A stretch of 64,000 nt of DNA. Origin: a virus. Location of the stretch: the IMG/VR virus record IMGVR_UViG_3300044637_000586, positions 1 to 64,000 of that record; one strand, given 5' to 3'. This document shows positions 1 to 64,000 of this stretch, in pieces. Positions within the stretch are counted from its first letter, which is position 1. Each line of letters opens with the position of its first letter. The position numbers and the translations under genes are program-made. The notes beneath the pieces were generated by a model. It searched no databases. It was not told where the DNA came from and worked only from the letters and a program-made list of their open reading frames with translations.

Positions 1-59
1 ACGGCCAAGTACGCGAAGAGTTCGAGAAGCGCGGGTATGAAGTTTTTACTATCTGCTAA
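1..59 (+). CDS. C-terminal end of a gene cut by the window edge
   Basis: The third frame is open from the window edge to a TAA at 57-59 and gives the tail GQVREEFEKRGYEVFTIC. It has normal-looking coding composition and is followed directly by a terminator hairpin, as expected for the last gene of a unit. Too little remains to identify a family. Confidence 0.55.
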   Translation, partial: GQVREEFEKRGYEVFTIC

Positions 60-68
60 ACAACCACG

Positions 69-105
69 AAACGCGGGCGGGTTCATTCCTGCCCCGTTTT
101 TTTTT
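69..105 (+). terminator. Intrinsic terminator with a T-arm-like hairpin
   Basis: A 7-bp stem (75-81 with 88-94, one G.T pair) carries the 6-nt loop TTCATT. It continues past a bulged C at 74 into five more pairs (69-73 with 95-99), followed by an uninterrupted run of nine T. This is a classic rho-independent terminator for the gene ending at 59. Its core GGGCGGGTTC is shared with the tRNA-like hairpin at 1227-1270. Confidence 0.8.
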
Positions 106-128
106 ACAAACCAACACACAAAAACAAC

Positions 129-404
129 ATGGACACCATCACAACATTGAGCAACTACACACCGCAACAAGTGCGCGAAGCTTTCACAAAGTACGTCAGC
201 AATCAAAAGAAGTGCGACAAGTTCGCGGTTCAGTACTTTATAGGAATGACCGCAGGCCACACAAGCCCGTTCGCCCTTTTCGGATGCTATAAGCGGGCGG
301 AACTACTCAACAAGCTTCTGGAGTTGATCAACACGGACGCGAACCTTTACGCGTGCATCAAATCAGACTACACACGCGAGCAAATACTAGCAAACATCAA
401 ATAA
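129..404 (+). CDS. Small early protein of unknown function (91 aa)
   Basis: First complete gene of the early cluster, starting 24 nt after the terminator T-run. The N-terminal motif TPQQVREAFTKYV resembles the tail of the truncated upstream gene (GQVREEFEKRGY). This hints at a shared helix or a local duplication, but the match is short. No membrane segment, signal peptide or metal-binding motif is visible. The product is probably a small soluble mostly helical protein. No family recognised. Confidence 0.7.
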   Translation: MDTITTLSNYTPQQVREAFTKYVSNQKKCDKFAVQYFIGMTAGHTSPFALFGCYKRAELLNKLLELINTDANLYACIKSDYTREQILANIK

Positions 405-412
405 TTCACACT

Positions 413-721
413 ATGAAAATCAGCAAACACCTAGAACAGGCCGTTGAGACACTCAACGAAAAGTACACGAACGAGTTCAGATTGTACCCAATCAACTACC
501 GCGCACAAGGTCAGAGAATCAAGCGCATCGGCTACGAAATAGTGCACGATGCGCGGGTGCTCACTATCCAGATCGAGCCCGCACAATTCAGAAAAGGGAG
601 CGTATATGAGAAGGACAAGTATTTAGTGGGCATCAGAGGCCGCAACCCCGAGCAAACGGGCTATTTCTACGCAACAAGCCTGCAAGCCATCAAAAGTTAC
701 ATAATCGAAAAATTCATATAG
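413..721 (+). CDS. Small early protein of unknown function (102 aa)
   Basis: The frame is open from 353, but the ATG at 413, just after the previous stop, is the sensible start because an earlier start would overlap the upstream gene by 52 nt. The protein starts MKISKHLEQAVETLN and is basic, with alternating strand-like segments in the middle and a helical end. No recognisable domain. It sits in a co-directional run of small genes with 2-11 nt gaps, so it is very likely co-transcribed with its neighbours. Confidence 0.7.
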   Translation: MKISKHLEQAVETLNEKYTNEFRLYPINYRAQGQRIKRIGYEIVHDARVLTIQIEPAQFRKGSVYEKDKYLVGIRGRNPEQTGYFYATSLQAIKSYIIEKFI

Positions 722-723
722 CT

Positions 724-963
724 ATGACCACACAACAAAAAGCGAACTGCACAAAGTACTACAACAAGTTTTTTGACCAAAACTGCAACGACCTGTACAT
801 TGACAAGCTGACAAAAAATGTATTCGGCCAACCTTGGTTCGAGTTCAGACTGAAAAAAGAAAGTCAACGCGACATCATCAACATCCTAACCCGCGACAAG
901 TGGAAGGTGTACGGAAGCACGATAAACAAGAGCAGATTCTTCGCAGTATATACTAACGAATAA
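724..963 (+). CDS. Small basic early protein (79 aa)
   Basis: Starts 2 nt after the previous stop. It is Lys/Asn/Tyr-rich (N-terminus MTTQQKANCTKYYNKFFDQ) and soluble, with no known motif. Function unknown; early phage proteins of this size and charge often bind host proteins or nucleic acid, but nothing in the sequence shows that here. Confidence 0.65.
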   Translation: MTTQQKANCTKYYNKFFDQNCNDLYIDKLTKNVFGQPWFEFRLKKESQRDIINILTRDKWKVYGSTINKSRFFAVYTNE

Positions 964-974
964 AAACTAAGCAC

Positions 975-1223
975 ATGACTAAAGCACAATCATTTGTAGA
1001 GGGCTTGAGCCCCGAACTGAAGCAGACAATCTTGAACATGGCGGAAACACTTCGCCCAATGTTGGATGAGATACACGAGCGCACGCCGACCACGCAAAAG
1101 TACTACGGCGACTATTTCAGGATCTTATCTTATCGCCCCGAGCATTACAAAGTAATGGCGCTAGCCTTACTCTATGCCGGAGCAAACCCCGAAGGACTGG
1201 AGGCAGCAGTAAAACTAATGTAG
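975..1223 (+). CDS. Small early protein of unknown function (82 aa)
   Basis: Predominantly helical sequence (FVEGLSPELKQTILNMAETL, then ALALLYAGANPEGLEAAVKL). The C-terminal half looks like a helix-turn-helix-sized bundle, but no DNA-binding family is recognised. The stop at 1221-1223 is followed immediately by the tRNA-like hairpin at 1227-1270. Confidence 0.65.
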   Translation: MTKAQSFVEGLSPELKQTILNMAETLRPMLDEIHERTPTTQKYYGDYFRILSYRPEHYKVMALALLYAGANPEGLEAAVKLM

Positions 1224-1226
1224 TTT

Positions 1227-1270
1227 AACAGGGCTTGGAGCACGGGCGGGTTCGATCCCCGCCCCCTGTT
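1227..1270 (+). other. tRNA acceptor/T-arm-like hairpin
   Basis: Seven bases 1227-1233 (AACAGGG) pair perfectly with 1264-1270 (CCCTGTT). Inside, 1245-1250 pairs with 1258-1263 around the 7-nt loop TTCGATC, which is the canonical TPsiC loop sequence. The D and anticodon arms are replaced by an 11-nt bulge (1234-1244, CTTGGAGCACG). It lacks the T-run of a terminator. It could be a tRNA remnant, an acceptor/T-arm minihelix, or an mRNA processing or translation-control hairpin ahead of the gene at 1286. Confidence 0.45.
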
Positions 1271-1285
1271 CTAAATTTTAATACA

Positions 1286-1426
1286 ATGACAACAGCAAAA
1301 CTCACAACGGACACTATCAACAGACTGATAGGCCGCACTATTCACAGCGCAGGTGATAATTGGATACAGCTAGACAATGGTATCCGAATTTACCTAGAAG
1401 ACAGCGAAATCGAATCATTAAACTAA
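1286..1426 (+). CDS. Very small early protein (46 aa)
   Basis: The open frame extends to 1235, but that start lies inside the tRNA-like hairpin; the ATG at 1286 (MTTAKLTTDTINRLIG) is far likelier. The rest reads IHSAGDNWIQLDNGIRIYLEDSE, a compact beta-rich pattern typical of small phage proteins. No known function. Confidence 0.6.
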   Translation: MTTAKLTTDTINRLIGRTIHSAGDNWIQLDNGIRIYLEDSEIESLN

Positions 1427-1438
1427 ACCCACAACAAG

Positions 1439-1807
1439 ATGAGCAACGAACAAATCAAGCGCAGGCTTACATTTATCATGGTTGACGCAAGCCACTTACT
1501 TCAGCACCTAAACGCAGGCAAGGGCATGGACGAATGCACTGGCTTTGCTGACAACGGGCACACGCACCTGTCCAACATCCAAATCGCGGCAGATCTACAC
1601 GACACGGAATCTGACGTATGGAATGAAACAAGGCAAGTATCAATGGGCATCAGCGGCAAGGTATCGCACGACCCTAAGCTAGCCCGCAAGTACAACGCCC
1701 TGCTAGAAATGCTAGGAGCGGAAGGGATGCTACACCAAATCGAGCAGTGGATGGACGACAGCGACTTGAAAAACATTGTCACCGACATCGAAAACAACGT
1801 ATTCTAA
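1439..1807 (+). CDS. Unknown early protein (122 aa)
   Basis: Starts 12 nt after the previous stop. Helix-rich and acidic near the C-terminus (GMLHQIEQWMDDSDLKNIVTD). It has several His residues (HLLQHL, NGHTHL) but no recognisable metal site. The opposite strand is also open over much of this interval, but gene packing and orientation favour this frame. No family recognised. Confidence 0.7.
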   Translation: MSNEQIKRRLTFIMVDASHLLQHLNAGKGMDECTGFADNGHTHLSNIQIAADLHDTESDVWNETRQVSMGISGKVSHDPKLARKYNALLEMLGAEGMLHQIEQWMDDSDLKNIVTDIENNVF

Positions 1808-1820
1808 ACACAACAACGAG

Positions 1821-2054
1821 ATGAAAATTCTATTCTTCGCGGCAATGATTGTCGCACACCAACACACCGCAGAAATGCGCTTCCTTGAAATGCAGGACGA
1901 AGGGACGATAGTTTACGAGGGTGACGACATTGACACTGGTAAAGCTATGTTCACAATCTTTCTGCCTGATACAACTATCAACTACGCGTACAAAGCGGAA
2001 GTAATGGAGTACATCAGTACCGGCACATTCGAGTATAACGATTTTCTAAAATAA
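1821..2054 (+). CDS. Small early protein of unknown function (77 aa)
   Basis: The frame opens at 1776 but the ATG at 1821 (MKILFFAAMIVAHQHTAEM) is chosen because it lies 13 nt past the previous stop and avoids a 32-nt overlap. The first 12 residues are hydrophobic but too short for a confident signal peptide. The remainder is acidic and probably beta-rich (GTIVYEGDDID). Function unknown. Confidence 0.65.
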   Translation: MKILFFAAMIVAHQHTAEMRFLEMQDEGTIVYEGDDIDTGKAMFTIFLPDTTINYAYKAEVMEYISTGTFEYNDFLK

Positions 2055-2059
2055 AAACC

Positions 2060-2242
2060 ATGAAAAAACACACACAATCTATTGCCCAAGGGCTAACCAT
2101 CGCAGGACTAATCGTATGGATCATGCTCCTGTTCAGTTCATGCACAACGTCACGTCATTCTAACTACCAAGATCATCTAAGAAGCGCACCTGCTCAGAAC
2201 TGGGTGCGACAAGACAATGGTGGATGCGGATGGCACAATTAA
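2060..2242 (+). CDS. Small predicted lipoprotein (60 aa)
   Basis: The N-terminus has KK, a hydrophobic stretch (LTIAGLIVWIMLLF) and then SSC-TTS. This matches the short L-x-S-C style lipobox common in Bacteroidota, with Cys28 as the predicted lipidated residue. The mature part is only about 33 residues with two Trp and one more Cys. A phage-encoded surface lipoprotein in the early region could act in superinfection exclusion, which is an inference from position and type only. Confidence 0.65.
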   Translation: MKKHTQSIAQGLTIAGLIVWIMLLFSSCTTSRHSNYQDHLRSAPAQNWVRQDNGGCGWHN

Positions 2243-2261
2243 CCCTTAAATCTATAACACA

Positions 2262-2591
2262 ATGGGATTCTTTAGTTTCAAGACACAAGACACGCACCGC
2301 AGTATTGCGAACAAGTACAGCGGCCGCAAGACCTTCGCAGTGTATATGCACGACAATGAAGGAAACGTATACCAAGAAGACAACTACGAGGGCTATGGAG
2401 ACTTCGGTGGAGTTGACTACTACGAACTGATGGCTTCAATGAATGGTATGAAAGATCGGTACGAAGCAGTAAACGCTTGGTGCGCCAATCAGAGGGGATT
2501 GCTTTATCCTAACCTTACCGAGTTTCCTGATTGGGAATGGCGCAATGAGTTGCCTGAGAATTGCGAATTTCAAGGCTATTTCTACGAGTAA
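2262..2591 (+). CDS. Conserved-looking phage protein of unknown function (109 aa)
   Basis: Starts 19 nt after the lipoprotein gene. Rich in Tyr, Gly and acidic residues (FAVYMHDNEGN, EGYGDFGGVDYYELMA) and ends with an aromatic segment (LTEFPDWEW). Soluble, acidic, no metal or nucleotide motif. The N-terminal MGFFSFKTQDTHRSI pattern gives the impression of a recurring phage family, but I cannot name one. The alternative frame at 2224-2430 is a shadow. Confidence 0.7.
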   Translation: MGFFSFKTQDTHRSIANKYSGRKTFAVYMHDNEGNVYQEDNYEGYGDFGGVDYYELMASMNGMKDRYEAVNAWCANQRGLLYPNLTEFPDWEWRNELPENCEFQGYFYE

Positions 2592-2614
2592 AAATTTAAC
2601 AACCATTAACAAAC

Positions 2615-2645
2615 GGGCGCAGTGTATAGAAACTACATTGCGCCC
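2615..2645 (+). other. Perfect 12-bp intergenic hairpin
   Basis: Bases 2615-2626 pair with 2634-2645 (one G.T) around the 7-nt loop TAGAAAC, in the 75-nt gap between two genes. It is not followed by a T-run, so it is either a weak terminator, an RNA processing or stability element, or a translation regulator of the gene starting at 2667. Confidence 0.5.
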
Positions 2646-2666
2646 ACATTTAAACACTAATTTATT

Positions 2667-3077
2667 ATGAAGGTATTATTAACCCCCGAGGAATCGGAAA
2701 GCATTTTTTACGATGCGCTATGCAATAGTCTAGCCTACATTGAGAATGGCTACGACTTGAGACTAACCTACTTTACAGGCCACTACGAGCAGGCCGTGAA
2801 GACGTTACGCGGAGGCCAAGATGGCACGCCTAAATTCCCTGATACAGCAATCTGCTATGAGGACGTCCTGATGCAGATACTCAGGCAAGGTCATCAACTC
2901 AACCTCATGGATCTTGAGGGTGATGAATCAAAGAGCATAACCCTGCAAGACGTTCATGAGCGGGTGCAGGAAACTGATATGCGCCACCTGATGGATGCCA
3001 TCAATGAGACTGGAGACGCAATAACAGGAGACGTCATCCTGCAACAAGTATTCTTTCAAGAAGTAATTTTCGGTTAA
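2667..3077 (+). CDS. Unknown acidic early protein (136 aa)
   Basis: MKVLLTPEESESIFYDALCNSL opens a helical N-terminus. The centre (ICYEDVLMQILRQGHQLNLMDLEGD) and end (DAITGDVILQQVFFQEVIFG) are also helical and acidic. The layout resembles small phage proteins with an alpha-helical bundle, but no family is recognised. It is preceded by the hairpin at 2615-2645, which may set its expression separately from the upstream genes. Confidence 0.7.
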   Translation: MKVLLTPEESESIFYDALCNSLAYIENGYDLRLTYFTGHYEQAVKTLRGGQDGTPKFPDTAICYEDVLMQILRQGHQLNLMDLEGDESKSITLQDVHERVQETDMRHLMDAINETGDAITGDVILQQVFFQEVIFG

Positions 3078-3096
3078 ACCATAAAACAATAACAAG

Positions 3097-3588
3097 ATGC
3101 CAAACTGGTGTTACAACTTTGTCACCGCCACTGGAAGTGCCGATGACATAAAAGCTTTCAAAGAAGTAGTTCAACGCGAAAGAGAATTGGCTCAGTCCCT
3201 CGGAAGAGGGCTTGGCCTATCGCTATCTGATGATGAAATAGAAGATGGATTCTTCTTTAGCGTAGAACTAAGCGATGAAACCCCTAACTCAATTAACTTT
3301 TCCTATGAAACCCGGTGGGCTCCAAACCTGCTCGACTTGGCCAAGGTATGCAAGAAGTTCGGGCTTGAGGCTGAATGCGAGTACAACGAGGGCGGGATGC
3401 AGATCTTCGGCACGGCCAAGATTGATGCAGAAGGCAGTATCGACGACGACCAAATTCCTCAGGAGTTTCTGGAGTTGATTGAGTACAACGAGGACACTTG
3501 TGTTTACACCTACGATGGCGAGGAGTACGAGTGCTGTGAAGACGCAATAGAAGATGGCTACAAAAAATGGAAACAACAAAACTTTTAA
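3097..3588 (+). CDS. Api92-like (DUF1281) ferredoxin-fold protein (163 aa)
   Basis: The N-terminus MPNWCYNFVTATGSADDIKAF is the hallmark of the Api92-like / DUF1281 family, where M-P-N-W-C-x-N begins a ferredoxin-like beta-alpha-beta fold. The family is widespread in phages and mobile elements and has no established biochemical role. The middle contains the expected second half (INFSYETRWAPN, where Trp-Ala-Pro is typical). The C-terminal third is very acidic with several Cys (YECCEDAIEDGYKKW). Family assignment is confident from the N-terminus; function is unknown. Open frames on the reverse strand here are shadows. Confidence 0.85.
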   Translation: MPNWCYNFVTATGSADDIKAFKEVVQRERELAQSLGRGLGLSLSDDEIEDGFFFSVELSDETPNSINFSYETRWAPNLLDLAKVCKKFGLEAECEYNEGGMQIFGTAKIDAEGSIDDDQIPQEFLELIEYNEDTCVYTYDGEEYECCEDAIEDGYKKWKQQNF

Positions 3589-3591
3589 CCT

Positions 3592-3819
3592 ATGGAAGAG
3601 TACATTGAAGAAATCATGCAGTCCCTAGTGGGCAAGAAAATCACCTTCATGCGTTACATGAACGATGAGGAGATGGCGAAATTCGGATGGTCGAAGCGAC
3701 CTATAATGATCCTGATTGAGGGCGGCACATTAATCATACCTCAGTCTGATGACGAGGGTAATGAAGGTGGCGCAATGATCGTAATGAACAACAAGTTTAA
3801 CGTAATACCAACTTACTAA
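3592..3819 (+). CDS. Small early protein (75 aa)
   Basis: Begins 3 nt after the Api92-like gene and its stop overlaps the next start. Sequence such as LVGKKITFMRYMN followed by PIMILIEGGTLIIPQSDDEGN looks like a small beta-barrel-type fold with an acidic loop. This kind of small protein is common in phage early regions. No defined function. Confidence 0.7.
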   Translation: MEEYIEEIMQSLVGKKITFMRYMNDEEMAKFGWSKRPIMILIEGGTLIIPQSDDEGNEGGAMIVMNNKFNVIPTY

Positions 3820-4268
3820 TGACAAGTAAAGACCAAGTGCTCGACAGAGCCATCAATGACCTTCAGGTTGACATCATGAACGCTTGGAGAAGCGTAATGA
3901 AGTACGAACAGCAGTTAAGCGATATGGATATGGACGAGGAAGACAAGAAGATATTGCGCCTGCTTATCGAGAACGAGAAGAGTAAGATAGAGACCAAATC
4001 AGCCATACTCGACAAGATAACACCTCCTGCACCGGCACATCAAGAAATTGAGGACGCTAAGGCCGTACTAAGATCGGCAGGATACCACGTTGATTCCTTG
4101 TGGCACGTAAAGGACGTAACAAACCGATTTGAGTGCGACAACGAGGAGGCATACGAACTACTCAGTGATTCACTGGAGCAGAACGTAGAAAGGACTTTTG
4201 AAATTATAGCACACCAAGCAATTTACGAACGCGAACTAAAAGAAAAGAACCATGACGCACTACTTTAA
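3819..4268 (+). CDS. Coiled-coil early protein (149 aa)
   Basis: Start codon overlaps the previous stop (TAATG), indicating translational coupling. The first half is a long charged helix with heptad-like spacing (LQVDIMNAWRSVMKYEQQL, then KILRLLIENEKSKIETK). The second half, beginning DAKAVLRSAGYHVDSLWHV and continuing with a CDNEEAYELL segment, looks like a short globular domain. Probably oligomeric; no known family. Confidence 0.7.
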   Translation: MTSKDQVLDRAINDLQVDIMNAWRSVMKYEQQLSDMDMDEEDKKILRLLIENEKSKIETKSAILDKITPPAPAHQEIEDAKAVLRSAGYHVDSLWHVKDVTNRFECDNEEAYELLSDSLEQNVERTFEIIAHQAIYERELKEKNHDALL

Positions 4269-4623
4269 CTACGATAGCTACAAGCTATCCAATCCTGATG
4301 ATGACGGCCACTACACCGAAGATGAGAAGCCGCGCATCCAAACTGCAATGTATTTCAAGTACCAGCATCGTAATGATAAGAGGTATAACTACGGAATGAT
4401 TACCACCTCGGGTCATGACGTAAGGGTATGGAATTATGGATGCATAAGAACCATCGACGTTGATGAGATTGAAACCTATGTTGAGGACGTGAATGGCGAA
4501 ATCGATAGGATCAATGCCAACTATCAGAATATGCAGTTCATAACCAAGGACGAGTTCATGAATGAGTTCGAGGATGCACGGATCAAAATCAAAAACCTTG
4601 TACATCGTGAAGCAAATTATTGA
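4252..4623 (+). CDS. Unknown early protein (123 aa)
   Basis: Overlaps the preceding gene by 17 nt in another frame. It is Tyr-, Asn- and Asp-rich (MTHYFNYDSYKLSNPDDDG), beta-rich in the middle (YNYGMITTSGHDVRVWNYG) and helical at the end. No motif recognised. The start at 4252 is the only good ATG near the boundary and the overlap suggests coupled translation. Confidence 0.7.
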   Translation: MTHYFNYDSYKLSNPDDDGHYTEDEKPRIQTAMYFKYQHRNDKRYNYGMITTSGHDVRVWNYGCIRTIDVDEIETYVEDVNGEIDRINANYQNMQFITKDEFMNEFEDARIKIKNLVHREANY

Positions 4624-4671
4624 TACGATCGTGTTTCGCCTTATGATATGGTTACTTAAAGACATTGACAA

Positions 4672-4992
4672 ATGATGATAGACTACCGCGCTGGAGATGA
4701 CATCGTCTGCATCCGAGACCACTCACAAGGCATTGTCAAGAAGGGTGACGTGTTTACCGCAGTCCAACTCGCAAGGGTTGGCTGTGGTTGCGTCCTCTAC
4801 GTTGACATAGGTGTTACATCTGACAGGCCGTTCACTCGTTGTCCTGCTTGTGGAATGAACGACGAAAAGACCGACAATATATGGTGGCTTGATGCCCGTT
4901 TGTTCCGGAGACTGCTGACCCGATCCGAGGAGGAAGACCTAGCAGACGTGCTTGCTGAGGTGTTCTCTGAGGAGTTAATTAGTCTTAATTAG
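4672..4992 (+). CDS. Small SH3-like / zinc-knuckle phage protein (106 aa)
   Basis: The N-terminal 50 residues (GDDIVCIRDHSQGIVKKGD, FTAVQLARVGCGCVLYVDIG) fit the small SH3-like beta-barrel found in many phage early proteins. A Cys pair follows (RCPACG), and Cys44/Cys46 could complete a zinc knuckle. The C-terminus is an acidic helix (SEEEDLADVLAEVFSEE). Two consecutive ATG codons make the start uncertain by one residue. Role unknown; it is the last gene before the phased repeats and promoter that open the recombination module. Confidence 0.7.
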   Translation: MMIDYRAGDDIVCIRDHSQGIVKKGDVFTAVQLARVGCGCVLYVDIGVTSDRPFTRCPACGMNDEKTDNIWWLDARLFRRLLTRSEEEDLADVLAEVFSEELISLN

Positions 4993-5004
4993 TTAAACAT
5001 TAGT
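4975..5004 (+). promoter_or_regulatory. Phased ATTAGT direct repeats, candidate operator
   Basis: The 9-mer TTAATTAGT occurs at 4975-4983 and 4985-4993 (10 nt apart, one helical turn). A third ATTAGT ends at 5004, right on the -33 TTG of the next promoter. Same-face direct repeats directly upstream of a promoter suit an activator or repressor array. The first copy overlaps the end of the upstream gene, which limits how freely it can vary, and the sequence is A/T-rich. Confidence 0.4.
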
Positions 5005-5032
5005 TGAGAACGTATATGTTACACTATATTTG
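5004..5032 (+). promoter_or_regulatory. Bacteroidota-type promoter for the nuclease/recombination module
   Basis: TTG at 5004-5006, an 18-nt spacer and TATATTTG at 5025-5032 match the -33/-7 consensus of Bacteroidota housekeeping promoters. The ATG of the first gene is 8 nt beyond the -7 box, so the mRNA would have almost no leader. Confidence 0.75.
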
Positions 5033-5040
5033 CAATCTAA

Positions 5041-5256
5041 ATGACAAGGCTATTTAAAACCAAAGATGGCTATGAAGTTGTCAAACATTCGCGTGACGTT
5101 TATGCAATAATTGGAAAGCGAGTGAAGTACATCGGCAAAGTATCAGCCAACTACCAGTCAAGCGGAAGACTGCTCAAAAAAATCCCAAACGAAATCAAAA
5201 CAATCTTTTTTAAACTTCAACAAAATGAATTGGAATCTCCAACAACTATGGAATGA
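5041..5256 (+). CDS. Small basic protein opening the recombination module (71 aa)
   Basis: Basic N-terminal part (MTRLFKTKDGYEVVKHSRDVY, then GKRVKYIGKVSANYQSSGRLL) followed by a short helix, typical of small nucleic-acid-associated phage proteins. No family recognised. It sits directly behind a promoter with phased repeats and overlaps the nuclease gene by 32 nt, so it is co-expressed with the nuclease and could be an accessory factor. Confidence 0.65.
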   Translation: MTRLFKTKDGYEVVKHSRDVYAIIGKRVKYIGKVSANYQSSGRLLKKIPNEIKTIFFKLQQNELESPTTME

Positions 5257-6220
5257 ATGCGTTTATTCCCAACAACGTGCGCTAGAGCCACGAGATTATT
5301 GTTACGCGTCAGAAATCGGTCAACCCCTTGTTGATCGCTATCTGAAGATGAAGGCTGTTACGCCTACTAACCCGCCCAACATGAGAAGCCTACGCAAGTT
5401 CGAGGCAGGCAACCTTGTGGAGTGGGTAGTACGCTACGTCCTGGAACGTGCCGGGCTGATCAACAACACTCAGGAGCGGGTGATGGTTGAGTATCCCAAT
5501 ATGCTCAAGGTATCAGGTCGTCTTGACTTCTTAGCGGGCGGCAAGATTGACATCGAGCGTGCCAAGCAGGATATTACATCTTCGCACCTGCCCGAATCCA
5601 TCCAAGCATCCTCCCTCTACATAGCTGAAAAGCTGTATGAGAAGTTCGGTGACAAAGAACTGGAGAAGAAAGTCCTCGAGATCAAGTCGTGCTCATCCTT
5701 TGTAATGGATATGATGGAGAAGACTGAAAAGCCTATTAAACACCACCGCTTGCAGCTTTTCCACTACATGAAGGGGCTCAACCTCAATGGCGAACTGGTG
5801 TACATCTGCAAGGACGATCTGCGTATGATGTGCTTCCAATACGAGCCTAGTGCAGAGTTAGAGCAGGAATACCTGAGCGACCTTGAGAAGATAACAAATT
5901 ACTTCAACACGTCTACTCGACCACCGCTTGAGAACCACATCATCGTTGAGGACGGCAAGTTCAAGAAGAACTTCGGTATCGAGTACAGCAACTACCTCAA
6001 GTTCCTTTATGACTTTGATGAGCCCCGCGACTACGCTGATTCAGTCAAGTCTCAGGTTGCACGCTGGACGCGTGTTGTTGCACGCTATGCCAAGGGTGAT
6101 AAGATAACCGCAAAGAATGAGGAAGTACGAGTGGAGATCGAGGCCGCCGGATATAACTTTAATCAAATCGTAGAACAAGCCAAGAAGTTTGGTGTATCAG
6201 AAGAAGAAGAAGAAATCTAA
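5225..6220 (+). CDS. PD-(D/E)XK exonuclease, Cas4/RecB-like (331 aa)
   Basis: The order of motifs is that of the RecB/Cas4-type PD-(D/E)XK nucleases: Y-A-S-E-I-G near residue 27-32, an active-site Asp in SGRLDF (Asp101), then LEIKS (Glu152, Lys154), then the RecB-type HRLQLFHYM motif with Gln177 and Tyr181. These residues bind a metal and cleave DNA; relatives act as exonucleases that prepare ends for recombination or degrade host DNA. The Cys cluster that holds an Fe-S centre in Cas4 is not evident. In this operon, together with NinB- and NinG-like genes, a role in phage recombination or replication is most likely. The start at 5225 overlaps the previous gene by 32 nt but gives the natural N-terminus of the family. 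Confidence 0.85.
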   Translation: MNWNLQQLWNECVYSQQRALEPRDYCYASEIGQPLVDRYLKMKAVTPTNPPNMRSLRKFEAGNLVEWVVRYVLERAGLINNTQERVMVEYPNMLKVSGRLDFLAGGKIDIERAKQDITSSHLPESIQASSLYIAEKLYEKFGDKELEKKVLEIKSCSSFVMDMMEKTEKPIKHHRLQLFHYMKGLNLNGELVYICKDDLRMMCFQYEPSAELEQEYLSDLEKITNYFNTSTRPPLENHIIVEDGKFKKNFGIEYSNYLKFLYDFDEPRDYADSVKSQVARWTRVVARYAKGDKITAKNEEVRVEIEAAGYNFNQIVEQAKKFGVSEEEEEI

Positions 6221-6233
6221 TAAACAAAACAAC

Positions 6234-6470
6234 ATGAAAATTCAAATTGAAAAGGGAGTATCTATTCCCAAAAACGTCACCCGTAAATCAAAGTACCCAT
6301 TCCGAGAGATGGAGGTAGGGGATTCGTTCTTCATCAAAGAAAAGGAAGACGTAAAGAAGGCGCAGCGAAAGATGGCTGCTGTCGCGCATATGTTCTGTAA
6401 GAAAAACTCTGACTATAAATTCAAGACTCAAGCCTTTGAGACTGGAGTCCGTGTATGGAGAGTAAAATGA
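6234..6470 (+). CDS. Small basic protein (78 aa)
   Basis: The frame is open from 6189, but the ATG at 6234 (MKIQIEKGVSIPKNVTRKSKYPF) follows the nuclease stop by 13 nt and is preferred. The protein is basic with a central EVGDSFFIKEK strand-like segment and a helical KKAQRKMAAVAHMF part. It resembles small phage DNA-binding or accessory proteins of similar layout (E-V-G-D-S-F-F-I is a recurring phrase), but no function is known. Its stop overlaps the NinB-like start in an ATGA arrangement, so the two are translationally coupled. Confidence 0.75.
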   Translation: MKIQIEKGVSIPKNVTRKSKYPFREMEVGDSFFIKEKEDVKKAQRKMAAVAHMFCKKNSDYKFKTQAFETGVRVWRVK

Positions 6471-6898
6471 AACACAGCGCAGTAATTACACCACAGGGGG
6501 CATTGCGAATCTACAATCGCCCCCTCTTCGAGGAAGAAGTCAGAGCCATGTCCCGTGAAAAGGACTTGGCTGTGACCATCGAAGTCAAGTTGAAGAAACG
6601 TGTACGCTCCGACGTGCAGAACGCATACTATTGGGGCGTAGTTGTAGCTATGATAGCAGAGAGACTGCGGGAGCTCGGACACGACGTTGACCGCGATCTG
6701 ACGCATGAATTTCTCAAAGGTAGATTCCTTTATTCTGAACTGGCTGATCCTAACACCGGAGAAGTCATGAGGATACCGCGCAAAACATCTGAACTGGCAA
6801 CGGAGGAGTTCATCGAGTACCTGGAGCATATAAAGCAGTTTGCAGCTGAGACGCTGGACATTTACATTCCGGATCCTAATGAGCAACTTGAAATATAG
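6467..6898 (+). CDS. NinB-like recombination protein (143 aa)
   Basis: The block KKRVRSDVQNAYYWGVVVAM, with later LTHEFLKGRF and an EFIEYLEHIKQFAAETLDI stretch ending IPDP, matches the lambda NinB (Orf) family. NinB-family proteins bind single-stranded DNA and can replace RecFOR functions in recombination. The length (about 145 residues) is normal for the family. I chose the ATG at 6467 because it forms an ATGA overlap with the upstream stop and has GGAG 8 nt before it; an ATG at 6455 is possible. It fits a phage recombination module with the nuclease upstream and the NinG-like gene downstream. Confidence 0.85.
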   Translation: MKHSAVITPQGALRIYNRPLFEEEVRAMSREKDLAVTIEVKLKKRVRSDVQNAYYWGVVVAMIAERLRELGHDVDRDLTHEFLKGRFLYSELADPNTGEVMRIPRKTSELATEEFIEYLEHIKQFAAETLDIYIPDPNEQLEI

Positions 6899-6903
6899 TA
6901 AGC

Positions 6904-6934
6904 TTGCAATAAACCAGCACACAAGCTATATTTG
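6904..6934 (+). promoter_or_regulatory. Promoter with near-zero leader
   Basis: TTG at 6904-6906, a 20-nt spacer and TATATTTG at 6927-6934, with the start codon at 6940 only 5 nt past the box. A full consensus Bacteroidota promoter in an otherwise gene-dense region, dedicated to the PP-loop enzyme and the genes after it. Confidence 0.7.
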
Positions 6935-6939
6935 CGGGT

Positions 6940-7818
6940 ATGAAGAAAGTAATATGTTGGTGGAGCGGAGGCATAACGTCTGCGGTAGCTTGCAAGATAG
7001 CAATAGATATGTTCGGACTGGACAGCTGTGATATCGTTATGATTGATACCAAGAACGAGCATCCGGATACGTATAGGTTCAAGGACGACTGCTCCAGATG
7101 GTACGGCAAGGAAATAGAAACCATCACGGAAGTTGGTGGCAAGTACGAGAGTATTCAGGACGTGTGGATGCATTTCAAGTCCCTGAACGTAGCGAGCGGG
7201 GCTATATGCTCAACCATGCTCAAGCGCAGGGTGAGGGAGAGGTATCAGAAGACAATCGAGTACGATCATCAGGTGTTCGGGTTTGAATTTGACAAGAAAG
7301 AGTTCAACAGAGCAAACTCTCTCAAGATGAATCATCCCAAGGCCAAGGCTATTTACCCCCTGCTCATGTTTGGTTACGACAAGGATCATTGCATGAAGGC
7401 GGTTCAAGAGGCGGGTATAGAGATACCGGTCATGTACAAGATGGGATTCAGAAACAATAACTGCTTCGGAACTGGCTGCGTACAGGGTGGCATTGGGTAT
7501 TGGCAGAAGATGAAGCGGGACTTTCCCGACAAGTTTGATGCAATGGCCGAGATGGAATGGAAGCTAACTGAGATGAAAGGAGAGCCCGTGACCATGCTCA
7601 AGGATCAAGGCAAGGGCGCCAAGTCATCAGGCAACGTGCTTGTATTCCTCAAGAAACATCCAAACTACCCACATCTAAAATGTCTTGATGACATTGAAGG
7701 CAAGGAGGTGGAGCCGCTGTTTGAATGTAACGGATTCTGCGGAACCAACGACCTAAACGAGAGGCCAAATACAGAACAAGAAATTAATTACGGACTATTT
7801 TCAAACGAAAACTTATGA
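6940..7818 (+). CDS. PAPS-reductase-like PP-loop enzyme (292 aa)
   Basis: The N-terminus KKVICWWSGGITSAVACKI contains the PP-loop SGGxxS that binds ATP in the adenine-nucleotide alpha-hydrolase superfamily; NEHPDTYRFKDD and AICSTMLKRR follow as expected for PAPS-reductase-type members. The C-terminal half is Cys-rich: NNCFGTGCVQGG around residue 175 and FECNGFCGTNDLNERP near 265. These could bind a metal or Fe-S cluster or carry sulphur. Phage members of this family are common but rarely tested. They are usually annotated as PAPS reductase and may instead serve thiolation or other DNA/RNA modification. No other sulphur-modification genes (dnd-like) are nearby. Open frames in other phases at 7000-7600 are shadows. 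Confidence 0.8.
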   Translation: MKKVICWWSGGITSAVACKIAIDMFGLDSCDIVMIDTKNEHPDTYRFKDDCSRWYGKEIETITEVGGKYESIQDVWMHFKSLNVASGAICSTMLKRRVRERYQKTIEYDHQVFGFEFDKKEFNRANSLKMNHPKAKAIYPLLMFGYDKDHCMKAVQEAGIEIPVMYKMGFRNNNCFGTGCVQGGIGYWQKMKRDFPDKFDAMAEMEWKLTEMKGEPVTMLKDQGKGAKSSGNVLVFLKKHPNYPHLKCLDDIEGKEVEPLFECNGFCGTNDLNERPNTEQEINYGLFSNENL

Positions 7819-8009
7819 CAATAAAAAAACAAACAGCAGTAGAGTGGTTAGTAGAAAAATACGAACTGGTTGGTATGCTTACACCGCCTATGATTGAACG
7901 AGCCAAAGCAATGGAGAAGGAGCAGACGATGGAATTTGCCCTGAGGTTCCTGATGCAGGACAGACCAGTTGTATCGTTTTACAACGAAACATACGGAGGT
8001 GACAAATGA
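7815..8009 (+). CDS. Small helical phage protein (64 aa)
   Basis: ATGA overlap with the preceding stop. The sequence TIKKQTAVEWLVEKYEL and IERAKAMEKEQTMEFALRF resembles a small helical protein found next to DNA-metabolism genes in many Bacteroidota phages and prophages (T-A-V-E-W-L, then A-K-x-M-E-K-E-Q). Function not known. Confidence 0.75.
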   Translation: MTIKKQTAVEWLVEKYELVGMLTPPMIERAKAMEKEQTMEFALRFLMQDRPVVSFYNETYGGDK

Positions 8010-8101
8010 TAGCAGCAATAATAGTATCGATCCCTTTGTGGATTATCGCACTCGCGTTGCGAGACCTGTTTAACCAAATAAAAAAAATGAGCAATGAGTA
8101 A
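8006..8101 (+). CDS. 31-residue single-span membrane peptide
   Basis: A short ORF starts in an ATGA overlap with the previous gene and ends 8 nt inside the next. It encodes one hydrophobic helix (MIAAIIVSIPLWIIALALR) with a short basic tail (DLFNQIKKMSNE). The coupling on both sides and the strong membrane profile support a real gene. Small phage peptides like this can alter the host membrane or exclude other phages, but that is unproven here. Confidence 0.5.
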   Translation: MIAAIIVSIPLWIIALALRDLFNQIKKMSNE

Positions 8102-8306
8102 GCAATTAAAAATAATTACAGGCTTGATCCTGTCAGCGGTGTTCGCCTATTTGGTGGCCGCATTTATTCTCGCAGAACTTGATTTCAGGCTGTGGTCTGT
8201 CGATGGCCGTGCTGGGTTATTCTTAGCTTGGATCACGTTTGCCATCTTCACGATGATTTACATTTTTTTTAACGATGAAATGGATAGACATGAAAGCAAT
8301 ACTTGA
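8094..8306 (+). CDS. Small membrane protein, two spans (70 aa)
   Basis: Two hydrophobic helices are clear: IITGLILSAVFAYLVAAFIL and LFLAWITFAIFTMIYIFF, separated by a short polar loop, with an acidic C-terminus. It overlaps both neighbours by a few nt, so all four small genes here are probably translated together. Holin-like topology is possible, but the lysis genes lie elsewhere, so I leave function open. Confidence 0.65.
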   Translation: MSKQLKIITGLILSAVFAYLVAAFILAELDFRLWSVDGRAGLFLAWITFAIFTMIYIFFNDEMDRHESNT

Positions 8307-8505
8307 GTTCAATCTTCCGGATGATCAGGACACATTCGACCTGCACGTCACCGCCTACGACATGAGGCGTTCACTTATAGAAATTAAGGACTACCTCAGA
8401 GCCAAAGCGAAATACGAAACAGAGGAAGAGATTAGGTGGGAAGCATACAACGAGGTGTACGAACATTTTTTTGAAATACTAAACGATAACAACATCAAAC
8501 TATGA
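8290..8505 (+). CDS. Conserved small phage protein, MKAILEF family (71 aa)
   Basis: The segment MKAILEFNLPDDQDTFDLHV, followed by MRRSLIEIKDYLRAKAKYE, matches a small protein found across many siphoviruses and Bacteroidota phages (K-A-I-L-E-F-x-L-P, then a helix ending L-R-x-x-x-K-Y). Its function has not been established. The frame continues upstream to an ATG at 8275, but the family starts at the MKAILEF methionine, so 8290 is used. Confidence 0.75.
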   Translation: MKAILEFNLPDDQDTFDLHVTAYDMRRSLIEIKDYLRAKAKYETEEEIRWEAYNEVYEHFFEILNDNNIKL

Positions 8506-8777
8506 TTAAAATTTCAGACAAGCCATCCAAGAAGGTGGAACATTTTACGGGAACGATAACAATGGCGTTTCCAGGCATCGAAAACAAGATTTGGAACTTC
8601 ACGGTCTTGCGTACCACGAACGGATCAACTACCTTTGCTGTACAGGCAGACCATGAGCAGTTCAACCAACACTTTGACGAACCAGGAGAGACAGACTACT
8701 TCAAGGCGATGCTTGAAGAGACCGTCAAGGCGAACCTGGCTAAAGAACAGGCAGAGTGGAAGCCTACCGATAAATAA
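8502..8777 (+). CDS. Unknown small protein (91 aa)
   Basis: ATGA overlap with the previous gene. The N-terminal two thirds look beta-rich (HFTGTITMAFPGIENKIWNF, TVLRTTNGSTTFAVQAD) and the end is an acidic helix. It sits between the MKAILEF protein and the NinG-like protein and is presumably part of the same transcript. No family recognised. Confidence 0.7.
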   Translation: MIKISDKPSKKVEHFTGTITMAFPGIENKIWNFTVLRTTNGSTTFAVQADHEQFNQHFDEPGETDYFKAMLEETVKANLAKEQAEWKPTDK

Positions 8778-8785
8778 CACAGCCC

Positions 8786-9325
8786 ATGAAGGAGAGGAGT
8801 AAGAAGTGCCGGATCTGTAAACAGGAGTTTATTCCCAAGTACAGCACCATGCAGGCAACGTGTGAGAACATCGAGTGCATGATCGCTTATTCCTCTAAGC
8901 AGAAGGACAAGAAGGTTAAACGTGAACTGAAGGAGGTCAAGGAGCGAAACAAGTCTGTGTCCCAATGGCGCAAGGAATTACAACAGGTGTTCAACCAATA
9001 CATCCGGCTAAGAGACCAAGGCAAGGGGTGCATATCCTGCGGCAAGCAGTTGCAGGGTAAGTATGATGCAGGCCATTTTTATTCCGTAGGATCCTACCCT
9101 AACCTACGCTTTCACGAGTCGAATGTTTTCGGACAGTGTGTGGGCTGCAACCAGCACAAACATGGCAACCTCCTTGAGTACGCCATAGGCATCGAGAGGC
9201 GCATCGGCAAGACTAAACTGGAGGAACTGAAGTCACTCCGGAACGACCGGCTAAGCCTGCCGCTTGACAAGATAAAGGAGTTGATATACTACTACAAGGA
9301 CAAAGTAAAGGAGATAAAAAAATGA
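8786..9325 (+). CDS. NinG/Rap-like recombination endonuclease (179 aa)
   Basis: The N-terminus has a zinc-knuckle-like Cys set (Cys8, Cys11, Cys26, Cys31). A charged helical linker follows, then the NinG core: GCISCGKQL (Cys82, Cys85), YDAGHFYSVG with His97, the RFHESNVFGQCVGCN block and HKHGN. This is the pattern of the lambda NinG/Rap family, an HNH-related nuclease that targets branched recombination intermediates. Length and motif order are normal. With the NinB-like gene 1.9 kb upstream, both halves of the lambda nin recombination pair are present. Confidence 0.85.
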   Translation: MKERSKKCRICKQEFIPKYSTMQATCENIECMIAYSSKQKDKKVKRELKEVKERNKSVSQWRKELQQVFNQYIRLRDQGKGCISCGKQLQGKYDAGHFYSVGSYPNLRFHESNVFGQCVGCNQHKHGNLLEYAIGIERRIGKTKLEELKSLRNDRLSLPLDKIKELIYYYKDKVKEIKK

Positions 9326-9372
9326 TTGAATCACCAACTTGGGAAGACCTAGGATACGCTAATTTTGAATGA
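9322..9372 (+). CDS. 16-codon minigene coupled on both sides
   Basis: ATGA overlaps link this tiny frame to the NinG-like stop before it and the membrane-protein start after it. It encodes MIESPTWEDLGYANFE. It may be a genuine micropeptide or only a translational relay that carries ribosomes from one gene to the next. Confidence is limited by the short length. Confidence 0.35.
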   Translation: MIESPTWEDLGYANFE

Positions 9373-9770
9373 TGGACAAGACTAAAAACATCTACACGCT
9401 AATCATCCTCGGCCTGTCCGTGGTAATCCTGTGCGGGATATTCTTCATGGTGTTCCACCTTGGAGGACTGGAGAAGAGTTCCGAGCACGACAGCATCGCC
9501 ATTGACCGGCTGCACGAGATCAATGAGAAGTACATCGAACAGATGGACTCAAACCTCATGGTTGTAACGCAGACCAAGGCAGCCCTTGACTCGTTCATGG
9601 TGCAAGACCAGCAGCAGTTCCTGCTTGAACAGGAGCGCATAGACAAGGCACAAAAAATTGTTTCACGAATACCAAAAATGTCCAATGACTCGCTTAAAAC
9701 ACTTTACGTTAACTCTTGGAACTATCTTCTTAACGAGTATCGTAGCGGGCGTTTACGCCCAGCCAACTAG
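9369..9770 (+). CDS. Membrane-anchored coiled-coil protein, possible inner-membrane spanin (133 aa)
   Basis: A short N-terminal basic segment precedes one strong transmembrane helix (LIILGLSVVILCGIFFMVFHL, residues about 11-31). The rest is a soluble helical region with heptad patterns (RLHEINEKYIEQMDSNL, EQERIDKAQKIVSRI) and a basic tail. The single N-terminal anchor, periplasmic coiled coil and out-of-frame overlap with the next gene are the layout of Rz-type i-spanins. It ends the rightward early unit, unlike classic lysis cassettes, and the endolysin lies 2.5 kb away on the other strand. Spanin is a reasoned guess. Confidence 0.55.
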   Translation: MMDKTKNIYTLIILGLSVVILCGIFFMVFHLGGLEKSSEHDSIAIDRLHEINEKYIEQMDSNLMVVTQTKAALDSFMVQDQQQFLLEQERIDKAQKIVSRIPKMSNDSLKTLYVNSWNYLLNEYRSGRLRPAN

Positions 9771-10098
9771 TCCGCAGCTGCCGCGTGAGGCACAGGAGGT
9801 AATATCCTCAGCGGCCGAGACCATCCGGCAGGACAAGGTCACGATCGAGGCCCGATCGGAACGCATCCGGCTGATGCGGGCACAAATCGAAGCGGCTCAA
9901 ATAGCCCTTGACCTAGCTATCAAGAACGGTGACCTGTGCGAAGAGGTGCGCCAGAACCAACTTGCAGAGATACGCTTCCTCAAGTCTTCATACAACGACA
10001 TGAAGTCGGAGATGAAGAAGGAGCGTAGAAGAAAGATATTTTGGAAATGTGCAACGATTGTCCTGGGTGGGACGTCGTTGTATCTGTTGTTGTTATAG
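9685..10098 (+). CDS. Secreted coiled-coil protein with C-terminal anchor, possible spanin partner (137 aa)
   Basis: Starts within the preceding gene in another frame (86-nt overlap). The ATG at 9685 gives a textbook signal peptide (basic start, hydrophobic core LTLGTIFLTSIVAGVYA, cleavage after VYA). Then comes a long coiled coil (about residues 35-115) and a C-terminal hydrophobic segment (ATIVLGGTSLYLLLL). No lipobox is present, so this is not a standard Rz1 lipoprotein. A protein tethered at its C-terminus could work with the upstream membrane protein to bridge or disrupt the envelope. The frame also extends to an ATG at 9658, which would lose the clean signal peptide. Confidence 0.6.
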   Translation: MTRLKHFTLTLGTIFLTSIVAGVYAQPTSPQLPREAQEVISSAAETIRQDKVTIEARSERIRLMRAQIEAAQIALDLAIKNGDLCEEVRQNQLAEIRFLKSSYNDMKSEMKKERRRKIFWKCATIVLGGTSLYLLLL

Positions 10099-10121
10099 TT
10101 GTTATTGTTTATTGTTAAAAG

Positions 10122-10154
10122 AAAAAGGGAGGCCAATCGTGACCTCCCTTTTTT
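10122..10154. terminator. Bidirectional intrinsic terminator
   Basis: The stem AAAAAGGGAGG (10122-10132) pairs with CCTCCCTTTTT (10143-10153) around a 10-nt loop. A-runs and T-runs flank both sides, so it works for both strands. It lies between the convergent spanin-like gene and the protease gene, ending both the rightward early and leftward late transcription. Confidence 0.9.
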
Positions 10155-10171
10155 GACTTATAAACTTTAAA

Positions 10172-12220
10172 CTATCGAACCACAAGCACGCTTGCTTCGT
10201 TGTTTGAAGGGTTGCTATCAGGCAATCCATTCACCTCAGTGATACGAACTCTCCAAGTATTTGGAAGTGTACCTTGAGTTGACGTAGGCCATACGGTTCC
10301 CATACCCACAGAACGTCCCGGCATGATGCGCTCTGGACGACTCCAGTTGCTTTGATACTGACCATCGAAACCGGACACTCCCTTGTAGGAGGTGATGACT
10401 GATGTCCCCTTGTTTGTAACGCGGTAAGATACACGAACTCGGTTAGCATCAAGCCACTCGTATCCTGTAATCTTAACTTCTATATCCAAGGTTTGATCCG
10501 GAGGAGTTGGGGTTGTTACCGTGATTGAAGTAAGGGCGATGTTATCGTTCTCATTTGACTCATTGATTGCGTTTGCAGGATCAATAGTCAGGATGAACTG
10601 AGACAGGCCGCTGAGGTTGTTTGGAACGGTGTAAGGGATCGTAGCTGTAACCGAAGTCTGACCCTTTGGAACGGTCACGGTTCCGGTGTAGAAGTTAAGG
10701 ATTGCTCCTGCTGGGTTCTTGAATGAAATTACTACAGGGGCAAGCAAGTCTGCCGTAATAGGCTTATCAATCATCACAGAGTAAGACACGTTAGCAATAG
10801 ATCCGGCCTCCGCAGTAGCAGGAGAACTGATCACACCATATACATTGACCAAGGTCGGCGTAGGCGGAGGAGGAGTAACGCCACCCGCAAGAGATACCGC
10901 CGTGTTAGCGTCGATAATACCAAAGCCAAGCTCGGCTGACTTGCCGTTGGCGTCGTAGGTATAACCACCAATCTTCCGACATGAGTTCTTGAGGATGTCA
11001 CGAACCTGCGCCTCTGTAAGCTCTGGGTTCTTTACAAGCACCATACCTGCAACAGCAGCCATAGCAGGGCATGAAGCAGACGTACCGCTAAACCCCTTGT
11101 ATGCCTCTGGGCCGTATCCAACAGCGCCTGTACGGTCTGTCGTGTACAACGAAGTACCCGGAGCGGCAGCAAACAGCTTAGGGCCGTAGTTGCTGAATCC
11201 TGCGCGGGTGTTGTTTTGCGTACTAGCGCCTACAGCCATTACCGACGGGTAAGACGCAGGGAGCTGAGTGAAGTCAGACTGGTATCCGTTTCCAGAGGAA
11301 GCAAAGAGTGGAATACCCTTTCCGTTACGGGCGGTGGTACGAGCGGCGGTCAAGGCGTTGGCGAACACTGGATACCCAGACCCCGTGCTGCCCCAAGACA
11401 TTGACATGGCCACGCAGTTGGGGTTCTCGATGGCCTTGTTGACAGCGCGTGTCAAAATTGTATCTGATGTTCTGAAACCACCACCTGACGTGCTACCGAA
11501 ACCGATGTGCAGGAATTGAACCTTTACAGCATTGTTTCCGATAGACTTACAGCCGATGTCGTTACCTGTGTTGGCCGCGATCACACCGGAGCAAGACGTT
11601 CCGTGGTTCTCAAAGTCAGACACTGGGTTCACATCTGCTGCATCTGTCACGCAGTTCCATGAAGATGGGCTGATAGAACCCTGCAAGTCCTCGTGGGTTG
11701 TCTCGCAGGCGATGTCTAGGACCGCTACCTCTTTAACTACACCGGCAGGGAGTTGCGCCCATGCCTCCTGGCACTTCATGTCGGGCAAATGCCAGTGGCC
11801 AGAGTAGGCCATCTCCGCGTGTTCGGCCATGGGTACGATGTAGTCCGGCTCCACGCTAACGAACAGGGCTGTAGACATGATGCTGCCGTAGAATGAATCG
11901 AAGCTAACGAAGTCCGGAACCTCAACAAAGAATGTCTTGGTTGACTCAAACGAGTCGTTTACCACAATCATGTTGGCCTCAAGGTACTTCTTACCCTCCG
12001 CATAGCTCTTAGCTATCACGATAGCAAGACCAGACTCAACATGGTCAAGGGACTCCTCAACGCTGTTGGACTGGGATACCTTGGCAGGATCCGGAGTTAC
12101 CGGCTGCTCGTCACGGAAGACGATGATGCTGAACGGCTCGAACACCTGCACCACGTTGGCCTTGGTTTTGTTTTTCTCAAAGGACGCCTTGTCCTTGAAC
12201 TTAACTGATTTTAAACTCAT
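10172..12220 (-). CDS. Subtilisin-like (S8) serine protease with CARDB-like C-terminus (682 aa)
   Basis: A full subtilase triad is visible: Asp169 in VAVLDIA, His206 in ENHGTSCSG, Ser381 in FSGTSASCPAMAA, plus the oxyanion Asn311 in ASSGNG. Residues 1-160 look like a prodomain, and 480-682 form two beta-sandwich repeats of CARDB type (ILTIDPANAINESNENDN and RVRITEVNGLPDSNPSNNE). The open frame begins at 12334, but MSLKSVKF at 12220 is the sensible start since earlier codons overlap the endolysin. It is the last gene of the late unit, next to endolysin and holin-like genes. It could mature virion proteins, degrade host surface proteins, or help lysis or release. No export signal is obvious. 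It is intact, with no missing catalytic residues. Confidence 0.9.
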   Translation of the reverse strand: MSLKSVKFKDKASFEKNKTKANVVQVFEPFSIIVFRDEQPVTPDPAKVSQSNSVEESLDHVESGLAIVIAKSYAEGKKYLEANMIVVNDSFESTKTFFVEVPDFVSFDSFYGSIMSTALFVSVEPDYIVPMAEHAEMAYSGHWHLPDMKCQEAWAQLPAGVVKEVAVLDIACETTHEDLQGSISPSSWNCVTDAADVNPVSDFENHGTSCSGVIAANTGNDIGCKSIGNNAVKVQFLHIGFGSTSGGGFRTSDTILTRAVNKAIENPNCVAMSMSWGSTGSGYPVFANALTAARTTARNGKGIPLFASSGNGYQSDFTQLPASYPSVMAVGASTQNNTRAGFSNYGPKLFAAAPGTSLYTTDRTGAVGYGPEAYKGFSGTSASCPAMAAVAGMVLVKNPELTEAQVRDILKNSCRKIGGYTYDANGKSAELGFGIIDANTAVSLAGGVTPPPPTPTLVNVYGVISSPATAEAGSIANVSYSVMIDKPITADLLAPVVISFKNPAGAILNFYTGTVTVPKGQTSVTATIPYTVPNNLSGLSQFILTIDPANAINESNENDNIALTSITVTTPTPPDQTLDIEVKITGYEWLDANRVRVSYRVTNKGTSVITSYKGVSGFDGQYQSNWSRPERIMPGRSVGMGTVWPTSTQGTLPNTWRVRITEVNGLPDSNPSNNEASVLVVR

Positions 12221-12233
12221 TGGTTTTATTGAT

Positions 12234-12821
12234 TTACGTTCTAAATTTAACTGACCTCTTCCACCTCGTGATGTGGGTGTTCTTGGACAGCGGGCGGATC
12301 TTGATGTAGACGCCATCCCGTGACCGTGAGTCACGCATCCCCTGTTCGTTGGTGTTGCCCTCTATCACTCGAATAGAATGCTCTCCTACGCGGTCTACGA
12401 TGCCGGTGTGTCCGATCCCTTTGTATCTTGACTTCTTGAAGTTTGAGTATGTGTATGTGGCAACAAGGACATCGCCATCACGAAAGCTCTGATAAAACCT
12501 GCCGTCAGTGTAGATAACATCTTTTCTATTGTATGCGCTAGGACTCCAGCCTGTTACTGTGTTCGCGATCCCGCACTCGTCGAGTATGGCGCGAACGAAG
12601 AATGAACACCAAGCATAGCCGGGCTTCCACCCAACAGCGGCCATCATCTTCTGGAGTTCTTTGTCCCCGAAGGCTTGGTTGTTACCTCCCTTCTCCCTTA
12701 CCCCTACAAAGGAAGCGGCAGTGGCGCGGACGCAGTAGCCGTCATTATCAGCCACAGAATAAACAGGAAGCACAAGAAGAGTCCAAAGTAAACACAGATG
12801 TATAAAACGATTCTTTGCCAT
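12234..12821 (-). CDS. CHAP/NlpC-type endolysin with signal peptide (195 aa)
   Basis: An N-terminal hydrophobic signal (FIHLCLLWTLLVLPVYSVA) is followed by a cysteine-peptidase fold of the CHAP/NlpC-P60 type. The nucleophile is Cys72 in the YAWCSFFVRA motif, His138 lies in GIGHTGIVDRV, and Asn156 in IEGNT completes the site. These enzymes cut peptide bonds or amide links of peptidoglycan. The signal suggests export by the host Sec system, so lysis timing would not rely only on holin pores. The gene overlaps the upstream holin-like gene by 118 nt in another frame, and the protease gene follows 13 nt after it. Confidence 0.85.
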   Translation of the reverse strand: MAKNRFIHLCLLWTLLVLPVYSVADNDGYCVRATAASFVGVREKGGNNQAFGDKELQKMMAAVGWKPGYAWCSFFVRAILDECGIANTVTGWSPSAYNRKDVIYTDGRFYQSFRDGDVLVATYTYSNFKKSRYKGIGHTGIVDRVGEHSIRVIEGNTNEQGMRDSRSRDGVYIKIRPLSKNTHITRWKRSVKFRT

Positions 12822-13096
12822 GCGCTTGATGAGTATTCTAGTTCCTTCTTGGCCTCCTTTGAGTAGAAGTAGTTCTGCAAACCTCTGAAGTTAAAGAACC
12901 CGCCAAGGAACACCACAAAGTTAGCAAAAACCATGATAAGTGCAGCAAGAATTACCTGCTGTATGTACTCGGTGGAGATGAGTCCGTCGCCGAAATACTC
13001 AGCGCTGTAGGATCCTGCAAGGAGGAATAGGAAGAATGCAAGGGGGATAGTCCATATCCCGTCGAAGAGTTGTAGTTTGCGTAGTATCTTTTTCAT
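12704..13096 (-). CDS. Membrane protein, holin candidate (130 aa)
   Basis: Three hydrophobic helices: WTIPLAFFLFLLAGSY, VILAALIMVFANFVVFLGGFF and VLYICVYFGLFLCFLFILWLI, with a basic start and a charged stretch between the last two (FYSKEAKKELEYSS). This class I holin-like topology and its position immediately before, and overlapping, the endolysin suggest it forms the lysis pore. A TAnnTTTG promoter box lies just upstream. The C-terminal end (PLPLPL) is encoded inside the endolysin signal peptide region. Confidence 0.65.
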   Translation of the reverse strand: MKKILRKLQLFDGIWTIPLAFFLFLLAGSYSAEYFGDGLISTEYIQQVILAALIMVFANFVVFLGGFFNFRGLQNYFYSKEAKKELEYSSSAWQRIVLYICVYFGLFLCFLFILWLIMTATASAPLPLPL

Positions 13097-13101
13097 GTTT
13101 G

Positions 13102-13109
13102 CAAATATA
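13102..13109 (-). promoter_or_regulatory. -7 box of a lysis-cassette promoter
   Basis: On the minus strand TATATTTG sits 5 nt before the ATG of the holin-like gene, between it and the tail-fibre gene end. I see no good TTG at the -33 distance, so the promoter may be weak or activator-dependent. It would allow separate timing of the lysis genes. Confidence 0.5.
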
Positions 13110-13110
13110 A

Positions 13111-13737
13111 TTAACCAATCGATACGCTGCTCACTGGAGGCGGCTGGCTTGGCATTAGAAACCAGTTGTTGCAGTTTGTTACAGTCCCCTTATACGTCCA
13201 AAGAGTACACGCCGCCGAGCTGTCCAGGTCCGTTACGTTCAAATAGTCTATGTACTGGGTAGACGTCCCATTGTTTACCAAATTCAAAGACCGCTGTGTT
13301 AATGGCACATCTGACCTCAAGGCGATAGACCCCGCAGGAGTTCCAAACGCAGTCAATCCTGCTGTCAAGGTCATTGCGTCCGCGAGTTGAATGGTTGTAT
13401 TGATTGTACTGAAACGAAGGATGCAACCAATGGTTGCCCCTGCCGATATTATCGTGGAGTTCGTGCTTATGGTTATGTCAGACGTTCCAGAAATGTTGTT
13501 GGAAGCAGATAAGGTCATGTTACCGCCGACGGTAAGCCTTGTGTTAACGACTAGGCTTCCAGTATATCCGGTTGTAACAAGTGATAGAATTGTGGCTGTT
13601 GCCACTGTAATTGTGCATTGACCATTGTTTAGTCCAGTAAAGACAACGTCATCCCCCGCAACAGGGACCCCGCCTGCCCAACTTGCAGCGGTGTTCCATG
13701 TTGAGGCTACGTTTGATGTCCAAGTTTTTGTTGGCAT
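13111..13737 (-). CDS. Tail fibre/receptor-binding beta-structure protein (208 aa)
   Basis: Thr/Ser/Asn/Gly-rich with regular strand repeats (TWNTAASWAGGVPVAGDDVV, then TNSTIISAGATIGCILRFST), as in a beta-helix. The W-x-x-A-x-x-W motif with G-D-x-x-V-F also appears in the larger neighbour upstream (NWGTATNWDTGVLPS, GSDAIFDS). They are therefore paralogous domains, probably two versions of a host-binding fibre module. It abuts the neighbour stop-to-start. Binding target unknown. Confidence 0.75.
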   Translation of the reverse strand: MPTKTWTSNVASTWNTAASWAGGVPVAGDDVVFTGLNNGQCTITVATATILSLVTTGYTGSLVVNTRLTVGGNMTLSASNNISGTSDITISTNSTIISAGATIGCILRFSTINTTIQLADAMTLTAGLTAFGTPAGSIALRSDVPLTQRSLNLVNNGTSTQYIDYLNVTDLDSSAACTLWTYKGTVTNCNNWFLMPSQPPPVSSVSIG

Positions 13738-15719
13738 TATTGAGAGATAAATGTTGAATGTCTTGTCTTGGGGTAGTCCCAGTTTTTCCAGTTGGTGGTT
13801 GTTGAAGCTATGAATCCACTCCTTGTGTAAATGGTCTGCCCATTAGAACTATTGATACTAGTTCCTCCACCACCTCCGTTCACATAGTATAAATCTTGAG
13901 AGGCCCCAGGAAGAAGAGTAAATATCGTTGTTCCTGAGAACCCTCCTAAAGTAAAGTTATTCGCTGGCTGCCAAGATAATAATGATAGACTAGTTCTTAC
14001 TATATATTCTATTCCAGGCGCTAGTCTTATAGCTGTGCTTAGAACCGATGAATTTAATACACAACTAAAACTATCACAAATAAATCCTACTGTGCCTGAA
14101 ACACCCCATGCAAAATTACTGTTTCCTCCAACAAATTGTATGTCCAGTATCTGATAGGGAACTGTATCATACAAATATATGGTGCTGCCCGTTCCTGCTA
14201 CTGTTGTAACAACTCTAATAGTAGGTATTATAATTCCAGCAGAAGCAAAGCCATATAAAGAAGAAGCGTTCATGAATAGACCTGAGCCTGGTGAAAAAAT
14301 TACTGCGCCCGCAGTATAAGTTATTGTGCCGCCGTCTCTAATTCCAACAAGAGATCCGAATGTTCTTGTTCCTGTTGTGTTTATCTGGATTTGCCACGAT
14401 AAACCCCAGTTACCCGTAGTTATTGCACTTTCTGTCCAAGTTCCTGTTCCTTGTAAAACTAAAACAGTGTTGCTATTCTGCCTCATTGTAGCGTCATGAG
14501 TCATGTCCCCATTTAGATATATAGTTCCTCCAGTGGTCAGAAAGGGTGCTCTGGGCACTAATGTAACATTGCTACTTAATGTCCCAACAACACAAATGTT
14601 TCCGGATATACTGCACGTTTGAGAACCAGATGTACCCGCTGATCTAAAGTTTAAATTGTTAAAGTTTATACCACTAGCATTAGTTGTAGTAGCGGATGGG
14701 GAACTACTTCCAAATAAATTTAAAGTATATGTGATACCCCCTGATACTGTAAAATATAAATAAAAGGTGCCTGTACAGACTACTGTGCCGGCAGCATAAG
14801 AAAATGTTGATCCAGTAACTGTACCTATCCCACCGTATCCAGCAATTGGGCCAAGTGTAACGGTTTGACCTGGCGCATCTATTATTAAATTTAATCCAAA
14901 TCCCCCCATGATACCTGATGAACCAAAAGTTCCTGTCCCAGTCATCCTTATTGTTGATAAAGATCCACTTGTAGCAGCTACCCTAGTATTGTTACCTGAT
15001 CCTTGAATACTAACACTTGCGCCGGCATTTATTGTAAATGCACCAGAAAATGTAACATTAACAGAAGCGCCACCTGGTCCAATGAATAAGTTTCCACTTA
15101 TTGTCCAATCATCAAGTAAGGTAACGGTGGGGTTGGCAAATGCTGCAACATTGGCTATGCCAAAGGCATTTGTCCATGTTCGCCCATTACTTCTAAGGCT
15201 AATGTTTCCGTTAGACCTTGTAGATATGGCGCCAGTCCCGGTAATTCCCATGGTGGGAGAAAGGGTAACGGCATGGCCTGCACTTGCAGAGCTTGTAGAG
15301 CCAACTATTATAGTGTTGGCCATGTTTATCGTGTTGGTATAACCAGTAAAGTTTAGGTTCCTACAAACAGGCGATGCGATGTTTACGGTACAGTCTAAAG
15401 ATGCCGAATCAAATATGGCGTCACTACCAGCTAGTGTTGCGCTAGGAAGTACACCCGTGTCCCAGTTAGTAGCCGTACCCCAGTTGGCGTTGGGGGCCAC
15501 GTTGGCCGAAAATGTAATAAGGGCGTCGCCCGTACCACTTGTTCTTGTGAGTATTCCAGAGGCGGTAGGCGCTCCTGTTCCGGTACAGAACAAAGAAGTA
15601 CCTGCGGCTATTGTTGCGGTAACGGTAAACGTCTGGCCATTGTTTATGTAAGTGGCGCCAGCAGTTGCGTTTGCGGACGTAACCGTAAACCGGTATGTAT
15701 TACCTCTCCAAATTGGCAT
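13737..15719 (-). CDS. Large beta-helical tail fibre protein (660 aa)
   Basis: Starts with a short N-terminal beta domain (MPIWRGNTYRFTVTSANATA, likely attachment). A long run of Thr/Gly/Ser/Ile repeats of roughly 20-25 residues follows, with many T-I-x-V and G-T-G turns, as in right-handed beta-helix or passenger-type stalks. Base composition over 13.8-15.1 kb looks more A/T-rich than the flanking structural genes, which is common for recently swapped receptor-binding genes. It shares the W-G-T-A-T-N-W motif with the downstream 208-aa gene. Probable role: adhesion to the host surface, perhaps glycan. Confidence 0.75.
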   Translation of the reverse strand: MPIWRGNTYRFTVTSANATAGATYINNGQTFTVTATIAAGTSLFCTGTGAPTASGILTRTSGTGDALITFSANVAPNANWGTATNWDTGVLPSATLAGSDAIFDSASLDCTVNIASPVCRNLNFTGYTNTINMANTIIVGSTSSASAGHAVTLSPTMGITGTGAISTRSNGNISLRSNGRTWTNAFGIANVAAFANPTVTLLDDWTISGNLFIGPGGASVNVTFSGAFTINAGASVSIQGSGNNTRVAATSGSLSTIRMTGTGTFGSSGIMGGFGLNLIIDAPGQTVTLGPIAGYGGIGTVTGSTFSYAAGTVVCTGTFYLYFTVSGGITYTLNLFGSSSPSATTTNASGINFNNLNFRSAGTSGSQTCSISGNICVVGTLSSNVTLVPRAPFLTTGGTIYLNGDMTHDATMRQNSNTVLVLQGTGTWTESAITTGNWGLSWQIQINTTGTRTFGSLVGIRDGGTITYTAGAVIFSPGSGLFMNASSLYGFASAGIIIPTIRVVTTVAGTGSTIYLYDTVPYQILDIQFVGGNSNFAWGVSGTVGFICDSFSCVLNSSVLSTAIRLAPGIEYIVRTSLSLLSWQPANNFTLGGFSGTTIFTLLPGASQDLYYVNGGGGGTSINSSNGQTIYTRSGFIASTTTNWKNWDYPKTRHSTFISQ

Positions 15720-15720
15720 A

Positions 15721-15957
15721 TTACAACTGGGTTAAGACTTGTTCGGTTACCTGACGCGCAAGTAGTTTTTCTTTTTCTGTGACTATTCTGTTCTCTATAT
15801 TGGTCTCCACCTCTTCCACACTCTGGGGAAGGAAGTGATAAATTACAATATCAACCAGATCCGTGAAGTCTCCAGAAAACTGTACGGATACGTCCGTCAC
15901 AAGAGAATCTCCTTCGAGGTACTTGTTGTTTATCGTATAAGTATGAGTGGTTGCCAT
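15721..15957 (-). CDS. Small tail-associated protein (78 aa)
   Basis: N-terminal beta segment (MATTHTYTINNKYLEGDSLV, DVSVQFSGDF) and a C-terminal charged helix (VEEVETNIENRIVTEKEKLLA). Lies between two fibre genes with 1-5 nt spacing. Small proteins of this pattern accompany tail fibres in phage genomes and may link or chaperone the fibre; this is inferred from position. Confidence 0.65.
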   Translation of the reverse strand: MATTHTYTINNKYLEGDSLVTDVSVQFSGDFTDLVDIVIYHFLPQSVEEVETNIENRIVTEKEKLLARQVTEQVLTQL

Positions 15958-15962
15958 GCGTT

Positions 15963-18900
15963 TTATGTTTTAGTTACAAATAGTTGAAGGATTGCCCACG
16001 AAAATGTAGTAACGCCGCTTTCTACGTTAAACGCAAGCATATCGTTAGCTGCCAATGCCGTGCTAGTCCATGTGCCTAAACTAGCCGATGCCGTCGTTTG
16101 AGTCAAGCCAAAACTTGTTAGGGATGGCTTGACTCCGCCTCCGATAATAGATGCTGTGGGAATTATACCCGACGTTGCCCTGTATATATCAAAAGAAATA
16201 GTACCGTTCGCAGTTGTGTTGGTAATTATTCTCCATGAATTTATGGTGCAAGCATAGGGTATCTGCACGTACCCCTTTATCCCAGCCGTAATCACGCCGC
16301 CAGATCCGTCTACTGTGGCTCCGATTGTCTGAGTCTTGAAGCTATCAAACCTTGACCAGTCAGTGTTGCTCAACGCCCCACGGTTTGTCGCGCTTGCGGT
16401 GGGCAGGTTGAAGGTGTGAGTGGCCACCGACGAAGAAATATCAAAGTCAGTTCCCGCCGTACCAACAGCAAGGCTTTGTGCAAATGCCGTTAGCCCATTA
16501 AGAGAGGCAATTCCGGATGGGAAACTTGTAATGACTTGACTGAAACGATTGTCTTCCGTGTAAAGTGTAATTGTCCTGCCACTATGGTTTACCCACACTC
16601 TTACAGCAAGCCTATCCGTTAGAGCGAGTGTGGTCTGAGGAACACTAAGTGCTGTAAAGTAAAGGTCTACTACCGCTCCACCAGTAATACCCTCTGGAGC
16701 GCCCACACCTGATGCAATAGGGGTAAAGGTTCCGCCTACCGTGTCGTACTTGGAAAGCTCTACGTAGAAGTTAGGGCTTCCGCCACCACTATTAGCGCCA
16801 AACCACAGTTCAAAGTTCCAGTTACCCGCAGGAATCAACACCTTATTTGGATCCCCCGCGTCTGTTATAAAGCTCGCAATATATCCATCTGCGTTTATAA
16901 CAAAGTTAGTCCCAGCCCCGGATATAGGCACTGGACTCATCTCCTTCATGGCTATACCCGCAAATGTTCCTTGGTTAATGCTTCCGTTGAGGTAGTAGCT
17001 TCTACCGCCGCCGCCGCCGCCACCGCCATCCGCCCATTCTGACTCACCTGTAGTGGCGTTTATAAGAGTCAACACCTGGCCGACTGTTGCTGTTGCAGCA
17101 TCTACGCCTGGAGTTAATACATACAATCCGGTTGCGTCCGCCCCGAACTGAACGACCTGTGTGGGCGTAAGATAACCAATCCTTGACTGCGTGTCTGTAA
17201 ATTCGGCAAATGAAGCAGAGCCAGAGCCATTCACCGCGCAGCCAATACTCGCGATATTAGGCTGTAGTGCGAAACTGGATGTCGTTGTCCCGTCGTTTAC
17301 CGCAAAGGCAATTTTAAAATTAGACGATCCTGAGAGGACGTCCATATCATCAAAGGTCAACGAATACGTATTGCCGTCGCCGCTTATGGAAGTATCCGCA
17401 ATTAATGGGCCGCCAAGCTGAAATATGTCAGGATCCGATGGATCAGGACTAAGACCGTTGTTGACGGTGTATGTTGCGCCGACAGCATCCTCGAACTCAA
17501 CGCGACCTGCACCGCTTCCAGTGATAGACTTCAGCGTCAAGACCTGTCCCACCAAAGCGCTTCCGATGTGTACGTTAGGAGTTATTATTCTTAATTGGTT
17601 GAATCCGTCCGTTACATTTCCTTCGGTTATGACACTTACTTGCCCATACGGAGTCGAAGCATTCATGACTGCCTTTGAGTTGTCACCAGTGGCTCCTTGG
17701 GCTGTAAAACTAGCCTGATAAGCGGTAGTTAGGCTTGAGTATTCTATGCTACTTTCAGTAGGGGTAAGCGCCATTTCCGCATATTCACTTGCCCCGGAAG
17801 GCTCTATGTGTATACTGCTTTTGTTTGAAGCGGTTACATTAAACTGAGTCAGTTGACTTAACGACAGACTGTGGCTGAATGGTGTTGTGCCGCCGGTTAT
17901 CGTGGTGTCTTCCACGAGGGGTCCACCTAACTGGAAGTTGTCAGTTGGATCTTCTATAAGACCGTTGTTGACGGTGTAAGTCCCGCCGCCAGCATCCTGA
18001 TACTCGACTTGTCCTGTTGTTGCGTTCTGCAAAGTAAGCACCTGACCAACCGTGGCCGATCCCAAGCCTGGAGTTGGTATATACACGCCCGTAGTGTCCA
18101 CCTTAACAATTTGATTAGTAGCACCTTGTGACTTCATTTGGGCATATATAGCCTCGACATAAAGCTCACTATACGAAGGTGGATACTTGCCTACAAAAGC
18201 CTTAAAGTATCCAGGCACAGTGCCCGTGCCGGGATCGTAGTTTACGGTGGGATTTATTTCATAAAACGAATTAGATTTCCAAACAAAAGATGTAAGAGAT
18301 CCTTCAATCGTGTTGTTTTGAGTCAACACATTGTCCTCAATGATAACATCTTGAAGACCCTGCGTAGATGGGGTTCCCGCCCAATCAAATCTAACAGCTC
18401 CACTACCTTCGTAAACCACGTCGATATCCGTTCCGCTCTTCAAGTTAAGAATGGTTGCAGGAGGAATTATTGTGGTGTCGTTTACCTGTACATCAAAACC
18501 TGTCCCACCATCAGCTGTAAGCGTGTCCCCGGTCAAGGTCAGTCCAGATCCAATAACAATTTCCTGCATGATGCCCGTGCCTGTATCCCAACGGCCAACT
18601 AGTCGGCTTGTCGCCATGCTAGTAGTAATAGTTCCCGTAGTGGTAATAGGACCGCCTGTGATCAGTCCCTCGGTGTCCACCTCTAGAACAGTTCCGCCGC
18701 CCTCAGCCTCCTTCTTCCATACCTGACCCGTGCTGTCTACAGCGAGTACGTATGTAAGCGCGTTGTCAATAAAAGTACCCGCACCATATTCATTCAAAGT
18801 CAACTGACCATTGCCCTCCAACAACAACTTGTCTTGCTGAGAGCCGCCATCAAACATTCTAATTGAGAAGTTAGAGGTCTCAGCGTTCTCTGTTACGTTA

Positions 18901-20579
18901 GTGGCTTCCGCGATCAACTTAACAGCCGGCCACAAATACAGGTCTGGGCTTGGTGAAACTGATGTATTCCTGAACGTATAGTCGATCGCCATCCTAGCCC
19001 CAACCGAGGTGGTTCCAGTATTTCTTAAACTGAGAAAAGAGTTGCGGTTTTCCCATATACCCGGACCTCCCGGATTAGGTAATGGACCATTTAACTCCAG
19101 TTCCAAAAGCGGCCTGTAGGTATCGGTGTTTCCAAAGATTTCAACAGTTGGGTTGGGTCGAGCGCCTGAGCCAAAATCCGAAAACACAGCCGTACCACCC
19201 TGCCCTAGGTTAGATGCCGAAAATGGTCTACGAGTATCTTGGTTCGCCGTACCGGATACCCCAAGAACGTATTCAGTTGACCCGTTTGTAGTTGTTATAA
19301 CGGTATCTTCAACCAACAATCCACCAAGGTGAAACAAAAATGGGTTAGCCGGGGTTTCGCCTGGCTCAGATCCGAATACGTGAAGTCCGTTCTCTACCGT
19401 GTAGACAGGAAGAGTGGCGAGTTCACCTAATCCGTTGATGTATTCTAGATCCGTACCCGCGCCAACAACACCTATGTCTCCAGAAATAGTTATGGGTGAA
19501 TTGGAAACAGTAAACGCAGAAGGCATTGTAAGCCCTACAGAAACGACTGTCCCCGTGCCGGCGGTTGTATACTCAACGTGACCAGAGCCATCCAATGCAA
19601 GAACCATCCCCGCAGTAGCCGCGCCGTAGTTTGGCGTTATGATGTCAATGAATGAAGTTCCACTAATAGTTACCGCTCCAGGATCTATTTGCACAATTCC
19701 AATTGAGCCAGCGCCATCGTCTGCGGTGTAAGCCTGGTAACTTATTGAATCTATCGTGTATCTATTTACATTACCCCATGCAAAATTAAATCCACCTCCA
19801 TCAACCGTGTTGTCTTGGGTGAGAAGCGAGCTGATGTTCAACGTGTCTTGCCAGTCTTGAACTAGCGATCCACCGACGCTGGTTACGTCTACGCATAGGC
19901 TAGTGCCTTCTGGGAACTCGCCGGGACCATTCAACAGCGCGGCATCGAACTGGGCGAATACCCCAGGGCCTCCGTCTGAGTAGTTGGAAAGTTGGTACAC
20001 GCCGTATACGGTGGGGTCGGTCTTGCTGAACACAAAGATCCACGAACCGTCTTGAATGATTGGCCAGAAACCACTAAAGTCTTGGTTGTTGGCCGTGAAG
20101 TTGTTCACTCGAATAACGCTACCGCCGGAATCGTACAGGAACGTGCCTGCGTCAGAGCCGTTTCCTGCGGTGTACTGTATAGAACACTCTGGCTCTGTAT
20201 TACCGCACTCGCAGCACCCCTTGAATACAGATGTAACAAGAAGGCGATAGATCTCCTGCGTCTTGGCAGCGACTACATCAGACGTATCCAAAGACGTTAA
20301 TGCAGTAAAGGTGTTTCCGCCAACGTCCGTAATGCTATAAATCGTGAATGTAAAAGACTCCCCGGCTACTTGAGAGATTGTAATGGTGTCGTATCGGTAC
20401 GAGATGTAAGCAGGGTTTTGAGTCATGATCTGGCTCATGCCCCGCACGTACTGATAAGGTGGCGTTAAGCCATACAGGAAAGACACGGTGTCGTTTCCCT
20501 CTACTTGTATTCGGGTGATCTCAGGTACACTAACCGGAGTAGTCGCCCTAGTATTGTTAACCGCCTGTTTTGTAGCCAT
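15963..20579 (-). CDS. Giant modular tail fibre protein (1538 aa)
   Basis: Contains four copies of a module ending (A)TVGQVLTLxxATTGxVEYxDAGG, for example around 19.6, 18.0, 17.5 and 17.1 kb. Three copies of NNGL...FQLGGPLVEDTTI precede or follow these. Both are typical of phage fibre shafts. A Gly7 run (coded at about 17009-17032) acts as a hinge before a C-terminal adhesion region. That region contains TASATNRGALSNTDWSRFDS, a segment recurrent near fibre chaperone or tip regions. The N-terminus (residues 1-250) has Cys-containing beta domains (CCECGNTEPECS) and may attach to the tail. Main host-recognition fibre is the likely role. Confidence 0.85.
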   Translation of the reverse strand: MATKQAVNNTRATTPVSVPEITRIQVEGNDTVSFLYGLTPPYQYVRGMSQIMTQNPAYISYRYDTITISQVAGESFTFTIYSITDVGGNTFTALTSLDTSDVVAAKTQEIYRLLVTSVFKGCCECGNTEPECSIQYTAGNGSDAGTFLYDSGGSVIRVNNFTANNQDFSGFWPIIQDGSWIFVFSKTDPTVYGVYQLSNYSDGGPGVFAQFDAALLNGPGEFPEGTSLCVDVTSVGGSLVQDWQDTLNISSLLTQDNTVDGGGFNFAWGNVNRYTIDSISYQAYTADDGAGSIGIVQIDPGAVTISGTSFIDIITPNYGAATAGMVLALDGSGHVEYTTAGTGTVVSVGLTMPSAFTVSNSPITISGDIGVVGAGTDLEYINGLGELATLPVYTVENGLHVFGSEPGETPANPFLFHLGGLLVEDTVITTTNGSTEYVLGVSGTANQDTRRPFSASNLGQGGTAVFSDFGSGARPNPTVEIFGNTDTYRPLLELELNGPLPNPGGPGIWENRNSFLSLRNTGTTSVGARMAIDYTFRNTSVSPSPDLYLWPAVKLIAEATNVTENAETSNFSIRMFDGGSQQDKLLLEGNGQLTLNEYGAGTFIDNALTYVLAVDSTGQVWKKEAEGGGTVLEVDTEGLITGGPITTTGTITTSMATSRLVGRWDTGTGIMQEIVIGSGLTLTGDTLTADGGTGFDVQVNDTTIIPPATILNLKSGTDIDVVYEGSGAVRFDWAGTPSTQGLQDVIIEDNVLTQNNTIEGSLTSFVWKSNSFYEINPTVNYDPGTGTVPGYFKAFVGKYPPSYSELYVEAIYAQMKSQGATNQIVKVDTTGVYIPTPGLGSATVGQVLTLQNATTGQVEYQDAGGGTYTVNNGLIEDPTDNFQLGGPLVEDTTITGGTTPFSHSLSLSQLTQFNVTASNKSSIHIEPSGASEYAEMALTPTESSIEYSSLTTAYQASFTAQGATGDNSKAVMNASTPYGQVSVITEGNVTDGFNQLRIITPNVHIGSALVGQVLTLKSITGSGAGRVEFEDAVGATYTVNNGLSPDPSDPDIFQLGGPLIADTSISGDGNTYSLTFDDMDVLSGSSNFKIAFAVNDGTTTSSFALQPNIASIGCAVNGSGSASFAEFTDTQSRIGYLTPTQVVQFGADATGLYVLTPGVDAATATVGQVLTLINATTGESEWADGGGGGGGGRSYYLNGSINQGTFAGIAMKEMSPVPISGAGTNFVINADGYIASFITDAGDPNKVLIPAGNWNFELWFGANSGGGSPNFYVELSKYDTVGGTFTPIASGVGAPEGITGGAVVDLYFTALSVPQTTLALTDRLAVRVWVNHSGRTITLYTEDNRFSQVITSFPSGIASLNGLTAFAQSLAVGTAGTDFDISSSVATHTFNLPTASATNRGALSNTDWSRFDSFKTQTIGATVDGSGGVITAGIKGYVQIPYACTINSWRIITNTTANGTISFDIYRATSGIIPTASIIGGGVKPSLTSFGLTQTTASASLGTWTSTALAANDMLAFNVESGVTTFSWAILQLFVTKT
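17009..17032 (-). repeat. Trinucleotide repeat encoding a Gly hinge
   Basis: A run of GGN codons (CCG/GCC repeats on the plus strand) encodes seven glycines between the repeat shaft and the C-terminal domain of the giant fibre. Such tracts can change length by slippage, which would alter the flexibility of the fibre. Confidence 0.6.
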
Positions 20580-21226
20580 TATTTACATTCTTCTTCTGTC
20601 GCGAAGGTACAAAATTCATCGAGACTTTTGTATATTTTCGCATACTTAGAAGAAGGGAACTTTTCACGCCACTCCATCTTGACTCGCGCCCACTCTGGCC
20701 CGGTACGTACAGGCTGCGCCCGCTTTTCTTCCTTAGCGCCCGAAAAGATAAAACTGATGACCGACTTCTTGCTAGGACGCCCGCCGTTCTTACGTTTGCT
20801 CTCTATCATTACCTTCACCTCGTCCAGCTTTTCATGATTCGCGTCTTCAAGCAGTTCCACCAGTTGGCGGAGGGAAGCGCAACCCTCGAGCTTACCACGG
20901 GTTATCGTAACCTTCTCACGAACCGGCGGATCGCTGTCAAGAAATTTGATATCAAACCCAAGTTCACGCATAGCGAAGGTAAGGGAGAGAATGTCTGCCT
21001 TGATTTGCGCTGTTCCCCGATTGGGAACCGAGGGGTAAATTGCGGAGTGGGAGTCTGTGCGCCTGTCATCGTCTATCCATATTGATGTAATACTAATTGC
21101 ATAGTCTGACTGTCCGCGATCAACCATGAGGATTGCATCGGGGAACTTATCTTTTAACTCCTTAATTAGCGTTCTATATTCACCTAATTCATGCGGAGTT
21201 GGATCCGCTAGTTTCAATTCAATCAT
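20579..21226 (-). CDS. Unknown phage protein (215 aa)
   Basis: The frame opens at 21292, but that stretch covers the promoter and terminator, so the ATG at 21226 (MIELKLADPTPHELGEYRTL) is used. The protein has an acidic helical N-terminus, a central mixed domain (IAISITSIWIDDDRR-like segments) and a basic C-terminal region (SKRKNGGRPSKKSVISFIF). The whole could bind nucleic acid. It has its own promoter at 21243 and is not obviously structural, though it lies in the fibre region. No family recognised. Confidence 0.65.
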   Translation of the reverse strand: MIELKLADPTPHELGEYRTLIKELKDKFPDAILMVDRGQSDYAISITSIWIDDDRRTDSHSAIYPSVPNRGTAQIKADILSLTFAMRELGFDIKFLDSDPPVREKVTITRGKLEGCASLRQLVELLEDANHEKLDEVKVMIESKRKNGGRPSKKSVISFIFSGAKEEKRAQPVRTGPEWARVKMEWREKFPSSKYAKIYKSLDEFCTFATEEECK

Positions 21227-21242
21227 AACTTCGTTTGTGGTG

Positions 21243-21269
21243 CAAATATACAAAAAAAGAACTCCCCAA
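21243..21269 (-). promoter_or_regulatory. Minus-strand promoter after a terminator
   Basis: TATATTTG on the minus strand (21250-21243) with TTG 16 nt upstream (21269-21267). The start codon lies 16 nt beyond the box. The TTG is inside the stem of the upstream terminator, so terminator and promoter overlap and the fibre genes are re-initiated separately from the virion genes above. Confidence 0.6.
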
Positions 21270-21285
21270 GCCGATGCCCAGGGAG
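21252..21285 (-). terminator. Intrinsic terminator ending the internal-virion-protein transcript
   Basis: Read on the minus strand: CTCCCTGGGC, loop ATCG, GCTTGGGGAG (10 bp, three G.U pairs), followed by TTCTTTTTTT. Good geometry for rho-independent termination of transcripts from the 21382 gene and beyond. Confidence 0.7.
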
Positions 21286-21381
21286 ACCACACTAAACACT
21301 ATATCTATACACCACTAAACCAGGGCGCAAAGGTATATGCAGATTTTGCATAGACCAAATTATTTTGCATTAATTAGTAAA

Positions 21382-21597
21382 TTACTTGGAGGAGCGCTTA
21401 GCCTTAGCCTTCTTGTAGTGACCGTAAAGGATCACGACAGACACGGAGCAAGCTAACAATAGGGACGAAATTCTGAACAACCATTCGGTCTGCTCCTGCC
21501 ATGAAACAACTGCGGCGAAAGTTGTTAATAAAATTGAGGCCGCCCCATCTACGTATCCCTGATCGCTCATCTCCGTGTGATTAATATCATGCTGCAT
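21382..21597 (-). CDS. Small membrane protein (71 aa)
   Basis: A weakly hydrophobic segment (GAASILLTTFAAVVSW) is followed by a stronger span (LFRISSLLLACSVSVVILYGH) and ends in a very basic tail (YKKAKAKRSSK). The size and profile would also fit a holin. It follows the giant internal proteins and has its own -7 box 8 nt upstream. A second start at the Met of MSDQGYVDG is possible. Alternatives are a pinholin-type protein or a virion membrane component. Confidence 0.6.
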   Translation of the reverse strand: MQHDINHTEMSDQGYVDGAASILLTTFAAVVSWQEQTEWLFRISSLLLACSVSVVILYGHYKKAKAKRSSK

Positions 21598-21605
21598 AGC
21601 GCTTA

Positions 21606-21613
21606 CAAATATA
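21606..21613 (-). promoter_or_regulatory. -7 box upstream of the small membrane protein
   Basis: TATATTTG on the minus strand, 8 nt before the start codon, in the short gap after the 1391-aa gene. There is no clear TTG at the expected upstream distance, so this is a partial match. Confidence 0.4.
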
Positions 21614-21618
21614 AGTGA

Positions 21619-24600
21619 TTACTTGGTTTCGATTCCGTATTCTTCTCGCATTTTTTTTACGACTTCCTCCCTTCTTTGATACACCAGCCTGGCCCTGTCG
21701 TCATCATTCAGTTCGCCCAATTTTACATCCGGGAACGCCTTGAGCATCTGGCGTGAAAACTTATCCTTTACCGCCTTGATAGCATCCTGTCTAAATTCTT
21801 CCATCTTCTCAACCTTCTTATCATCACTCAGTCTTTCAAGCTGGCCTTTTCTCTTGTCGATAATGTCGGCTGTCTCAGCGTCTATTATGATTTTTAAAGA
21901 TGGCTTGAAGTCTTCGCTCATCTCTACTCTTCTCTTGCCTGGAAGTCCTTCCCATTCTTCCGCGTCAAATCGGGTGTAGGCTTTTGGGAACCATTTCTTT
22001 TCCGTAAGACTGTAGTACGGACTCTTCTCAACGTGGCTTGTTCCGTCCTTCCATACGCTTTCAGGAACCAAGGCTTTAAGTATTGGGTTTGACGGCTTAA
22101 CGTACACCGGCTGACCAAAGTGATCGTAAACAAGGCCTCCGTTAGTGTCCATGAAGATGTCTGTAAAGAAGATGTCGGAAACTATGTTGTCTACTACACC
22201 TACACGCTTCTCCTGCTGGATTCCTTTCCACGCCTCGTAGTCTTTTTTGAGGTTTTCCATCAAAGCAGGGGACAAAGATGTCTCTACCCCATCAAGAAGT
22301 AGTATCTCTCCTGCTTCTAAATACTTAGCCTCACCAAAAGTAAACAGTTTCTTTGTGGCTCTTTTGATAGATGAATAATCGCTTCCGGAGATCTGAGATC
22401 CCACTAGACCAACAACTCTGTTGAATGTGATATTCTTTTTGTCATCCTTACCAAAGCGAATATCGTTTGACACCTCCCCGAGTATCTTTCCTACTGCACC
22501 GGCCCCGAAACCAAGCAACGAAAGACTGATGTTCTTACCGAATACAGTCACGCTATTGGGCTCTGCTCCTTCGGCTTCCATTTCAGCCTTCTGATTTCCA
22601 TCATCTGCTGATCCATAGAACTTAATCTGAGAGTTGGGATCAAGGGTCATTACGGTATCCCCCTCTTCGTCGTCCTCCCAGTCAAACATAGAAGAAATAA
22701 CTCCCGCCCAAGCCGCAGTAACTATTGCGTTCTGGATCAGACGGCGGACCTTGTCCTCTCGTGTCATAGGAACTTCGATGTTCTTAGCGCCCACGTATCG
22801 TATGTTCTTGCCGTATGCTAATTTAGTCACGGCAGGCAACACGGGAAGAGCCTTATAAGAATACTCGGCCATGATTACAGACAGTCGCGCAAATCCGAAT
22901 ACAGCATTGAACACTGTTCTAGTGGACGCTGTAACGACATTGTCCTTATCCTTGATGGCAAGCTTCTGCGTCAAGCCGTTATATACGAGCGCACCAAGTC
23001 TTGACTCCGGCTTTTGAAGCGCCAAAGACTTCTTAGCCTGGGAAGCCATTTCGTTCACCACTTCACTTGGCATGGCTGCGTGTATCTTCTCCCTCAATCG
23101 GCGCTTGGCCCATCCCTTGGGAAGAGCCTCGCCCATGTTCAATCTTTCTGTCGCCTCTTGAGCTACTTCTTGTTTGAGATCGGCTATTCTTTCCGGGCCT
23201 GTTTGCAAGAGCTCGTTCAACTGCTGATTCCATACGGCTGTGCCCTTCTTCATTTTAACACCCGACTCCTTGTTAATCACGTCAAGGTATCTTTCCGCCT
23301 CGATGTAGGTGTATATATCTTGGAGCATACCACCCATGATTATATCCTGGGCCGACATCATAACCATACTGACTTCCGAAATTGCCGGCATGAACTTTCT
23401 CTTGCGGTATCCGGATCCCATGGCATGGCTAAACGACTTCAATACAGCCTGGGCTATAAAGTAAGACTTTCTGCCGCCCTTAGCGCTTATGATATCGCTG
23501 AGTATCTTATCGTATTCCTTCTTGGTAACGCGAACAACAGCTCCGGACGCTTTCTCCTCCGGACGCTCAAGCAGTGTGGTTTCTCCGAATCGAGACTCTG
23601 GACGCTGCCACTTTGCAAGCACCGTCTCCCAACCCATGGTTGCGCCCTGCTTTTTCATCTTATTGGCAAACTGAATTGCCCTCTTCATCCTTGCGGGGTT
23701 CATAGCGAACGTAAACGCACCGTGTTGTATAGTGGAAACTATCGCTCCCAAACCGGAGGCTATGATGGCTGTCTTAAATAGATCGGACAGGGCGTTGATG
23801 TAGAACTGCTCGTTAAACCATCTTGCTACCAACGCTGACGTGCTTTCATCGTATTCGTTTAGAATGTCGTTGATGTAGCGGTTGATCTGCTGATACAACT
23901 CTTCGCCTGGCTGTAGCTGCTGTAGTCTGTAGAAATATCCTTGCAGTGCTACTATGTCTCTTGCGGAAACCCCCTTGTACTCGAGAGCTTCCAAAAGAGC
24001 GTCTTCAAATTGAGTATCTGAAATCTCGCCCTTGCCTATTGCCTTGATGATGCTCTTTTTGACGTTATCGGAATCCTTGATCCCCTGCATGATATTGTCA
24101 ATCTTCGCTTGATTCAGCTCTATCTTTTCTTGAACCTTTGATTCAATAAGCGGCTGTACCTCTGCTTGCAAAGCTGATGCGTATGCCGGATCTACCCCAA
24201 GGTTTTCAACCAGTCTTTCAGCCAAGCTTTGCACCTCCCCGCTAGGATCAGTGTAGTATTCAGAAGCAATGCGAGCAATCTCTGCGTCCATCTCTTCTTT
24301 ACTTAGTGATTTTGCCACCGCCCGCTTCTCTACATTTCCGATCGGTATCTGCAACAAGTCCGAAACCAATGACTCGATTTCGTTTTTGATGTCCATTTTA
24401 GTGGCCGCGTCTGCATTTTCATTGGCGTCCACGTTGGCCATGGCTATGTTCTTGGCCTTTAAAACTATTGCTTCTACCTGATCTTTGTTGCTGAGAACAG
24501 CCTTGAGCCTGTCTTTCGCTTTTATCTTTTGCTTACGCTCTCTTGCCGCAATGTAGTCTGGATCATTCTGGAGGATAGTATCGGACAAAATCTTAACCGC

Positions 24601-25794
24601 TTTTTTAGCAGTACCGGTATCATCGAGCACCCCTTCAAATGCCTTAGACAGTCTCTTCGTTGCGCTTGCTTCTCGGTTCTTTTTTATCTCTTCGCTGAAA
24701 TCGCCAATGTTCTCATCGATCACGGCATCAATCTTAGTTCTCTCGCCTGGGGCCAAGTCTTTGATTTGATTCCATACCCGGTTCTTTATGGCTTTGGCCG
24801 AGTATGCTCCTTCTTGTATGTATGACTTTGCAAGGTTTACAATGTGGGGTGTTATCTCTACTATCAAAGAATCGGAAAGAGACAAAGCCCCTGGAGCACG
24901 CTTCTTGGATAATATGTCTCGAATGGCACTTATGCTGGCTTCCCTTTGTTTCTTGAACTCAGGCTTAACCGTAACCACCGTAGCTGTCTTCTTGACTTTC
25001 GGCATAGCCGAAGTAACAATAGCATCAGCCTCTTCTTTCGTTATCTTGGCTATTTCACGCAGTTGTGTGATCGCTTCGCCAATGGTCATTTGACCGGACG
25101 TAACCTGATTGAGGAATGAGTCTCTTGATTCGTCTTCCTCAAGTATTCGGTTCATCAATTCTTCAGGCGTAGACATAGCCGACAAAGCCGCGCTTGTCTT
25201 ACCCGCTTCTGTTGCTGTTTCCGCCTTGGCCTGGTAGAATTTAGTTGAGTTTTTCTTATCTCCTTTTATGTAGAAATAAGTGGCTATCTTAGTCAGCATC
25301 ACTTGATACTGATACGATAACCCGGGATTGTCAATCTTCTCCTGCTCGGTGGTTTTCAGATAGGCCGTTAAAACATCATTGAATATGTTCTTTTCGTCGG
25401 CCTCGTACCTGTCCTTGAGAATATCAAACTTCTCCGTGGCCAAATTATCCATCGCTCTTTGATCGACAGATATGTACTCATCCACCTTTAAACCCCTTTG
25501 CTGGGCAACTCTTCTTCCGTATGCTCTTGTCTTTACGTCTCCATAAGCCTCACCAAGCCTTGACTTCATGAAGTCAGCCATTTCGCTCTTTGTTTCTTTG
25601 GGCTTTTTCTTGGCAGGCGTAGCAGTCTCGGCAAACGGATTGTCTCCTTTGAGGCTGTCTACATTGATTAATTCATCGGCTATCAATTTCTCCAGACCTC
25701 CGTTGTAAAGCATATCCATGTACTGCTCAAAGGTTTTCTCCTCCGCAGCAGTAGCGCCTGGCATCTTTATAGTTACCTTACAGGGTTTCGCCAT
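21619..25794 (-). CDS. Very large helical protein, probable ejected internal virion protein (1391 aa)
   Basis: About two thirds is charged coiled-coil-like helix (for example ALSAMSTPEELMNRILEEDE, KSRLGEAYGDVKTRAYGRRV). Three hydrophobic patches interrupt it: near residue 670 (TAIIASGLGAIVSTI), 960-985 and about 1020 (IQNAIVTAAWAGVI). This combination of a long helical body with membrane-capable patches is what ejected podovirus proteins of the T7 gp15/gp16 type show. No enzymatic motif was recognised. It starts one base into the ferritin stop codon (TAATG), so it is coupled to that gene. Assignment rests on size, composition and position. Confidence 0.65.
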   Translation of the reverse strand: MAKPCKVTIKMPGATAAEEKTFEQYMDMLYNGGLEKLIADELINVDSLKGDNPFAETATPAKKKPKETKSEMADFMKSRLGEAYGDVKTRAYGRRVAQQRGLKVDEYISVDQRAMDNLATEKFDILKDRYEADEKNIFNDVLTAYLKTTEQEKIDNPGLSYQYQVMLTKIATYFYIKGDKKNSTKFYQAKAETATEAGKTSAALSAMSTPEELMNRILEEDESRDSFLNQVTSGQMTIGEAITQLREIAKITKEEADAIVTSAMPKVKKTATVVTVKPEFKKQREASISAIRDILSKKRAPGALSLSDSLIVEITPHIVNLAKSYIQEGAYSAKAIKNRVWNQIKDLAPGERTKIDAVIDENIGDFSEEIKKNREASATKRLSKAFEGVLDDTGTAKKAVKILSDTILQNDPDYIAARERKQKIKAKDRLKAVLSNKDQVEAIVLKAKNIAMANVDANENADAATKMDIKNEIESLVSDLLQIPIGNVEKRAVAKSLSKEEMDAEIARIASEYYTDPSGEVQSLAERLVENLGVDPAYASALQAEVQPLIESKVQEKIELNQAKIDNIMQGIKDSDNVKKSIIKAIGKGEISDTQFEDALLEALEYKGVSARDIVALQGYFYRLQQLQPGEELYQQINRYINDILNEYDESTSALVARWFNEQFYINALSDLFKTAIIASGLGAIVSTIQHGAFTFAMNPARMKRAIQFANKMKKQGATMGWETVLAKWQRPESRFGETTLLERPEEKASGAVVRVTKKEYDKILSDIISAKGGRKSYFIAQAVLKSFSHAMGSGYRKRKFMPAISEVSMVMMSAQDIIMGGMLQDIYTYIEAERYLDVINKESGVKMKKGTAVWNQQLNELLQTGPERIADLKQEVAQEATERLNMGEALPKGWAKRRLREKIHAAMPSEVVNEMASQAKKSLALQKPESRLGALVYNGLTQKLAIKDKDNVVTASTRTVFNAVFGFARLSVIMAEYSYKALPVLPAVTKLAYGKNIRYVGAKNIEVPMTREDKVRRLIQNAIVTAAWAGVISSMFDWEDDEEGDTVMTLDPNSQIKFYGSADDGNQKAEMEAEGAEPNSVTVFGKNISLSLLGFGAGAVGKILGEVSNDIRFGKDDKKNITFNRVVGLVGSQISGSDYSSIKRATKKLFTFGEAKYLEAGEILLLDGVETSLSPALMENLKKDYEAWKGIQQEKRVGVVDNIVSDIFFTDIFMDTNGGLVYDHFGQPVYVKPSNPILKALVPESVWKDGTSHVEKSPYYSLTEKKWFPKAYTRFDAEEWEGLPGKRRVEMSEDFKPSLKIIIDAETADIIDKRKGQLERLSDDKKVEKMEEFRQDAIKAVKDKFSRQMLKAFPDVKLGELNDDDRARLVYQRREEVVKKMREEYGIETK

Positions 25795-26285
25795 TAGAAC
25801 AGTTTTTCTTCGAGAAGCAATAACTTGAACTTATCCTTTCCGTCTACATCCTCAAGCAGGTTGAGCTTGTCGCTGTATTCCGCAACAGACTTGGTCTGTA
25901 TCAATCGGAATTGCTGTAAGAAGTCAAACGTGCAAAGATCCATGTTGAAGAGTTTCTTAGACGTCTCTTCATACGCCTCGTACAAATCGTATTCGATCTT
26001 GTATGCCTCTTCCAATACCTCGAGAAGTCCGGAGAAGTCTACCTGCGGCTTGGGTACGGTAGGAAGCGGAACAGTGATGTTCCAGTCTACCAAATACTTT
26101 TCAATCTTAGCTGCGTGTTCGAGTTCGTCTTGAGACTCTGCTGCGAAGAACTCGGCAGCTTTGAAATACCCAACACCCTGGCACCAGTTGCTGGCGGCAC
26201 GATAGAAGTAAAATGCATCCATCTCGTCCAAATGACGTGGGGCTAATAGGTCTACTACACCTTTATCTAAACTATGAGGTTTCAT
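25794..26285 (-). CDS. Ferritin-like protein (163 aa)
   Basis: Close to bacterial non-haem ferritins (FtnA type) over its whole length. It has LDEMDAFYFYRAASNWC, then FFAAESQDELEHAAKIEKYL, PKPQVDFSGLLEVLEEAY and the helix with FLQQFRLIQTKS. Ferroxidase ligands in expected positions are Glu21, Glu54, His57, Glu98 and Gln130. The usual last Glu of the site is replaced by Ser133. It should form a four-helix bundle that binds or oxidises iron, possibly as a 24-mer. It is encoded between the two giant virion-type proteins and coupled to both, so it is expressed late. It may protect virions from oxidation, store iron, or be a structural use of the fold. Confidence 0.9.
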   Translation of the reverse strand: MKPHSLDKGVVDLLAPRHLDEMDAFYFYRAASNWCQGVGYFKAAEFFAAESQDELEHAAKIEKYLVDWNITVPLPTVPKPQVDFSGLLEVLEEAYKIEYDLYEAYEETSKKLFNMDLCTFDFLQQFRLIQTKSVAEYSDKLNLLEDVDGKDKFKLLLLEEKLF

Positions 26286-26291
26286 GTTTTA

Positions 26292-29200
26292 TTACGGGCA
26301 ACCGTCAGTTTTGTTTGTTATCACACCCGCTTCTTGCAGGCGCTTATTAATCTTTGGAATATTGTCGTAAATATACTTCAGTTTTGGGTCACGCCCCAAA
26401 ATTTCATCAATAGCATCCCTTGCTCCAGGTGTTTTATCCTTGAGTTTATAGTAGTTGTCAACCAACTCGCTTATGCTTGATTTGACCCCGGATGGTTTCT
26501 CTGCCTTAGGAGTTTTAGCTTTTGGCTGAGCCTTGGGCTGAACTTTGGGAGTTGCCCCAAATTCATCTTGCAGGATCTCGTCGAATTGCTCTTTAAGCTT
26601 AGATGTTAGTCCATTGTACCAATCTTGACCTCCAACTATGTTGTTTACAGCAACCTGTGGGCTTGTGCCGGACTGAATAGCTTGCTCGACAGCATCCGCT
26701 GCATTCTCCATCAAAGACTGAATCTCAGCATTTGTTCTTGGTGTAGGTTCACGCAGCTCGTTGGGGATCGAGTTAGTTCCGTATTCGGCCTGGGTTTCGT
26801 TTAGCTTGTTTTGATCAGCATACGACTCATAATAACCTTTGACACCTTCGCTATCGCTATTTACAACTACATAGTCAAGAACTCTTATGCTAGCACTTTG
26901 CAACGATCTAGTCATCGGCTTTACGCCAGACTTGTATTGGTCTTGGTTAGAGTAAAATATAACTCCTGCCGCAGTTGCGGATTCACCAATGAAAGAAACG
27001 ACTTCCTTATAGTCGAATCCTTTTTTGAAGATATAATTACCTATTATCTGCCCGCTGTTGTTCAATAGCAACATACCATGTTTAGGTAGCGCGGTAAAAC
27101 GAGTCTGCATCAAAAATGTGGATACATCCTGTGATCCAGATATAGCCACAACCGGTTCGGACAAGATTTGTTGCTCGTCCATCACCTCGACTTTCAGATT
27201 CTTGTTGTATTCTTCTTGATACTCCTTATCTATATTGCGTTTTTTAACGATCGATAAGTCGTATGGCCATGTAAGATGAACATACTCTTTTTTGTATGTA
27301 TCCATGATGACGTGTTCAACCTCGATGTCAAGAGGCTGAAGCATTTGTACTACGTCTTCAGTAAGTTTAATATCCGCGTTACTTGCCACCAAGGCTCCCG
27401 AAGGATGGTTGTGAACTAAATATACTTTTTTAGATTTAAACTTTTTCACACCAGACAAAACAAGTCTTGGATCCACTACAGTGGCAGTCGGACCACCCAT
27501 GCCCAGGAACTGAATGTGGGCCTTTCCGCTCTTATCAACGTGTACAGCGAAGGCGTGCTCAACAGACTTGTCTTCAAGTTTACGCATGATGTGTGCTACA
27601 TCTTCCGCATCCTTGACCTTGACACTTCCGTTAAACTTGATTTGCTTGTATTTGTTCCATACAGCCTTTACTGTATTACCGACTCCTCCATCTCGTACAC
27701 TTTGCCCCCGTACTCCATCTGGCTCACTATACGGTATATTTCCGCTTTCGGATACAATCGGGCCGGCGGCTGTGTCTGTTCTTGTAAGTCCTTCGTTTGG
27801 TCCATCGGTTGTTTTGCTTTTTGTGGTTGTTACAAATTTTTCAAAAGCCTCTAAATCTTGCTTAGTTCCAAGCTCAAATGTTTCATTCTTGATATAATAG
27901 GCTACCTCATCCATTCCGGAGTCTATGCCGACAATAGCATCGGCCTTTTCTATTAAATCAACAATGTCTACGTCTTTTTCTACCCATAAATTTTCTATCT
28001 CAACATCTCTTCCAGTATTTTTTATGAGACCTTCATCCATCTCAATATCATAATCTCTTAGGTCGAGCAAATTCTCCGCGTTTACAACAACGGCTTTTCT
28101 TAGTGAGCCAAATGTTCTTGTATAATCTTTGTTGGGAGTGAAATACTTTCCTTTATCCCCCTGCGAACGATACCCCCTGTAAAGTATTTCTTTTACCTTG
28201 CTGTTGGGGAAAATGGTGTTTAGATAACTGGCGTATTGTTGTAGCGTGCCAATCTTTGATAATCCGGGAACAGAATAATAAAAGTCCTTTACATTTTGCC
28301 CCTCGTAACCTGCTTGGGGTTCTTGAGCTTCTTGCGTAGCTCCTTCAGATGGACTAATGCCATAACCGCCTTGTCTTCCTTGCTCAGGTTGTTCACGTTC
28401 AATTTCTTTGTAGAATTTTTCATAATCTTCTATTGTTTTTACTTTTTCGTCTTCACTTAATGATTCATAGTATTCAATGAGTTCGTCTTCACTCAAGTTG
28501 CCCAAATCATTGTTTCTGATGGCATCTCTCATCTGTGACTCATACTCGTACTTAGCCGCCTCGTCCATGTCGTTAACCAGCTTGTTACGCATCTCGATGA
28601 GCTCGTCCTCCATTTGAGACTTGTTCTCAAAAGAAGCAAGCACGTCAAGAACCTCGTTGACAGCATCCTGTTCGTCAAGCACGATTCCGCCGAGCTCTGG
28701 TAAATCTTCAAGGGCGATCAGATCCACGCTTCGGCCATTGTCGGAAATAAAACCGACTTTCTTTGCAGCGGCTATTTCAGCTTTGCCGGCAAGTTCGGAC
28801 TGGCTTGTCATTACCTTTCCGCCCCTCAAGAAATAAAGAAGAATACTTGCCCTTAGACCAAGTAATGAGTCCTGGGCCATTGACTTCGCTTCCTTCAGAT
28901 TGTCGTTACGCTCCTTGTTAAATTTGCGGTCAACATCTCTTCTGGCTACGACTTTACCGCTTTCCTTGCTTGTCAGACTGATGTTTCCACCTTTTACATT
29001 GACAACTGTGAAGCCAAGCCTTTCCGCCTCGTCCTTAATTTGACTTAACAGATTAGCACCCATTGGCTTTCTGCTTTTGGGTATCTTGTTGTAACGATTC
29101 TTTTTGGTGATGAGCTCGTTTACGGCATCATTTGTAGTCTTTTTTAAATCAGAAGGAGGGTTCTCTAGGGTTTCCTGTATAAGTTTATCGGCATCATCTA

Positions 29201-32200
29201 CAAGTTTCAATGATCCCGCCTCGTACTCCTCCATGCCTTTCTTGACGAGATACGCCTGTATAGCCAAATCCTCCTCAGACATCTCCATGGGGCTTTCGTA
29301 CCCCATTCTTTTTAAAACCTCGTCATTGATATGATCCCATACCTGCTGTTTATCCGCAAGTATTTTCGATCCCTCTTCTATTTCCCTCTGTTCCACAGAA
29401 GATGGCTCTTCTTCGGCTTCTTCAATATCTGTTTCGGGAGCGAAATCCTTTATTAAAAATCCCCCGTTGTTTTCCGCGTTCCAATCACTCGTTGTGCCAT
29501 CAGGCGATACTAACTTCCAAATAGATTTACTGGTATCTTCAATGGTGTATTCTTCGTATCTACCATTGTAGTTTCGATACACTATGTCGCCTTTTCCAAA
29601 ATTACTTAAACGCTTTCCGTCCTTCTCGCTTGTCCGGTTAAGCATACTGTCAATTCTAAGGGCAAAGCTCGATGAGGCTCTATACGATTTGAATTTTTCA
29701 ATTGAGTCAACAAATCCCTCTCCCATGTATTGAATCTGGTTCTCAAGAAAATCAGCGACTTCCCTGGTGATTCCCTGCTCCTCAACCATCTTGTTAGCTG
29801 CGTACTCATACCCATCCCCGACTAGTGCATCAGGATTGTTCTTCCTAAACGTGTTGTAGTAATCAAACATTTGTTTGAACAGCCCGTAACTCTTTTCGTA
29901 ATTCAAAGGTGGTACAGCCTCGAATCCCTCGTATACATTTGCGAACTCTTCTATCCTGCCTTGCATGGCATTTTCAGTCAAGTTCTTTACTCTTGTGAAA
30001 CCTTTTTTGCCAGGGCCTAAAACTTCATAATGAGGAGCCCAATCGTTTTCCCCTTTAATTATTTCACCTACCTTGAATTGATTGGCGCTTTTAAGTTTTT
30101 TCTCCTTGACCGGAGCGGGTGCTGATGGCGCTGTTTCTTCTTCCGTAGCAACTTTTCCCGCCTCTGGAAAGTATGATATTTCTTTGCCGGTTTCGTTCTT
30201 GTACTTATTATCAAAAAAGTTTATCTCCTCGCCTTCTGGAGTGACGACCCTTGTTCCTCCTCTCTTGTTTTCAAAAAACTCGGTTATTGTGTAGCCGTCA
30301 TTTGTTTTCCAAGTGGCGAGTTTAAGATCATCACGTTGAACACCGTTCTCTTTTTCAGCCCTGTCTATAAGAGCGTTTAGCTCTTTGTTCAAAGAAAAAG
30401 CCTCTCTTTCTGAAACCCTCTTACCGCCAAATCCTTTCTTGAACAGATTCTTGATGTTGGCAAATGGCTTTGCTTTTTGGGCCTGTGCGGGTTTTGTTTC
30501 CGTAGGTTCCGCCTCCGTTTCAAACAACGAAGCTATCTTGCCCTTTCGAGTTGGCTTTTCTTCAACGGGTTTTTCAGCTGGCTTTTCCTCGCCTTTAAAC
30601 AAACCTGCAAGACGTTCCTTACGGCTTGGCTTGGCTGGCTCGGTCTTTTCAGGCAGGGCTGCCGGCTTGACTTCTTCAAACTCAGTCTCTATTCCCCCAA
30701 CATCTTTTCTTGATTGATCAAGAGACTTTCGGTATGATTCAAAGTCATATCCCGCAAGGCCGGCCGTGGCCTTTTCGTATTGGGCGGCAAGAGGTAATAA
30801 CTTTTCAGGCAGCTCTTCTGCGTCAACGATCTCCCCGGTCTTGTTGTCCGTGATGATTATCTCGTTGTCGTAGTCCCAGTCAATGCTAAATCCATTGTTG
30901 CCAAACTCCATTTCAACATTAGCCATCTCATCTGTTATGGGCTTCATGTTGGCCTCGACTTCTTCCGGGGCGATTTCGGGAACTACTTCCTCTTGTGCTT
31001 GAAGAACTCCACTTGCTGGAGCCTCTTCTTTGCTTGGAGCTTCGACAGGTTTGGCTTCGACAGGTTCTTGCCCGACTCCGACTTCACCTGATACCCGGAT
31101 TTGGTTTTCTTTATCATATTTTAATGAGTTTAGGTTTTCAAGCAGTTGTTTTGAATTGCCCTGCTGCCCCTCGCGTATCTGCAACGTCCTTCCGTCTTCC
31201 GTAGTGATGTTTACCGATACTATCTTGCCGTTCTTCTCTGCGTAATTATTAAGCGTAGCGTTCTTCCCGGCGTAGTTAATCGTTGCGCCCTTTTCAAGAG
31301 TAGGGGTAATAAGCGTGTTCTGATTCTCGATATTCATCTCCCCGACGATTCCTTCGTCAGTCTCGATGCCCATCTCACGGATCTTTTCAGCAACTCCCTC
31401 TCCCTTTTCAATGATAACGCTTCTTCCGTTGTTGTATTCTATCTCGTAATCACCGTCCTCGTTGATAAAGAAACTAGCATACTCGTCACCCACCTTTACT
31501 CGCTGAGGTGTGGTAGATGTGCCTACCGACTTAGCATCAATACCATTTTCACCAAGCATCAGGATCTCTTCGCGCTCGTTCTTCAATCTTTCGATTTGAG
31601 CGTTAGTGATAGGGTCTTTAAGACCGCCTTCCTCCAGGGTTCTTATCTGTTGGGTTATACCGAATGCCCGAGCTTGCTTGGGGCGTGGGAGGTTTTTCCA
31701 GTTGGGATGAGCTGATAAAGCTTGGAAGTCTTCGCGAGGACCTTTCAAGTCCTGTTTCACCTTAGCCACGTCTGCGCTATTGGTTGATGCCGCGATTATG
31801 CCATCCGCATTTTCAGCGGCCTCAAGCATAACGTCTTCCGCAAAGTTGGAGGCTCCTACCGGTCTTCTAAAGAAATTACCCGCCTTACCGCCTATCAAAC
31901 CACTCAGTGCGGCATCCTTATACCCACGGCCAGAATTTAAGTCCTTAAAGTATTCGGTTTCACCCAGGTAGTTGATAATCTCTTTGGTGGCATTATCAAC
32001 CTTTTGCTGAGTAACTTCTTCGCCCGCTTCTTTCAATCCGGACTTGAGATATGATGCAGAAGATTCCGCAAAAGAATCCCTGAATGCTTGCGATAAACTT
32101 TTACCGTTTGCCAAATCATTCAGTACAGACTTTCTGAAAACGCTAGGCTCAAAGTATTTAACGTCAGGTATCAATCCTTCAGCCAATGACACGGCGATAG

Positions 32201-34142
32201 CGGTTGCTGTAGAAGCTGCCGCAGCTTGCCTTGGAGACATCTTGTGGGTATTGATGGCTTCCTCGTATGCGTCAGCTTCTGTTACAAGCCATGACGTTGC
32301 GAACGTAGCCCCATACTGAGCCATCTTAGATGCCCCTGCAAACGTGCCGCCTAAGGCGAATGTGGCAAGTGAAGCCAGCGCGTTACCTCCTAGCGAGGTC
32401 AAGTATTGGATGTTTGATTCTGATTCAATCGTCGGGAAGTCTACCCTCTTTTCCATGCGGTAGTTTTCCAGTCCGTCATAAATCTCGTCAAGGAAGTTGT
32501 ATTCAGTATTCCCGGTCACAAGATCTTCAACTATCTTGGGTATTTCCAAGACGTTGATGGCCATGTTTCCGATCCCGGCGGCAAACGTATTTGCAAGTTC
32601 GCCCGGGGCGTATATCATCTTCATCATCGGAGAAGCGTTGTCCCACCTCTGCTTTCCAGCCTCCTGCTCCTTCTCGATTCGATCCTTTAATGTCTTGTAT
32701 TCGGAATAGTAATTTATGTTATCCTGGTTTAAAGCACCAAGTACCTTGAGTGATAAAGCGGACTGACCAAGAGAGTTATACGCAGTCTTAGCCTGATCAA
32801 GCTTAGCTACGTTCTCGTCGGTCATCCTTGAACGAACCTTGAGGTCTTCGTAGTCAGATTGTAACTTGTTGCTACGCTCTTGTAGCTTGCTGAAATCTGG
32901 GTAGTTCGCCCTGTATGCGTTGTATTCGTCCTTATACTCTTGGCTGATTCTATTGAACTCAGCCTCGTAGTCCTCACGCTTCATGGTGGAGGACTTCGCA
33001 TTCAGATCCTGGATGGCCTTATTAAATTCAGCATCTCTTTGATTCCATGAAGCGAACGACTCCTTTGCCTTTTGCTCGAGTCTCTTGTATTCGGCATCTA
33101 TCGCTGAACGCTCTTGATTCAACGCGATAACCCCGGCGTCAAACAGGCGGGAGTCAATTGAAGCCTCTATCTTAGAATATTCGTTGATTCCTGACTTTTG
33201 CTTGTCGTAGTTCCTCTTGATTGCGGCCATCTTCAACTGAATAGCCCTGGTCTCCATAGAGTTTAACCACTCTTCGTTCTTGGCGCTTCTGTCTGTGCTT
33301 GACTTTAGTTGAGAGTATTTATTAAACTCAGCCTCACCTATTTCGGGTCTCGTCTTCTTCATGTAGTCGAAATAGTCGTCCATCAAAGCGGAAACCATCT
33401 CGCCTCTCTTGCCTTCTTTCTCAATAGTGGTTCCGTTGGGAACCTCTCTTTCACCAAGAGCAATTTGAAGATCCGTTAAATCAGTCGGGGCAACAGTAAA
33501 GTATGGGAAAAACTTATCCGACTTGTTGCCGGCATTGTTCATGTAGCTGTCTATCTCCTCGCCAAACTGAGCTTCGTATTCATTGGCTATCCTCTTATCT
33601 ATATCCTCTTTTGTCAGAATGTTTACACCCTGATCCTCAAGAGCCTTTTGACTTTTCTCAAACGCGGCCTGGTTGACCTTTTTAATAGCTTCCTCTGATG
33701 CGAAATCAGTTCCCTTTTCTTTGGATACAGAAGCCAACGGGGATTGAACGAATTTACCCTGCTCTATTTTCTTCTCGACTTCTTTTATAGCCTTAATAGG
33801 CTGAGGAATCTGCGCCTGTGTTGTCTCAGACGGCATCTCCTCTCTACGAAACGTAATGTCCTGCTGCTTCTTTTGGGGCTCTTTCTTCACCCCTTTCATT
33901 ACCGGCTCCCCGCTAACGAGGGTTTCGGTCATTACTTTCTGGCCAAAACTCGGCGCAGAAGGCTTTGTAGGCTGCCCTTGAGGCGAACCAGAAACGGGTT
34001 GCCCACCCCCTTTTTTTTTTAACCCAGAGATAAACGCGTCGCGAAACTTGCGAAGATCATCTTTGCTTGCGCCAGTGCCTGCGTATTTAACAAGCCCTTG
34101 TTTTAGCTTTTCTTTTTCGTCCGGAGTTAATCCTACTGGCAT
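26292..34142 (-). CDS. Giant polyvalent protein with ART-like and tandem RadC/JAB-like domains (2616 aa)
   Basis: Layout: residues 1-480 charged coiled coil; 510-660 hydrophobic, Gly/Ala-rich segments (for example LASLATFALGGTFAGASKM); Pro/Glu-rich linkers around 1050-1250 between small repeats; then enzyme-like domains. A region around 1985-2090 has YRGYRSQGDKGKYFTP with Arg1989, and MDEVAYYIK with Glu2079, resembling ADP-ribosyltransferase folds. His2244-Asn-His2246-Pro-Ser-Gly with Asp2257 is the metal site of RadC/JAB (MPN) domains. A second copy, near 2340-2450, keeps the fold but has YSNQDQYKSG in place of HNHPSG. Multidomain phage proteins of this sort were described as polyvalent proteins, thought to be delivered with DNA to counter host defences. 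The exact targets are unknown. Confidence 0.75.
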   Translation of the reverse strand: MPVGLTPDEKEKLKQGLVKYAGTGASKDDLRKFRDAFISGLKKKGGGQPVSGSPQGQPTKPSAPSFGQKVMTETLVSGEPVMKGVKKEPQKKQQDITFRREEMPSETTQAQIPQPIKAIKEVEKKIEQGKFVQSPLASVSKEKGTDFASEEAIKKVNQAAFEKSQKALEDQGVNILTKEDIDKRIANEYEAQFGEEIDSYMNNAGNKSDKFFPYFTVAPTDLTDLQIALGEREVPNGTTIEKEGKRGEMVSALMDDYFDYMKKTRPEIGEAEFNKYSQLKSSTDRSAKNEEWLNSMETRAIQLKMAAIKRNYDKQKSGINEYSKIEASIDSRLFDAGVIALNQERSAIDAEYKRLEQKAKESFASWNQRDAEFNKAIQDLNAKSSTMKREDYEAEFNRISQEYKDEYNAYRANYPDFSKLQERSNKLQSDYEDLKVRSRMTDENVAKLDQAKTAYNSLGQSALSLKVLGALNQDNINYYSEYKTLKDRIEKEQEAGKQRWDNASPMMKMIYAPGELANTFAAGIGNMAINVLEIPKIVEDLVTGNTEYNFLDEIYDGLENYRMEKRVDFPTIESESNIQYLTSLGGNALASLATFALGGTFAGASKMAQYGATFATSWLVTEADAYEEAINTHKMSPRQAAAASTATAIAVSLAEGLIPDVKYFEPSVFRKSVLNDLANGKSLSQAFRDSFAESSASYLKSGLKEAGEEVTQQKVDNATKEIINYLGETEYFKDLNSGRGYKDAALSGLIGGKAGNFFRRPVGASNFAEDVMLEAAENADGIIAASTNSADVAKVKQDLKGPREDFQALSAHPNWKNLPRPKQARAFGITQQIRTLEEGGLKDPITNAQIERLKNEREEILMLGENGIDAKSVGTSTTPQRVKVGDEYASFFINEDGDYEIEYNNGRSVIIEKGEGVAEKIREMGIETDEGIVGEMNIENQNTLITPTLEKGATINYAGKNATLNNYAEKNGKIVSVNITTEDGRTLQIREGQQGNSKQLLENLNSLKYDKENQIRVSGEVGVGQEPVEAKPVEAPSKEEAPASGVLQAQEEVVPEIAPEEVEANMKPITDEMANVEMEFGNNGFSIDWDYDNEIIITDNKTGEIVDAEELPEKLLPLAAQYEKATAGLAGYDFESYRKSLDQSRKDVGGIETEFEEVKPAALPEKTEPAKPSRKERLAGLFKGEEKPAEKPVEEKPTRKGKIASLFETEAEPTETKPAQAQKAKPFANIKNLFKKGFGGKRVSEREAFSLNKELNALIDRAEKENGVQRDDLKLATWKTNDGYTITEFFENKRGGTRVVTPEGEEINFFDNKYKNETGKEISYFPEAGKVATEEETAPSAPAPVKEKKLKSANQFKVGEIIKGENDWAPHYEVLGPGKKGFTRVKNLTENAMQGRIEEFANVYEGFEAVPPLNYEKSYGLFKQMFDYYNTFRKNNPDALVGDGYEYAANKMVEEQGITREVADFLENQIQYMGEGFVDSIEKFKSYRASSSFALRIDSMLNRTSEKDGKRLSNFGKGDIVYRNYNGRYEEYTIEDTSKSIWKLVSPDGTTSDWNAENNGGFLIKDFAPETDIEEAEEEPSSVEQREIEEGSKILADKQQVWDHINDEVLKRMGYESPMEMSEEDLAIQAYLVKKGMEEYEAGSLKLVDDADKLIQETLENPPSDLKKTTNDAVNELITKKNRYNKIPKSRKPMGANLLSQIKDEAERLGFTVVNVKGGNISLTSKESGKVVARRDVDRKFNKERNDNLKEAKSMAQDSLLGLRASILLYFLRGGKVMTSQSELAGKAEIAAAKKVGFISDNGRSVDLIALEDLPELGGIVLDEQDAVNEVLDVLASFENKSQMEDELIEMRNKLVNDMDEAAKYEYESQMRDAIRNNDLGNLSEDELIEYYESLSEDEKVKTIEDYEKFYKEIEREQPEQGRQGGYGISPSEGATQEAQEPQAGYEGQNVKDFYYSVPGLSKIGTLQQYASYLNTIFPNSKVKEILYRGYRSQGDKGKYFTPNKDYTRTFGSLRKAVVVNAENLLDLRDYDIEMDEGLIKNTGRDVEIENLWVEKDVDIVDLIEKADAIVGIDSGMDEVAYYIKNETFELGTKQDLEAFEKFVTTTKSKTTDGPNEGLTRTDTAAGPIVSESGNIPYSEPDGVRGQSVRDGGVGNTVKAVWNKYKQIKFNGSVKVKDAEDVAHIMRKLEDKSVEHAFAVHVDKSGKAHIQFLGMGGPTATVVDPRLVLSGVKKFKSKKVYLVHNHPSGALVASNADIKLTEDVVQMLQPLDIEVEHVIMDTYKKEYVHLTWPYDLSIVKKRNIDKEYQEEYNKNLKVEVMDEQQILSEPVVAISGSQDVSTFLMQTRFTALPKHGMLLLNNSGQIIGNYIFKKGFDYKEVVSFIGESATAAGVIFYSNQDQYKSGVKPMTRSLQSASIRVLDYVVVNSDSEGVKGYYESYADQNKLNETQAEYGTNSIPNELREPTPRTNAEIQSLMENAADAVEQAIQSGTSPQVAVNNIVGGQDWYNGLTSKLKEQFDEILQDEFGATPKVQPKAQPKAKTPKAEKPSGVKSSISELVDNYYKLKDKTPGARDAIDEILGRDPKLKYIYDNIPKINKRLQEAGVITNKTDGCP

Positions 34143-34145
34143 ATC

Positions 34146-35450
34146 TTACTGTTTATAAAGTTCTTTGAGCATTTCATTAGCCGCATCTTCGGGCGTTTGG
34201 CCGCCGCTTGAAGTGCCGGTAGACACCGATCCGTTTCTAGTTTCAAACTCTACCCTTGGATCGAATCCGTCCAAATATGATTTAAACTTTGGCTTGTTGT
34301 CTTCATAGCTAACCCATATTTCTTTTGGCTCGCCTGTTGCCTCGTCCAAAACAGGATCTCCCACACTGTCGAGCTCGTACCCTATTACGCTTACGTCGCC
34401 ATTTTGAGCGTAAAAAAATCCGGTAGGTTTAAATACAGGTATTGATCTATAGCCGTTTGTTTGCCCTCCCGCGATTCCGCTTAGTGGCGCCAACTCCTGA
34501 TTATTTTTCGTAATTGCCATTCGGTTAAACCCAGGAGCAAAATATTCAATCGGCGCTCCTTCTTCAACTTCTATTGACAAGTCTCCCCATTTACCGCTTC
34601 CGTATTTAGGAGTGTCGTCTTTCTTTTTGGTTGTTGTACCGCTTTTTGTAACCGGCTTAGGCTTGCCTGGATTCATGTCGGTAAACATTGACGTAGCTTC
34701 TTCGTACAACTTAACATCGTCGTTTCCGTATCTTGGTAACAAGGCTTCATGGTCACCCATGCCCACCTGGTCTTTGAAGTATATACCCAAAAGGTTCTTG
34801 AACTTTTCGGGATCCTTCTTGATCATGGTTCTGCCATTAACTTTGATTTCCTCCTCCTCCATCAAGTCATCTATCTTCTCAACTACATCAACTAGATTCA
34901 CGTTGTTTTTAAAGATGCTGTTTGATTGAGCGTATCGAAGTCTTTCCTCCGGGGTAATGTCGTCGCGCATAAACTCCTGAGCCCATGTAGCTGCGTGGCC
35001 TTGGTCGTATTTAGTTGGGTTCTTGTCTACCTCAGGCTTGTCTTTCTCCCAAATCTTCGCGTTTACTTTGGCTGCGTTTGTCTGTCTTTTGATTTCGCGA
35101 ACCATTTCATCAACTTTCTTTTGCTCATCCAGCGGTAAATTTCGAGGATCTATTTTGGGATTGAGCTTCAACTTCTTCATGTACTCTTTGTACTCAGTTA
35201 CTTTTTCTTGAATCTTGGGCAAGTCAACATTCCATACGTCTGGATCCTCCATATTGAAGTCTTGCCATGCCTGCATCTTGGCTTGCTGGTCCTTCTTCCT
35301 TTCAGCCTCGTATGAACGGATGTCCTGTAAACCCTGGTTTACTATGTTCAAGGTTTCTCCTAACCCCTCTGAATACGCCGCGCCACGGTTAGACCCTGGC
35401 ATATCTCCGGCGGCCCCTGTATAGACTATTGCTGCGCTTGGTACTCCCAT
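34146..35450 (-). CDS. Probable internal virion/structural protein (434 aa)
   Basis: Lies three bases upstream of the giant polyvalent gene in the same transcript. N-terminal part is Gly/Ala-rich (GAAGDMPGSNRGAAYSEGL), then a long helical region with many Lys/Glu (EYKEYMKKLKLNPKIDPRNL). A beta-rich C-terminal third follows (FMTD-like segments to GDVSVIGYELDSVGD), and a Ser/Gly-rich end. No recognised domain. Position after the nozzle-like gene and before two giants suggests a virion interior or ejection component. Confidence 0.65.
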   Translation of the reverse strand: MGVPSAAIVYTGAAGDMPGSNRGAAYSEGLGETLNIVNQGLQDIRSYEAERKKDQQAKMQAWQDFNMEDPDVWNVDLPKIQEKVTEYKEYMKKLKLNPKIDPRNLPLDEQKKVDEMVREIKRQTNAAKVNAKIWEKDKPEVDKNPTKYDQGHAATWAQEFMRDDITPEERLRYAQSNSIFKNNVNLVDVVEKIDDLMEEEEIKVNGRTMIKKDPEKFKNLLGIYFKDQVGMGDHEALLPRYGNDDVKLYEEATSMFTDMNPGKPKPVTKSGTTTKKKDDTPKYGSGKWGDLSIEVEEGAPIEYFAPGFNRMAITKNNQELAPLSGIAGGQTNGYRSIPVFKPTGFFYAQNGDVSVIGYELDSVGDPVLDEATGEPKEIWVSYEDNKPKFKSYLDGFDPRVEFETRNGSVSTGTSSGGQTPEDAANEMLKELYKQ

Positions 35451-35461
35451 CTCGATTGTTT

Positions 35462-36079
35462 TTATGCGGGGGTTGAATAATCCCCAATATTGCTATATCC
35501 TCCTGCTGCCGATCCAAACTGCCCGGCGACCTGGCCTGCTTTTGCAAAAGCGTCAAACGTGTTGTTTGATTCTTGGTATCTCTTTTCGCGCAATGCGGAA
35601 ATGGCGGCAGACGTTCTCAAGAATGGGTTGAGTTGATTCTCTCTGTACATCTCATCTCTGTACCCACCAATTTGCGCTGACAAGTTAGAAAGACCCTGCA
35701 TCTTCTGTCTTTCGGCGTCCGCTTTATAATTAGCGGCATTGAAAGCTAATTCTAATCCACCCTGCATTCTTTGTTGGCCGAGCGTGGTTGCGGCAGCCAT
35801 CACGTCGGTTGAGTTTTGGGCCGCGCCACTAGCAAAGCCCAGGGACTGCCCCATAGCTGTGTCCATGCCGTATTCGGCCGCCTTTTGGCCTGGCATATCC
35901 GTTCTTTGCCCCAGCTGTCTGCCGTATGTAGCCATAAGCTCTTGTGGAAGCTCGTACTTTGGCTCCTTGAGTCCTGCTTGAAGCTTTTTAATCTCCTTTT
36001 TTGCACGATTGGCACGGACGGCGCTTTGGATACCTTTTCCAACCGCTACTCCACCTGCTACTGCTAATATTACCGGCAT
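35462..36079 (-). CDS. Internal virion-type protein (205 aa)
   Basis: Begins with a hydrophobic Gly/Ala/Val segment (MPVILAVAGGVAVGKGIQSA), then helices rich in Ala, Gln and Arg (GLELAFNAANYKADAERQKM), and a flexible Gly-rich C-terminus. Size and composition resemble T7 gp14-like internal/ejection proteins. It overlaps the GNAT-like gene by 10 nt. Assignment is by analogy only. Confidence 0.6.
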   Translation of the reverse strand: MPVILAVAGGVAVGKGIQSAVRANRAKKEIKKLQAGLKEPKYELPQELMATYGRQLGQRTDMPGQKAAEYGMDTAMGQSLGFASGAAQNSTDVMAAATTLGQQRMQGGLELAFNAANYKADAERQKMQGLSNLSAQIGGYRDEMYRENQLNPFLRTSAAISALREKRYQESNNTFDAFAKAGQVAGQFGSAAGGYSNIGDYSTPA

Positions 36080-36513
36080 GACTTATATCTTAGTTTAACA
36101 ACATTGTCTATATTGCAATCTTCCCTTTCCATCCCACACTTCTCAAACCACTTTATCGCTCTCTGGTTTCTTTCCCACATATAGGTCACGAATCCGTTAC
36201 CCATCCATTTTTTCATGTCACCAAATAAAGACATCAAAAAATCTTTGTTCCTGTACTCTTTGTTGACGCCAAAACTAACAAGCACTTCCCCAAAATAGTA
36301 AACAAAACCAATTTCCTTCTCCCCGTCTTTTAAAACCTCAAACGTGCCGTCTACCACATCTTCATACACCAGCAGCTTCCCGTATGCGTCAGAGCTTACT
36401 CCTTCCGGCGTAGGTGTCTCGTTGCTGGGATCACAATAATTTTTTATATCGTCATCCCCATCAAAAGCCGCATAAATAGCACTGTAGGATATTTTAGTAT
36501 CCATTAGTGGCAA
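36070..36513 (-). CDS. GNAT-like acetyltransferase domain protein (147 aa)
   Basis: The second half shows the GNAT signature pattern: VLVSFGVNKEYRNKDFLMSL (strand 4, pyrophosphate-binding loop with R/N in place of the usual Q-G-x-G) followed by a helix, FVTYMWERNQRAIKWFEKCG (the N-x-x-A-I-x-x-Y/F-x-K-x-G motif) and a last strand. It could acetylate a protein or small molecule, or act as a dead scaffold, since the coenzyme A loop is degenerate. Such proteins are seen inside podovirus structural clusters. It is packed between the nozzle-like and internal virion genes. A second ATG at 36504 could be the true start. Confidence 0.7.
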   Translation of the reverse strand: MPLMDTKISYSAIYAAFDGDDDIKNYCDPSNETPTPEGVSSDAYGKLLVYEDVVDGTFEVLKDGEKEIGFVYYFGEVLVSFGVNKEYRNKDFLMSLFGDMKKWMGNGFVTYMWERNQRAIKWFEKCGMEREDCNIDNVVKLRYKSCR

Positions 36514-36515
36514 AT

Positions 36516-39500
36516 TTATGATAAAACGCCCTTGATTCCAACTGATACCAGGATAGAAGATGTATTATTAATTGTGGGGTCGTACTCTAATGTGTGAGTC
36601 AAAGCGTTAGCCCTGATATCCTGCCCGTTACACAGCGCTCGCTCTGTAAAATAATACGTCCCAATCACGCCAATCGTGCTTGGTTCAGCGCCAACTAAAG
36701 TGATTGTCGTGATGTCTAGCAACGGATCGTATACAGCGGTACTAACCTGCCCTGTATAAATGTTGCCATCGTCTTGAAATATGGTAATGCTATCAGGAAA
36801 TATTGGAGGTATGGCTAGTGGATCATTCAGTAAACCGGTTTGATCTCCAGGAATCACCCATCCATTTATCGGATTTGTTGGGGGGTCGTATGCTGTGGTT
36901 ATCGTATTTGAATCAATCAAGAATTTAGGATCGTACAAATTCTTTCTGTAATTGACCTTGCCGTATCCCTCGTAAGTGCTGATTAAATCGGTTGGCATGA
37001 TTGTCTTCATTCCCCGCGGATAGCTTCTATTAGGCTCCGACTCCGCTGTTATTGAGAATAGGTCATCAGAAACCAACGTGATGTCTTGGTATCGCTTGAG
37101 CATTAGCGGCTCTTCGTTTGATACAAACGACACCTTTTGAGTAAACGGTTGACCGTGGAAGTTCCATTCATTAGGCTGATTGTGCAGGTATAATTGGTTG
37201 TCTATACCCCAGCCAACTAGGGTTTGCCCTAGGTTACAGAACTGTTGGAAGTTGTAATCATAAGTAGATCTCCACCTCATGTTTACGTAATCGAATACAA
37301 CATGGTCGTAAGACAATCCATTTGTTGTGCGATAGTAGCCGGGTTGTAAATAGTCGGCTACATCTGGCTCAACTCCATCAAGGGTGATAATAGTGCTATT
37401 CGATAACGGTTGATATTCGACCGAGTTTACTGTTCCGGAATAGGTGTTATCGGTTCCGGCAAAATAAATTATCATATCGTACCCATATAGATACTGGTAG
37501 TCGCCCGCAAACAATATGAAACCTTCTATGAGCTGACCAACGGCAGGGTTGAATATGCCTTGAATGTCTCCAGAATACGGTACGTCAAACCGAAATGCAA
37601 AACCAACCTCGCCTACGGATTCATTGACATAGGTACGAACAACAGGTGATGGGCTCGCATTGTATGCTGCCGCCAAAGCCTTTGTCTTTGTCCTAAACTT
37701 GTAATCCGCTTTTGTGTCTGGGTCAATTTCGCTTACCTGTATTTGACCATTAGCACCTGAGTACACGAATGTTCCTGCGTTGTTGTCAAAGTACATAGTG
37801 GTTCCATTCGGCAGAATCGCGGTAGCCCCAGCGTCCTCGCAGCCAAGCAGGCTCTTGTAGTCAAACCACGAAGCAAATGTTTTATTCGATACGCGAACCG
37901 TTGAGTCCGAGCCCACCTCGTTGGGGTAGTACTGAATATAAATAGAATTTTCTTTTTTAGGCTGTAGGCATTTAAGTGTCTTACCCTCCCGGCCTGACAT
38001 ATACGCTCTAACGACAGGGCCGAATACAGGATTCATGTCTTCAATGTTCTGGTTGTCCAGATTGAATGAAGAAAGACCATTGATCTGAGTACCTACAATA
38101 AATGAATTTGAGTGTATAGCGGTCGCTTGACGATGAGTCATTCTAGCATTAACGTCTTCTATCCTTATTCTTCCCGTGTTATGAATGTCGCTACTCCAGT
38201 AATCAGAGTAGTGAGGGTCTTCCATGAAATAATAAGCTTCCTCATCATTACCTCCAAGACCTGTGTTCCAGTTTCTTTTTCTTATGTATACGTCTCCGTA
38301 ATTTATAGTAAAAACAGCAGGAGCAAACGAGGTTAAGTCATTTACAACTTGTCTTTGATATCCCAATGCAGCACTTCCATTGAACACCATGTAAATCATG
38401 CTTGCCGTTGGGGTTATGCCTACTAAGCTAAGAAATACTGTGAGGTTAGTTGATGGAAAATAAGTGGCGCTTACAACGTCTGTTATCCCAGTAGTTGTAG
38501 TGCCGTCATTATTGAAAATCGTATAGTTAAAGGTTTCTAGGATCAGCGACGTATGATCCCCACTCATAGTGAATCTGTAAGTTCCAGGTGCAAATATCTC
38601 TATTGGATATAGGTAATACAGCGGAGGAGCGTTGTGAGACCTATCTTCCGTGTGAGGGTTTCTTATTGATATGGCATCGGTAACATCTTTCCATAAAGAG
38701 ATAAAAATATTACCCGTATCATCAGTTGACGGGCGAGGAGTGTAAATCTCAATCATCTGACCAAACACAAAACCTGAACTCTCAGGCGGATCCGGCTCGA
38801 CTAGATTAATATCAAATAAGTTCGTGTACACAGCCGTTCTTCCATCGGTTCCCGTCGTGTCTATATCTATAATGTCTAGCTCCAAGTATCTTAGATACAA
38901 AGCGCCTACACCAAAAAGACTTTCCCTTACAAACCTCAACTTGTCGCCTATCTTTATTTCGTGTTTTATAGTGGCCCCTAGGTTTTGATTTTCGTAATAG
39001 TTGTCAATATAGATTATGTACCTATTATTGGTAGCCGAGTCAAGCTTTATGGATTGGACAAACCCAGAACCTGCCGCGCCGCCGTCTTGCTTGTTGTTTG
39101 ATATGTACTGACCAAAACTAAGGATCTCCGTGGCCGGTTTGGCAACAATCCAGTATTTAGTAGCCCAAACAGGCGGGATGTGATTGATAGTAATCCTTGG
39201 TGTTACCGTATAAGGGTCTCTATTGTCTGCAAAACTAGATCTTGCGGGCTCGTCATAAAACCAAGGCACGAAAAGTTTTAATGAGTCTATAGTGTATACA
39301 GTACTGTCTCTATAAGCCCTATCTCCGTATACAATACCAAACTCATGTGTTGCCCCGACCTTCAAGCTAGGTCTAGCGTCGGTTGTTCTGTTTTCTATAA
39401 TGTTTCTAGAAAGCCCCCAGCCGGTTATGCCTGGTTGGGCTGGGTTTCTAAGAGCTTCATAAGTCATACCCTCGAATCCGAGCGCCGTAACGGCTCCTGG

Positions 39501-40928
39501 AACAATGAACCCACCAGGATACCATTGAGTTACAAAAAAATCTCCTGCCGCCTGAAACACGTAAGCGTTCTGATCAAAAGTAGTCGCCTCATTAAGAGCG
39601 GTATTTACAACGCCTTCTGTGACGTAGTAATACAAAAAATTATTCCTATACGCAACCGGATTTACCGTAGGTGGAGTTGAAAACGAAATAACCATTCCGG
39701 GTTCAAAAACAAAACGGTTATTCACATCTAGCGAGGGATTGGCGGCTGCGTTAAATGACATAAAAAAATCATTCGCAACAACACTTACCCTCCAAACATC
39801 TTCCAATGATTTAGGCTTCCATACCAATGCGTTTACGTCGTAACTCATTGACGCATTAACGATGAACGGAACCTCCGTAGGCTTATCGTAACCTTCTCTA
39901 AAGTTAACGTAAGTCAACTGGTTGGTTGGAAGATACTCTTGGCAATCAGCCACTATGGGAAGTCGGTCGTAATTTTTTGCAAAATCAATTGCTGGCGCCG
40001 TTGCGGCGTCCCCGTAAAAGTTTACAAAAAAAACATCATTGTCAGGCAGCGAATCTAGGTCTTTATCAAGCTGCAAGAATATTCCAAACGGAACCTCAAC
40101 CCCTAAAGAGTCTCTGTCGAATTGCTGCACGGCAAGGTTGAACTTTCTAATTATAGAAGGTCCTGTATTAAACTGTATACTGATACCGTTGTCGTTATTC
40201 AAAAAAACCCAGTTGGTTCCCGACACAAGCTCTGATTGGTCTGGCAAACCAAGGCTTGAGTACATTGACCAAGCACCGGGCTCCCCGTTTTCATATATCG
40301 GTTGGATGATAAACTTAAAAAGCTTATTTCTTAGCTTGTTGTCATTCCTGGTTGTGTCAGTAAAATATGAGACTACCGGCGGTTCCATTGGCCATTTTAC
40401 CGCGTCAATTGTCTGTAGAGTTATGGCGGGGTAAAAATTGTCAAGAGCTTTTTGAAGGTTAATTTGGTATGGTGGGTTAAACAGTCGCGTCCCGTCATCA
40501 TCATACATCAACGGGTCCCATCGACCGTCAGTCCATTTAAAGATGTCGTCTATGACATTGGCGTGAAAGATTGGCCATTCGCGATCAAAGTTTAATTCAG
40601 GAGACTCAATGACAAGACTGTGTGTTTGATTCGTGATATCATACACCCAAATTTGATGGTTTAAATCAGCCTTATAAACACAGTAAACTATTGAATTTTG
40701 TTTAAGCCAGGGGGCTGCCCCCAGTATCTGATCCTGAATCTCTATGGGGTCTGGACCTGTGTTGGGTATAACCAACGTGCCATCAGAAGTTTCTACCGCG
40801 TAAGCATTGCCTGAGTTATAACCCAGTCGGCAATATGAAAAATCACGATAATCACCCTTGGGCATACCCTGGGGCGTGTCGTCGGTATTTATACCGCCTT
40901 CAAAACTTATAGTCTCGTTAAAGGTCAT
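36516..40928 (-). CDS. Very large tail nozzle/hub-type protein (1470 aa)
   Basis: Opens with MTFNETISFEGGINTDDTPQ, the kind of F-x-G-G-I-N-T-D/x-x-x-P start found on phage tail tubular B / P22 gp10-like nozzle proteins. The remaining 1400 residues are beta-rich with many aromatic residues. Regular segments (for example YSGTVNSVEYQPLSNSTII and TGQVSTAVYDPLLDITTI) form repeated beta domains of related sequence near the C-terminus. It directly follows a run of smaller connector-like genes. T7 gp12 and P22 gp10 occupy this place in their maps. Size is about twice the T7 protein, but large versions occur in crAss-like phages. Confidence 0.7.
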   Translation of the reverse strand: MTFNETISFEGGINTDDTPQGMPKGDYRDFSYCRLGYNSGNAYAVETSDGTLVIPNTGPDPIEIQDQILGAAPWLKQNSIVYCVYKADLNHQIWVYDITNQTHSLVIESPELNFDREWPIFHANVIDDIFKWTDGRWDPLMYDDDGTRLFNPPYQINLQKALDNFYPAITLQTIDAVKWPMEPPVVSYFTDTTRNDNKLRNKLFKFIIQPIYENGEPGAWSMYSSLGLPDQSELVSGTNWVFLNNDNGISIQFNTGPSIIRKFNLAVQQFDRDSLGVEVPFGIFLQLDKDLDSLPDNDVFFVNFYGDAATAPAIDFAKNYDRLPIVADCQEYLPTNQLTYVNFREGYDKPTEVPFIVNASMSYDVNALVWKPKSLEDVWRVSVVANDFFMSFNAAANPSLDVNNRFVFEPGMVISFSTPPTVNPVAYRNNFLYYYVTEGVVNTALNEATTFDQNAYVFQAAGDFFVTQWYPGGFIVPGAVTALGFEGMTYEALRNPAQPGITGWGLSRNIIENRTTDARPSLKVGATHEFGIVYGDRAYRDSTVYTIDSLKLFVPWFYDEPARSSFADNRDPYTVTPRITINHIPPVWATKYWIVAKPATEILSFGQYISNNKQDGGAAGSGFVQSIKLDSATNNRYIIYIDNYYENQNLGATIKHEIKIGDKLRFVRESLFGVGALYLRYLELDIIDIDTTGTDGRTAVYTNLFDINLVEPDPPESSGFVFGQMIEIYTPRPSTDDTGNIFISLWKDVTDAISIRNPHTEDRSHNAPPLYYLYPIEIFAPGTYRFTMSGDHTSLILETFNYTIFNNDGTTTTGITDVVSATYFPSTNLTVFLSLVGITPTASMIYMVFNGSAALGYQRQVVNDLTSFAPAVFTINYGDVYIRKRNWNTGLGGNDEEAYYFMEDPHYSDYWSSDIHNTGRIRIEDVNARMTHRQATAIHSNSFIVGTQINGLSSFNLDNQNIEDMNPVFGPVVRAYMSGREGKTLKCLQPKKENSIYIQYYPNEVGSDSTVRVSNKTFASWFDYKSLLGCEDAGATAILPNGTTMYFDNNAGTFVYSGANGQIQVSEIDPDTKADYKFRTKTKALAAAYNASPSPVVRTYVNESVGEVGFAFRFDVPYSGDIQGIFNPAVGQLIEGFILFAGDYQYLYGYDMIIYFAGTDNTYSGTVNSVEYQPLSNSTIITLDGVEPDVADYLQPGYYRTTNGLSYDHVVFDYVNMRWRSTYDYNFQQFCNLGQTLVGWGIDNQLYLHNQPNEWNFHGQPFTQKVSFVSNEEPLMLKRYQDITLVSDDLFSITAESEPNRSYPRGMKTIMPTDLISTYEGYGKVNYRKNLYDPKFLIDSNTITTAYDPPTNPINGWVIPGDQTGLLNDPLAIPPIFPDSITIFQDDGNIYTGQVSTAVYDPLLDITTITLVGAEPSTIGVIGTYYFTERALCNGQDIRANALTHTLEYDPTINNTSSILVSVGIKGVLS

Positions 40929-41659
40929 TATCCTAAATTAAATTCCGAACTCTGTGCAAGCGCGTCAATCATTTCGCTGAGTCGTGGAGCCTTTACAAGC
41001 AAATTTGCGCTCCATTGAGCAGCCTCGTATTGAATCTGTAATTCCTTGTATTTGGCCCTGTCCTCGCTGTTGCCTTTGTGCAGGCAGTATTCGCTCATCA
41101 AATATAAGCGAAAAGGCTCAGCGTAAGCTGTGTCAATCAGAGTATCTTCACCCAAGGTTGCGCCATTTGAAAAATACTCAATTACCAATTGGCCATCTGG
41201 GATATTGTGATCAAATATGATGTTGTTGCCGTCTATTCGATAGTAGTTTTGATTCCTTCCTCCGCCCAAACCGTATTGTGTTTGATTGTAGAAAAAACCA
41301 AAATAACCATAAGGGAAGAGGCCGTCAACAACTACCGGGTCAGTGGCATCACTCTCACATTGGAAAAACTCTTCTGGATAAGTCAACGAGGTATCTGGAG
41401 TCAATGTCCAAATACGGCGACCTGACTTCAATCCAACCTTAGATATTCTCATGCAATCTCCTGGCATGGTGAACACCCGTGCGCCCGTATCGATCTTGGC
41501 GTAAATAGTTCTTAATGATACGTTGCCATCTAGCGGAGACTTCTCGCTCAAGTAATCGATAGCTACCTGCGTCATCCACGTAAGCTCACGCCCGACGGGG
41601 TTTTTCCCTAAACGGTAAAGGGCCGAAGTCGCAATGTATTTTATGTTCTTGATCGTCAT
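40928..41659 (-). CDS. Connector/tail adapter protein (243 aa)
   Basis: Starts one base before the stop of the nozzle-like gene and overlaps its upstream partner by 4 nt. It has a helical N-terminus (SALYRLGKNPVGRELTWMTQ), a beta-rich middle with FTMPGDCMRISKVGLKSGRR and YRIDGNNIIFDH, and a helical C-terminus (YCLHKGNSEDRAKYKELQ). This helix-beta-helix plan is typical of head-tail adapter or ring proteins (T7 gp11, crAss-like ring proteins). Assignment is by pattern and position. Confidence 0.65.
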   Translation of the reverse strand: MTIKNIKYIATSALYRLGKNPVGRELTWMTQVAIDYLSEKSPLDGNVSLRTIYAKIDTGARVFTMPGDCMRISKVGLKSGRRIWTLTPDTSLTYPEEFFQCESDATDPVVVDGLFPYGYFGFFYNQTQYGLGGGRNQNYYRIDGNNIIFDHNIPDGQLVIEYFSNGATLGEDTLIDTAYAEPFRLYLMSEYCLHKGNSEDRAKYKELQIQYEAAQWSANLLVKAPRLSEMIDALAQSSEFNLG

Positions 41660-42276
41660 TGATTAGTGTACATTCTTGATGTGTCTCTCGCTAGTTTTTG
41701 CGCGTCAATAGAGTCGTTATTCAAGTCGTCTTGGAAGCCCTGGGTCGCCAGTACCTGCAAGCACATCTGGAACAACATCATCTCACCCTTTCCCGTTTCA
41801 TCACTTGGTATAATCAACACGTCGTCATCCTCCATCTGGTAGACGTTTGGAACCATTGTAACAGTCACGTTTCCTTCTGGAGCCCTGTTAAAACGCAGCT
41901 TGTCCTTGAAAAGAATCGCTGCTGATTTGTTTCCTCCGCGCAGAATGTTGATTGCTGTAGCCTCCGCCTTGCTTTGAATGATGTACCCATTGTCTCCGAT
42001 GGATTGATCCTCTACGCTAAAAATAGCCATGGTCCCAGCGATTGGTTGTGGGGTCAGGGTTACATAGTAACCGTTGGCGTCAGTAACCGGAGTATAGATG
42101 TACGGAACAGCCATGTCGCTTGCCTCGTAAGGTTCGCGTGAAACCATATCGGCAAGGGCCAAATTTAATACCCGTGATATAATAGAACGCGGGTACAAAC
42201 GGCGCAAGTCTTCCGGGGTGTCCCCGCCAGTCAACCTGTGCTGTATCAATTCTATAGCCTGCCGCTTGGTTATCAT
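41656..42276 (-). CDS. Connector/ring protein (206 aa)
   Basis: N-terminal MITKRQAIELIQHRLTGGDT with the LYPRSIISRVLNLALADMV stretch is helical. The central beta part contains YYVTLTPQPIAGTMAIFSVE and RFNRAPEGNVTVTM. It ends with a helix. The 4-nt overlaps with genes on both sides show tight coupling to the other connector-type genes. Together with its two neighbours it probably forms the stacked rings between portal and tail. Confidence 0.6.
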   Translation of the reverse strand: MITKRQAIELIQHRLTGGDTPEDLRRLYPRSIISRVLNLALADMVSREPYEASDMAVPYIYTPVTDANGYYVTLTPQPIAGTMAIFSVEDQSIGDNGYIIQSKAEATAINILRGGNKSAAILFKDKLRFNRAPEGNVTVTMVPNVYQMEDDDVLIIPSDETGKGEMMLFQMCLQVLATQGFQDDLNNDSIDAQKLARDTSRMYTNQ

Positions 42277-43028
42277 ACTTTACTTGGCATTTGAGTATTA
42301 ATGTTCCATTGGTTTTCATTACCAATTCCGACGTAGGTCTTGATCAAGTCGGTCAAGTGATCTAAGCAGCTCTCTGGATACTCAAATTCAACACTCAAAC
42401 TTGGATCACCTGAAGCCGCTACAGTGTTGTTGACATGAACAGAACCCGGAGGTAAATATACGGGTACTCCATTGATAATGTCATAGTCAAATATAGGCTG
42501 AATAGGCTCTCGTATGTAAGTAAAGGTTATCCGTGGCATATACGGATAGATGAAATACTTGTCATTTCGCGTGACAAGTATTGGATCATTTTCTTCAGGA
42601 TTGTCTACCGGGCTTATTATTGAGTTACGCATCTTGGCGTCAAACTCATGTTGACTCACAAACTCCACGCTTCGATAGTTGGTGTCGTATGAACACTCCT
42701 TATTCAGTATCTCAAGGAAGCTCGCGGTTGCCTGATACCAAATGTCTGTAGGGATATCCGCGTAACCACCGCGCTCTGGTCGTCCCGCTAAAACGGGAGT
42801 GAACGACATTGCGGGGTACTGGGGCGAGCCTAGAGTCTTTATAAATGTCTGTAGGTCACTGGTAATCTCTCGGTTGTCTTCAAAGTTGTCCACCAGCGTG
42901 TTTAAGTAGCGCTGATTGACAATCTTAATTGCCCGGTTGAAGTCATCGGGCGTGATGTAGCCGCCCCTCAGATCCTTTCCGGCTCTGAAGAGAAGCTCAT
43001 CATATATTTGACCGAGGTTAGTAGTCAT
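42273..43028 (-). CDS. Connector/ring protein (251 aa)
   Basis: Helical N-terminus (NLGQIYDELLFRAGKDLRGG, FNRAIKIVNQRYLNTLVDN) with a beta-rich centre (YFIYPYMPRITFTYIREP) and a final helix. Architecture parallels its two downstream neighbours, so the three may be diverged copies of one adapter fold. Starts directly at the stop of the 767-aa gene. Confidence 0.6.
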   Translation of the reverse strand: MTTNLGQIYDELLFRAGKDLRGGYITPDDFNRAIKIVNQRYLNTLVDNFEDNREITSDLQTFIKTLGSPQYPAMSFTPVLAGRPERGGYADIPTDIWYQATASFLEILNKECSYDTNYRSVEFVSQHEFDAKMRNSIISPVDNPEENDPILVTRNDKYFIYPYMPRITFTYIREPIQPIFDYDIINGVPVYLPPGSVHVNNTVAASGDPSLSVEFEYPESCLDHLTDLIKTYVGIGNENQWNINTQMPSKV

Positions 43029-45331
43029 TATAAGTAAATCTCAATTTTAATAAATGAACCCGCTGCAATTACCGCATCATTTAAAACTCCGGCTGTGTCA
43101 TACGTCCTAACGGTTATCGTAGTGCTATTGTCTACATTAGATGTCGCAAAACCAGCTGTTTGTAATTGTACAAACACGGCTGTATCGGATACAAATACTG
43201 AGCTAGCAGCAGTTACTGTGTATACACCAACACCAGCATTACTTATTGAAATACTCGCTCCAATTGTATTTCCAAATTCAGTTATTTGAACTGGCCCTCC
43301 AGAAAATCTCGTTCTACCAGTGTAAAATCGAGTTCCTACTTCAATTATACTTCCAGAACTATCAACAGCTAAGTTGTACCTAGGAACACCCGTAATTGTA
43401 CCTCCGCCATACCCGTTAAGAGTTACAGAACTATCTGGGTTTAGCGTAAAGCCTACACTTTCAGTTCCACCAAGTTTAGTTGTAAGTTGAACATTTGAAT
43501 TACCAATCGCAGCGTCAACCCATGTGCTTATGATCTTACCGGCTGTGGCAACTGCCCCAAGAGCGTCCTGCGCTCTTAACCAGATAGACGCTCCTATTCC
43601 ATTCGCACCAGCTCCTCCTGTTGTTACCGTTTCAATCATCAGGTTGTTTGCAACTGTATTTGTAACGGCGCGCTCAACAGTCATCCTTGAAGCCGGGCCG
43701 TCGATCGTTTCGATATCCAAAGTCAAGCCGCCCCCAATAAGTTTCAAATTACCAACCGTACAATCAATAGTTGTAGCTGCAACAAGCGCACCCCCAAGAA
43801 CAACGTTGTTTCCTATCTTGGTTAATCCATTTATACCATCAAATACAGCAAGGGTGTCCACTTGATCAAGTTGAGCCTGAACATCAGGTCCAGTCAATAT
43901 AGATCCAGGAACTGCCGGTATATCAGCAGCAATAGGCAATACGCCTGGTGCATAATATTCTTCCCACACAGCCGCGCCCTCTGTATTGTCCGTGCAACGA
44001 TAGATGATGCCGGTATTAAAGTCTTGCCAAAGCGCCCCAATTTCAACACCCTGGGTAACATCCTGAGCGATTCCGGGGATTCCATTATATAATCTGAACT
44101 GGAATGCTTCGATCAAACTTTCGATTACTGAAACTCCAGAGTTATTTGATACCCAGTAATAAGTCTCATCGTCGCAACAAGCACAATCGCATCCGGAAGC
44201 GTCAAGTTGAGCTTGAAGGTGAGCAATTGCATCCTTGTATTTATCAAGTTCTCCACAAGCTTTGTAGTTCAAAGCCTCAATGTAAAACATCAAAACATTG
44301 TCTACAAACACTTGATACTTGGAAATCCTATTTCGCATCAACTCAGCCTGATGAGCCGCCCGAAGATTCTCAATGCAGGGAACAAGTCCACAAAGGGTTC
44401 CAGCGCAGCTTACCACAAACTCTCTAACTATTGTTGCAGTATAGGTTATAATCAACCCGTCTGTTTGAATCTGTCGAATTTGCTCACTCAACGAAACTGT
44501 GTACGTTCCTGTAGCAAGAGGAGTGTCAGTGCCTGGAGCGCTAGGATACGGAAGCGACGTGAGCACAACCTGTGGGTCAAAAGTGGGAGTCAGAGCAGTC
44601 CATGACGGATAACTAACAGTACAGTTTAGACTGTCAATTGTTTCGTTTGAAGCTAGAATCGTTGCGTTTGCAACAGACCATGATCCACTATCTCCGACCT
44701 CACAATCAAATATAAAGTTTACATCAGCACCTGCCTGAGTGCACCCAGAATACGTGTACGATGTTACTGTCTGTAGATTTGTTATTTCTATGCTCCAGAA
44801 AGGCCAAGCAGGATTAGATATTACTTGATTTACAGTAATTACAATACTAGCGGTTGGAAGCCCTGGATCAACTAATTCAACTGTAGAAACATTGACAAGC
44901 TGCTCGGTGAGAACTGGCACAGGATTATACAGTCGTATTTGATCTCCCGCCTCTAAAAAATCAACAAGCCATGGGAACGCTGCTCCATCTATTTCAAACG
45001 TACTTGGCAGCGTTATTGAACTAACTCCAAAGTTAAATGCTGTAGTGTCAAGTGCTAAAGAATATTCTACGCGATAAACACCATTAGCAACATTCCCGTT
45101 TAAGTCTAGCTCTAGCGGAAATTCAAAAAAAGTGTCCCCCACCGCTAAATCGATAAGGGGATCACCTATTGTGGTCTTTGATTCAATTAAGTTGCCTTGA
45201 AAATAAATAGAACCCAACCCTTTGGCGACAAAAGCAGCCAAGCTGATCCCAAGGGAGGCGTAGTTTGTAGTGTCCGTTACACGACCAATCTTATTGGTTA
45301 CATCGATCGTGAGGGTTGTAGTACTTATCAT
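43028..45331 (-). CDS. Head fibre or decoration-type protein (767 aa)
   Basis: Low-charge, Thr/Ser/Val/Ile-rich beta protein. Residues about 320-400 contain a Cys-rich helix pair (FYIEALNYKACGELDKYKDA, then DASGCDCACCDDE), which could bind zinc or form disulphides. The C-terminal 300 residues match the fibre style of the giant tail fibre: GPDVQAQLDQVDTLAVFDG, then a NGYGGGTITG-x-PRYNLAVDS motif close to LNEYGAGTF-x-YVLAVDS in the 1538-aa fibre. Position between capsid and connector genes suggests a capsid-surface fibre rather than a tail fibre. Confidence 0.65.
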   Translation of the reverse strand: MISTTTLTIDVTNKIGRVTDTTNYASLGISLAAFVAKGLGSIYFQGNLIESKTTIGDPLIDLAVGDTFFEFPLELDLNGNVANGVYRVEYSLALDTTAFNFGVSSITLPSTFEIDGAAFPWLVDFLEAGDQIRLYNPVPVLTEQLVNVSTVELVDPGLPTASIVITVNQVISNPAWPFWSIEITNLQTVTSYTYSGCTQAGADVNFIFDCEVGDSGSWSVANATILASNETIDSLNCTVSYPSWTALTPTFDPQVVLTSLPYPSAPGTDTPLATGTYTVSLSEQIRQIQTDGLIITYTATIVREFVVSCAGTLCGLVPCIENLRAAHQAELMRNRISKYQVFVDNVLMFYIEALNYKACGELDKYKDAIAHLQAQLDASGCDCACCDDETYYWVSNNSGVSVIESLIEAFQFRLYNGIPGIAQDVTQGVEIGALWQDFNTGIIYRCTDNTEGAAVWEEYYAPGVLPIAADIPAVPGSILTGPDVQAQLDQVDTLAVFDGINGLTKIGNNVVLGGALVAATTIDCTVGNLKLIGGGLTLDIETIDGPASRMTVERAVTNTVANNLMIETVTTGGAGANGIGASIWLRAQDALGAVATAGKIISTWVDAAIGNSNVQLTTKLGGTESVGFTLNPDSSVTLNGYGGGTITGVPRYNLAVDSSGSIIEVGTRFYTGRTRFSGGPVQITEFGNTIGASISISNAGVGVYTVTAASSVFVSDTAVFVQLQTAGFATSNVDNSTTITVRTYDTAGVLNDAVIAAGSFIKIEIYL

Positions 45332-45334
45332 TTT

Positions 45335-46258
45335 TTATGCTTTTCTTAATTTGTCTAATAATTCACTGTTCACCTTGAGGTGGTCAATAAGTGCGAACGC
45401 ATCCTTTTCTCCGGTTGATTCAAAGAATGGATTCTTGAGCCACTTGGTTCCATCACCTCTACGGTCGCGAAGATACCAAATTCCGTCTTCATTTTTAATA
45501 AAACCTTCAGAAGAAAGTCGATTAATTAGCTCGTGAATGGTTTCTTCGGATTTTGCTTGCTGCTTCTTGGTTACTCCACCTAAGATTTCAAACGCATTTT
45601 TCTTAAATGTATCCGAACCGCTCTTTATCGAGTCGTGTAATGAAACTCGATTTTCTTCTTCGGTGTCTTTAACATTGAGGCCAAGACCGGTAATAGCCTT
45701 TAGGATTGTTTCGTATGAAGCGTCAAAATAAATCAAATTCTCTAGTTCACGAGCTGAACGAGCTGATTCAATTTTGTTCTTAGCTTCAACCTCCGGCTTG
45801 TCATAGGTGTACCACGGATCCTGAGACTTTCTAGCGCATCTGCTGCCAGATATGATCGGGCAAATAAAATGAACGTAAAACAAAAGATCTTTTTGACCCG
45901 GTCTGATTTCCATGCCGTGTCTTATGGTCACGTTGTTGCCCGGGTAAGCAAACTCCATTCCGTATTGACCCGGGCGAGGCGATGTTGTTGAGTATTGAAT
46001 ATGATATTCATCACCTGTTTCCGGATCTACCACAATGCCTCTTGCCTTTCTTGAATTGCCGCGTGGCGGCTCTACAAAAAGACGCGGAGTGCCTTCTTTG
46101 TCCATTGAAGGAACCTTGTAGCTCCTTCTCATTTTGTTGTCCAGAATCTTTATTTTAACGGGCTTGCCCTTAAAGAAATCTGGAAAATCCTCTCTCATTT
46201 GTTTTTCAGCCCAATCAGGTATAGAGATTGGCTGATTTGTACTTATATCGAAAAGCAT
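45335..46258 (-). CDS. Unknown late protein with possible winged-helix region (307 aa)
   Basis: N-terminal 150 residues contain beta-rich, basic sequence (KIKILDNKMRRSYKVPSMD, RGNSRKARGIVVDPETG). A Cys-pair segment follows (HFICPIISGSRC), then helices. Residues about 230-275 (KSEETIHELINRLSSEGFIK, then WYLRDRRG) look like a winged helix-turn-helix. It sits downstream of the capsid terminator, so it would be expressed at lower level than the capsid. Possible minor head protein or regulator; no family recognised. Confidence 0.6.
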   Translation of the reverse strand: MLFDISTNQPISIPDWAEKQMREDFPDFFKGKPVKIKILDNKMRRSYKVPSMDKEGTPRLFVEPPRGNSRKARGIVVDPETGDEYHIQYSTTSPRPGQYGMEFAYPGNNVTIRHGMEIRPGQKDLLFYVHFICPIISGSRCARKSQDPWYTYDKPEVEAKNKIESARSARELENLIYFDASYETILKAITGLGLNVKDTEEENRVSLHDSIKSGSDTFKKNAFEILGGVTKKQQAKSEETIHELINRLSSEGFIKNEDGIWYLRDRRGDGTKWLKNPFFESTGEKDAFALIDHLKVNSELLDKLRKA

Positions 46259-46277
46259 AACGTATGTTGGGTTTTAA

Positions 46278-46305
46278 AAAAAGGGGGCGGAATTGCCCCC
46301 TTTTT
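46278..46305 (-). terminator. Strong terminator directly after the capsid gene
   Basis: AAAAAGGGGGC (46278-46288) pairs with GCCCCCTTTTT (46295-46305) around the 6-nt loop GGAATT. It is active for minus-strand transcripts leaving the capsid gene and is nearly symmetric, so it would also stop plus-strand reads. Genes beyond it must be expressed by readthrough because no promoter box is seen before 46258. Confidence 0.9.
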
Positions 46306-46321
46306 ATCATTATTCACTAGA

Positions 46322-47722
46322 TTAGATAGCGTCGTGGAAGATACCGTATTTGTTAGCGTTGATGAATTTGAACGCGATTTCAGATACGATGTGAACTCCC
46401 AAGTTCCATGCGTCAGTTTTGTTAGCCGCCGCACGACCACCTGTTTGCCACATATTCATGAATGCACCTGGCTTGTGACACAGACGGATATACTTACCGA
46501 GATTACCCATACCATCGTCTACGTTTCCAGGAGCCATTGGCAAGAATACTGCGTAGTCTGACCAAGTAGAGCCTGAGGCGCCGAAAGTTTGTGGGTTATC
46601 GAAAATACCCATACGAACAAGACCGAAGTTCTTATTGTTGAACACGAGGTTGTTGAATGAGTAGGTAGTTGACATCAAGTCTGCGTAAGCACCCTCGCCC
46701 CAGAAAGTCTTCTCCATCTGAACCTTGTTGATCTGGATGTTAGCGTTCTGGTTGTAAGTCAACATAGCTTGTTCAATCTGAGCAGAGGTTACTCCACTAG
46801 TCCAAACCATGTAGTTCTTTACAGAAGCATCTTGTTGAGTCAAAGCTGCTTCCAAAGCATAGAAGTCGGTCGTGGTAATTGCACCACCAGTGTCCTCCAC
46901 TTGACCATCAGCAAAAATCGTTGGGATCAAACCTGGGGTGGTTTGGAACGAGGTAGCAGAAGTCAAAGAAGTGTTGGTAGTAGCCTCACCTGCCAAGAAG
47001 GTGTTTACGATTGCAACTTGGTGCTCACGCTGCAAGTAGATGATGTCGCGTGAGTTAGAGTACGGAGTTGCAGTACCATTCTCAAGCTGAGAATACCACA
47101 ACTGGTTGTACAATGACTCAGAGCTAGTCGTAATGTCGTGACGCATTGTTTGCAAGAATGAAGTCTTCACCTCATCAAACATAAACTTGCCTGCTTGAGC
47201 AGTAGAGTTTTCAGGAACAGATACACCGACATAGAACAACAAGTCAGTAGCTGAGATAACAGCGCCTACGCCGTCAGAAGTAACTGGACGAACAGTAAGG
47301 GTGATACCGTCAGCTGCCTTAGCTGTGATTTGAACCAAAGTTCCAGATGGGGCGTGACGCCAAATCTCGTGAACTGTTGGCCAAGAGTAGAAAGTTCCAG
47401 AGGCAGCGGGAAGTTCTTGACGATCGCTAGTGTTCAATACGATAGTGTTGTTACCAGCAACAAGGGTTGCGCCGGTAGCCACAAGAGCAGGAACCTCCAT
47501 GCGAGTCAACTCAAACCAACGAACGCGAGGATTGGCAGCAACCTCACGGTTACCAATACCGTTCATGATTTGGTTCATTGCGCTCCAATATTCATCACCG
47601 AAAGGCAAATATGCTACGGCGTCGAAGTCTTCTTTAATTGCGTCCCAGTTGTTCATGATTCCGCCGAATGTCATTCCTGACGTTGACAACGGATTAATGG
47701 TGGGACTCTGTACAAATGCCAT
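46322..47722 (-). CDS. Major capsid protein (466 aa)
   Basis: Placed right after the scaffold gene and ended by a strong terminator, the usual sign of a very highly expressed capsid gene. The sequence is Thr/Ala/Asn-rich, neutral and regular, with few Lys and Cys. The start MAFVQSPTINPLSTSGMTFG, the mid segment YNQLWYSQLENGTATPYSNS and the C-terminal block FMNMWQTGGRAAANKTDAWN fit HK97-fold capsids of Bacteroidota podoviruses and crAss-like phages. Codon use looks smoother than in neighbours. I cannot point to a short diagnostic motif, so the call relies on order, size and composition. Confidence 0.8.
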   Translation of the reverse strand: MAFVQSPTINPLSTSGMTFGGIMNNWDAIKEDFDAVAYLPFGDEYWSAMNQIMNGIGNREVAANPRVRWFELTRMEVPALVATGATLVAGNNTIVLNTSDRQELPAASGTFYSWPTVHEIWRHAPSGTLVQITAKAADGITLTVRPVTSDGVGAVISATDLLFYVGVSVPENSTAQAGKFMFDEVKTSFLQTMRHDITTSSESLYNQLWYSQLENGTATPYSNSRDIIYLQREHQVAIVNTFLAGEATTNTSLTSATSFQTTPGLIPTIFADGQVEDTGGAITTTDFYALEAALTQQDASVKNYMVWTSGVTSAQIEQAMLTYNQNANIQINKVQMEKTFWGEGAYADLMSTTYSFNNLVFNNKNFGLVRMGIFDNPQTFGASGSTWSDYAVFLPMAPGNVDDGMGNLGKYIRLCHKPGAFMNMWQTGGRAAANKTDAWNLGVHIVSEIAFKFINANKYGIFHDAI

Positions 47723-47746
47723 TTTATTAAGCTTTTTTAAGAGTTA

Positions 47747-48820
47747 TTATGATTTGATTTTTTGAGACGGCAAAGGAAGTCCTCGTTCCATCAAATCTCT
47801 TTGTGCAGGAGTTAAGTCCTTGGCGTCTACGGTTGTTTTGCCTACACGATTAACCGTTTTAGGTTGACCGTTATAGACTTCTTTTACTACCCTTTTTTCG
47901 GTTTGAGCAGAAAGCGACTTAGCAATTTGAACTCCTAGATCCCCAGACTGAACCTTATGAATGAGGATTTGGTTCGTTAGCCACTCGCGCACCGCTTGCT
48001 TACCTTCCTTTGTGGTAGCATCAAAGGCTTGACCTAAATAACCTGCATACTGTGACTTCAAAATCGAATCGACCTCTTCGCTTGAAACTTGTAACGAAAC
48101 TTCCGAATCGCCGAATTTGTAGGGGACCTCTTTGACTTGTTTAGCGTAGGACTCTGCCTCGCCAAACGCCAATATCTGTCTTTCCGCAATCTGCTTTTGA
48201 TTCTGGCTCTTTAGCTCTTTTGCAAATGTAAAAGGATTTTTAACATCCTCAACTTCTTTTTTAGTTTTATTTATGATCTCTATTGCGTCAATAGCATCAG
48301 ATTTCATAAGCGCCGAGGCGTAATACTCTCCTTCTCCCAGGTTGTACTTCTCTCGAATAGCCTCCTCAATGGTCTGTTGACCCAACTGCTTGAACTTGTT
48401 AGGATTCTTTACAGCTTCAGCAATGATCAACGCTTTTAATGGGTCTTCCATCAGCGACTGGTCGTTTGAGGATACGATTTGATTGGCGATAGAAGCGTTT
48501 AGGCCCTTCTTTCCAAAAGCGACAATAGTCCGTGCCTCGTCGTTTCCGCCAAAAGGATCCTCAGCTTCTTGTAGCAGCGCTATGCCCTCCTCTATATCTT
48601 TCTGTCTTTCAGAAAGCTCTTCTGCTAAGCTTTTGTAAGAACGAAGCTGTTCAAATTCCGTTTTGAAAGAATCCTCGCTTTCGTATCCGTAACTAGCAAA
48701 CCAAGCCTGTTCTGCCGGCGTAGCTTGATCGACTACTTGATCGCCAACCTGGGTGGTTGCTTGTTCGGTTACTTGATTGTTCGCTTGTTCGTTTTGGGTT
48801 TCAAATTCGTTGTTTTCCAT
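47747..48820 (-). CDS. Scaffold protein (357 aa)
   Basis: Between portal and capsid genes. Highly charged and almost fully helical. The N-terminus is Gln/Asn/Glu-rich and disordered (QNEQANNQVTEQATTQVGDQ). The body is long Lys/Glu helices (NKTKKEVEDVKNPFTFAKEL), and the C-terminus is basic and Ser/Leu-rich (AQRDLMERGLPLPSQKIKS), as expected for the capsid-binding tail of a scaffold. No protease domain is present in it. Confidence 0.8.
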   Translation of the reverse strand: MENNEFETQNEQANNQVTEQATTQVGDQVVDQATPAEQAWFASYGYESEDSFKTEFEQLRSYKSLAEELSERQKDIEEGIALLQEAEDPFGGNDEARTIVAFGKKGLNASIANQIVSSNDQSLMEDPLKALIIAEAVKNPNKFKQLGQQTIEEAIREKYNLGEGEYYASALMKSDAIDAIEIINKTKKEVEDVKNPFTFAKELKSQNQKQIAERQILAFGEAESYAKQVKEVPYKFGDSEVSLQVSSEEVDSILKSQYAGYLGQAFDATTKEGKQAVREWLTNQILIHKVQSGDLGVQIAKSLSAQTEKRVVKEVYNGQPKTVNRVGKTTVDAKDLTPAQRDLMERGLPLPSQKIKS

Positions 48821-48824
48821 AATT

Positions 48825-51221
48825 TTATACTCTACCTGTTATTTCGTTTCCGTATTGAGCCTCGAGGGTTGCCTCGAGCTGTATTTGTTCTAAGATTTGT
48901 TTTCCTTTCAATAACTGAACTTGATAATTCGTATCAGCCTTCATTTTGGCAAGCTCCTGTTCTTTCATTAGCTCCATGTTTGCCATTTCACGCTGCTTCA
49001 TAATTTCGATCTCTGCAAGCTGCATTGCGGTCTGGCGCTTTGCCTCCTCGGTCATCATAGCTGATTGCTGCTGACCCTGGATTGTCTGTTGAAGCATTTC
49101 CTGGGCGTTTTTCTCTTCGCGCTGGCGAGATTCTTCTTCCTGCGTTGCCATGAACCAAAGCGCTTCATCAACGTCTCCATTTTTAAGCATTTGAGCTACC
49201 CGCTCTACATTTGACGGCGACAAAAGAACACCTCCGTCTTTTGTAGGTATCTGGGACATCTGTATAGCCCTTTGAAGAATAGAACTCTTTTCCTTTTCGT
49301 TTGGCAAAGACTTAACGCTTATGGCCAGGTTATCCAAGGAAAGCCCTTCAATATCGTCAAGAGAGTTTATCATTACCTTGCCTAAAATAGATTCGTAAAA
49401 ATCTCTAATCTTTGGATCATACTCTATATCTATTCGGGCCTGGTGGATTATGCGTTCCCCAACCTTACGCTTGAAGTTTCGCTCCGACTCTCGAAGCGGC
49501 CAGTTCGCATGATTTCCGGCTTGATAATCCTGTTCAATCACGCCAACTAGCCTTTCCGCGCTTTGATCAGGACTTGCAGCCATCGCATCTGGTATGCCCA
49601 TGGTGTCCTTGATCATCATCTGCAAATTGGCTATCTGCTGTATCCATTCAGTCCCTTGAGGACCCAAACCATTGTCCATTTCTTGCAATGGCTGAGAAAC
49701 GTATTTCCCGGTCGCCGCATTAAACTTGGTCGCTACTACCTGTATACCGTTTTGACGGTGGACGTGAACAAGGTCAAACAGATCGTACTCTACACCTCCA
49801 ATCTTGATGTTGGCGGCCTCCCCTACGTCAATTCTGTAACCTTTTGGAGCAGCGGCCCAAACGGCGGCGCGGAGCTTGAGCATGGCGAACATCAAGTCGT
49901 CAAGCAACCCCTTAACGCTGCGGGTAGGTGATTGGCCCGGTATGCGATCAATAACATAAGAGCTCATAGGAGACAAGCCCTTTTGCATTTGATTTGGTTT
50001 TTTACGCCAATCATAAATGCGATCAAGTCCTGTTCCGGAAATGATGTAAGACCCTTCGTACCAGTAGTTACAGCTTACCTCGTCGTATTTATCGTTCGGG
50101 TTTTTCTTCTTTTCTTCTACCGGCTTGTTGTTTCGTAGGTACGCTACATACCCCTGCTTGTTTGTTCTTTCTACATACTGCTTATAGTCGGTTGAAAGAT
50201 ATTCAAACTTCAAAACATAAACCTTAAAATCCATCCACACCCAACGGTTGGTGGTGGCATCTTTACGTTCAAAAGCCCAAACGGGTATCATTGAGGCGTC
50301 TGTCTGATATGGAACATAAGACTTGGCCATGGCCTGTATTTGCTTTTCGTCAAAACCGGCATCTATCAGCTTTGTGTAAATTGACTGCACGGTCTCAATT
50401 TCAATGTGACCTATCGCAACCGGCTCATCCTGATTATCCTCATTCCAGAGCATAATCATACGCGCAGGATCAATGTACTGAACTTTAACCTGACCTGTAA
50501 TTGGATCGTTGTAAATTTTAGCTGCCCGGAAATGATAGTCTATCGCGTCTCTGTTTATCTCGTTACGCATATCATGCCAGTTAGAAGCTCTGAATCCAGA
50601 TTCAGCCAGCTTCTCCAGCGCCACCTCGTATTTTGTTTTGAAAAACCCTAGACGATCAGCCATCTCTATCATGCTGTCGTCCTTGGGGACAAACGGAACA
50701 CTAAGCTCTGGAAGCCCAAGCTCCCGCATCAACGGGTTTACAAAATTCGTTTTAACGTAAATATCATTCTTCTCGTCCTGTTTTTTATTGATTGTGTTTT
50801 TATCAAGAGAAATACAGTCGAGTTTATAATCATTGTCAGCAAGAATCGAAAGAAGAACATTGGTTAGTTTTTTCATTGGTGAGAAAATATCATAGCTAAT
50901 GTTGGCCATGGCTTTTCTCTGCGCCTTACTCATGCCCCTAGCTGTCTGAACGGCTTCTGCCGCGCCGACAGACTTGTTTCCAATTGGGGAACCATTTGAA
51001 AACCAGTTCTTATACTTTTCGTTGTTCTGCATACCCGCACCGTAGTTTCGGGTCTCTTGCATCTCAGAAAGTTGATTGAATGAAAAATAAGCACCCCCAG
51101 AACAATAACGAGAATACAACGCTCGTCCACATCGCAAACCAAAATCTGGCTCCAACTTCTTAATATCTGGTACATTGTCATCGGGGAATAAAACCCCGCC
51201 GGCCAATTGGGGCAGTATCAT
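48825..51221 (-). CDS. Portal protein (798 aa)
   Basis: Large mixed protein immediately after TerL and before scaffold. The first half has the helical and beta segments of portals (ISYDIFSPMKKLTNVLLSIL, KVQYIDPARMIMLWNEDNQD). The centre includes RIPGQSPTRSVKGLLDDLMF and KDTMGIPDAMAASPDQSAER, typical of the portal clip and stem regions. The C-terminal 150 residues form a Gln/Glu/Met-rich coiled coil (QREMANMELMKEQELAKMKA), the barrel extension. Length of around 800 is usual for portals of crAss-like and other large Bacteroidota phages. Confidence 0.85.
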   Translation of the reverse strand: MILPQLAGGVLFPDDNVPDIKKLEPDFGLRCGRALYSRYCSGGAYFSFNQLSEMQETRNYGAGMQNNEKYKNWFSNGSPIGNKSVGAAEAVQTARGMSKAQRKAMANISYDIFSPMKKLTNVLLSILADNDYKLDCISLDKNTINKKQDEKNDIYVKTNFVNPLMRELGLPELSVPFVPKDDSMIEMADRLGFFKTKYEVALEKLAESGFRASNWHDMRNEINRDAIDYHFRAAKIYNDPITGQVKVQYIDPARMIMLWNEDNQDEPVAIGHIEIETVQSIYTKLIDAGFDEKQIQAMAKSYVPYQTDASMIPVWAFERKDATTNRWVWMDFKVYVLKFEYLSTDYKQYVERTNKQGYVAYLRNNKPVEEKKKNPNDKYDEVSCNYWYEGSYIISGTGLDRIYDWRKKPNQMQKGLSPMSSYVIDRIPGQSPTRSVKGLLDDLMFAMLKLRAAVWAAAPKGYRIDVGEAANIKIGGVEYDLFDLVHVHRQNGIQVVATKFNAATGKYVSQPLQEMDNGLGPQGTEWIQQIANLQMMIKDTMGIPDAMAASPDQSAERLVGVIEQDYQAGNHANWPLRESERNFKRKVGERIIHQARIDIEYDPKIRDFYESILGKVMINSLDDIEGLSLDNLAISVKSLPNEKEKSSILQRAIQMSQIPTKDGGVLLSPSNVERVAQMLKNGDVDEALWFMATQEEESRQREEKNAQEMLQQTIQGQQQSAMMTEEAKRQTAMQLAEIEIMKQREMANMELMKEQELAKMKADTNYQVQLLKGKQILEQIQLEATLEAQYGNEITGRV

Positions 51222-51227
51222 ATCTTA

Positions 51228-51255
51228 CAAATTTAAGTAATCAAACACAAATGTA
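51228..51255 (-). promoter_or_regulatory. Tandem -7 boxes upstream of the portal gene
   Basis: On the minus strand TACATTTG (51255-51248) and TAAATTTG (51235-51228) both match TAnnTTTG, in the 64-nt gap between TerL and portal. The TTG elements are not well placed, so this is a possible late promoter for the head genes, with the second box only 6 nt from the start codon. Confidence 0.45.
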
Positions 51256-51285
51256 TGAAATTTTATCGTAAATGGTTGAAAGCAA

Positions 51286-53748
51286 TCAATCTATTTCAAA
51301 GAACGAGAAACCTCCTTTTACCTCCACTGGCTGATAAGCTTCTTTGTAAAGATCTGGCATCCTGCTTTTTATAGCTCTCATGCACCACCCGGTTGCGGCA
51401 CACAAGTCATGGTTCGTTAAGTCGTCTATGCCCCTCATCTGACTCCACTCCTCAATTATCTCCCACATTTTAACGTACTTGACATTATTATTGAAGTAGG
51501 TCATGATGTCTCCGGCCATTTCGTTTTTCTCCGCTTCTCCCGCCCAGACCCCCGACCTCGCATCTTGCTTTCCGTCGGAGCCTAGATCTTTTAAAAGGTA
51601 TCCGTCAAATCCGTTATCCCTAAAATACTCTACCAGGGCTTCTCCGTCCGGCCACTCAGGATATACGTAGGCCCCGAGAAATACAGCCGCCTTTAACCAC
51701 TCTTCGTGATACTCGGCCTTATCCTCTGTCTGCCTGTTGTATATCAGAACCCAGTCATTACTTACCCACTCGTTCCTAGGTTTGCTGTCGGGGTCTATTT
51801 GGCTGTCGCGCTTATAGAAAACAGCCGCCGCTGCATTGGACTTCTTTTTACCAACCGTGTTTCTTTTATGGAACTTTACAGGGTCACAGCAAAGGAAGAA
51901 CTTGTTCATTACCGATGGATCCGGGGCGTATATCAAACCCTTTTCCTTGGGGCCTATGTACCCCTCTTCCGCCGTAACAACAGTTTTTCTATTGCGTTGA
52001 TCATTTGGTGGGAGGTAGCTCATGGTCCAGCTACCACGCGGGTCGTTTTCAACGTAAACATCGCCCCCAAACCTATCTCCCGCCCACTTAAAGTTTATCT
52101 TCGTAGTTATTGGGGTGCGAGAAAACTTGAGTTCAGATATTCGATCACGCATCTTCTCGATAGGCATACCCATATCCTTGGGTATTACAGCAAAGGCTTG
52201 CTTCCATGTCATCGGGAAGTTCTGCTGCAACTTGATGAGCTTCTGCCATTCGCGCTTGCGCTCGAAGTAGTCCGCCTGGTTCAACAGGTACGACTTGGCT
52301 CCTTTCGTAATCCACTTGCCTTCGTTGGACATGATTGGTTCCTTGGGGTCATCAATAATGCTTGCGCCGTACTCGTCGATGTATCCCTCTACCGCGTAGT
52401 AACCGGGCAGGAAGAAGTTGATGAGCCCTGATGGGGTTGTTCCGTTCTCGTTACGGTCAGAAAAGTGCGAGTCGTTGGCAATATCAAAGAACTGCGCTCC
52501 ACCACCCGTGTCCATATCGCCAACCGTGGACGGCATGATGCAGAACCCTCGGATATTCTCCCCGCGCTCGATCGCTGGTTTCATCGTGTTGTACCACCAT
52601 GTCGGTATGTTCTGGTCCGCTGCCTTCGCATCCGTCTTCTTCGCTGGCTCGTCACGGTATACAAATGCAATCTCCGCCTCACCGTCCGCCGCCTTTTCCG
52701 ACGACGACAATGGCGTGATGAAGCATTCCATTTGCTCTGGGACGATCCCTGCTCTTGCTGCTGATGCGATAGCTCCTTCATATTGGAAGCGCAAACCTTC
52801 CTTTGCCTCTATCCTACCTCTGTAATAGGGGCGGAAAAAGAAAGGAAGCTTGCTTACTGGTGTTTGAATTTGTTTGATGAATATCTTGTTGACTGCCTGA
52901 TCTTCGTTCATCGCCTGGATGATAAAGGTTTGGTCGGGCATATTGAGTGTGCCCCATGTGCAGAAACAACAAGCGATTGCGGTTTTGGCTATACGGCGAC
53001 CGGAAACAAAATTGATTCCGTGAACCGTCCGTTTACCCTTGGCCACCGTAATGTTTATGTTGGGCTCCATAAAATACTCAACATTCATCTCATTCATTTC
53101 CTCCACCACGCTCTTAACGTCTTGGTTTGAGTACCTTGTCTTTACCGTGCCAGCCTCTCGGTATATTACCTTGTGCTTGTAGAACGCGTCCTCTGTGGTG
53201 TAGGCGTACATGAATAGGTGGAACATTCTACGTTGGTAATCCCTGTAATCGGGCCTATTGTTATTCTTACCGAAGTTCTTTACCGGCCAAAAATTCAAGA
53301 AAAAATAATTGGCGCCATTCAAGTATACTAGTTTCCCTTTAATGAAACACCAGTAACCAACATACCTGCGCTTGATTTGGAGCTTGATCCATTCAATCTC
53401 CATTGCGTAGTATTTTTGGTTTGACTCAATCTCTTCGTAAATATCCTCAAGCCTTACGTCACCGACCTCCTTGTACTTGGACTTATTGGTTGCGTGTTTC
53501 TTATTGAACACCACCTCGTAAATAAGCTTTATCTTTTCCGGGGTTTCCTGATAGGTAAACTTTTGATCTTTTGGATCGAACCCGTAACCGTCCACGTAAG
53601 TAAGCGCCTCTTCCCTTGTGACATCACGTTTCAGGTGGCGTGAGTACCACTCTTCAAGACGAGGCAGTGGGATACGAATTGTATCCAACTCGTCGTCGTC
53701 CTCATGGAACGAAACGTATTTGTCCTCCTCATCGTATTCGTACTTCAT
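51286..53748 (-). CDS. terL: Terminase large subunit (820 aa)
   Basis: Two expected domains. The ATPase has a Walker-A-like NFVSGRRIAKTAIAC (residues 246-260) and a Walker B with catalytic Glu in EIAFVYRDEPAKK (Asp366, Glu367). The C-terminal nuclease is RNase-H-like, beginning FFLCCDPVKFHKRNTVGKKK and ending around LTNHDLCAATGWC. It packages DNA by ATP hydrolysis and cuts concatemers. The 820-aa length, with a 240-residue N-terminal extension before the Walker A, matches large Bacteroidota phage terminases rather than the usual 500-600. Confidence 0.9.
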   Translation of the reverse strand: MKYEYDEEDKYVSFHEDDDELDTIRIPLPRLEEWYSRHLKRDVTREEALTYVDGYGFDPKDQKFTYQETPEKIKLIYEVVFNKKHATNKSKYKEVGDVRLEDIYEEIESNQKYYAMEIEWIKLQIKRRYVGYWCFIKGKLVYLNGANYFFLNFWPVKNFGKNNNRPDYRDYQRRMFHLFMYAYTTEDAFYKHKVIYREAGTVKTRYSNQDVKSVVEEMNEMNVEYFMEPNINITVAKGKRTVHGINFVSGRRIAKTAIACCFCTWGTLNMPDQTFIIQAMNEDQAVNKIFIKQIQTPVSKLPFFFRPYYRGRIEAKEGLRFQYEGAIASAARAGIVPEQMECFITPLSSSEKAADGEAEIAFVYRDEPAKKTDAKAADQNIPTWWYNTMKPAIERGENIRGFCIMPSTVGDMDTGGGAQFFDIANDSHFSDRNENGTTPSGLINFFLPGYYAVEGYIDEYGASIIDDPKEPIMSNEGKWITKGAKSYLLNQADYFERKREWQKLIKLQQNFPMTWKQAFAVIPKDMGMPIEKMRDRISELKFSRTPITTKINFKWAGDRFGGDVYVENDPRGSWTMSYLPPNDQRNRKTVVTAEEGYIGPKEKGLIYAPDPSVMNKFFLCCDPVKFHKRNTVGKKKSNAAAAVFYKRDSQIDPDSKPRNEWVSNDWVLIYNRQTEDKAEYHEEWLKAAVFLGAYVYPEWPDGEALVEYFRDNGFDGYLLKDLGSDGKQDARSGVWAGEAEKNEMAGDIMTYFNNNVKYVKMWEIIEEWSQMRGIDDLTNHDLCAATGWCMRAIKSRMPDLYKEAYQPVEVKGGFSFFEID

Positions 53749-53759
53749 GGTATAATACT

Positions 53760-54413
53760 TTATGGTATAATCTCCGGGAATATTTCTTTCTTCTCACGCC
53801 ATATGCGGGAGTAGTGTTCTGGCTGTATGCCTAAATTCTCTGCGCGAACCGAGAACGTGATTGCCTTCTGTAGAGTTATGCTAACCTCGTCGTTCATGAT
53901 CCGGGTACGCGCATCTACTAGGGTTTGGCGCCAACTCTCAAGTCCTGCTTGGAAGTTCTTATCGTCATTTGACCTATCCACGGGCTGAGTCAACAGCGCT
54001 CTTTGCAATGCTGCGATTCGGATGTCGGCGGTACTCATAATCGAATAATCCTCCGAGCATTGTAGGCGGGTGAACACGATGTACCGCTCCACCGCCCAGT
54101 CTACATTCATCATGCAGAGCTGAGCGTACCCGTTATCCGGATCCGTGTCATCAACCATGATATTCAGTTTGTTCAAAGTATATCGTTTGCGCTGGTTGAT
54201 GTCCGGATACGCGTCTTTCACGGGCGTACCTGGAGCGAACATATATATGAGATATCGAACAATCTTGTCGGCGCTAACCCCTTCAGGAAGGTCGTCAGAC
54301 CTATCGAGAATATGGGCTTGGCTGGCCAGGTCCGAGAAACGGTATACTACCGCCTCGTCATCCGGGATGCCTTCAATGTTGTAGGATATTTTACTAAAAT
54401 CTAATTTTATCAT
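53760..54413 (-). CDS. Packaging-region protein, possible small terminase (217 aa)
   Basis: Directly upstream of TerL. Helical with a Tyr/Arg-rich central region (INQRKRYTLNKLNIMVDDTD, VDWAVERYIVFTRLQC) and an N-terminal beta segment. TerS proteins usually sit here, but no N-terminal helix-turn-helix is apparent, so it may instead be a head-assembly factor. Overlaps the next gene upstream by 4 nt. Confidence 0.6.
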   Translation of the reverse strand: MIKLDFSKISYNIEGIPDDEAVVYRFSDLASQAHILDRSDDLPEGVSADKIVRYLIYMFAPGTPVKDAYPDINQRKRYTLNKLNIMVDDTDPDNGYAQLCMMNVDWAVERYIVFTRLQCSEDYSIMSTADIRIAALQRALLTQPVDRSNDDKNFQAGLESWRQTLVDARTRIMNDEVSITLQKAITFSVRAENLGIQPEHYSRIWREKKEIFPEIIP

Positions 54414-55213
54414 TCTTCAAATGCAAGTATTACCCGTGATTGGAATCGAACAAGGTCGGTCGTATTTGCAAGTGTTGAGTCGAGCTGTATGGCAAATGTT
54501 TCCTTCAAACAAACAACATCGCCCTTTTTAACATCACTATTTGTCCACACGTCTGGCTCTCTGTATTTTGGTTTCCTGGTTGGAACCACCTCTACCGATA
54601 TTCTCGCTATTTTAGATTCGGGTAAAAATAAAGAGCCGTATGTTCTGTCATTGTGTATCCTCTTACCTATGATGTAGCCGTTCAAGCTAAAAATCTCACC
54701 ATTTCGTTTTGTTGCAAAAATGGATCTTGCAGGTATCAACAGGTATGTTTTATCCCCTATGATGATTCCACCCTCTTTTTCCTCAAGTTTTTCTCTGGAG
54801 TAGGAAGAATCAAACCATACCTCATCTCCAACAACGCCATCAAACTCGCAATCAAAGTCCCATCCGTTAAAGCCAAGCTCCTTTTCGGGCAGCTTTACGA
54901 TCTTGCCTCTGCGAACCGCTTGTTTTGCTTCGTGGTCAATTTTGTTTGGATCGGCCTCTTTTTTCTGAGACATCATCATCTTCATATACTCCTTCCTGGC
55001 GTTCTCGTCTTTGTAGTTTGACCTCTTCAAAGCATTCAGAGCCGACATCATTTCGTTTATCGAAAAGTCATCCACATGATCTTTTACGCTAGTGACAAGT
55101 TTCAATTTACCGCCATTAAACTCAACCTCATCTTCTACCATGGTGCGAACCTCGACCAAGCACTCTCCATTTAGGAGTCGCAAACTATCAATGTTTATGC
55201 TGTCTAAATTCAT
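54410..55213 (-). CDS. GroES-like co-chaperonin domain protein (267 aa)
   Basis: Residues about 115-190 resemble the GroES fold: DFDCEFDGVVGDEVWFDSSY, a mobile-loop-like charged stretch, then IIGDKTYLLIPARSIFATKR. The C-terminus begins with SDVKKGDVVCLKE, another GroES-like V-G-D-x-V-x pattern, so the protein may contain two such barrels. The N-terminal 100 residues are helical and charged. Phages with large capsids often bring their own GroES to let host GroEL fold the capsid (T4 gp31). Confidence is moderate as the similarity is by pattern. Confidence 0.55.
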   Translation of the reverse strand: MNLDSINIDSLRLLNGECLVEVRTMVEDEVEFNGGKLKLVTSVKDHVDDFSINEMMSALNALKRSNYKDENARKEYMKMMMSQKKEADPNKIDHEAKQAVRRGKIVKLPEKELGFNGWDFDCEFDGVVGDEVWFDSSYSREKLEEKEGGIIIGDKTYLLIPARSIFATKRNGEIFSLNGYIIGKRIHNDRTYGSLFLPESKIARISVEVVPTRKPKYREPDVWTNSDVKKGDVVCLKETFAIQLDSTLANTTDLVRFQSRVILAFEE

Positions 55214-55461
55214 TTTTTGGACTGTTTGTATATTTCAAAAAGTTTCTTCTGCGTTTCAAAGTTCTTCTTGCCGACCGGCATTTTTCTTTTTATCTTATTC
55301 ACCCCTCGCCTCAAGGAAGAGTAGGTTCCAAACAGGTTTATAGCGTCCCAATTACTCATCAAGCGTTCGACATCCTTCATGTCTGTCTGCTCTCGCTCAA
55401 TGTAGTATTCGTAAACCTCTATGATTTTGAGGTAATTACTTTTTGTCTTTGTCCTTATCAT
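55210..55461 (-). CDS. Small basic helical late protein (83 aa)
   Basis: ATG overlaps the previous stop by 4 nt. Strongly basic with helices (YLKIIEVYEYYIEREQTDM, GVNKIKRKMPVGKKNFETQK). May bind DNA or RNA; could serve as a small packaging or regulatory factor, but there is no family match. Confidence 0.65.
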   Translation of the reverse strand: MIRTKTKSNYLKIIEVYEYYIEREQTDMKDVERLMSNWDAINLFGTYSSLRRGVNKIKRKMPVGKKNFETQKKLFEIYKQSKK

Positions 55462-55738
55462 AATGCTCCTTCAGTTTTTGGAAATACGTGGATCGCTTGA
55501 TGCGAACCTCAACCTCCGTCTTACCCATCTCTTCCAGCGTAGACTTGTATCTTTCTATGGCTTTTTCCACCTGATCCAAGTCAGAACTAGATATGCCTGG
55601 ATTGCAATACAGTAAATTCCTTCTGGCCGGCGTTGCCATAGGCGTGAATATCTTCATCACCTCATATATCTCTATCTTGTCATCAATCATTCTTTGGACA
55701 AGGGAGATAGCTCTTTTCCAGTTGTCAATGTTATTCAT
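55436..55738 (-). CDS. Small helical late protein (100 aa)
   Basis: Overlaps neighbours by 26 and 8 nt. Helix-rich (WKRAISLVQRMIDDKIEIYE, LDQVEKAIERYKSTLEEMGK) with a very basic/acidic Lys-Asp tail. Likely an oligomeric small protein. Position at the head of the late unit, before TerL, allows a packaging or transcription-control role, neither of which is shown by the sequence. Confidence 0.65.
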   Translation of the reverse strand: MNNIDNWKRAISLVQRMIDDKIEIYEVMKIFTPMATPARRNLLYCNPGISSSDLDQVEKAIERYKSTLEEMGKTEVEVRIKRSTYFQKLKEHYDKDKDKK

Positions 55739-55946
55739 AAATAAAAGCTACGTCTCGTTCGTGAACCGTGTATACATCAAGACCCTGCACTTCAACTTTT
55801 TCAATCTTTCCGATCACGCAAAGCCTCTGTCCAACTTCAAATTGTAATCCAGCACCAACATGAGTTATGGTTACGTCTTTTTGTTTTTTAGACACCTTGT
55901 CTACAGTCACAAAAATTCTTCCGTCTGGTGGTCTCAATTTTGTCAT
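55731..55946 (-). CDS. Short GroES-like barrel protein, first gene of the late unit (71 aa)
   Basis: LRPPDGRIFVTVDKVSKKQK at the start, VGQRLCVIGKIEKVEVQGLD in the middle and YTVHERDVAFIYE at the end resemble the first and last strands of GroES (the E-x-D-I-L-A-V type ending). At 71 residues it lacks room for a normal mobile loop, so it may be a minimal barrel. It is the first gene after the divergent promoter, and the start lies 4 nt from the -7 box. Confidence 0.6.
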   Translation of the reverse strand: MTKLRPPDGRIFVTVDKVSKKQKDVTITHVGAGLQFEVGQRLCVIGKIEKVEVQGLDVYTVHERDVAFIYE

Positions 55947-55950
55947 GGTG

Positions 55951-55980
55951 CAAATATACTCAAAAACAACACAGTGTCAA
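55951..55980 (-). promoter_or_regulatory. Main leftward late promoter
   Basis: On the minus strand TTGAC begins at 55980, and after 19 nt TATATTTG follows at 55958-55951. The start codon lies 4 nt beyond (ATG at 55946), so transcription should begin at or next to the A of ATG. Confidence 0.75.
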
Positions 55981-55988
55981 CTTCTTGC

Positions 55989-56018
55989 TTGGAAATAAGA
56001 CTAAACAACGTAAATTTG
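55989..56018 (+). promoter_or_regulatory. Rightward promoter, divergent to the late promoter
   Basis: TTG at 55989-55991, 19-nt spacer, TAAATTTG at 56011-56018, and the ATG at 56023 only 4 nt later. It is back to back with the leftward promoter, giving a compact bidirectional control region of about 75 bp. Confidence 0.75.
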
Positions 56019-56022
56019 CTCT

Positions 56023-56214
56023 ATGTTTATCGTTTCAATTCTATTAGTTGTATTCTGCCTTACGTTCATGATCAAGAACTCCATATATGGCTGTGGCAAA
56101 AGATGTTACAAGACCCGGAAGGAGGCTCAGGAACACTGTGACCATGATCAAAAGGTGTTCATGTGCTGGGAGTGTGAGACGTGGCACATAAAAAATAATG
56201 AAGAAAATACTTGA
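56023..56214 (+). CDS. Membrane-anchored zinc-knuckle protein (63 aa)
   Basis: One N-terminal transmembrane helix (MFIVSILLVVFCLTFMI) and a Cys/His-rich soluble part (YGCGKRCYKTRKEAQEHCD, then MCWECETWHIK). The tail resembles small phage Zn-finger proteins of the C-x-x-x-x-Y-x-T-x-x-E-A ... C-x-x-C-x-x-W-H type, here with an anchor added. It would place a zinc knuckle on the cytoplasmic or periplasmic face. First gene of the rightward replication unit. Confidence 0.7.
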   Translation: MFIVSILLVVFCLTFMIKNSIYGCGKRCYKTRKEAQEHCDHDQKVFMCWECETWHIKNNEENT

Positions 56215-56241
56215 CAACCTCGCGTGGTTGTTTTATGTTTG
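56211..56241 (+). promoter_or_regulatory. Strong promoter of the replication genes / leader RNA
   Basis: TTGAC at 56211-56215, 20-nt spacer from TTG, TATGTTTG at 56234-56241. Transcription should start near 56247-56250, which leaves a leader of about 110 nt before the ATG at 56359, unlike the near-leaderless promoters elsewhere in this genome. Confidence 0.75.
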
Positions 56242-56247
56242 CTAAAA

Positions 56248-56353
56248 TATTCCGCCCCCCGTTTGTTAAGAGCAACAACAACCGGGGGTTGGAAGGCGGT
56301 TACAAATCATAACCAACTCAAAAACCCGTAAAGTTGCTCTTACGGGTTTTTTT
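56248..56353 (+). ncRNA. Structured leader RNA with kissing-loop capable terminator
   Basis: Two hairpins are visible. Hairpin 1: CCGCC (56252-56256) with GGCGG (56295-56299), an asymmetric internal bulge, CCCCG (56257-56261) with CGGGG (56283-56287) and a 21-nt loop. Hairpin 2: an 11-bp stem (56321-56331 with 56340-56350) followed by T-run, which is an intrinsic terminator with the 8-nt loop AGTTGCTC. The loop of hairpin 1 contains TAAGAGCAAC (56267-56276), which is perfectly complementary to GTTGCTCTTA (56333-56342). The loops can kiss (7 nt), or the longer 10-bp pairing could invade the terminator stem. Either a small stand-alone RNA of about 100 nt or an attenuator for the replication genes is expected. 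Confidence 0.55.
56321..56353 (+). terminator. Intrinsic terminator in the leader of the replication genes
   Basis: AAAACCCGTAA (56321-56331) pairs with TTACGGGTTTT (56340-56350), with a T-run to 56353, lying 5 nt before the start codon of the next gene. It would cut most transcripts from the promoter at 56211 unless antitermination occurs. Confidence 0.85.
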
Positions 56354-56358
56354 ATTCT

Positions 56359-57036
56359 ATGAACACAGGACAAATTGTTAAAGGGAAGCGCAAGCATGAC
56401 TTCGCGATTATCCCAAACGAAATCTCACAATCCAATCAGCTTACGATGGAAGAAAAGGGTATGATGTGCTTCCTTCTTTCGCTTCCAGACAATTGGGTGC
56501 TTTACAAGAAAAATATGTACGATCAACTTCCCGATGGGAAACACGCAATTGACCGTGTGTTTAAGTCCCTGCAAGACAAGGGGTATGTGCTTAGTTGCCG
56601 TCACATGGATGCTGCCACAGGCAGAATGCTCGGTTGGAACCATATCGTGTATGATGAATCTAAACTTGACCGAGAGGCGGATTTACCGACATCTGGTTTT
56701 CCCGTTATCGGTGATACCCAACAGTCGGGTAACATCGATATATATAAAGAAACAAATACCAACAAAGAAACAATAATATACAAATACGCATTCGATGATT
56801 TTTGGATTGCTTACGACAAGAAGGTGGATAAGAAACAGACCCTTGCTGTATGGAACAAACTTCGTTCGGGTGAGCGCATACTCGCGGTTGAATGCATGGA
56901 TAACCACAAGGCTGGTCGTGAACGGAAATACTGGAAGGACCCGGTAAGATATCTTCGTGATAAAAGATGGGAGGACGAACCACAGGCTAAAACTATAAAA
57001 CAAACACCTATTCAAGATGACAGCAATACATGGTAA
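56359..57036 (+). CDS. Winged-helix replication protein, replisome organiser type (225 aa)
   Basis: N-terminal 100 residues are a winged helix as in phage replication initiators: FAIIPNEISQSNQLTMEEKG, MMCFLLSLPDNWVLYKKNM, HAIDRVFKSLQDKGYVLSC. A Ser/Thr-rich linker and a C-terminal helical domain (FDDFWIAYDKKVDKKQTLAV, then YWKDPVRYLRDKRWEDE) follow. This last part is like the DnaT/DnaD-type domain that loads helicase. It overlaps the primase-helicase gene by 20 nt, so the pair is coupled. It is controlled by the terminator-bearing leader just upstream. Confidence 0.75.
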   Translation: MNTGQIVKGKRKHDFAIIPNEISQSNQLTMEEKGMMCFLLSLPDNWVLYKKNMYDQLPDGKHAIDRVFKSLQDKGYVLSCRHMDAATGRMLGWNHIVYDESKLDREADLPTSGFPVIGDTQQSGNIDIYKETNTNKETIIYKYAFDDFWIAYDKKVDKKQTLAVWNKLRSGERILAVECMDNHKAGRERKYWKDPVRYLRDKRWEDEPQAKTIKQTPIQDDSNTW

Positions 57037-58957
57037 GGTATCAATCTACAAAGACTTCAATGACCTGCAAGGACACCAAATTACTGTGTTGGGCGCACTT
57101 GAACGAATTAGGACTGGAAAATCAAAGACACTTGTTGAGCAGGCGCGGGAAGCCAAAACCAAGAAAGAGGCGGACGATTTAAAAAAGAAACTTCCTGCCG
57201 TTTGTTTTAGCGGCACTTTTTCCAAAAGAAAGGACTCAGATCTGCTTGAGCATTCAGGATACATCGTTTTAGACTTCGATAACGTGTCGGATATGGCCCA
57301 AAAACGAAGCGAATTGTCACTTATAAGTTACATTACCGCTGTTTGGGTTTCACCCTCTGGAAAGGGCTTAAAATCGCTCGTCCAAATTGAGTGGAAAACC
57401 AAACATAAAGAGCATTTTGATGCACTAATGGCGGAAATGCCCGACATTGATAAGACCGGCCGTAATGTTTCCCGCCTATGTTTTGAGTCGTATGATCCGG
57501 AATTGTACTACAATCCAAACGCGGAAGTTTACACCAAGCTGCCTGTAAAGAAGGAAGACAGGAGGTTGCCACAACAGACAACTACCGAAACCATCAACGA
57601 TGACGATGCCATATTCAAGAACCTGCTTACATGGATGACGTCCAAGGGTGACGCGTTCCGTGAGGGGGAGAGGAACCACTTTGTGTTCAAGTTAGCCGCA
57701 AGCTGTTGCCGGTTTGGGATGATGGAAGAGACCTGCTACAGCCTGATGATGATGCACGTTGTCCCTGACGCTAGTTTCAGCCAAAGGGAATGTAAGCAAG
57801 CTATTAGTAGCGCGTACAGGGCTAACATGAATCAGTGGAATACAGCTGAATTTACAAAAGACCAACTGGTTACAAAGAGTAACCGGAAGGAAATTGACAT
57901 TGTAATCACCGCAGAAGATGCGGAGAATATTGCGGCGAATGATGTGATTTATGCGGAGGAAGTGATTGAGCAAGCCTCCGACATTTACTTACATGGATAC
58001 AGGGCCGCTCAACCGTTAGGCGTTCCGCTACTCGATAGGCACTTCAAGCGCGTGAAAGGCGATTTAACAATTGTTTCCGGAATAGGAAACTACGGTAAGT
58101 CTTCGTTTATGAAGTGGGAAATGGTATTTCGCATTGTTAGGTTTGGGGAGAAGGTTGCCATCTTCACTCCCGAAGAATTGCCCGCAGAACAGTTCTACCA
58201 CGACCTTGTGGAGATATACTTCGGCAAAGACTGCACGCCCAACAACCCCAACCGTCCGCCATACGATCTGTACATGAAGGCTTACAAGATGATTGGCGAA
58301 CACATCTTCATGGTGTACCCTAAGAGTGTAAGCCCTACCCCCGAATACGTTAAGGAGGTATTCCTTACCCTCATTGTCAAGCACGGGGTGGAACGGGTTG
58401 TTATTGACCCTTTCAATCAAATGGCCAACGACTACGCCAAGGGAGGGGGGCGAAGCGACAAGTACCTGGAGACGTTCCTGTCTGACTGCACCCGCTTTGC
58501 CCGCAAGAACAACGTGTACTTCGACATTGTAGTCCACCCGCACAAGATGCGTAAGGGCGATGACGGCAACTACCCATGCCCGGAAGTGTTTGATCTTGCA
58601 GATGGTGCGATGTGGAACAACAAGGCCGACAACATCCTGATCTACCACCGACCATTTGCTCAGACGGCCCCCGAAAGCCCAATATGCGAGTTTCACTCCA
58701 AGAAGATACGCCGACAGAAGATTGTGGGCATCAAGGGTTTCTTTGAGTTTCAACTACAGAGGAACACCCGCAGGTTCACGTTCGAGGGCGTTGATTACCT
58801 TCATCAGGCGATCGAGGGTAAATATGTACAGGCGCAGATTGAAGAACCGAAGCCATCAGTCATCCGTCCAAATAGGAACTGGACTGATTCCAAAGAAGCC
58901 AAGGAATGGAATGAAGATATTCAGCACCCGAACGGGTATAAAGAGGCTTGGGAATGA
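57017..58957 (+). CDS. Primase-helicase: VirE/BT4734-type primase fused to DnaB-like helicase (646 aa)
   Basis: Residues about 60-180 carry the BT4734/VirE N-terminal domain: CFSGTFSKRKDSDLLEHSGY, then IVLDFDNV (Asp86, Asp88) and ITAVWVSPSGKGLKSLVQIE. These are primase-polymerase-type active-site strands. A helical domain follows (GDAFREGERNHFVFKLAASC) as in primase C-terminal regions. Residues 330-600 are a SF4 RecA-like helicase with Walker A GIGNYGKSSF (Lys361) and Walker B VVIDPFNQM (Asp464). It should unwind and prime the phage fork. The combination is characteristic of Bacteroidota mobile elements and phages. Confidence 0.85.
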   Translation: MTAIHGKVSIYKDFNDLQGHQITVLGALERIRTGKSKTLVEQAREAKTKKEADDLKKKLPAVCFSGTFSKRKDSDLLEHSGYIVLDFDNVSDMAQKRSELSLISYITAVWVSPSGKGLKSLVQIEWKTKHKEHFDALMAEMPDIDKTGRNVSRLCFESYDPELYYNPNAEVYTKLPVKKEDRRLPQQTTTETINDDDAIFKNLLTWMTSKGDAFREGERNHFVFKLAASCCRFGMMEETCYSLMMMHVVPDASFSQRECKQAISSAYRANMNQWNTAEFTKDQLVTKSNRKEIDIVITAEDAENIAANDVIYAEEVIEQASDIYLHGYRAAQPLGVPLLDRHFKRVKGDLTIVSGIGNYGKSSFMKWEMVFRIVRFGEKVAIFTPEELPAEQFYHDLVEIYFGKDCTPNNPNRPPYDLYMKAYKMIGEHIFMVYPKSVSPTPEYVKEVFLTLIVKHGVERVVIDPFNQMANDYAKGGGRSDKYLETFLSDCTRFARKNNVYFDIVVHPHKMRKGDDGNYPCPEVFDLADGAMWNNKADNILIYHRPFAQTAPESPICEFHSKKIRRQKIVGIKGFFEFQLQRNTRRFTFEGVDYLHQAIEGKYVQAQIEEPKPSVIRPNRNWTDSKEAKEWNEDIQHPNGYKEAWE

Positions 58958-58998
58958 CGAAAAATGACATCTAGGGTATAAATTTAACTGTTTTTTTC

Positions 58999-59029
58999 TT
59001 GCACAAAAGAAACATATATGCTACATTTG
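58999..59029 (+). promoter_or_regulatory. Promoter of the SSB gene
   Basis: TTG at 58999-59001, 20-nt spacer, TACATTTG at 59022-59029, then a 33-nt A/T-rich leader to the start at 59063. A dedicated strong promoter is consistent with the high demand for SSB. Confidence 0.75.
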
Positions 59030-59062
59030 CGAATATAACCAATTAATTAATCATAAAAATCT

Positions 59063-59695
59063 ATGGGATTAAATCAAGGTGGTTCATCAAACCGTACTTA
59101 CCTCAGTATATCTGGCGGTAAGATTGCCAAGCGAGTTGCGGAAGGCACAGCTGGCTCAATTAAGTGTAACAGTAAAGACGGCACTAAGGTGTGGTACGAG
59201 GAGAGATACGCCTCTCTGTCTGGCTACATCACCGACGTGTTCAAACGTGTATCCGAACAGGGTTACGGAGATCAGCTGTGTGTTGTTCTAAAAGACGGAG
59301 ACAGCGAGTATCAAATCCAAATGCCGTGGTCATCGCGCTATTCATCAGGCTTCTTCTTGTCAATGCCTAACATCGATGCAGGTAAGGAAATTACTCTTAC
59401 TCCGTGGTCTAAGGAGATTGACGGAAAGACCCGTACAATGCTGTACCTCCGTCATGGACAGGAGGACATCAAGTGGGGTTGGACTAAAGATAACCCAGGT
59501 AATATACCTGAGATGAAACAGATCAAGGTAAAGGGGCAGGTTGTGTGGGACGACTCAGAACGCCAAGAGTTCTTTGAGAAGCACCTCAATGACATCTTCA
59601 TTCCGCAAATCAAGGCTGTGAGCGCTGTTAAAAAACTAGACTCTCACGCTCCGTCTTTGCCAAATGATTTTGACGACGACGGGTTGCCATTCTAA
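59063..59695 (+). CDS. Phage single-stranded DNA-binding protein (210 aa)
   Basis: The C-terminal tip DFDDDGLPF is the acidic peptide through which SSBs recruit other proteins. The body is a likely OB fold (VLKDGDSEYQIQMPWSSRYS, ITLTPWSKEIDGKTRTMLYL) with many aromatic residues. The N-terminus MGLNQGGSSNRTYLSISGG leads into the first strand. The size and position right after the primase-helicase, with its own promoter, support the call. It is unlike bacterial SSB in sequence, so it is a divergent phage type. Confidence 0.85.
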   Translation: MGLNQGGSSNRTYLSISGGKIAKRVAEGTAGSIKCNSKDGTKVWYEERYASLSGYITDVFKRVSEQGYGDQLCVVLKDGDSEYQIQMPWSSRYSSGFFLSMPNIDAGKEITLTPWSKEIDGKTRTMLYLRHGQEDIKWGWTKDNPGNIPEMKQIKVKGQVVWDDSERQEFFEKHLNDIFIPQIKAVSAVKKLDSHAPSLPNDFDDDGLPF

Positions 59696-59704
59696 TTTTA
59701 ACCA

Positions 59705-59747
59705 AGGCCGTGGCGGGGGATAAATGCAAGCTAACCCGCCACGGCTT
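59705..59747 (+). other. Long GC-rich hairpin after the SSB gene
   Basis: Bases 59707-59717 (GCCGTGGCGGG) pair with 59735-59745 perfectly, extended by one G.T and one A.T pair, around a 17-nt loop. No T-run follows, so it is not a standard terminator. Likely an mRNA stabiliser or a polymerase-slowing element that raises SSB output relative to the next gene. Confidence 0.6.
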
Positions 59748-59760
59748 AATCTAAACAAAC

Positions 59761-60246
59761 ATGAGATATACATTTAAAGACTTAGTGGAATTAGTGCCTG
59801 TAAGCAAAAGGTCGGAGTTCACAAAGGTTTACGAGTACCTGCACAAGATTGAAAATCCGCAGGAAAACGAAATACTCGAAATGGTAAGCAATTACTTTAA
59901 CGTAACCCCGGGTGATATCAAGAGCGATAAGAGATACGCCGACGTAGTCATGGCTAGGCACGTATACATGACCACCGTAAAGGTGTGTTCAACTAAAACA
60001 CTAGCCGAGGTTGCCAGGTCGATAGACAAAGATCACGCAACGGTTTGTCATGCGCTCAGAAACATCAGGAGGGACTATGATTTTAACAGTGTTAGGCGCC
60101 ATAAAATACGCAACTACATAGCACAACTAGATCCAGTTAAACAAGAACTATTACTAGACTTTTTCAATGAACGGAACCCTGATATCCTTACCACCTACGC
60201 CGCGGACGCAAACCGAGTTACGACACCTGCGGAGTCTAAGGCATAA
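59761..60246 (+). CDS. DnaA domain IV-like DNA-binding protein (161 aa)
   Basis: Residues about 42-105 reproduce the DnaA C-terminal domain: NYFNVTPGDIKSDKRYADVV, then ARHVYMTTVKVC, TLAEVARSIDKDHATVCHAL. In particular DHATVCHAL matches the DnaA signature (D-H-x-T-V-x-H-A) that contacts DnaA boxes. There is no AAA+ ATPase part, so it cannot load helicase on its own. It may mark the phage origin, compete with host DnaA at oriC, or act as a regulator. A helical N-terminus and a Thr/Ala/Asp-rich tail flank the domain. It lies between the SSB and other replication genes. Confidence 0.85.
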   Translation: MRYTFKDLVELVPVSKRSEFTKVYEYLHKIENPQENEILEMVSNYFNVTPGDIKSDKRYADVVMARHVYMTTVKVCSTKTLAEVARSIDKDHATVCHALRNIRRDYDFNSVRRHKIRNYIAQLDPVKQELLLDFFNERNPDILTTYAADANRVTTPAESKA

Positions 60247-60433
60247 GCTACTCATCGCCGACACAAAAAACCTCAAGAAAGGCGTGTATAAGCCAATGGG
60301 TAAATACAACAGAGATAAGAAGCTCATGCACATGATCAACGTAAGATTGTACGAACTAACGGGAAATGATATGTACATTTGGCTCGGCGGAGACTTTAAC
60401 GAACTAAAAAAAATAGAAGATGGGAAGAATTGA
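60167..60433 (+). CDS. Small protein overlapping the DnaA-like gene (88 aa)
   Basis: Starts 80 nt inside the previous gene in another frame. An internal ATG at 60296 would avoid the overlap but shorten the protein to 45 residues. The sequence in the overlap (TQTELRHLRSLRHKLLIADT) is helical and continues naturally into KKGVYKPMGKYNRDKKLMHM, supporting the longer form. Basic, soluble; no family recognised. Confidence 0.6.
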   Translation: MNGTLISLPPTPRTQTELRHLRSLRHKLLIADTKNLKKGVYKPMGKYNRDKKLMHMINVRLYELTGNDMYIWLGGDFNELKKIEDGKN

Positions 60434-60698
60434 GATAAAGGACGCAAGACGCACGATAAACGGAAAGAAGATTAACGCATTCCGTGTTAAAACCGTTGGC
60501 GAAAACAACGAGGTGTTGCAGATGTCCGAGGTACTCAACACGCCAGAGGCTGTAAAGACGCATTTAAAGGCAATGGCCCAAGCGTGGAATAGCGACGGAG
60601 ATTGTCAAGTTTTTGACTGCACTTACCGGGGCAAGTTTGATGGAAAGTCAATTGACCTGGACGAGTACGACAAACTGAAGTACAATGTCAATAATTGA
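60420..60698 (+). CDS. Small protein, weakly DUF1508-like (92 aa)
   Basis: The part INAFRVKTVGENNEVLQMSE followed by TPEAVKTHLKAMAQAW has the strand-turn-strand-helix layout of one DUF1508 (YegP) repeat, though the usual W-R-x-x-x and N-G pattern is weak. Overlaps its neighbours by 14 nt on each side. Function unknown. Confidence 0.6.
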   Translation: MGRIEIKDARRTINGKKINAFRVKTVGENNEVLQMSEVLNTPEAVKTHLKAMAQAWNSDGDCQVFDCTYRGKFDGKSIDLDEYDKLKYNVNN

Positions 60699-60828
60699 GT
60701 CGCTTATATACGAAAGATACAGCTGGATTCAAAACGGAATCAGTAAAACCATGTATATTTGCGTACCGGCCACATTGATCATAATGGGAGACATGAGCCC
60801 AAAAACACACTTTATATTTTGGAACTAA
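60685..60828 (+). CDS. Small possible membrane-associated peptide (47 aa)
   Basis: ATG overlaps the end of the previous gene by 14 nt. It encodes MSIIESLIYERYSWIQNGIS, then a hydrophobic stretch (MYICVPATLIIMGDM) that is marginal as a membrane span. Its low length gives limited confidence; the reading frame is otherwise the only one covering 60700-60830 on this strand. Confidence 0.4.
   Translation: MSIIESLIYERYSWIQNGISKTMYICVPATLIIMGDMSPKTHFIFWN
60754..60761 (+). promoter_or_regulatory. Possible -7 box before the membrane-protein gene
   Basis: TATATTTG matches the consensus, but lies inside the small upstream ORF and has no TTG at a fitting distance. It could give a short transcript for the 60849 gene. 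Confidence 0.3.
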
Positions 60829-60848
60829 AGAAGTCATTTATCCGATAT

Positions 60849-61058
60849 ATGTTGGAGCTTCCCAACATTACACTTACATCGTTCTTAATTGCATTTGTGA
60901 TCGCTTTTGCACTTTCTATTGTGCAGGAAAACTACCCAAGCGCATTAGGCTGCTTCCTAACGATCGCCACTATTCTCCCTATAAAGTACATGGTATGGAA
61001 AAAGCAAGGGCAGGTGGAAAATAAAAAGCAGAAAGTCATCGTAATCAAACGAAAATGA
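60849..61058 (+). CDS. Small membrane protein with two spans (69 aa)
   Basis: From ATG 60849: hydrophobic helix 1 (LTSFLIAFVIAFALSIVQ), a short loop, hydrophobic helix 2 (ALGCFLTIATILPIKYMV), then a very basic tail rich in Lys (KKQKVIVIKRK). The frame stays open to a TTG at 60759, but the ATG seems better. No family known. Confidence 0.6.
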   Translation: MLELPNITLTSFLIAFVIAFALSIVQENYPSALGCFLTIATILPIKYMVWKKQGQVENKKQKVIVIKRK

Positions 61059-61156
61059 GCAGACTAAAAAGTTTGTTGATACATTTGCTAAGTTGCGTTG
61101 TTTTGGCGCAAGTTCAGTTTGTTTTATTCATTTCGTTTGTGAAAACCGTCTCCTAG
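61055..61156 (+). CDS. 33-residue membrane peptide
   Basis: ATGA-coupled to the gene before it. It encodes MSRLKSLLIHLLSCVVLAQV then VQFVLFISFVKTVS, an almost wholly hydrophobic peptide with a basic N-terminus, as in a small inner-membrane protein. Its stop codon lies inside the stem of the terminator at 61142-61170, so termination and translation end are linked. Confidence 0.45.
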   Translation: MSRLKSLLIHLLSCVVLAQVQFVLFISFVKTVS

Positions 61157-61170
61157 TCGAGGCGGTTTTT
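61142..61170 (+). terminator. Intrinsic terminator at end of the SSB/DnaA-like unit
   Basis: AAAACCGTCTC (61142-61152) pairs with GAGGCGGTTTT (61159-61169, one G.T) around the 6-nt loop CTAGTC, followed by TTTTT. It closes the transcript from the SSB promoter. Confidence 0.8.
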
Positions 61171-61197
61171 GCTTTTTGGTGATAGTGATTATATTTG
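61169..61197 (+). promoter_or_regulatory. Promoter directly behind a terminator
   Basis: TTG at 61169-61171 (overlapping the T-run of the terminator), 18-nt spacer, TATATTTG at 61190-61197; start codon at 61213, 15 nt after the box. Confidence 0.7.
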
Positions 61198-61212
61198 TAA
61201 CATATCAACTGA

Positions 61213-62232
61213 ATGAAAAATAATGTACAAAACTATCTGAACATTCTCAACGACTCACGAGACATCAGTCAAAATAAGAAAATTGAACTGGAATGGGAGA
61301 ATGTAACATCTGGCGCAAGTCTAGACTCTTTCAAGCGAGCATTCCTGGCCTGGAAAAGAAAGAACGGGTCAAAACACGTAAAGAAGGCTAAGGTCAACCC
61401 ACACAAAGTAATGGGTGCGTTCGAGCAGATTATTAACGAGCTGGTTCCAGATAACAATCCACTAGCGTTACCTGAATCAAAGGAAAGGGAATGGAAACCA
61501 TATAAATTACCGGTAAATCACAATGATATTCTTTTTCTTACCGACATACACGTACCTTACCACAACATTCCTGCGCTCACGGCGGCGCTCAAGTACGGAC
61601 TCGAAAACGAAGTCAACACCGTCTACATCAACGGCGACCTCGTTGATTTCTATGCCATTAGCCGTTTTCAGAAAGATCCTCGCAAGCGCGACCTTGCATC
61701 CGAGATTTACATGGCGCGGGAGTTCCTCTACACGCTGCGGAAACTGTTCCCTACGCAAGCAATATATTTCAAAGCAGGAAACCACGACATCCGGTGGGAC
61801 CACTACCTCATCAACAACGCCTCTGACCTAGTTGGAATCGAGGAGTTCTCGCTTGAATCCATCCTGCACCTCAAGCAGCTCAACATCACCTTTATCCCGG
61901 ACAAGCAGCTTGTTCAAATGGGTAAGTTAATTGCCGTCCATGGCCACGAGTTTGGGCAGAGTATGTTTAGCCCGGTAAACATCGCCCGTGGACTCTACCT
62001 AAGGGCCAAGGACAACGCGATCTGCGGACACCACCACCAGACATCAGAGCATACTGAGCCAAATATCAACGGCAAAGTGACAACCTGCTGGTCGGTAGCT
62101 TGCCTGTGTGAACTACACCCGGATTATATGCCGATCAACAAGTTTACACACGGGTTCGCACACATCAAGGCGTTTGATAATGATGAGTTTGAGGTCATGA
62201 ACTACCGCATAGTAAACGGCAAGATTAAATAA
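61213..62232 (+). CDS. Metallophosphoesterase (339 aa)
   Basis: Calcineurin-like motifs in order: Asp111-Ile-His113 (FLTDIHVPYH), GDLVD with Asp142, GNHD with Asn190-His191, His243 in AVHGHEFGQ and GHHHQT with His273/His275. These bind two metals and cleave phosphoester bonds; phage relatives act as nucleases, phosphatases or cyclic-nucleotide enzymes that defeat host signalling defences. The first 100 residues are helical and basic (SFKRAFLAWKRKNGSKHVKK), probably nucleic-acid binding and found in phage versions of this family. It has its own promoter. Confidence 0.85.
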   Translation: MKNNVQNYLNILNDSRDISQNKKIELEWENVTSGASLDSFKRAFLAWKRKNGSKHVKKAKVNPHKVMGAFEQIINELVPDNNPLALPESKEREWKPYKLPVNHNDILFLTDIHVPYHNIPALTAALKYGLENEVNTVYINGDLVDFYAISRFQKDPRKRDLASEIYMAREFLYTLRKLFPTQAIYFKAGNHDIRWDHYLINNASDLVGIEEFSLESILHLKQLNITFIPDKQLVQMGKLIAVHGHEFGQSMFSPVNIARGLYLRAKDNAICGHHHQTSEHTEPNINGKVTTCWSVACLCELHPDYMPINKFTHGFAHIKAFDNDEFEVMNYRIVNGKIK

Positions 62233-62299
62233 CGAGCCGTAACATTTTCTGCTTGTTTTTTGTTACAAGGGTCTAAGAAATTTTTCCTTATTTTGCTAT

Positions 62300-62542
62300 A
62301 TGGAAAACTTGGTCGTAAAGGAGAGGCACTTGGGGAGGGAAAAGGCTCGCGGCCTTTACCACGAACATGGTCTGATCGAAATCGACCCAAGGCTTCCGGC
62401 CAAGGAGTACCTAGAGGTGCTGATCCACGAGTTTTTGCACCATGAATTCAAGCACTGGGAGGAAGATTATGTGAAAGAGTACGGGATAAAAATCTCCCAG
62501 TTCTTGTGGGAGATGGGGTATAGGAAAGTAAATTTGGAATGA
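62300..62542 (+). CDS. Minimal HExxH zinc-protease-like protein (80 aa)
   Basis: The core EVLIHEFLHHEFKHWEEDYV includes H-E-F-L-H (two zinc ligands plus catalytic Glu) with another HHEF-x-H nearby. This is reminiscent of the metallopeptidase core of small phage ImmA/SprT-type proteins. With 80 residues it is near the shortest possible zinc peptidase, so it may only bind zinc. It is preceded by about 65 nt with no gene (62233-62299). No promoter box of full consensus was found. Confidence 0.65.
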   Translation: MENLVVKERHLGREKARGLYHEHGLIEIDPRLPAKEYLEVLIHEFLHHEFKHWEEDYVKEYGIKISQFLWEMGYRKVNLE

Positions 62543-62543
62543 T

Positions 62544-62798
62544 ATGATGAGAGTCTTGCTTCCCATAGTGGTTGATACCGACGAGAAAAGAATCGCGGAC
62601 TTGGTTGGTGTGACTCCCGACAAGTACGAGTGTGAGCCAGCTATATTCTACAGGATAGACAATGTACGTCCATATCAAAATTACAAGAACCTCTGCATGG
62701 TCAGCTCCGGTGGAGACGACTTTATTGTGGGCCTATCAATGGATCAAGTGGACGATCTCATCATGAGCGACGTCAGCTTTATGTTCGGTGCAAATTAA
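62544..62798 (+). CDS. Small protein of unknown function (84 aa)
   Basis: Starts 1 nt after the previous stop; two ATGs in a row make the start uncertain by one residue. Beta-rich acidic sequence (MRVLLPIVVDTDEKRIADLV, PAIFYRIDNVRPYQNYKNLC). No known motif. Confidence 0.65.
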   Translation: MMRVLLPIVVDTDEKRIADLVGVTPDKYECEPAIFYRIDNVRPYQNYKNLCMVSSGGDDFIVGLSMDQVDDLIMSDVSFMFGAN

Positions 62799-62809
62799 AG
62801 TTAATTTTC

Positions 62810-62839
62810 TTGACTTTTACCACGCGTGTTGTATATTAG
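62810..62839 (+). promoter_or_regulatory. Promoter of the rightmost small-gene unit
   Basis: TTGAC at 62810-62814, 19 nt from TTG, TATATTAG at 62832-62839 (one mismatch to TAnnTTTG) and the start at 62848, 8 nt later. Confidence 0.6.
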
Positions 62840-62847
62840 CCACCTAA

Positions 62848-63339
62848 ATGAACGAAATGAACGACTTACAAAGAAAAAAACGACTGATCGTAACTGCTCT
62901 GGGTGCACAACAGATCTACGCGCAGTGTCATGATGAGTGTGTAGACTTGAAATTCTTCAAGCACGACATGAAAATGCACTCCAAAAACCTTATTTCTAAG
63001 CTAGAGCGTGAGCTCATGCCCATTTTTGGCGTTCTTGGCAACGTAGACGGCGGTGAGTCCTATCTAAAAGCCACTGAACTGATGGAAGTCACGCTTCAAA
63101 ACCTAGCCGTATTGCCGGTTGAGTATTGGGAGCTGATAAACAATGCAATTTTAGACTTACAAAGACAAATCGATGAAAAAAACCAAGCGGGGAGTGACGG
63201 CGTACATAGCGGATCAGATACAAACGTGCAGCCCACAGGAGAAACAAGTGTTGATGGAGATCATAGCGAAGAACCTGCCGACACTAAGAAGCATGAGGGA
63301 GCAGGAAATAGAAAATCTGCTAAGAAAGTGCAAAAATGA
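62848..63339 (+). CDS. Helical protein with disordered C-terminus (163 aa)
   Basis: The first 110 residues are helical (KKRLIVTALGAQQIYAQCHD, KFFKHDMKMHSKNLISKLER). The last 50 are Gly/Ser/Asp/Glu/Lys-rich and look disordered (SGSDTNVQPTGETSVDGDHS). The disordered part overlaps another ORF in a second frame (63173-63382), a typical sign of overprinting. Function unknown; it is the first gene of a transcript of small early proteins. Confidence 0.7.
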   Translation: MNEMNDLQRKKRLIVTALGAQQIYAQCHDECVDLKFFKHDMKMHSKNLISKLERELMPIFGVLGNVDGGESYLKATELMEVTLQNLAVLPVEYWELINNAILDLQRQIDEKNQAGSDGVHSGSDTNVQPTGETSVDGDHSEEPADTKKHEGAGNRKSAKKVQK

Positions 63340-63382
63340 CCTTTCCTCCACGGCCTATACCAGTGACAACACCCTTGGGTGA
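63173..63382 (+). CDS. Overprinted small helical protein (69 aa)
   Basis: Lies mostly inside the previous gene in another frame. It has a well-formed helix pattern (MKKTKRGVTAYIADQIQTCS, QEKQVLMEIIAKNLPTLRSM) that is more protein-like than the disordered frame it overlaps. An ATG with basic start and a full-length frame support translation. It overlaps the next gene by 47 nt as well. Low to moderate confidence. Confidence 0.45.
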   Translation: MKKTKRGVTAYIADQIQTCSPQEKQVLMEIIAKNLPTLRSMREQEIENLLRKCKNDLSSTAYTSDNTLG

Positions 63383-63527
63383 CGGATACATACTTTACAT
63401 AGCCCCGGGCGGAATGCTGGAAAACGATGAGATAACGGTCGTGCTGTCAAAAGGCGGCGAAATCAAGCACTTTACAAGCGATCAGGTGCGTGTGTGGAAA
63501 AACTCAACCTACGGAATACATGAATAA
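63336..63527 (+). CDS. Small beta-rich phage protein (63 aa)
   Basis: ATGA overlap with the 163-aa gene. TPLGDGYILYIAPGGMLEND, then EITVVLSKGGEIKHFTSDQV look like an SH3-like small barrel found in many phage early regions. Function unknown. Confidence 0.7.
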   Translation: MTFPPRPIPVTTPLGDGYILYIAPGGMLENDEITVVLSKGGEIKHFTSDQVRVWKNSTYGIHE

Positions 63528-63708
63528 TTACGTAATCACAATTTGGGACGGCGACAAGCTGGTCCACAACGCAAAAGCCAAGGCTAAGAGTCCAGAGTCG
63601 GCTAAGACTAAGGTTCTAAGCGACTGCTTCAAATTCGACAAAATGATGGGAACTGAACATAAATGGTCAAGCTACAGATGGGACATACAAGCGACAATAA
63701 GCCGATAA
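63520..63708 (+). CDS. Small protein (62 aa)
   Basis: The frame opens at 63490 but the ATG at 63520, 8 nt before the previous stop, gives MNNYVITIWDGDKLVHNAKA. Beta-strand start, then a basic helix (KSPESAKTKVLSDCFKFDKM). No family recognised. Confidence 0.65.
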   Translation: MNNYVITIWDGDKLVHNAKAKAKSPESAKTKVLSDCFKFDKMMGTEHKWSSYRWDIQATISR

Positions 63709-63956
63709 AATACGCATCGGACCTACTCAATGAGGTGGTTGTTGACATGATTATGCGTGAAAAGAAAGGTTTTTCTGAGTATAATCACACAATGGACCGC
63801 ACGGACCTGACTAGGGAGCAGTGGATCCAACACGCATACGAGGAGGCGCTCGACCTTGCGCTGTATCTGAAGAAGATTATGAAGGTTCAAGAGGTTTATG
63901 CAACCGGCCTGACGGGTGGGACCCCAATATCTACAGTCACAAACAAACGAATATGA
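63663..63956 (+). CDS. MazG-like / phage helical protein (97 aa)
   Basis: The region DLLNEVVVDMIMREKKGFSE followed by WIQHAYEEALDLALYLKKIM matches a small helical phage family with D-A-Y-E/x-E-A-L-D-L-x-x-Y-L. It is sometimes compared with MazG-type nucleotide pyrophosphohydrolases; the E-E-A-L-D core would hold the metal. Overlaps the previous gene by 46 nt; a second ATG at 63678 is possible. Involvement in nucleotide pool control is possible, not shown. Confidence 0.65.
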   Translation: MVKLQMGHTSDNKPIKYASDLLNEVVVDMIMREKKGFSEYNHTMDRTDLTREQWIQHAYEEALDLALYLKKIMKVQEVYATGLTGGTPISTVTNKRI

Positions 63957-64000
63957 AAAAGAAAACACAATACACAATCTTTGCCTACGAGCCAGGCACA
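63953..64000 (+). CDS. Start of a gene cut by the window end
   Basis: ATGA overlap with the previous gene and an open frame to the edge encoding MKKKTQYTIFAYEPGT. Too short to identify. Confidence 0.5.
   Translation, partial: MKKKTQYTIFAYEPGT

Follow-up and report, generated by a model that had tools for sequence, protein, structure and literature searches.

The window analysed here, a stretch of 64,000 nucleotides (positions 1 to 64,000 of the IMG/VR record IMGVR_UViG_3300044637_000586, which is a viral record of 66,833 bases), raised the question of what a long structured leader does directly ahead of the replication genes of a virus. The replication operon starts with the gene of an initiator-like replication initiation protein (PHROG 270; 56359..57036, plus strand, ATG at 56359), followed by that of a primase/helicase with a BT4734-like N-terminal domain (57017..58957, plus strand) and, farther along the same operon, by that of a protein with a DnaA C-terminal domain. 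No DNA similarity to known phages was found for this sequence, and the 66.8-kb record contains no phage integrase of Pfam PF00589.

Layout of the leader

We read a Bacteroidetes-type promoter (56211..56241, plus strand) from the sequence, with TTG(AC) at 56211-56215 and TATGTTTG at 56234-56241. The spacing between TTG and TATG in the window is 20 nt, and the TAnnTTTG motif ahead of the leader is also kept in relatives. The RNA would start at about 56247-56249 of the plus strand. RNA folds gave a first hairpin, H1 (56250..56294, plus strand), with the loop AAGAGCAAC at 56268-56276, and a small middle hairpin, H2 (56298..56314, plus strand), which is variable among relatives and missing from the cultured ones. 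They are followed by a predicted intrinsic terminator, T (56320..56353, plus strand), whose hairpin (56320-56351) is made of the stem AAAAACCCGTAA/TTACGGGTTTTT and an 8-nt loop and whose T-run extends to 56353; a G+C-rich hairpin followed by a T-run is what defines such terminators, and T was also detected by a terminator scan. The H1 loop holds the sequence GAGCAAC (56270..56276, plus strand), while the T loop holds GTTGCTC (56333..56339, plus strand), which is its exact complement and covaries with it. The gap between the complements of H1 and T in the window is 56 nt, and a pattern search allowing a gap of 20-50 nt therefore missed the element. The fold of the leader reached -40.4 kcal/mol (z = -4.1), and 0 of 200 shuffles were as good. 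No second copy of a hairpin with a complementary terminator loop was found elsewhere in the window.

Comparison with the initial annotation showed that its positions for TTG(AC) (56211), TATGTTTG, TAAGAGCAAC (56267-56276), GTTGCTCTTA (56333-56342) and the ATG (56359) were exact, and that the terminator does end 5 nt ahead of the replication gene, the T-run reaching 56353. The 10-nt complement that it described between the two hairpins is present in the window, but the conserved core is only 7 nt (GAGCAAC/GTTGCTC); the remaining three pairs involve the TTA of the T stem and are not conserved in relatives. Its remark that this phage mostly uses near-leaderless promoters elsewhere was roughly right, as the window has 15 TAnnTTTG promoter-like sites that lie ahead of ORFs and include a TTG element, and 10 of them give leaders no longer than 16 nt, whereas the leader studied here is 117 nt long. 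It had also recognised no known riboswitch or phage small RNA, and Rfam 15 agreed: no family was matched at gathering or relaxed thresholds, with tRNAs in the neighbouring DNA only, and the best sub-threshold match at the leader scored 23.4 bits against a threshold of 59. The covariance models of the GOLLD and ROOL families were not matched by the leader either.

The promoter spacer contains an imperfect palindrome, ACAACC-TCGCGT-GGTTGT (56214..56231), whose half-sites co-vary in some relatives (ACAAAC-TCGCGT-GTTTGT in L004 and L010) and which is missing from L106, L107 and L110. This palindrome is a candidate repressor operator, or it could form a hairpin in RNA that reads through from upstream. 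An ORF of 63 aa (56023-56214) reads toward the leader, with its own TAAATTTG promoter 4 nt ahead of its start; its product has a hydrophobic start and several cysteines (CGKRC, CWEC) and gave no family match.

Occurrence in metagenomic and cultured phages

Searches for relatives returned 15 viral contigs with the first protein, 34 with the promoter pattern and 74 distinct loci with the helicase; further relatives were gathered via alignments and distant members, and a search of genome contigs added 7 helicase relatives. In the set of 73 loci defined by the helicase, the element lies just ahead of the primase/helicase operon in 67 (67 of the 71 with upstream sequence), as scored by a detector that itself demands 7 complementary nt. 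Two of the other loci are cut off by the end of the contig, and four distant ones (L112-L114 and L120, with 49-52% identity) do not have the element. A detector match located 2.8 kb from the helicase of L226 was left out of the count. Off homologous positions, the detector gave about a dozen scattered matches in 4.4 Mb, both strands counted, nearly all of them of 7 nt. Of 38 distinct sequences lying ahead of the first gene, none showed, when read by eye, the layout with loops that fail to match: the detector had found 35, L013 was found by eye, and L014 and L015 are without any such layout. In all of the element copies found, 7 or more loop bases are paired.

The first gene of the operon is swapped among unrelated initiator-like proteins (L085, L093, L115, L117 and L118) while the leader and the helicase stay, and the operon appears to be modular. 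This constancy of the leader beside a changing first gene speaks for operon control and against a Rep-binding site. A link between loop type and first-gene type was considered and rejected, since each common type of first gene has both common loop types.

A search of phage isolates with the helicase yielded distant relatives only (23-38% identity). We sampled cultured relatives via helicase matches, non-exhaustively, and read the DNA upstream of their replication genes; loop pairs were first spotted by eye, so that some selection is involved, and a script then listed every complementary run of at least 7. The same layout was present in Elemovirus A and E/F, Lillamyvirus, Tenacibaculum phage JQ, Cellulophaga phi10:1 and Nekkels. 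Elemovirus E and F carry GTGGAGG/CCTCCAC and Elemovirus A, B, C and D carry TGAGAGC/GCTCTCA; the upstream DNA of the two groups is otherwise nearly identical, and Elemovirus A and E/F have the same recorded host, Flavobacterium sp. BAL314. The pair is GTGAGACG/CGTCTCAC in sniff9-2, hemulen9-1, hattifnatt9-1 and tooticki9-1, and GTGAGAAG/CTTCTCAC in morran9-1, which differs from sniff9-2 by one compensatory pair change. Tenacibaculum phage JQ has GCATCCTAC/GTAGGATGC, and Cellulophaga phi10:1 and phi19:1 have GTACGAC/GTCGTAC. The leader of the Cellulophaga phage Nekkels_1 (L336, 537-731) has ATTGGAA/TTCCAAT and a second pair, GTCTAAC/GTTAGAC; its terminator hairpin splits into two sub-hairpins. 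The layout was not seen upstream of the replication genes of L014, L015, L112-L114, L120, FL-1, P12024L, pippi8-1, phi46:1 and Panino, nor was it found in a superficial look at PJN03 and Arctus_1. The Maribacter phage Panino (L329, 2868-3036) has a terminator-like hairpin, AAACCCTA/TAGGGTTT, ahead of its replication genes and without a 7-nt kissing match, which is possibly a degenerate or different version of the element.

Nearly all relatives have G+C-rich stems followed immediately by T-runs, although the T-runs of some are interrupted (TATTTTAATTT in phi10:1 and TTTCTTTTT in L106). The distance from T to the first start codon is within about 15 nt in the clade of the window and about 25-60 nt in the cultured relatives. 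These features bear on the reading in which the leader is a structured 5' UTR that merely protects the mRNA or shapes the access of ribosomes to the start codon, the terminator look being incidental. The closeness of T to the start codon in the clade of the window and the interrupted T-runs are consistent with such a UTR, but the stems and T-runs of nearly all relatives, together with a T located ~50-60 nt ahead of the gene in Lillamyvirus and phi10:1, make it improbable.

Cultured phages have a short H1 and a long T, while phages of the window's clade have a long H1 and a short T. The combined length of H1, T and the kissing helix is similar, about 84-115 angstrom by a crude estimate, although H1 and T vary inversely; this constancy is only a lead, because it comes from two phage groups and crude rules. 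Unconstrained folding ties up part of the H1 loop in some cultured phages, leaving 3 of 7 loop bases free in elemoE and 4 of 7 in elemoA.

Loop types and covariation

The metagenomic set contains 11 loop types, and in each case the terminator loop carries the exact complement: GAGCAAC (the type of the window), GAACCAC, GAGTCAC (L121), GTGGAGT (L095 and L098), GTAAGGC (L085), GTAGAGC (L115), GGACTAG (L116), GTACGAG (L117, L119 and L230), GTAAGGA (L118), GTAGTGC (L013) and GTAGGAG (L328). The 7 pairs of the cultured phages bring the loop pairs to 18 in all. The metagenomic kissing cores all start with G, and 10 of the 11 have four G-C pairs out of seven. Their pairing is estimated at -9.0 +/- 0.5 kcal/mol, whereas all 7-mers have a standard deviation of 2.6, and this narrow range suggests a tuned strength. 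The estimated kissing energy is not uniform in the cultured phages, where it extends from -5.7 to -13.8 kcal/mol.

Comparison of the loops within and between phages of the metagenomic set showed that the longest match is on average 7.7 for own pairs and 4.3 for a T loop with the 5' half of another phage, and the own-pair sum was equalled by 0 of 200,000 permutations. When the cultured phages were added, 17 of the 18 own pairs reached 7 nt, the exception being Maribacter Panino. The loops could in principle match by chance, as 7-base matches arise in 21 of 306 cross combinations. However, there are 18 loop pairs in many lineages, 0 of 300,000 permutations matched the data with the cultured phages included, and the loops have switched repeatedly in a linked way; chance is refuted by this covariation and is exceedingly improbable as an explanation.

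Aligned across 41 leaders, the kissing helix shows 97.9% pairing and compensatory double changes, the H1 stem (upper and lower) and the T stem covary too, and the covariation score of the whole structure is higher than those of all shuffles and all slid versions. With two pairing hairpin loops kept by compensatory change, the leader can be assigned, from its alignment, to the kissing-loop RNAs. The loops of H1 and T almost certainly pair through 7 bp, by which the RNA grips itself or its twin. Conservation of the complementarity in related phages, on which the initial annotation had made its proposal depend, was thus borne out, every copy found being complementary while the letters vary on both sides.

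The helicase tree implies no fewer than 21 changes of loop type. At least 12 switches between the two commonest types fall on its supported branches, and a mixed pair occurs in no leader. A tree of the leader without its loops and T has 6 type changes, 2 of them on supported branches, which indicates that recombination of entire leaders accounts for part of the 12 interchanges. Both types are, however, found with near-identical H1 stems and H2 hairpins (L071/L078, L105/L153 and L037/L122), so that loops and surroundings have been reshuffled and the match retained.

Known systems and possible modes of action

The CI RNA of satellite phage P4 is described as a small RNA derived from an untranslated leader that controls premature termination ahead of replication genes by base pairing (PMC4825925). 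The position ahead of replication genes and the pairing within the leader fit this RNA, as well as the c4 RNA of P1/P7. However, the P4 CI RNA is processed from between its targets seqA and seqC and serves the lysogenic immunity of a temperate phage or satellite, whereas here the H1 loop pairs with the terminator loop and the record has no PF00589 integrase. Plasmid attenuators of the pT181/pIP501 type combine a replication-gene leader with a kissing hairpin and an intrinsic terminator (PMC4878617), and in all three respects resemble the present leader. In these plasmids, the 5' hairpin is the target of a counter-transcribed antisense RNA, whose binding releases the terminator from the antiterminator, while here both partners are on the sense leader. 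The leader does not have the nested antiterminator helix of the pT181 type: with the 3' arm of T blocked, the rest of the fold is unchanged and the 5' arm of T is left without a partner. Should the leader be an attenuator, its natural control element would therefore be the kiss.

Kissing loops of 7 nt resemble the RNAI/RNAII type. The RNAI/RNAII pair of ColE1 has short, fully complementary loops whose letters set compatibility types (PMC9458437), and the present leader is similar in its short complementary loops and its loop types. Such a resemblance (PMC9458437 for the system), together with the location directly ahead of the initiator and primase/helicase genes, would suit a replication-origin RNA, that is, a primer or pre-primer at an origin beside the replication genes whose use is controlled by the kiss, as in ColE1-type plasmids. 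We find this quite improbable, since the ColE1 complement is an antisense transcript from the opposite strand of one locus, while here two separate sites on the same strand form two hairpins of one RNA. The arrangement of the partners, with one in the terminator loop of the same transcript, matches none of P4 CI, pT181 and ColE1. The phi29 packaging RNA, of about 100-170 nt, has two complementary 4-nt loops that pair between molecules and functions in DNA packaging. Here a terminator hairpin is found ahead of replication genes, the loops are longer and there is no Rfam match. GOLLD and ROOL are phage RNAs with covarying kissing loops (PMC12286853) but, unlike the leader, they are several hundred nt long, lie near tRNA islands and have no terminator-loop pairing. 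A literature search of incomplete coverage found no description of such an element, which is weak evidence of absence. RNA attenuators are known as a kind; the kiss between H1 and T would be a new arrangement.

Many phages of flavobacteria and relatives share the leader, which probably controls when the replication genes are switched on. The reading that we prefer, with a confidence that is about evenly divided, is that it is a kissing-loop RNA of ~100 nt acting as an attenuator of the phage replication operon. We infer the direction and mode of this regulation as follows. Transcription would begin just ahead of H1 and the RNA would mostly end at T, directly ahead of the first gene, so that the operon would be expressed only once RNA polymerase passes T. 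The kiss between H1 and T, acting in cis, in trans among leaders of one type, or both, would set how often T is bypassed. Its most likely sign would be against termination: H1, being transcribed first, may catch the T loop early, before the 3' arm of T leaves the polymerase. The initial annotation had proposed that the 10-bp pairing opens the terminator, which is unsupported as worded: the conserved pairing is a 7-bp kiss within the loops and both stems can stay intact. An effect of the kiss on termination is consequently not required, which counts against an attenuator, as do the interrupted T-runs of phi10:1 and L106 and the non-uniform kissing strength in cultured phages.

The terminated ~100-nt RNA could instead be the product itself, a free-standing small RNA acting elsewhere (on a host target, as a defence decoy or in assembly), with the operon read by leakage. 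The kiss would then close the end hairpins into a stable ring or join molecules as dimers or chains. No more than a few nt separate H1 from the inferred start, and the RNA would end with T, leaving little more than two complementary hairpins and a linker, as expected for such a molecule, and kissing-loop assembly is known for the phage RNAs GOLLD and ROOL (PMC12286853). By crude geometry, the linker of elemoE, elemoA and phi10:1 looks too short to allow a straight kiss within one molecule if the T stem is complete; this suits pairing between molecules and would also fit a kiss that hinders T in cis. However, all these phages have T immediately ahead of the same operon, a position that a free RNA does not need. 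Loop matches of at least 8 nt elsewhere in the window are at chance level, and the freedom of the loop letters to change leaves no conserved outside target evident. We consider a free-standing RNA rather unlikely.

Since each leader of the attenuator that we favour has both loops, pairing in trans within a type is possible, and a released leader may pair with the nascent leader of the same loop type. Control would then respond to how many phage genomes are present and discriminate between loop types. That released leaders form in this way a self-recognising RNA type system is doubtful; such RNA compatibility types between phages are the categorically newer reading and are unproven. Co-infecting phages would, if it holds, sense each other's genome number or exclude each other by loop type, and flavobacterial phages would have an RNA-based incompatibility (superinfection) system with many interchangeable specificities.

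Few systems of RNA-controlled termination ahead of phage replication genes are known (P4). The leader would be a compact version, with the partner of the regulator inside the terminator loop, common to several groups of flavobacterial phages, uncultured and cultured. Close relatives differ in both loops at once, and this supplies natural variants, matched and mismatched, that would be useful for the study of cis and trans control, of copy-number sensing and of RNA-based incompatibility between phages, and the very regular 7-bp loops provide natural orthogonal kissing pairs.

A different leader was observed at the same place in L112 (also in L113 and L114), about 730 nt upstream of the helicase. 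It has direct repeats (GCAACATGAT) and a hairpin loop with a ATCATGTTGCA-like sequence whose complement is found both at the 5' end and around the start codon of the following gene, which suggests another RNA switch.
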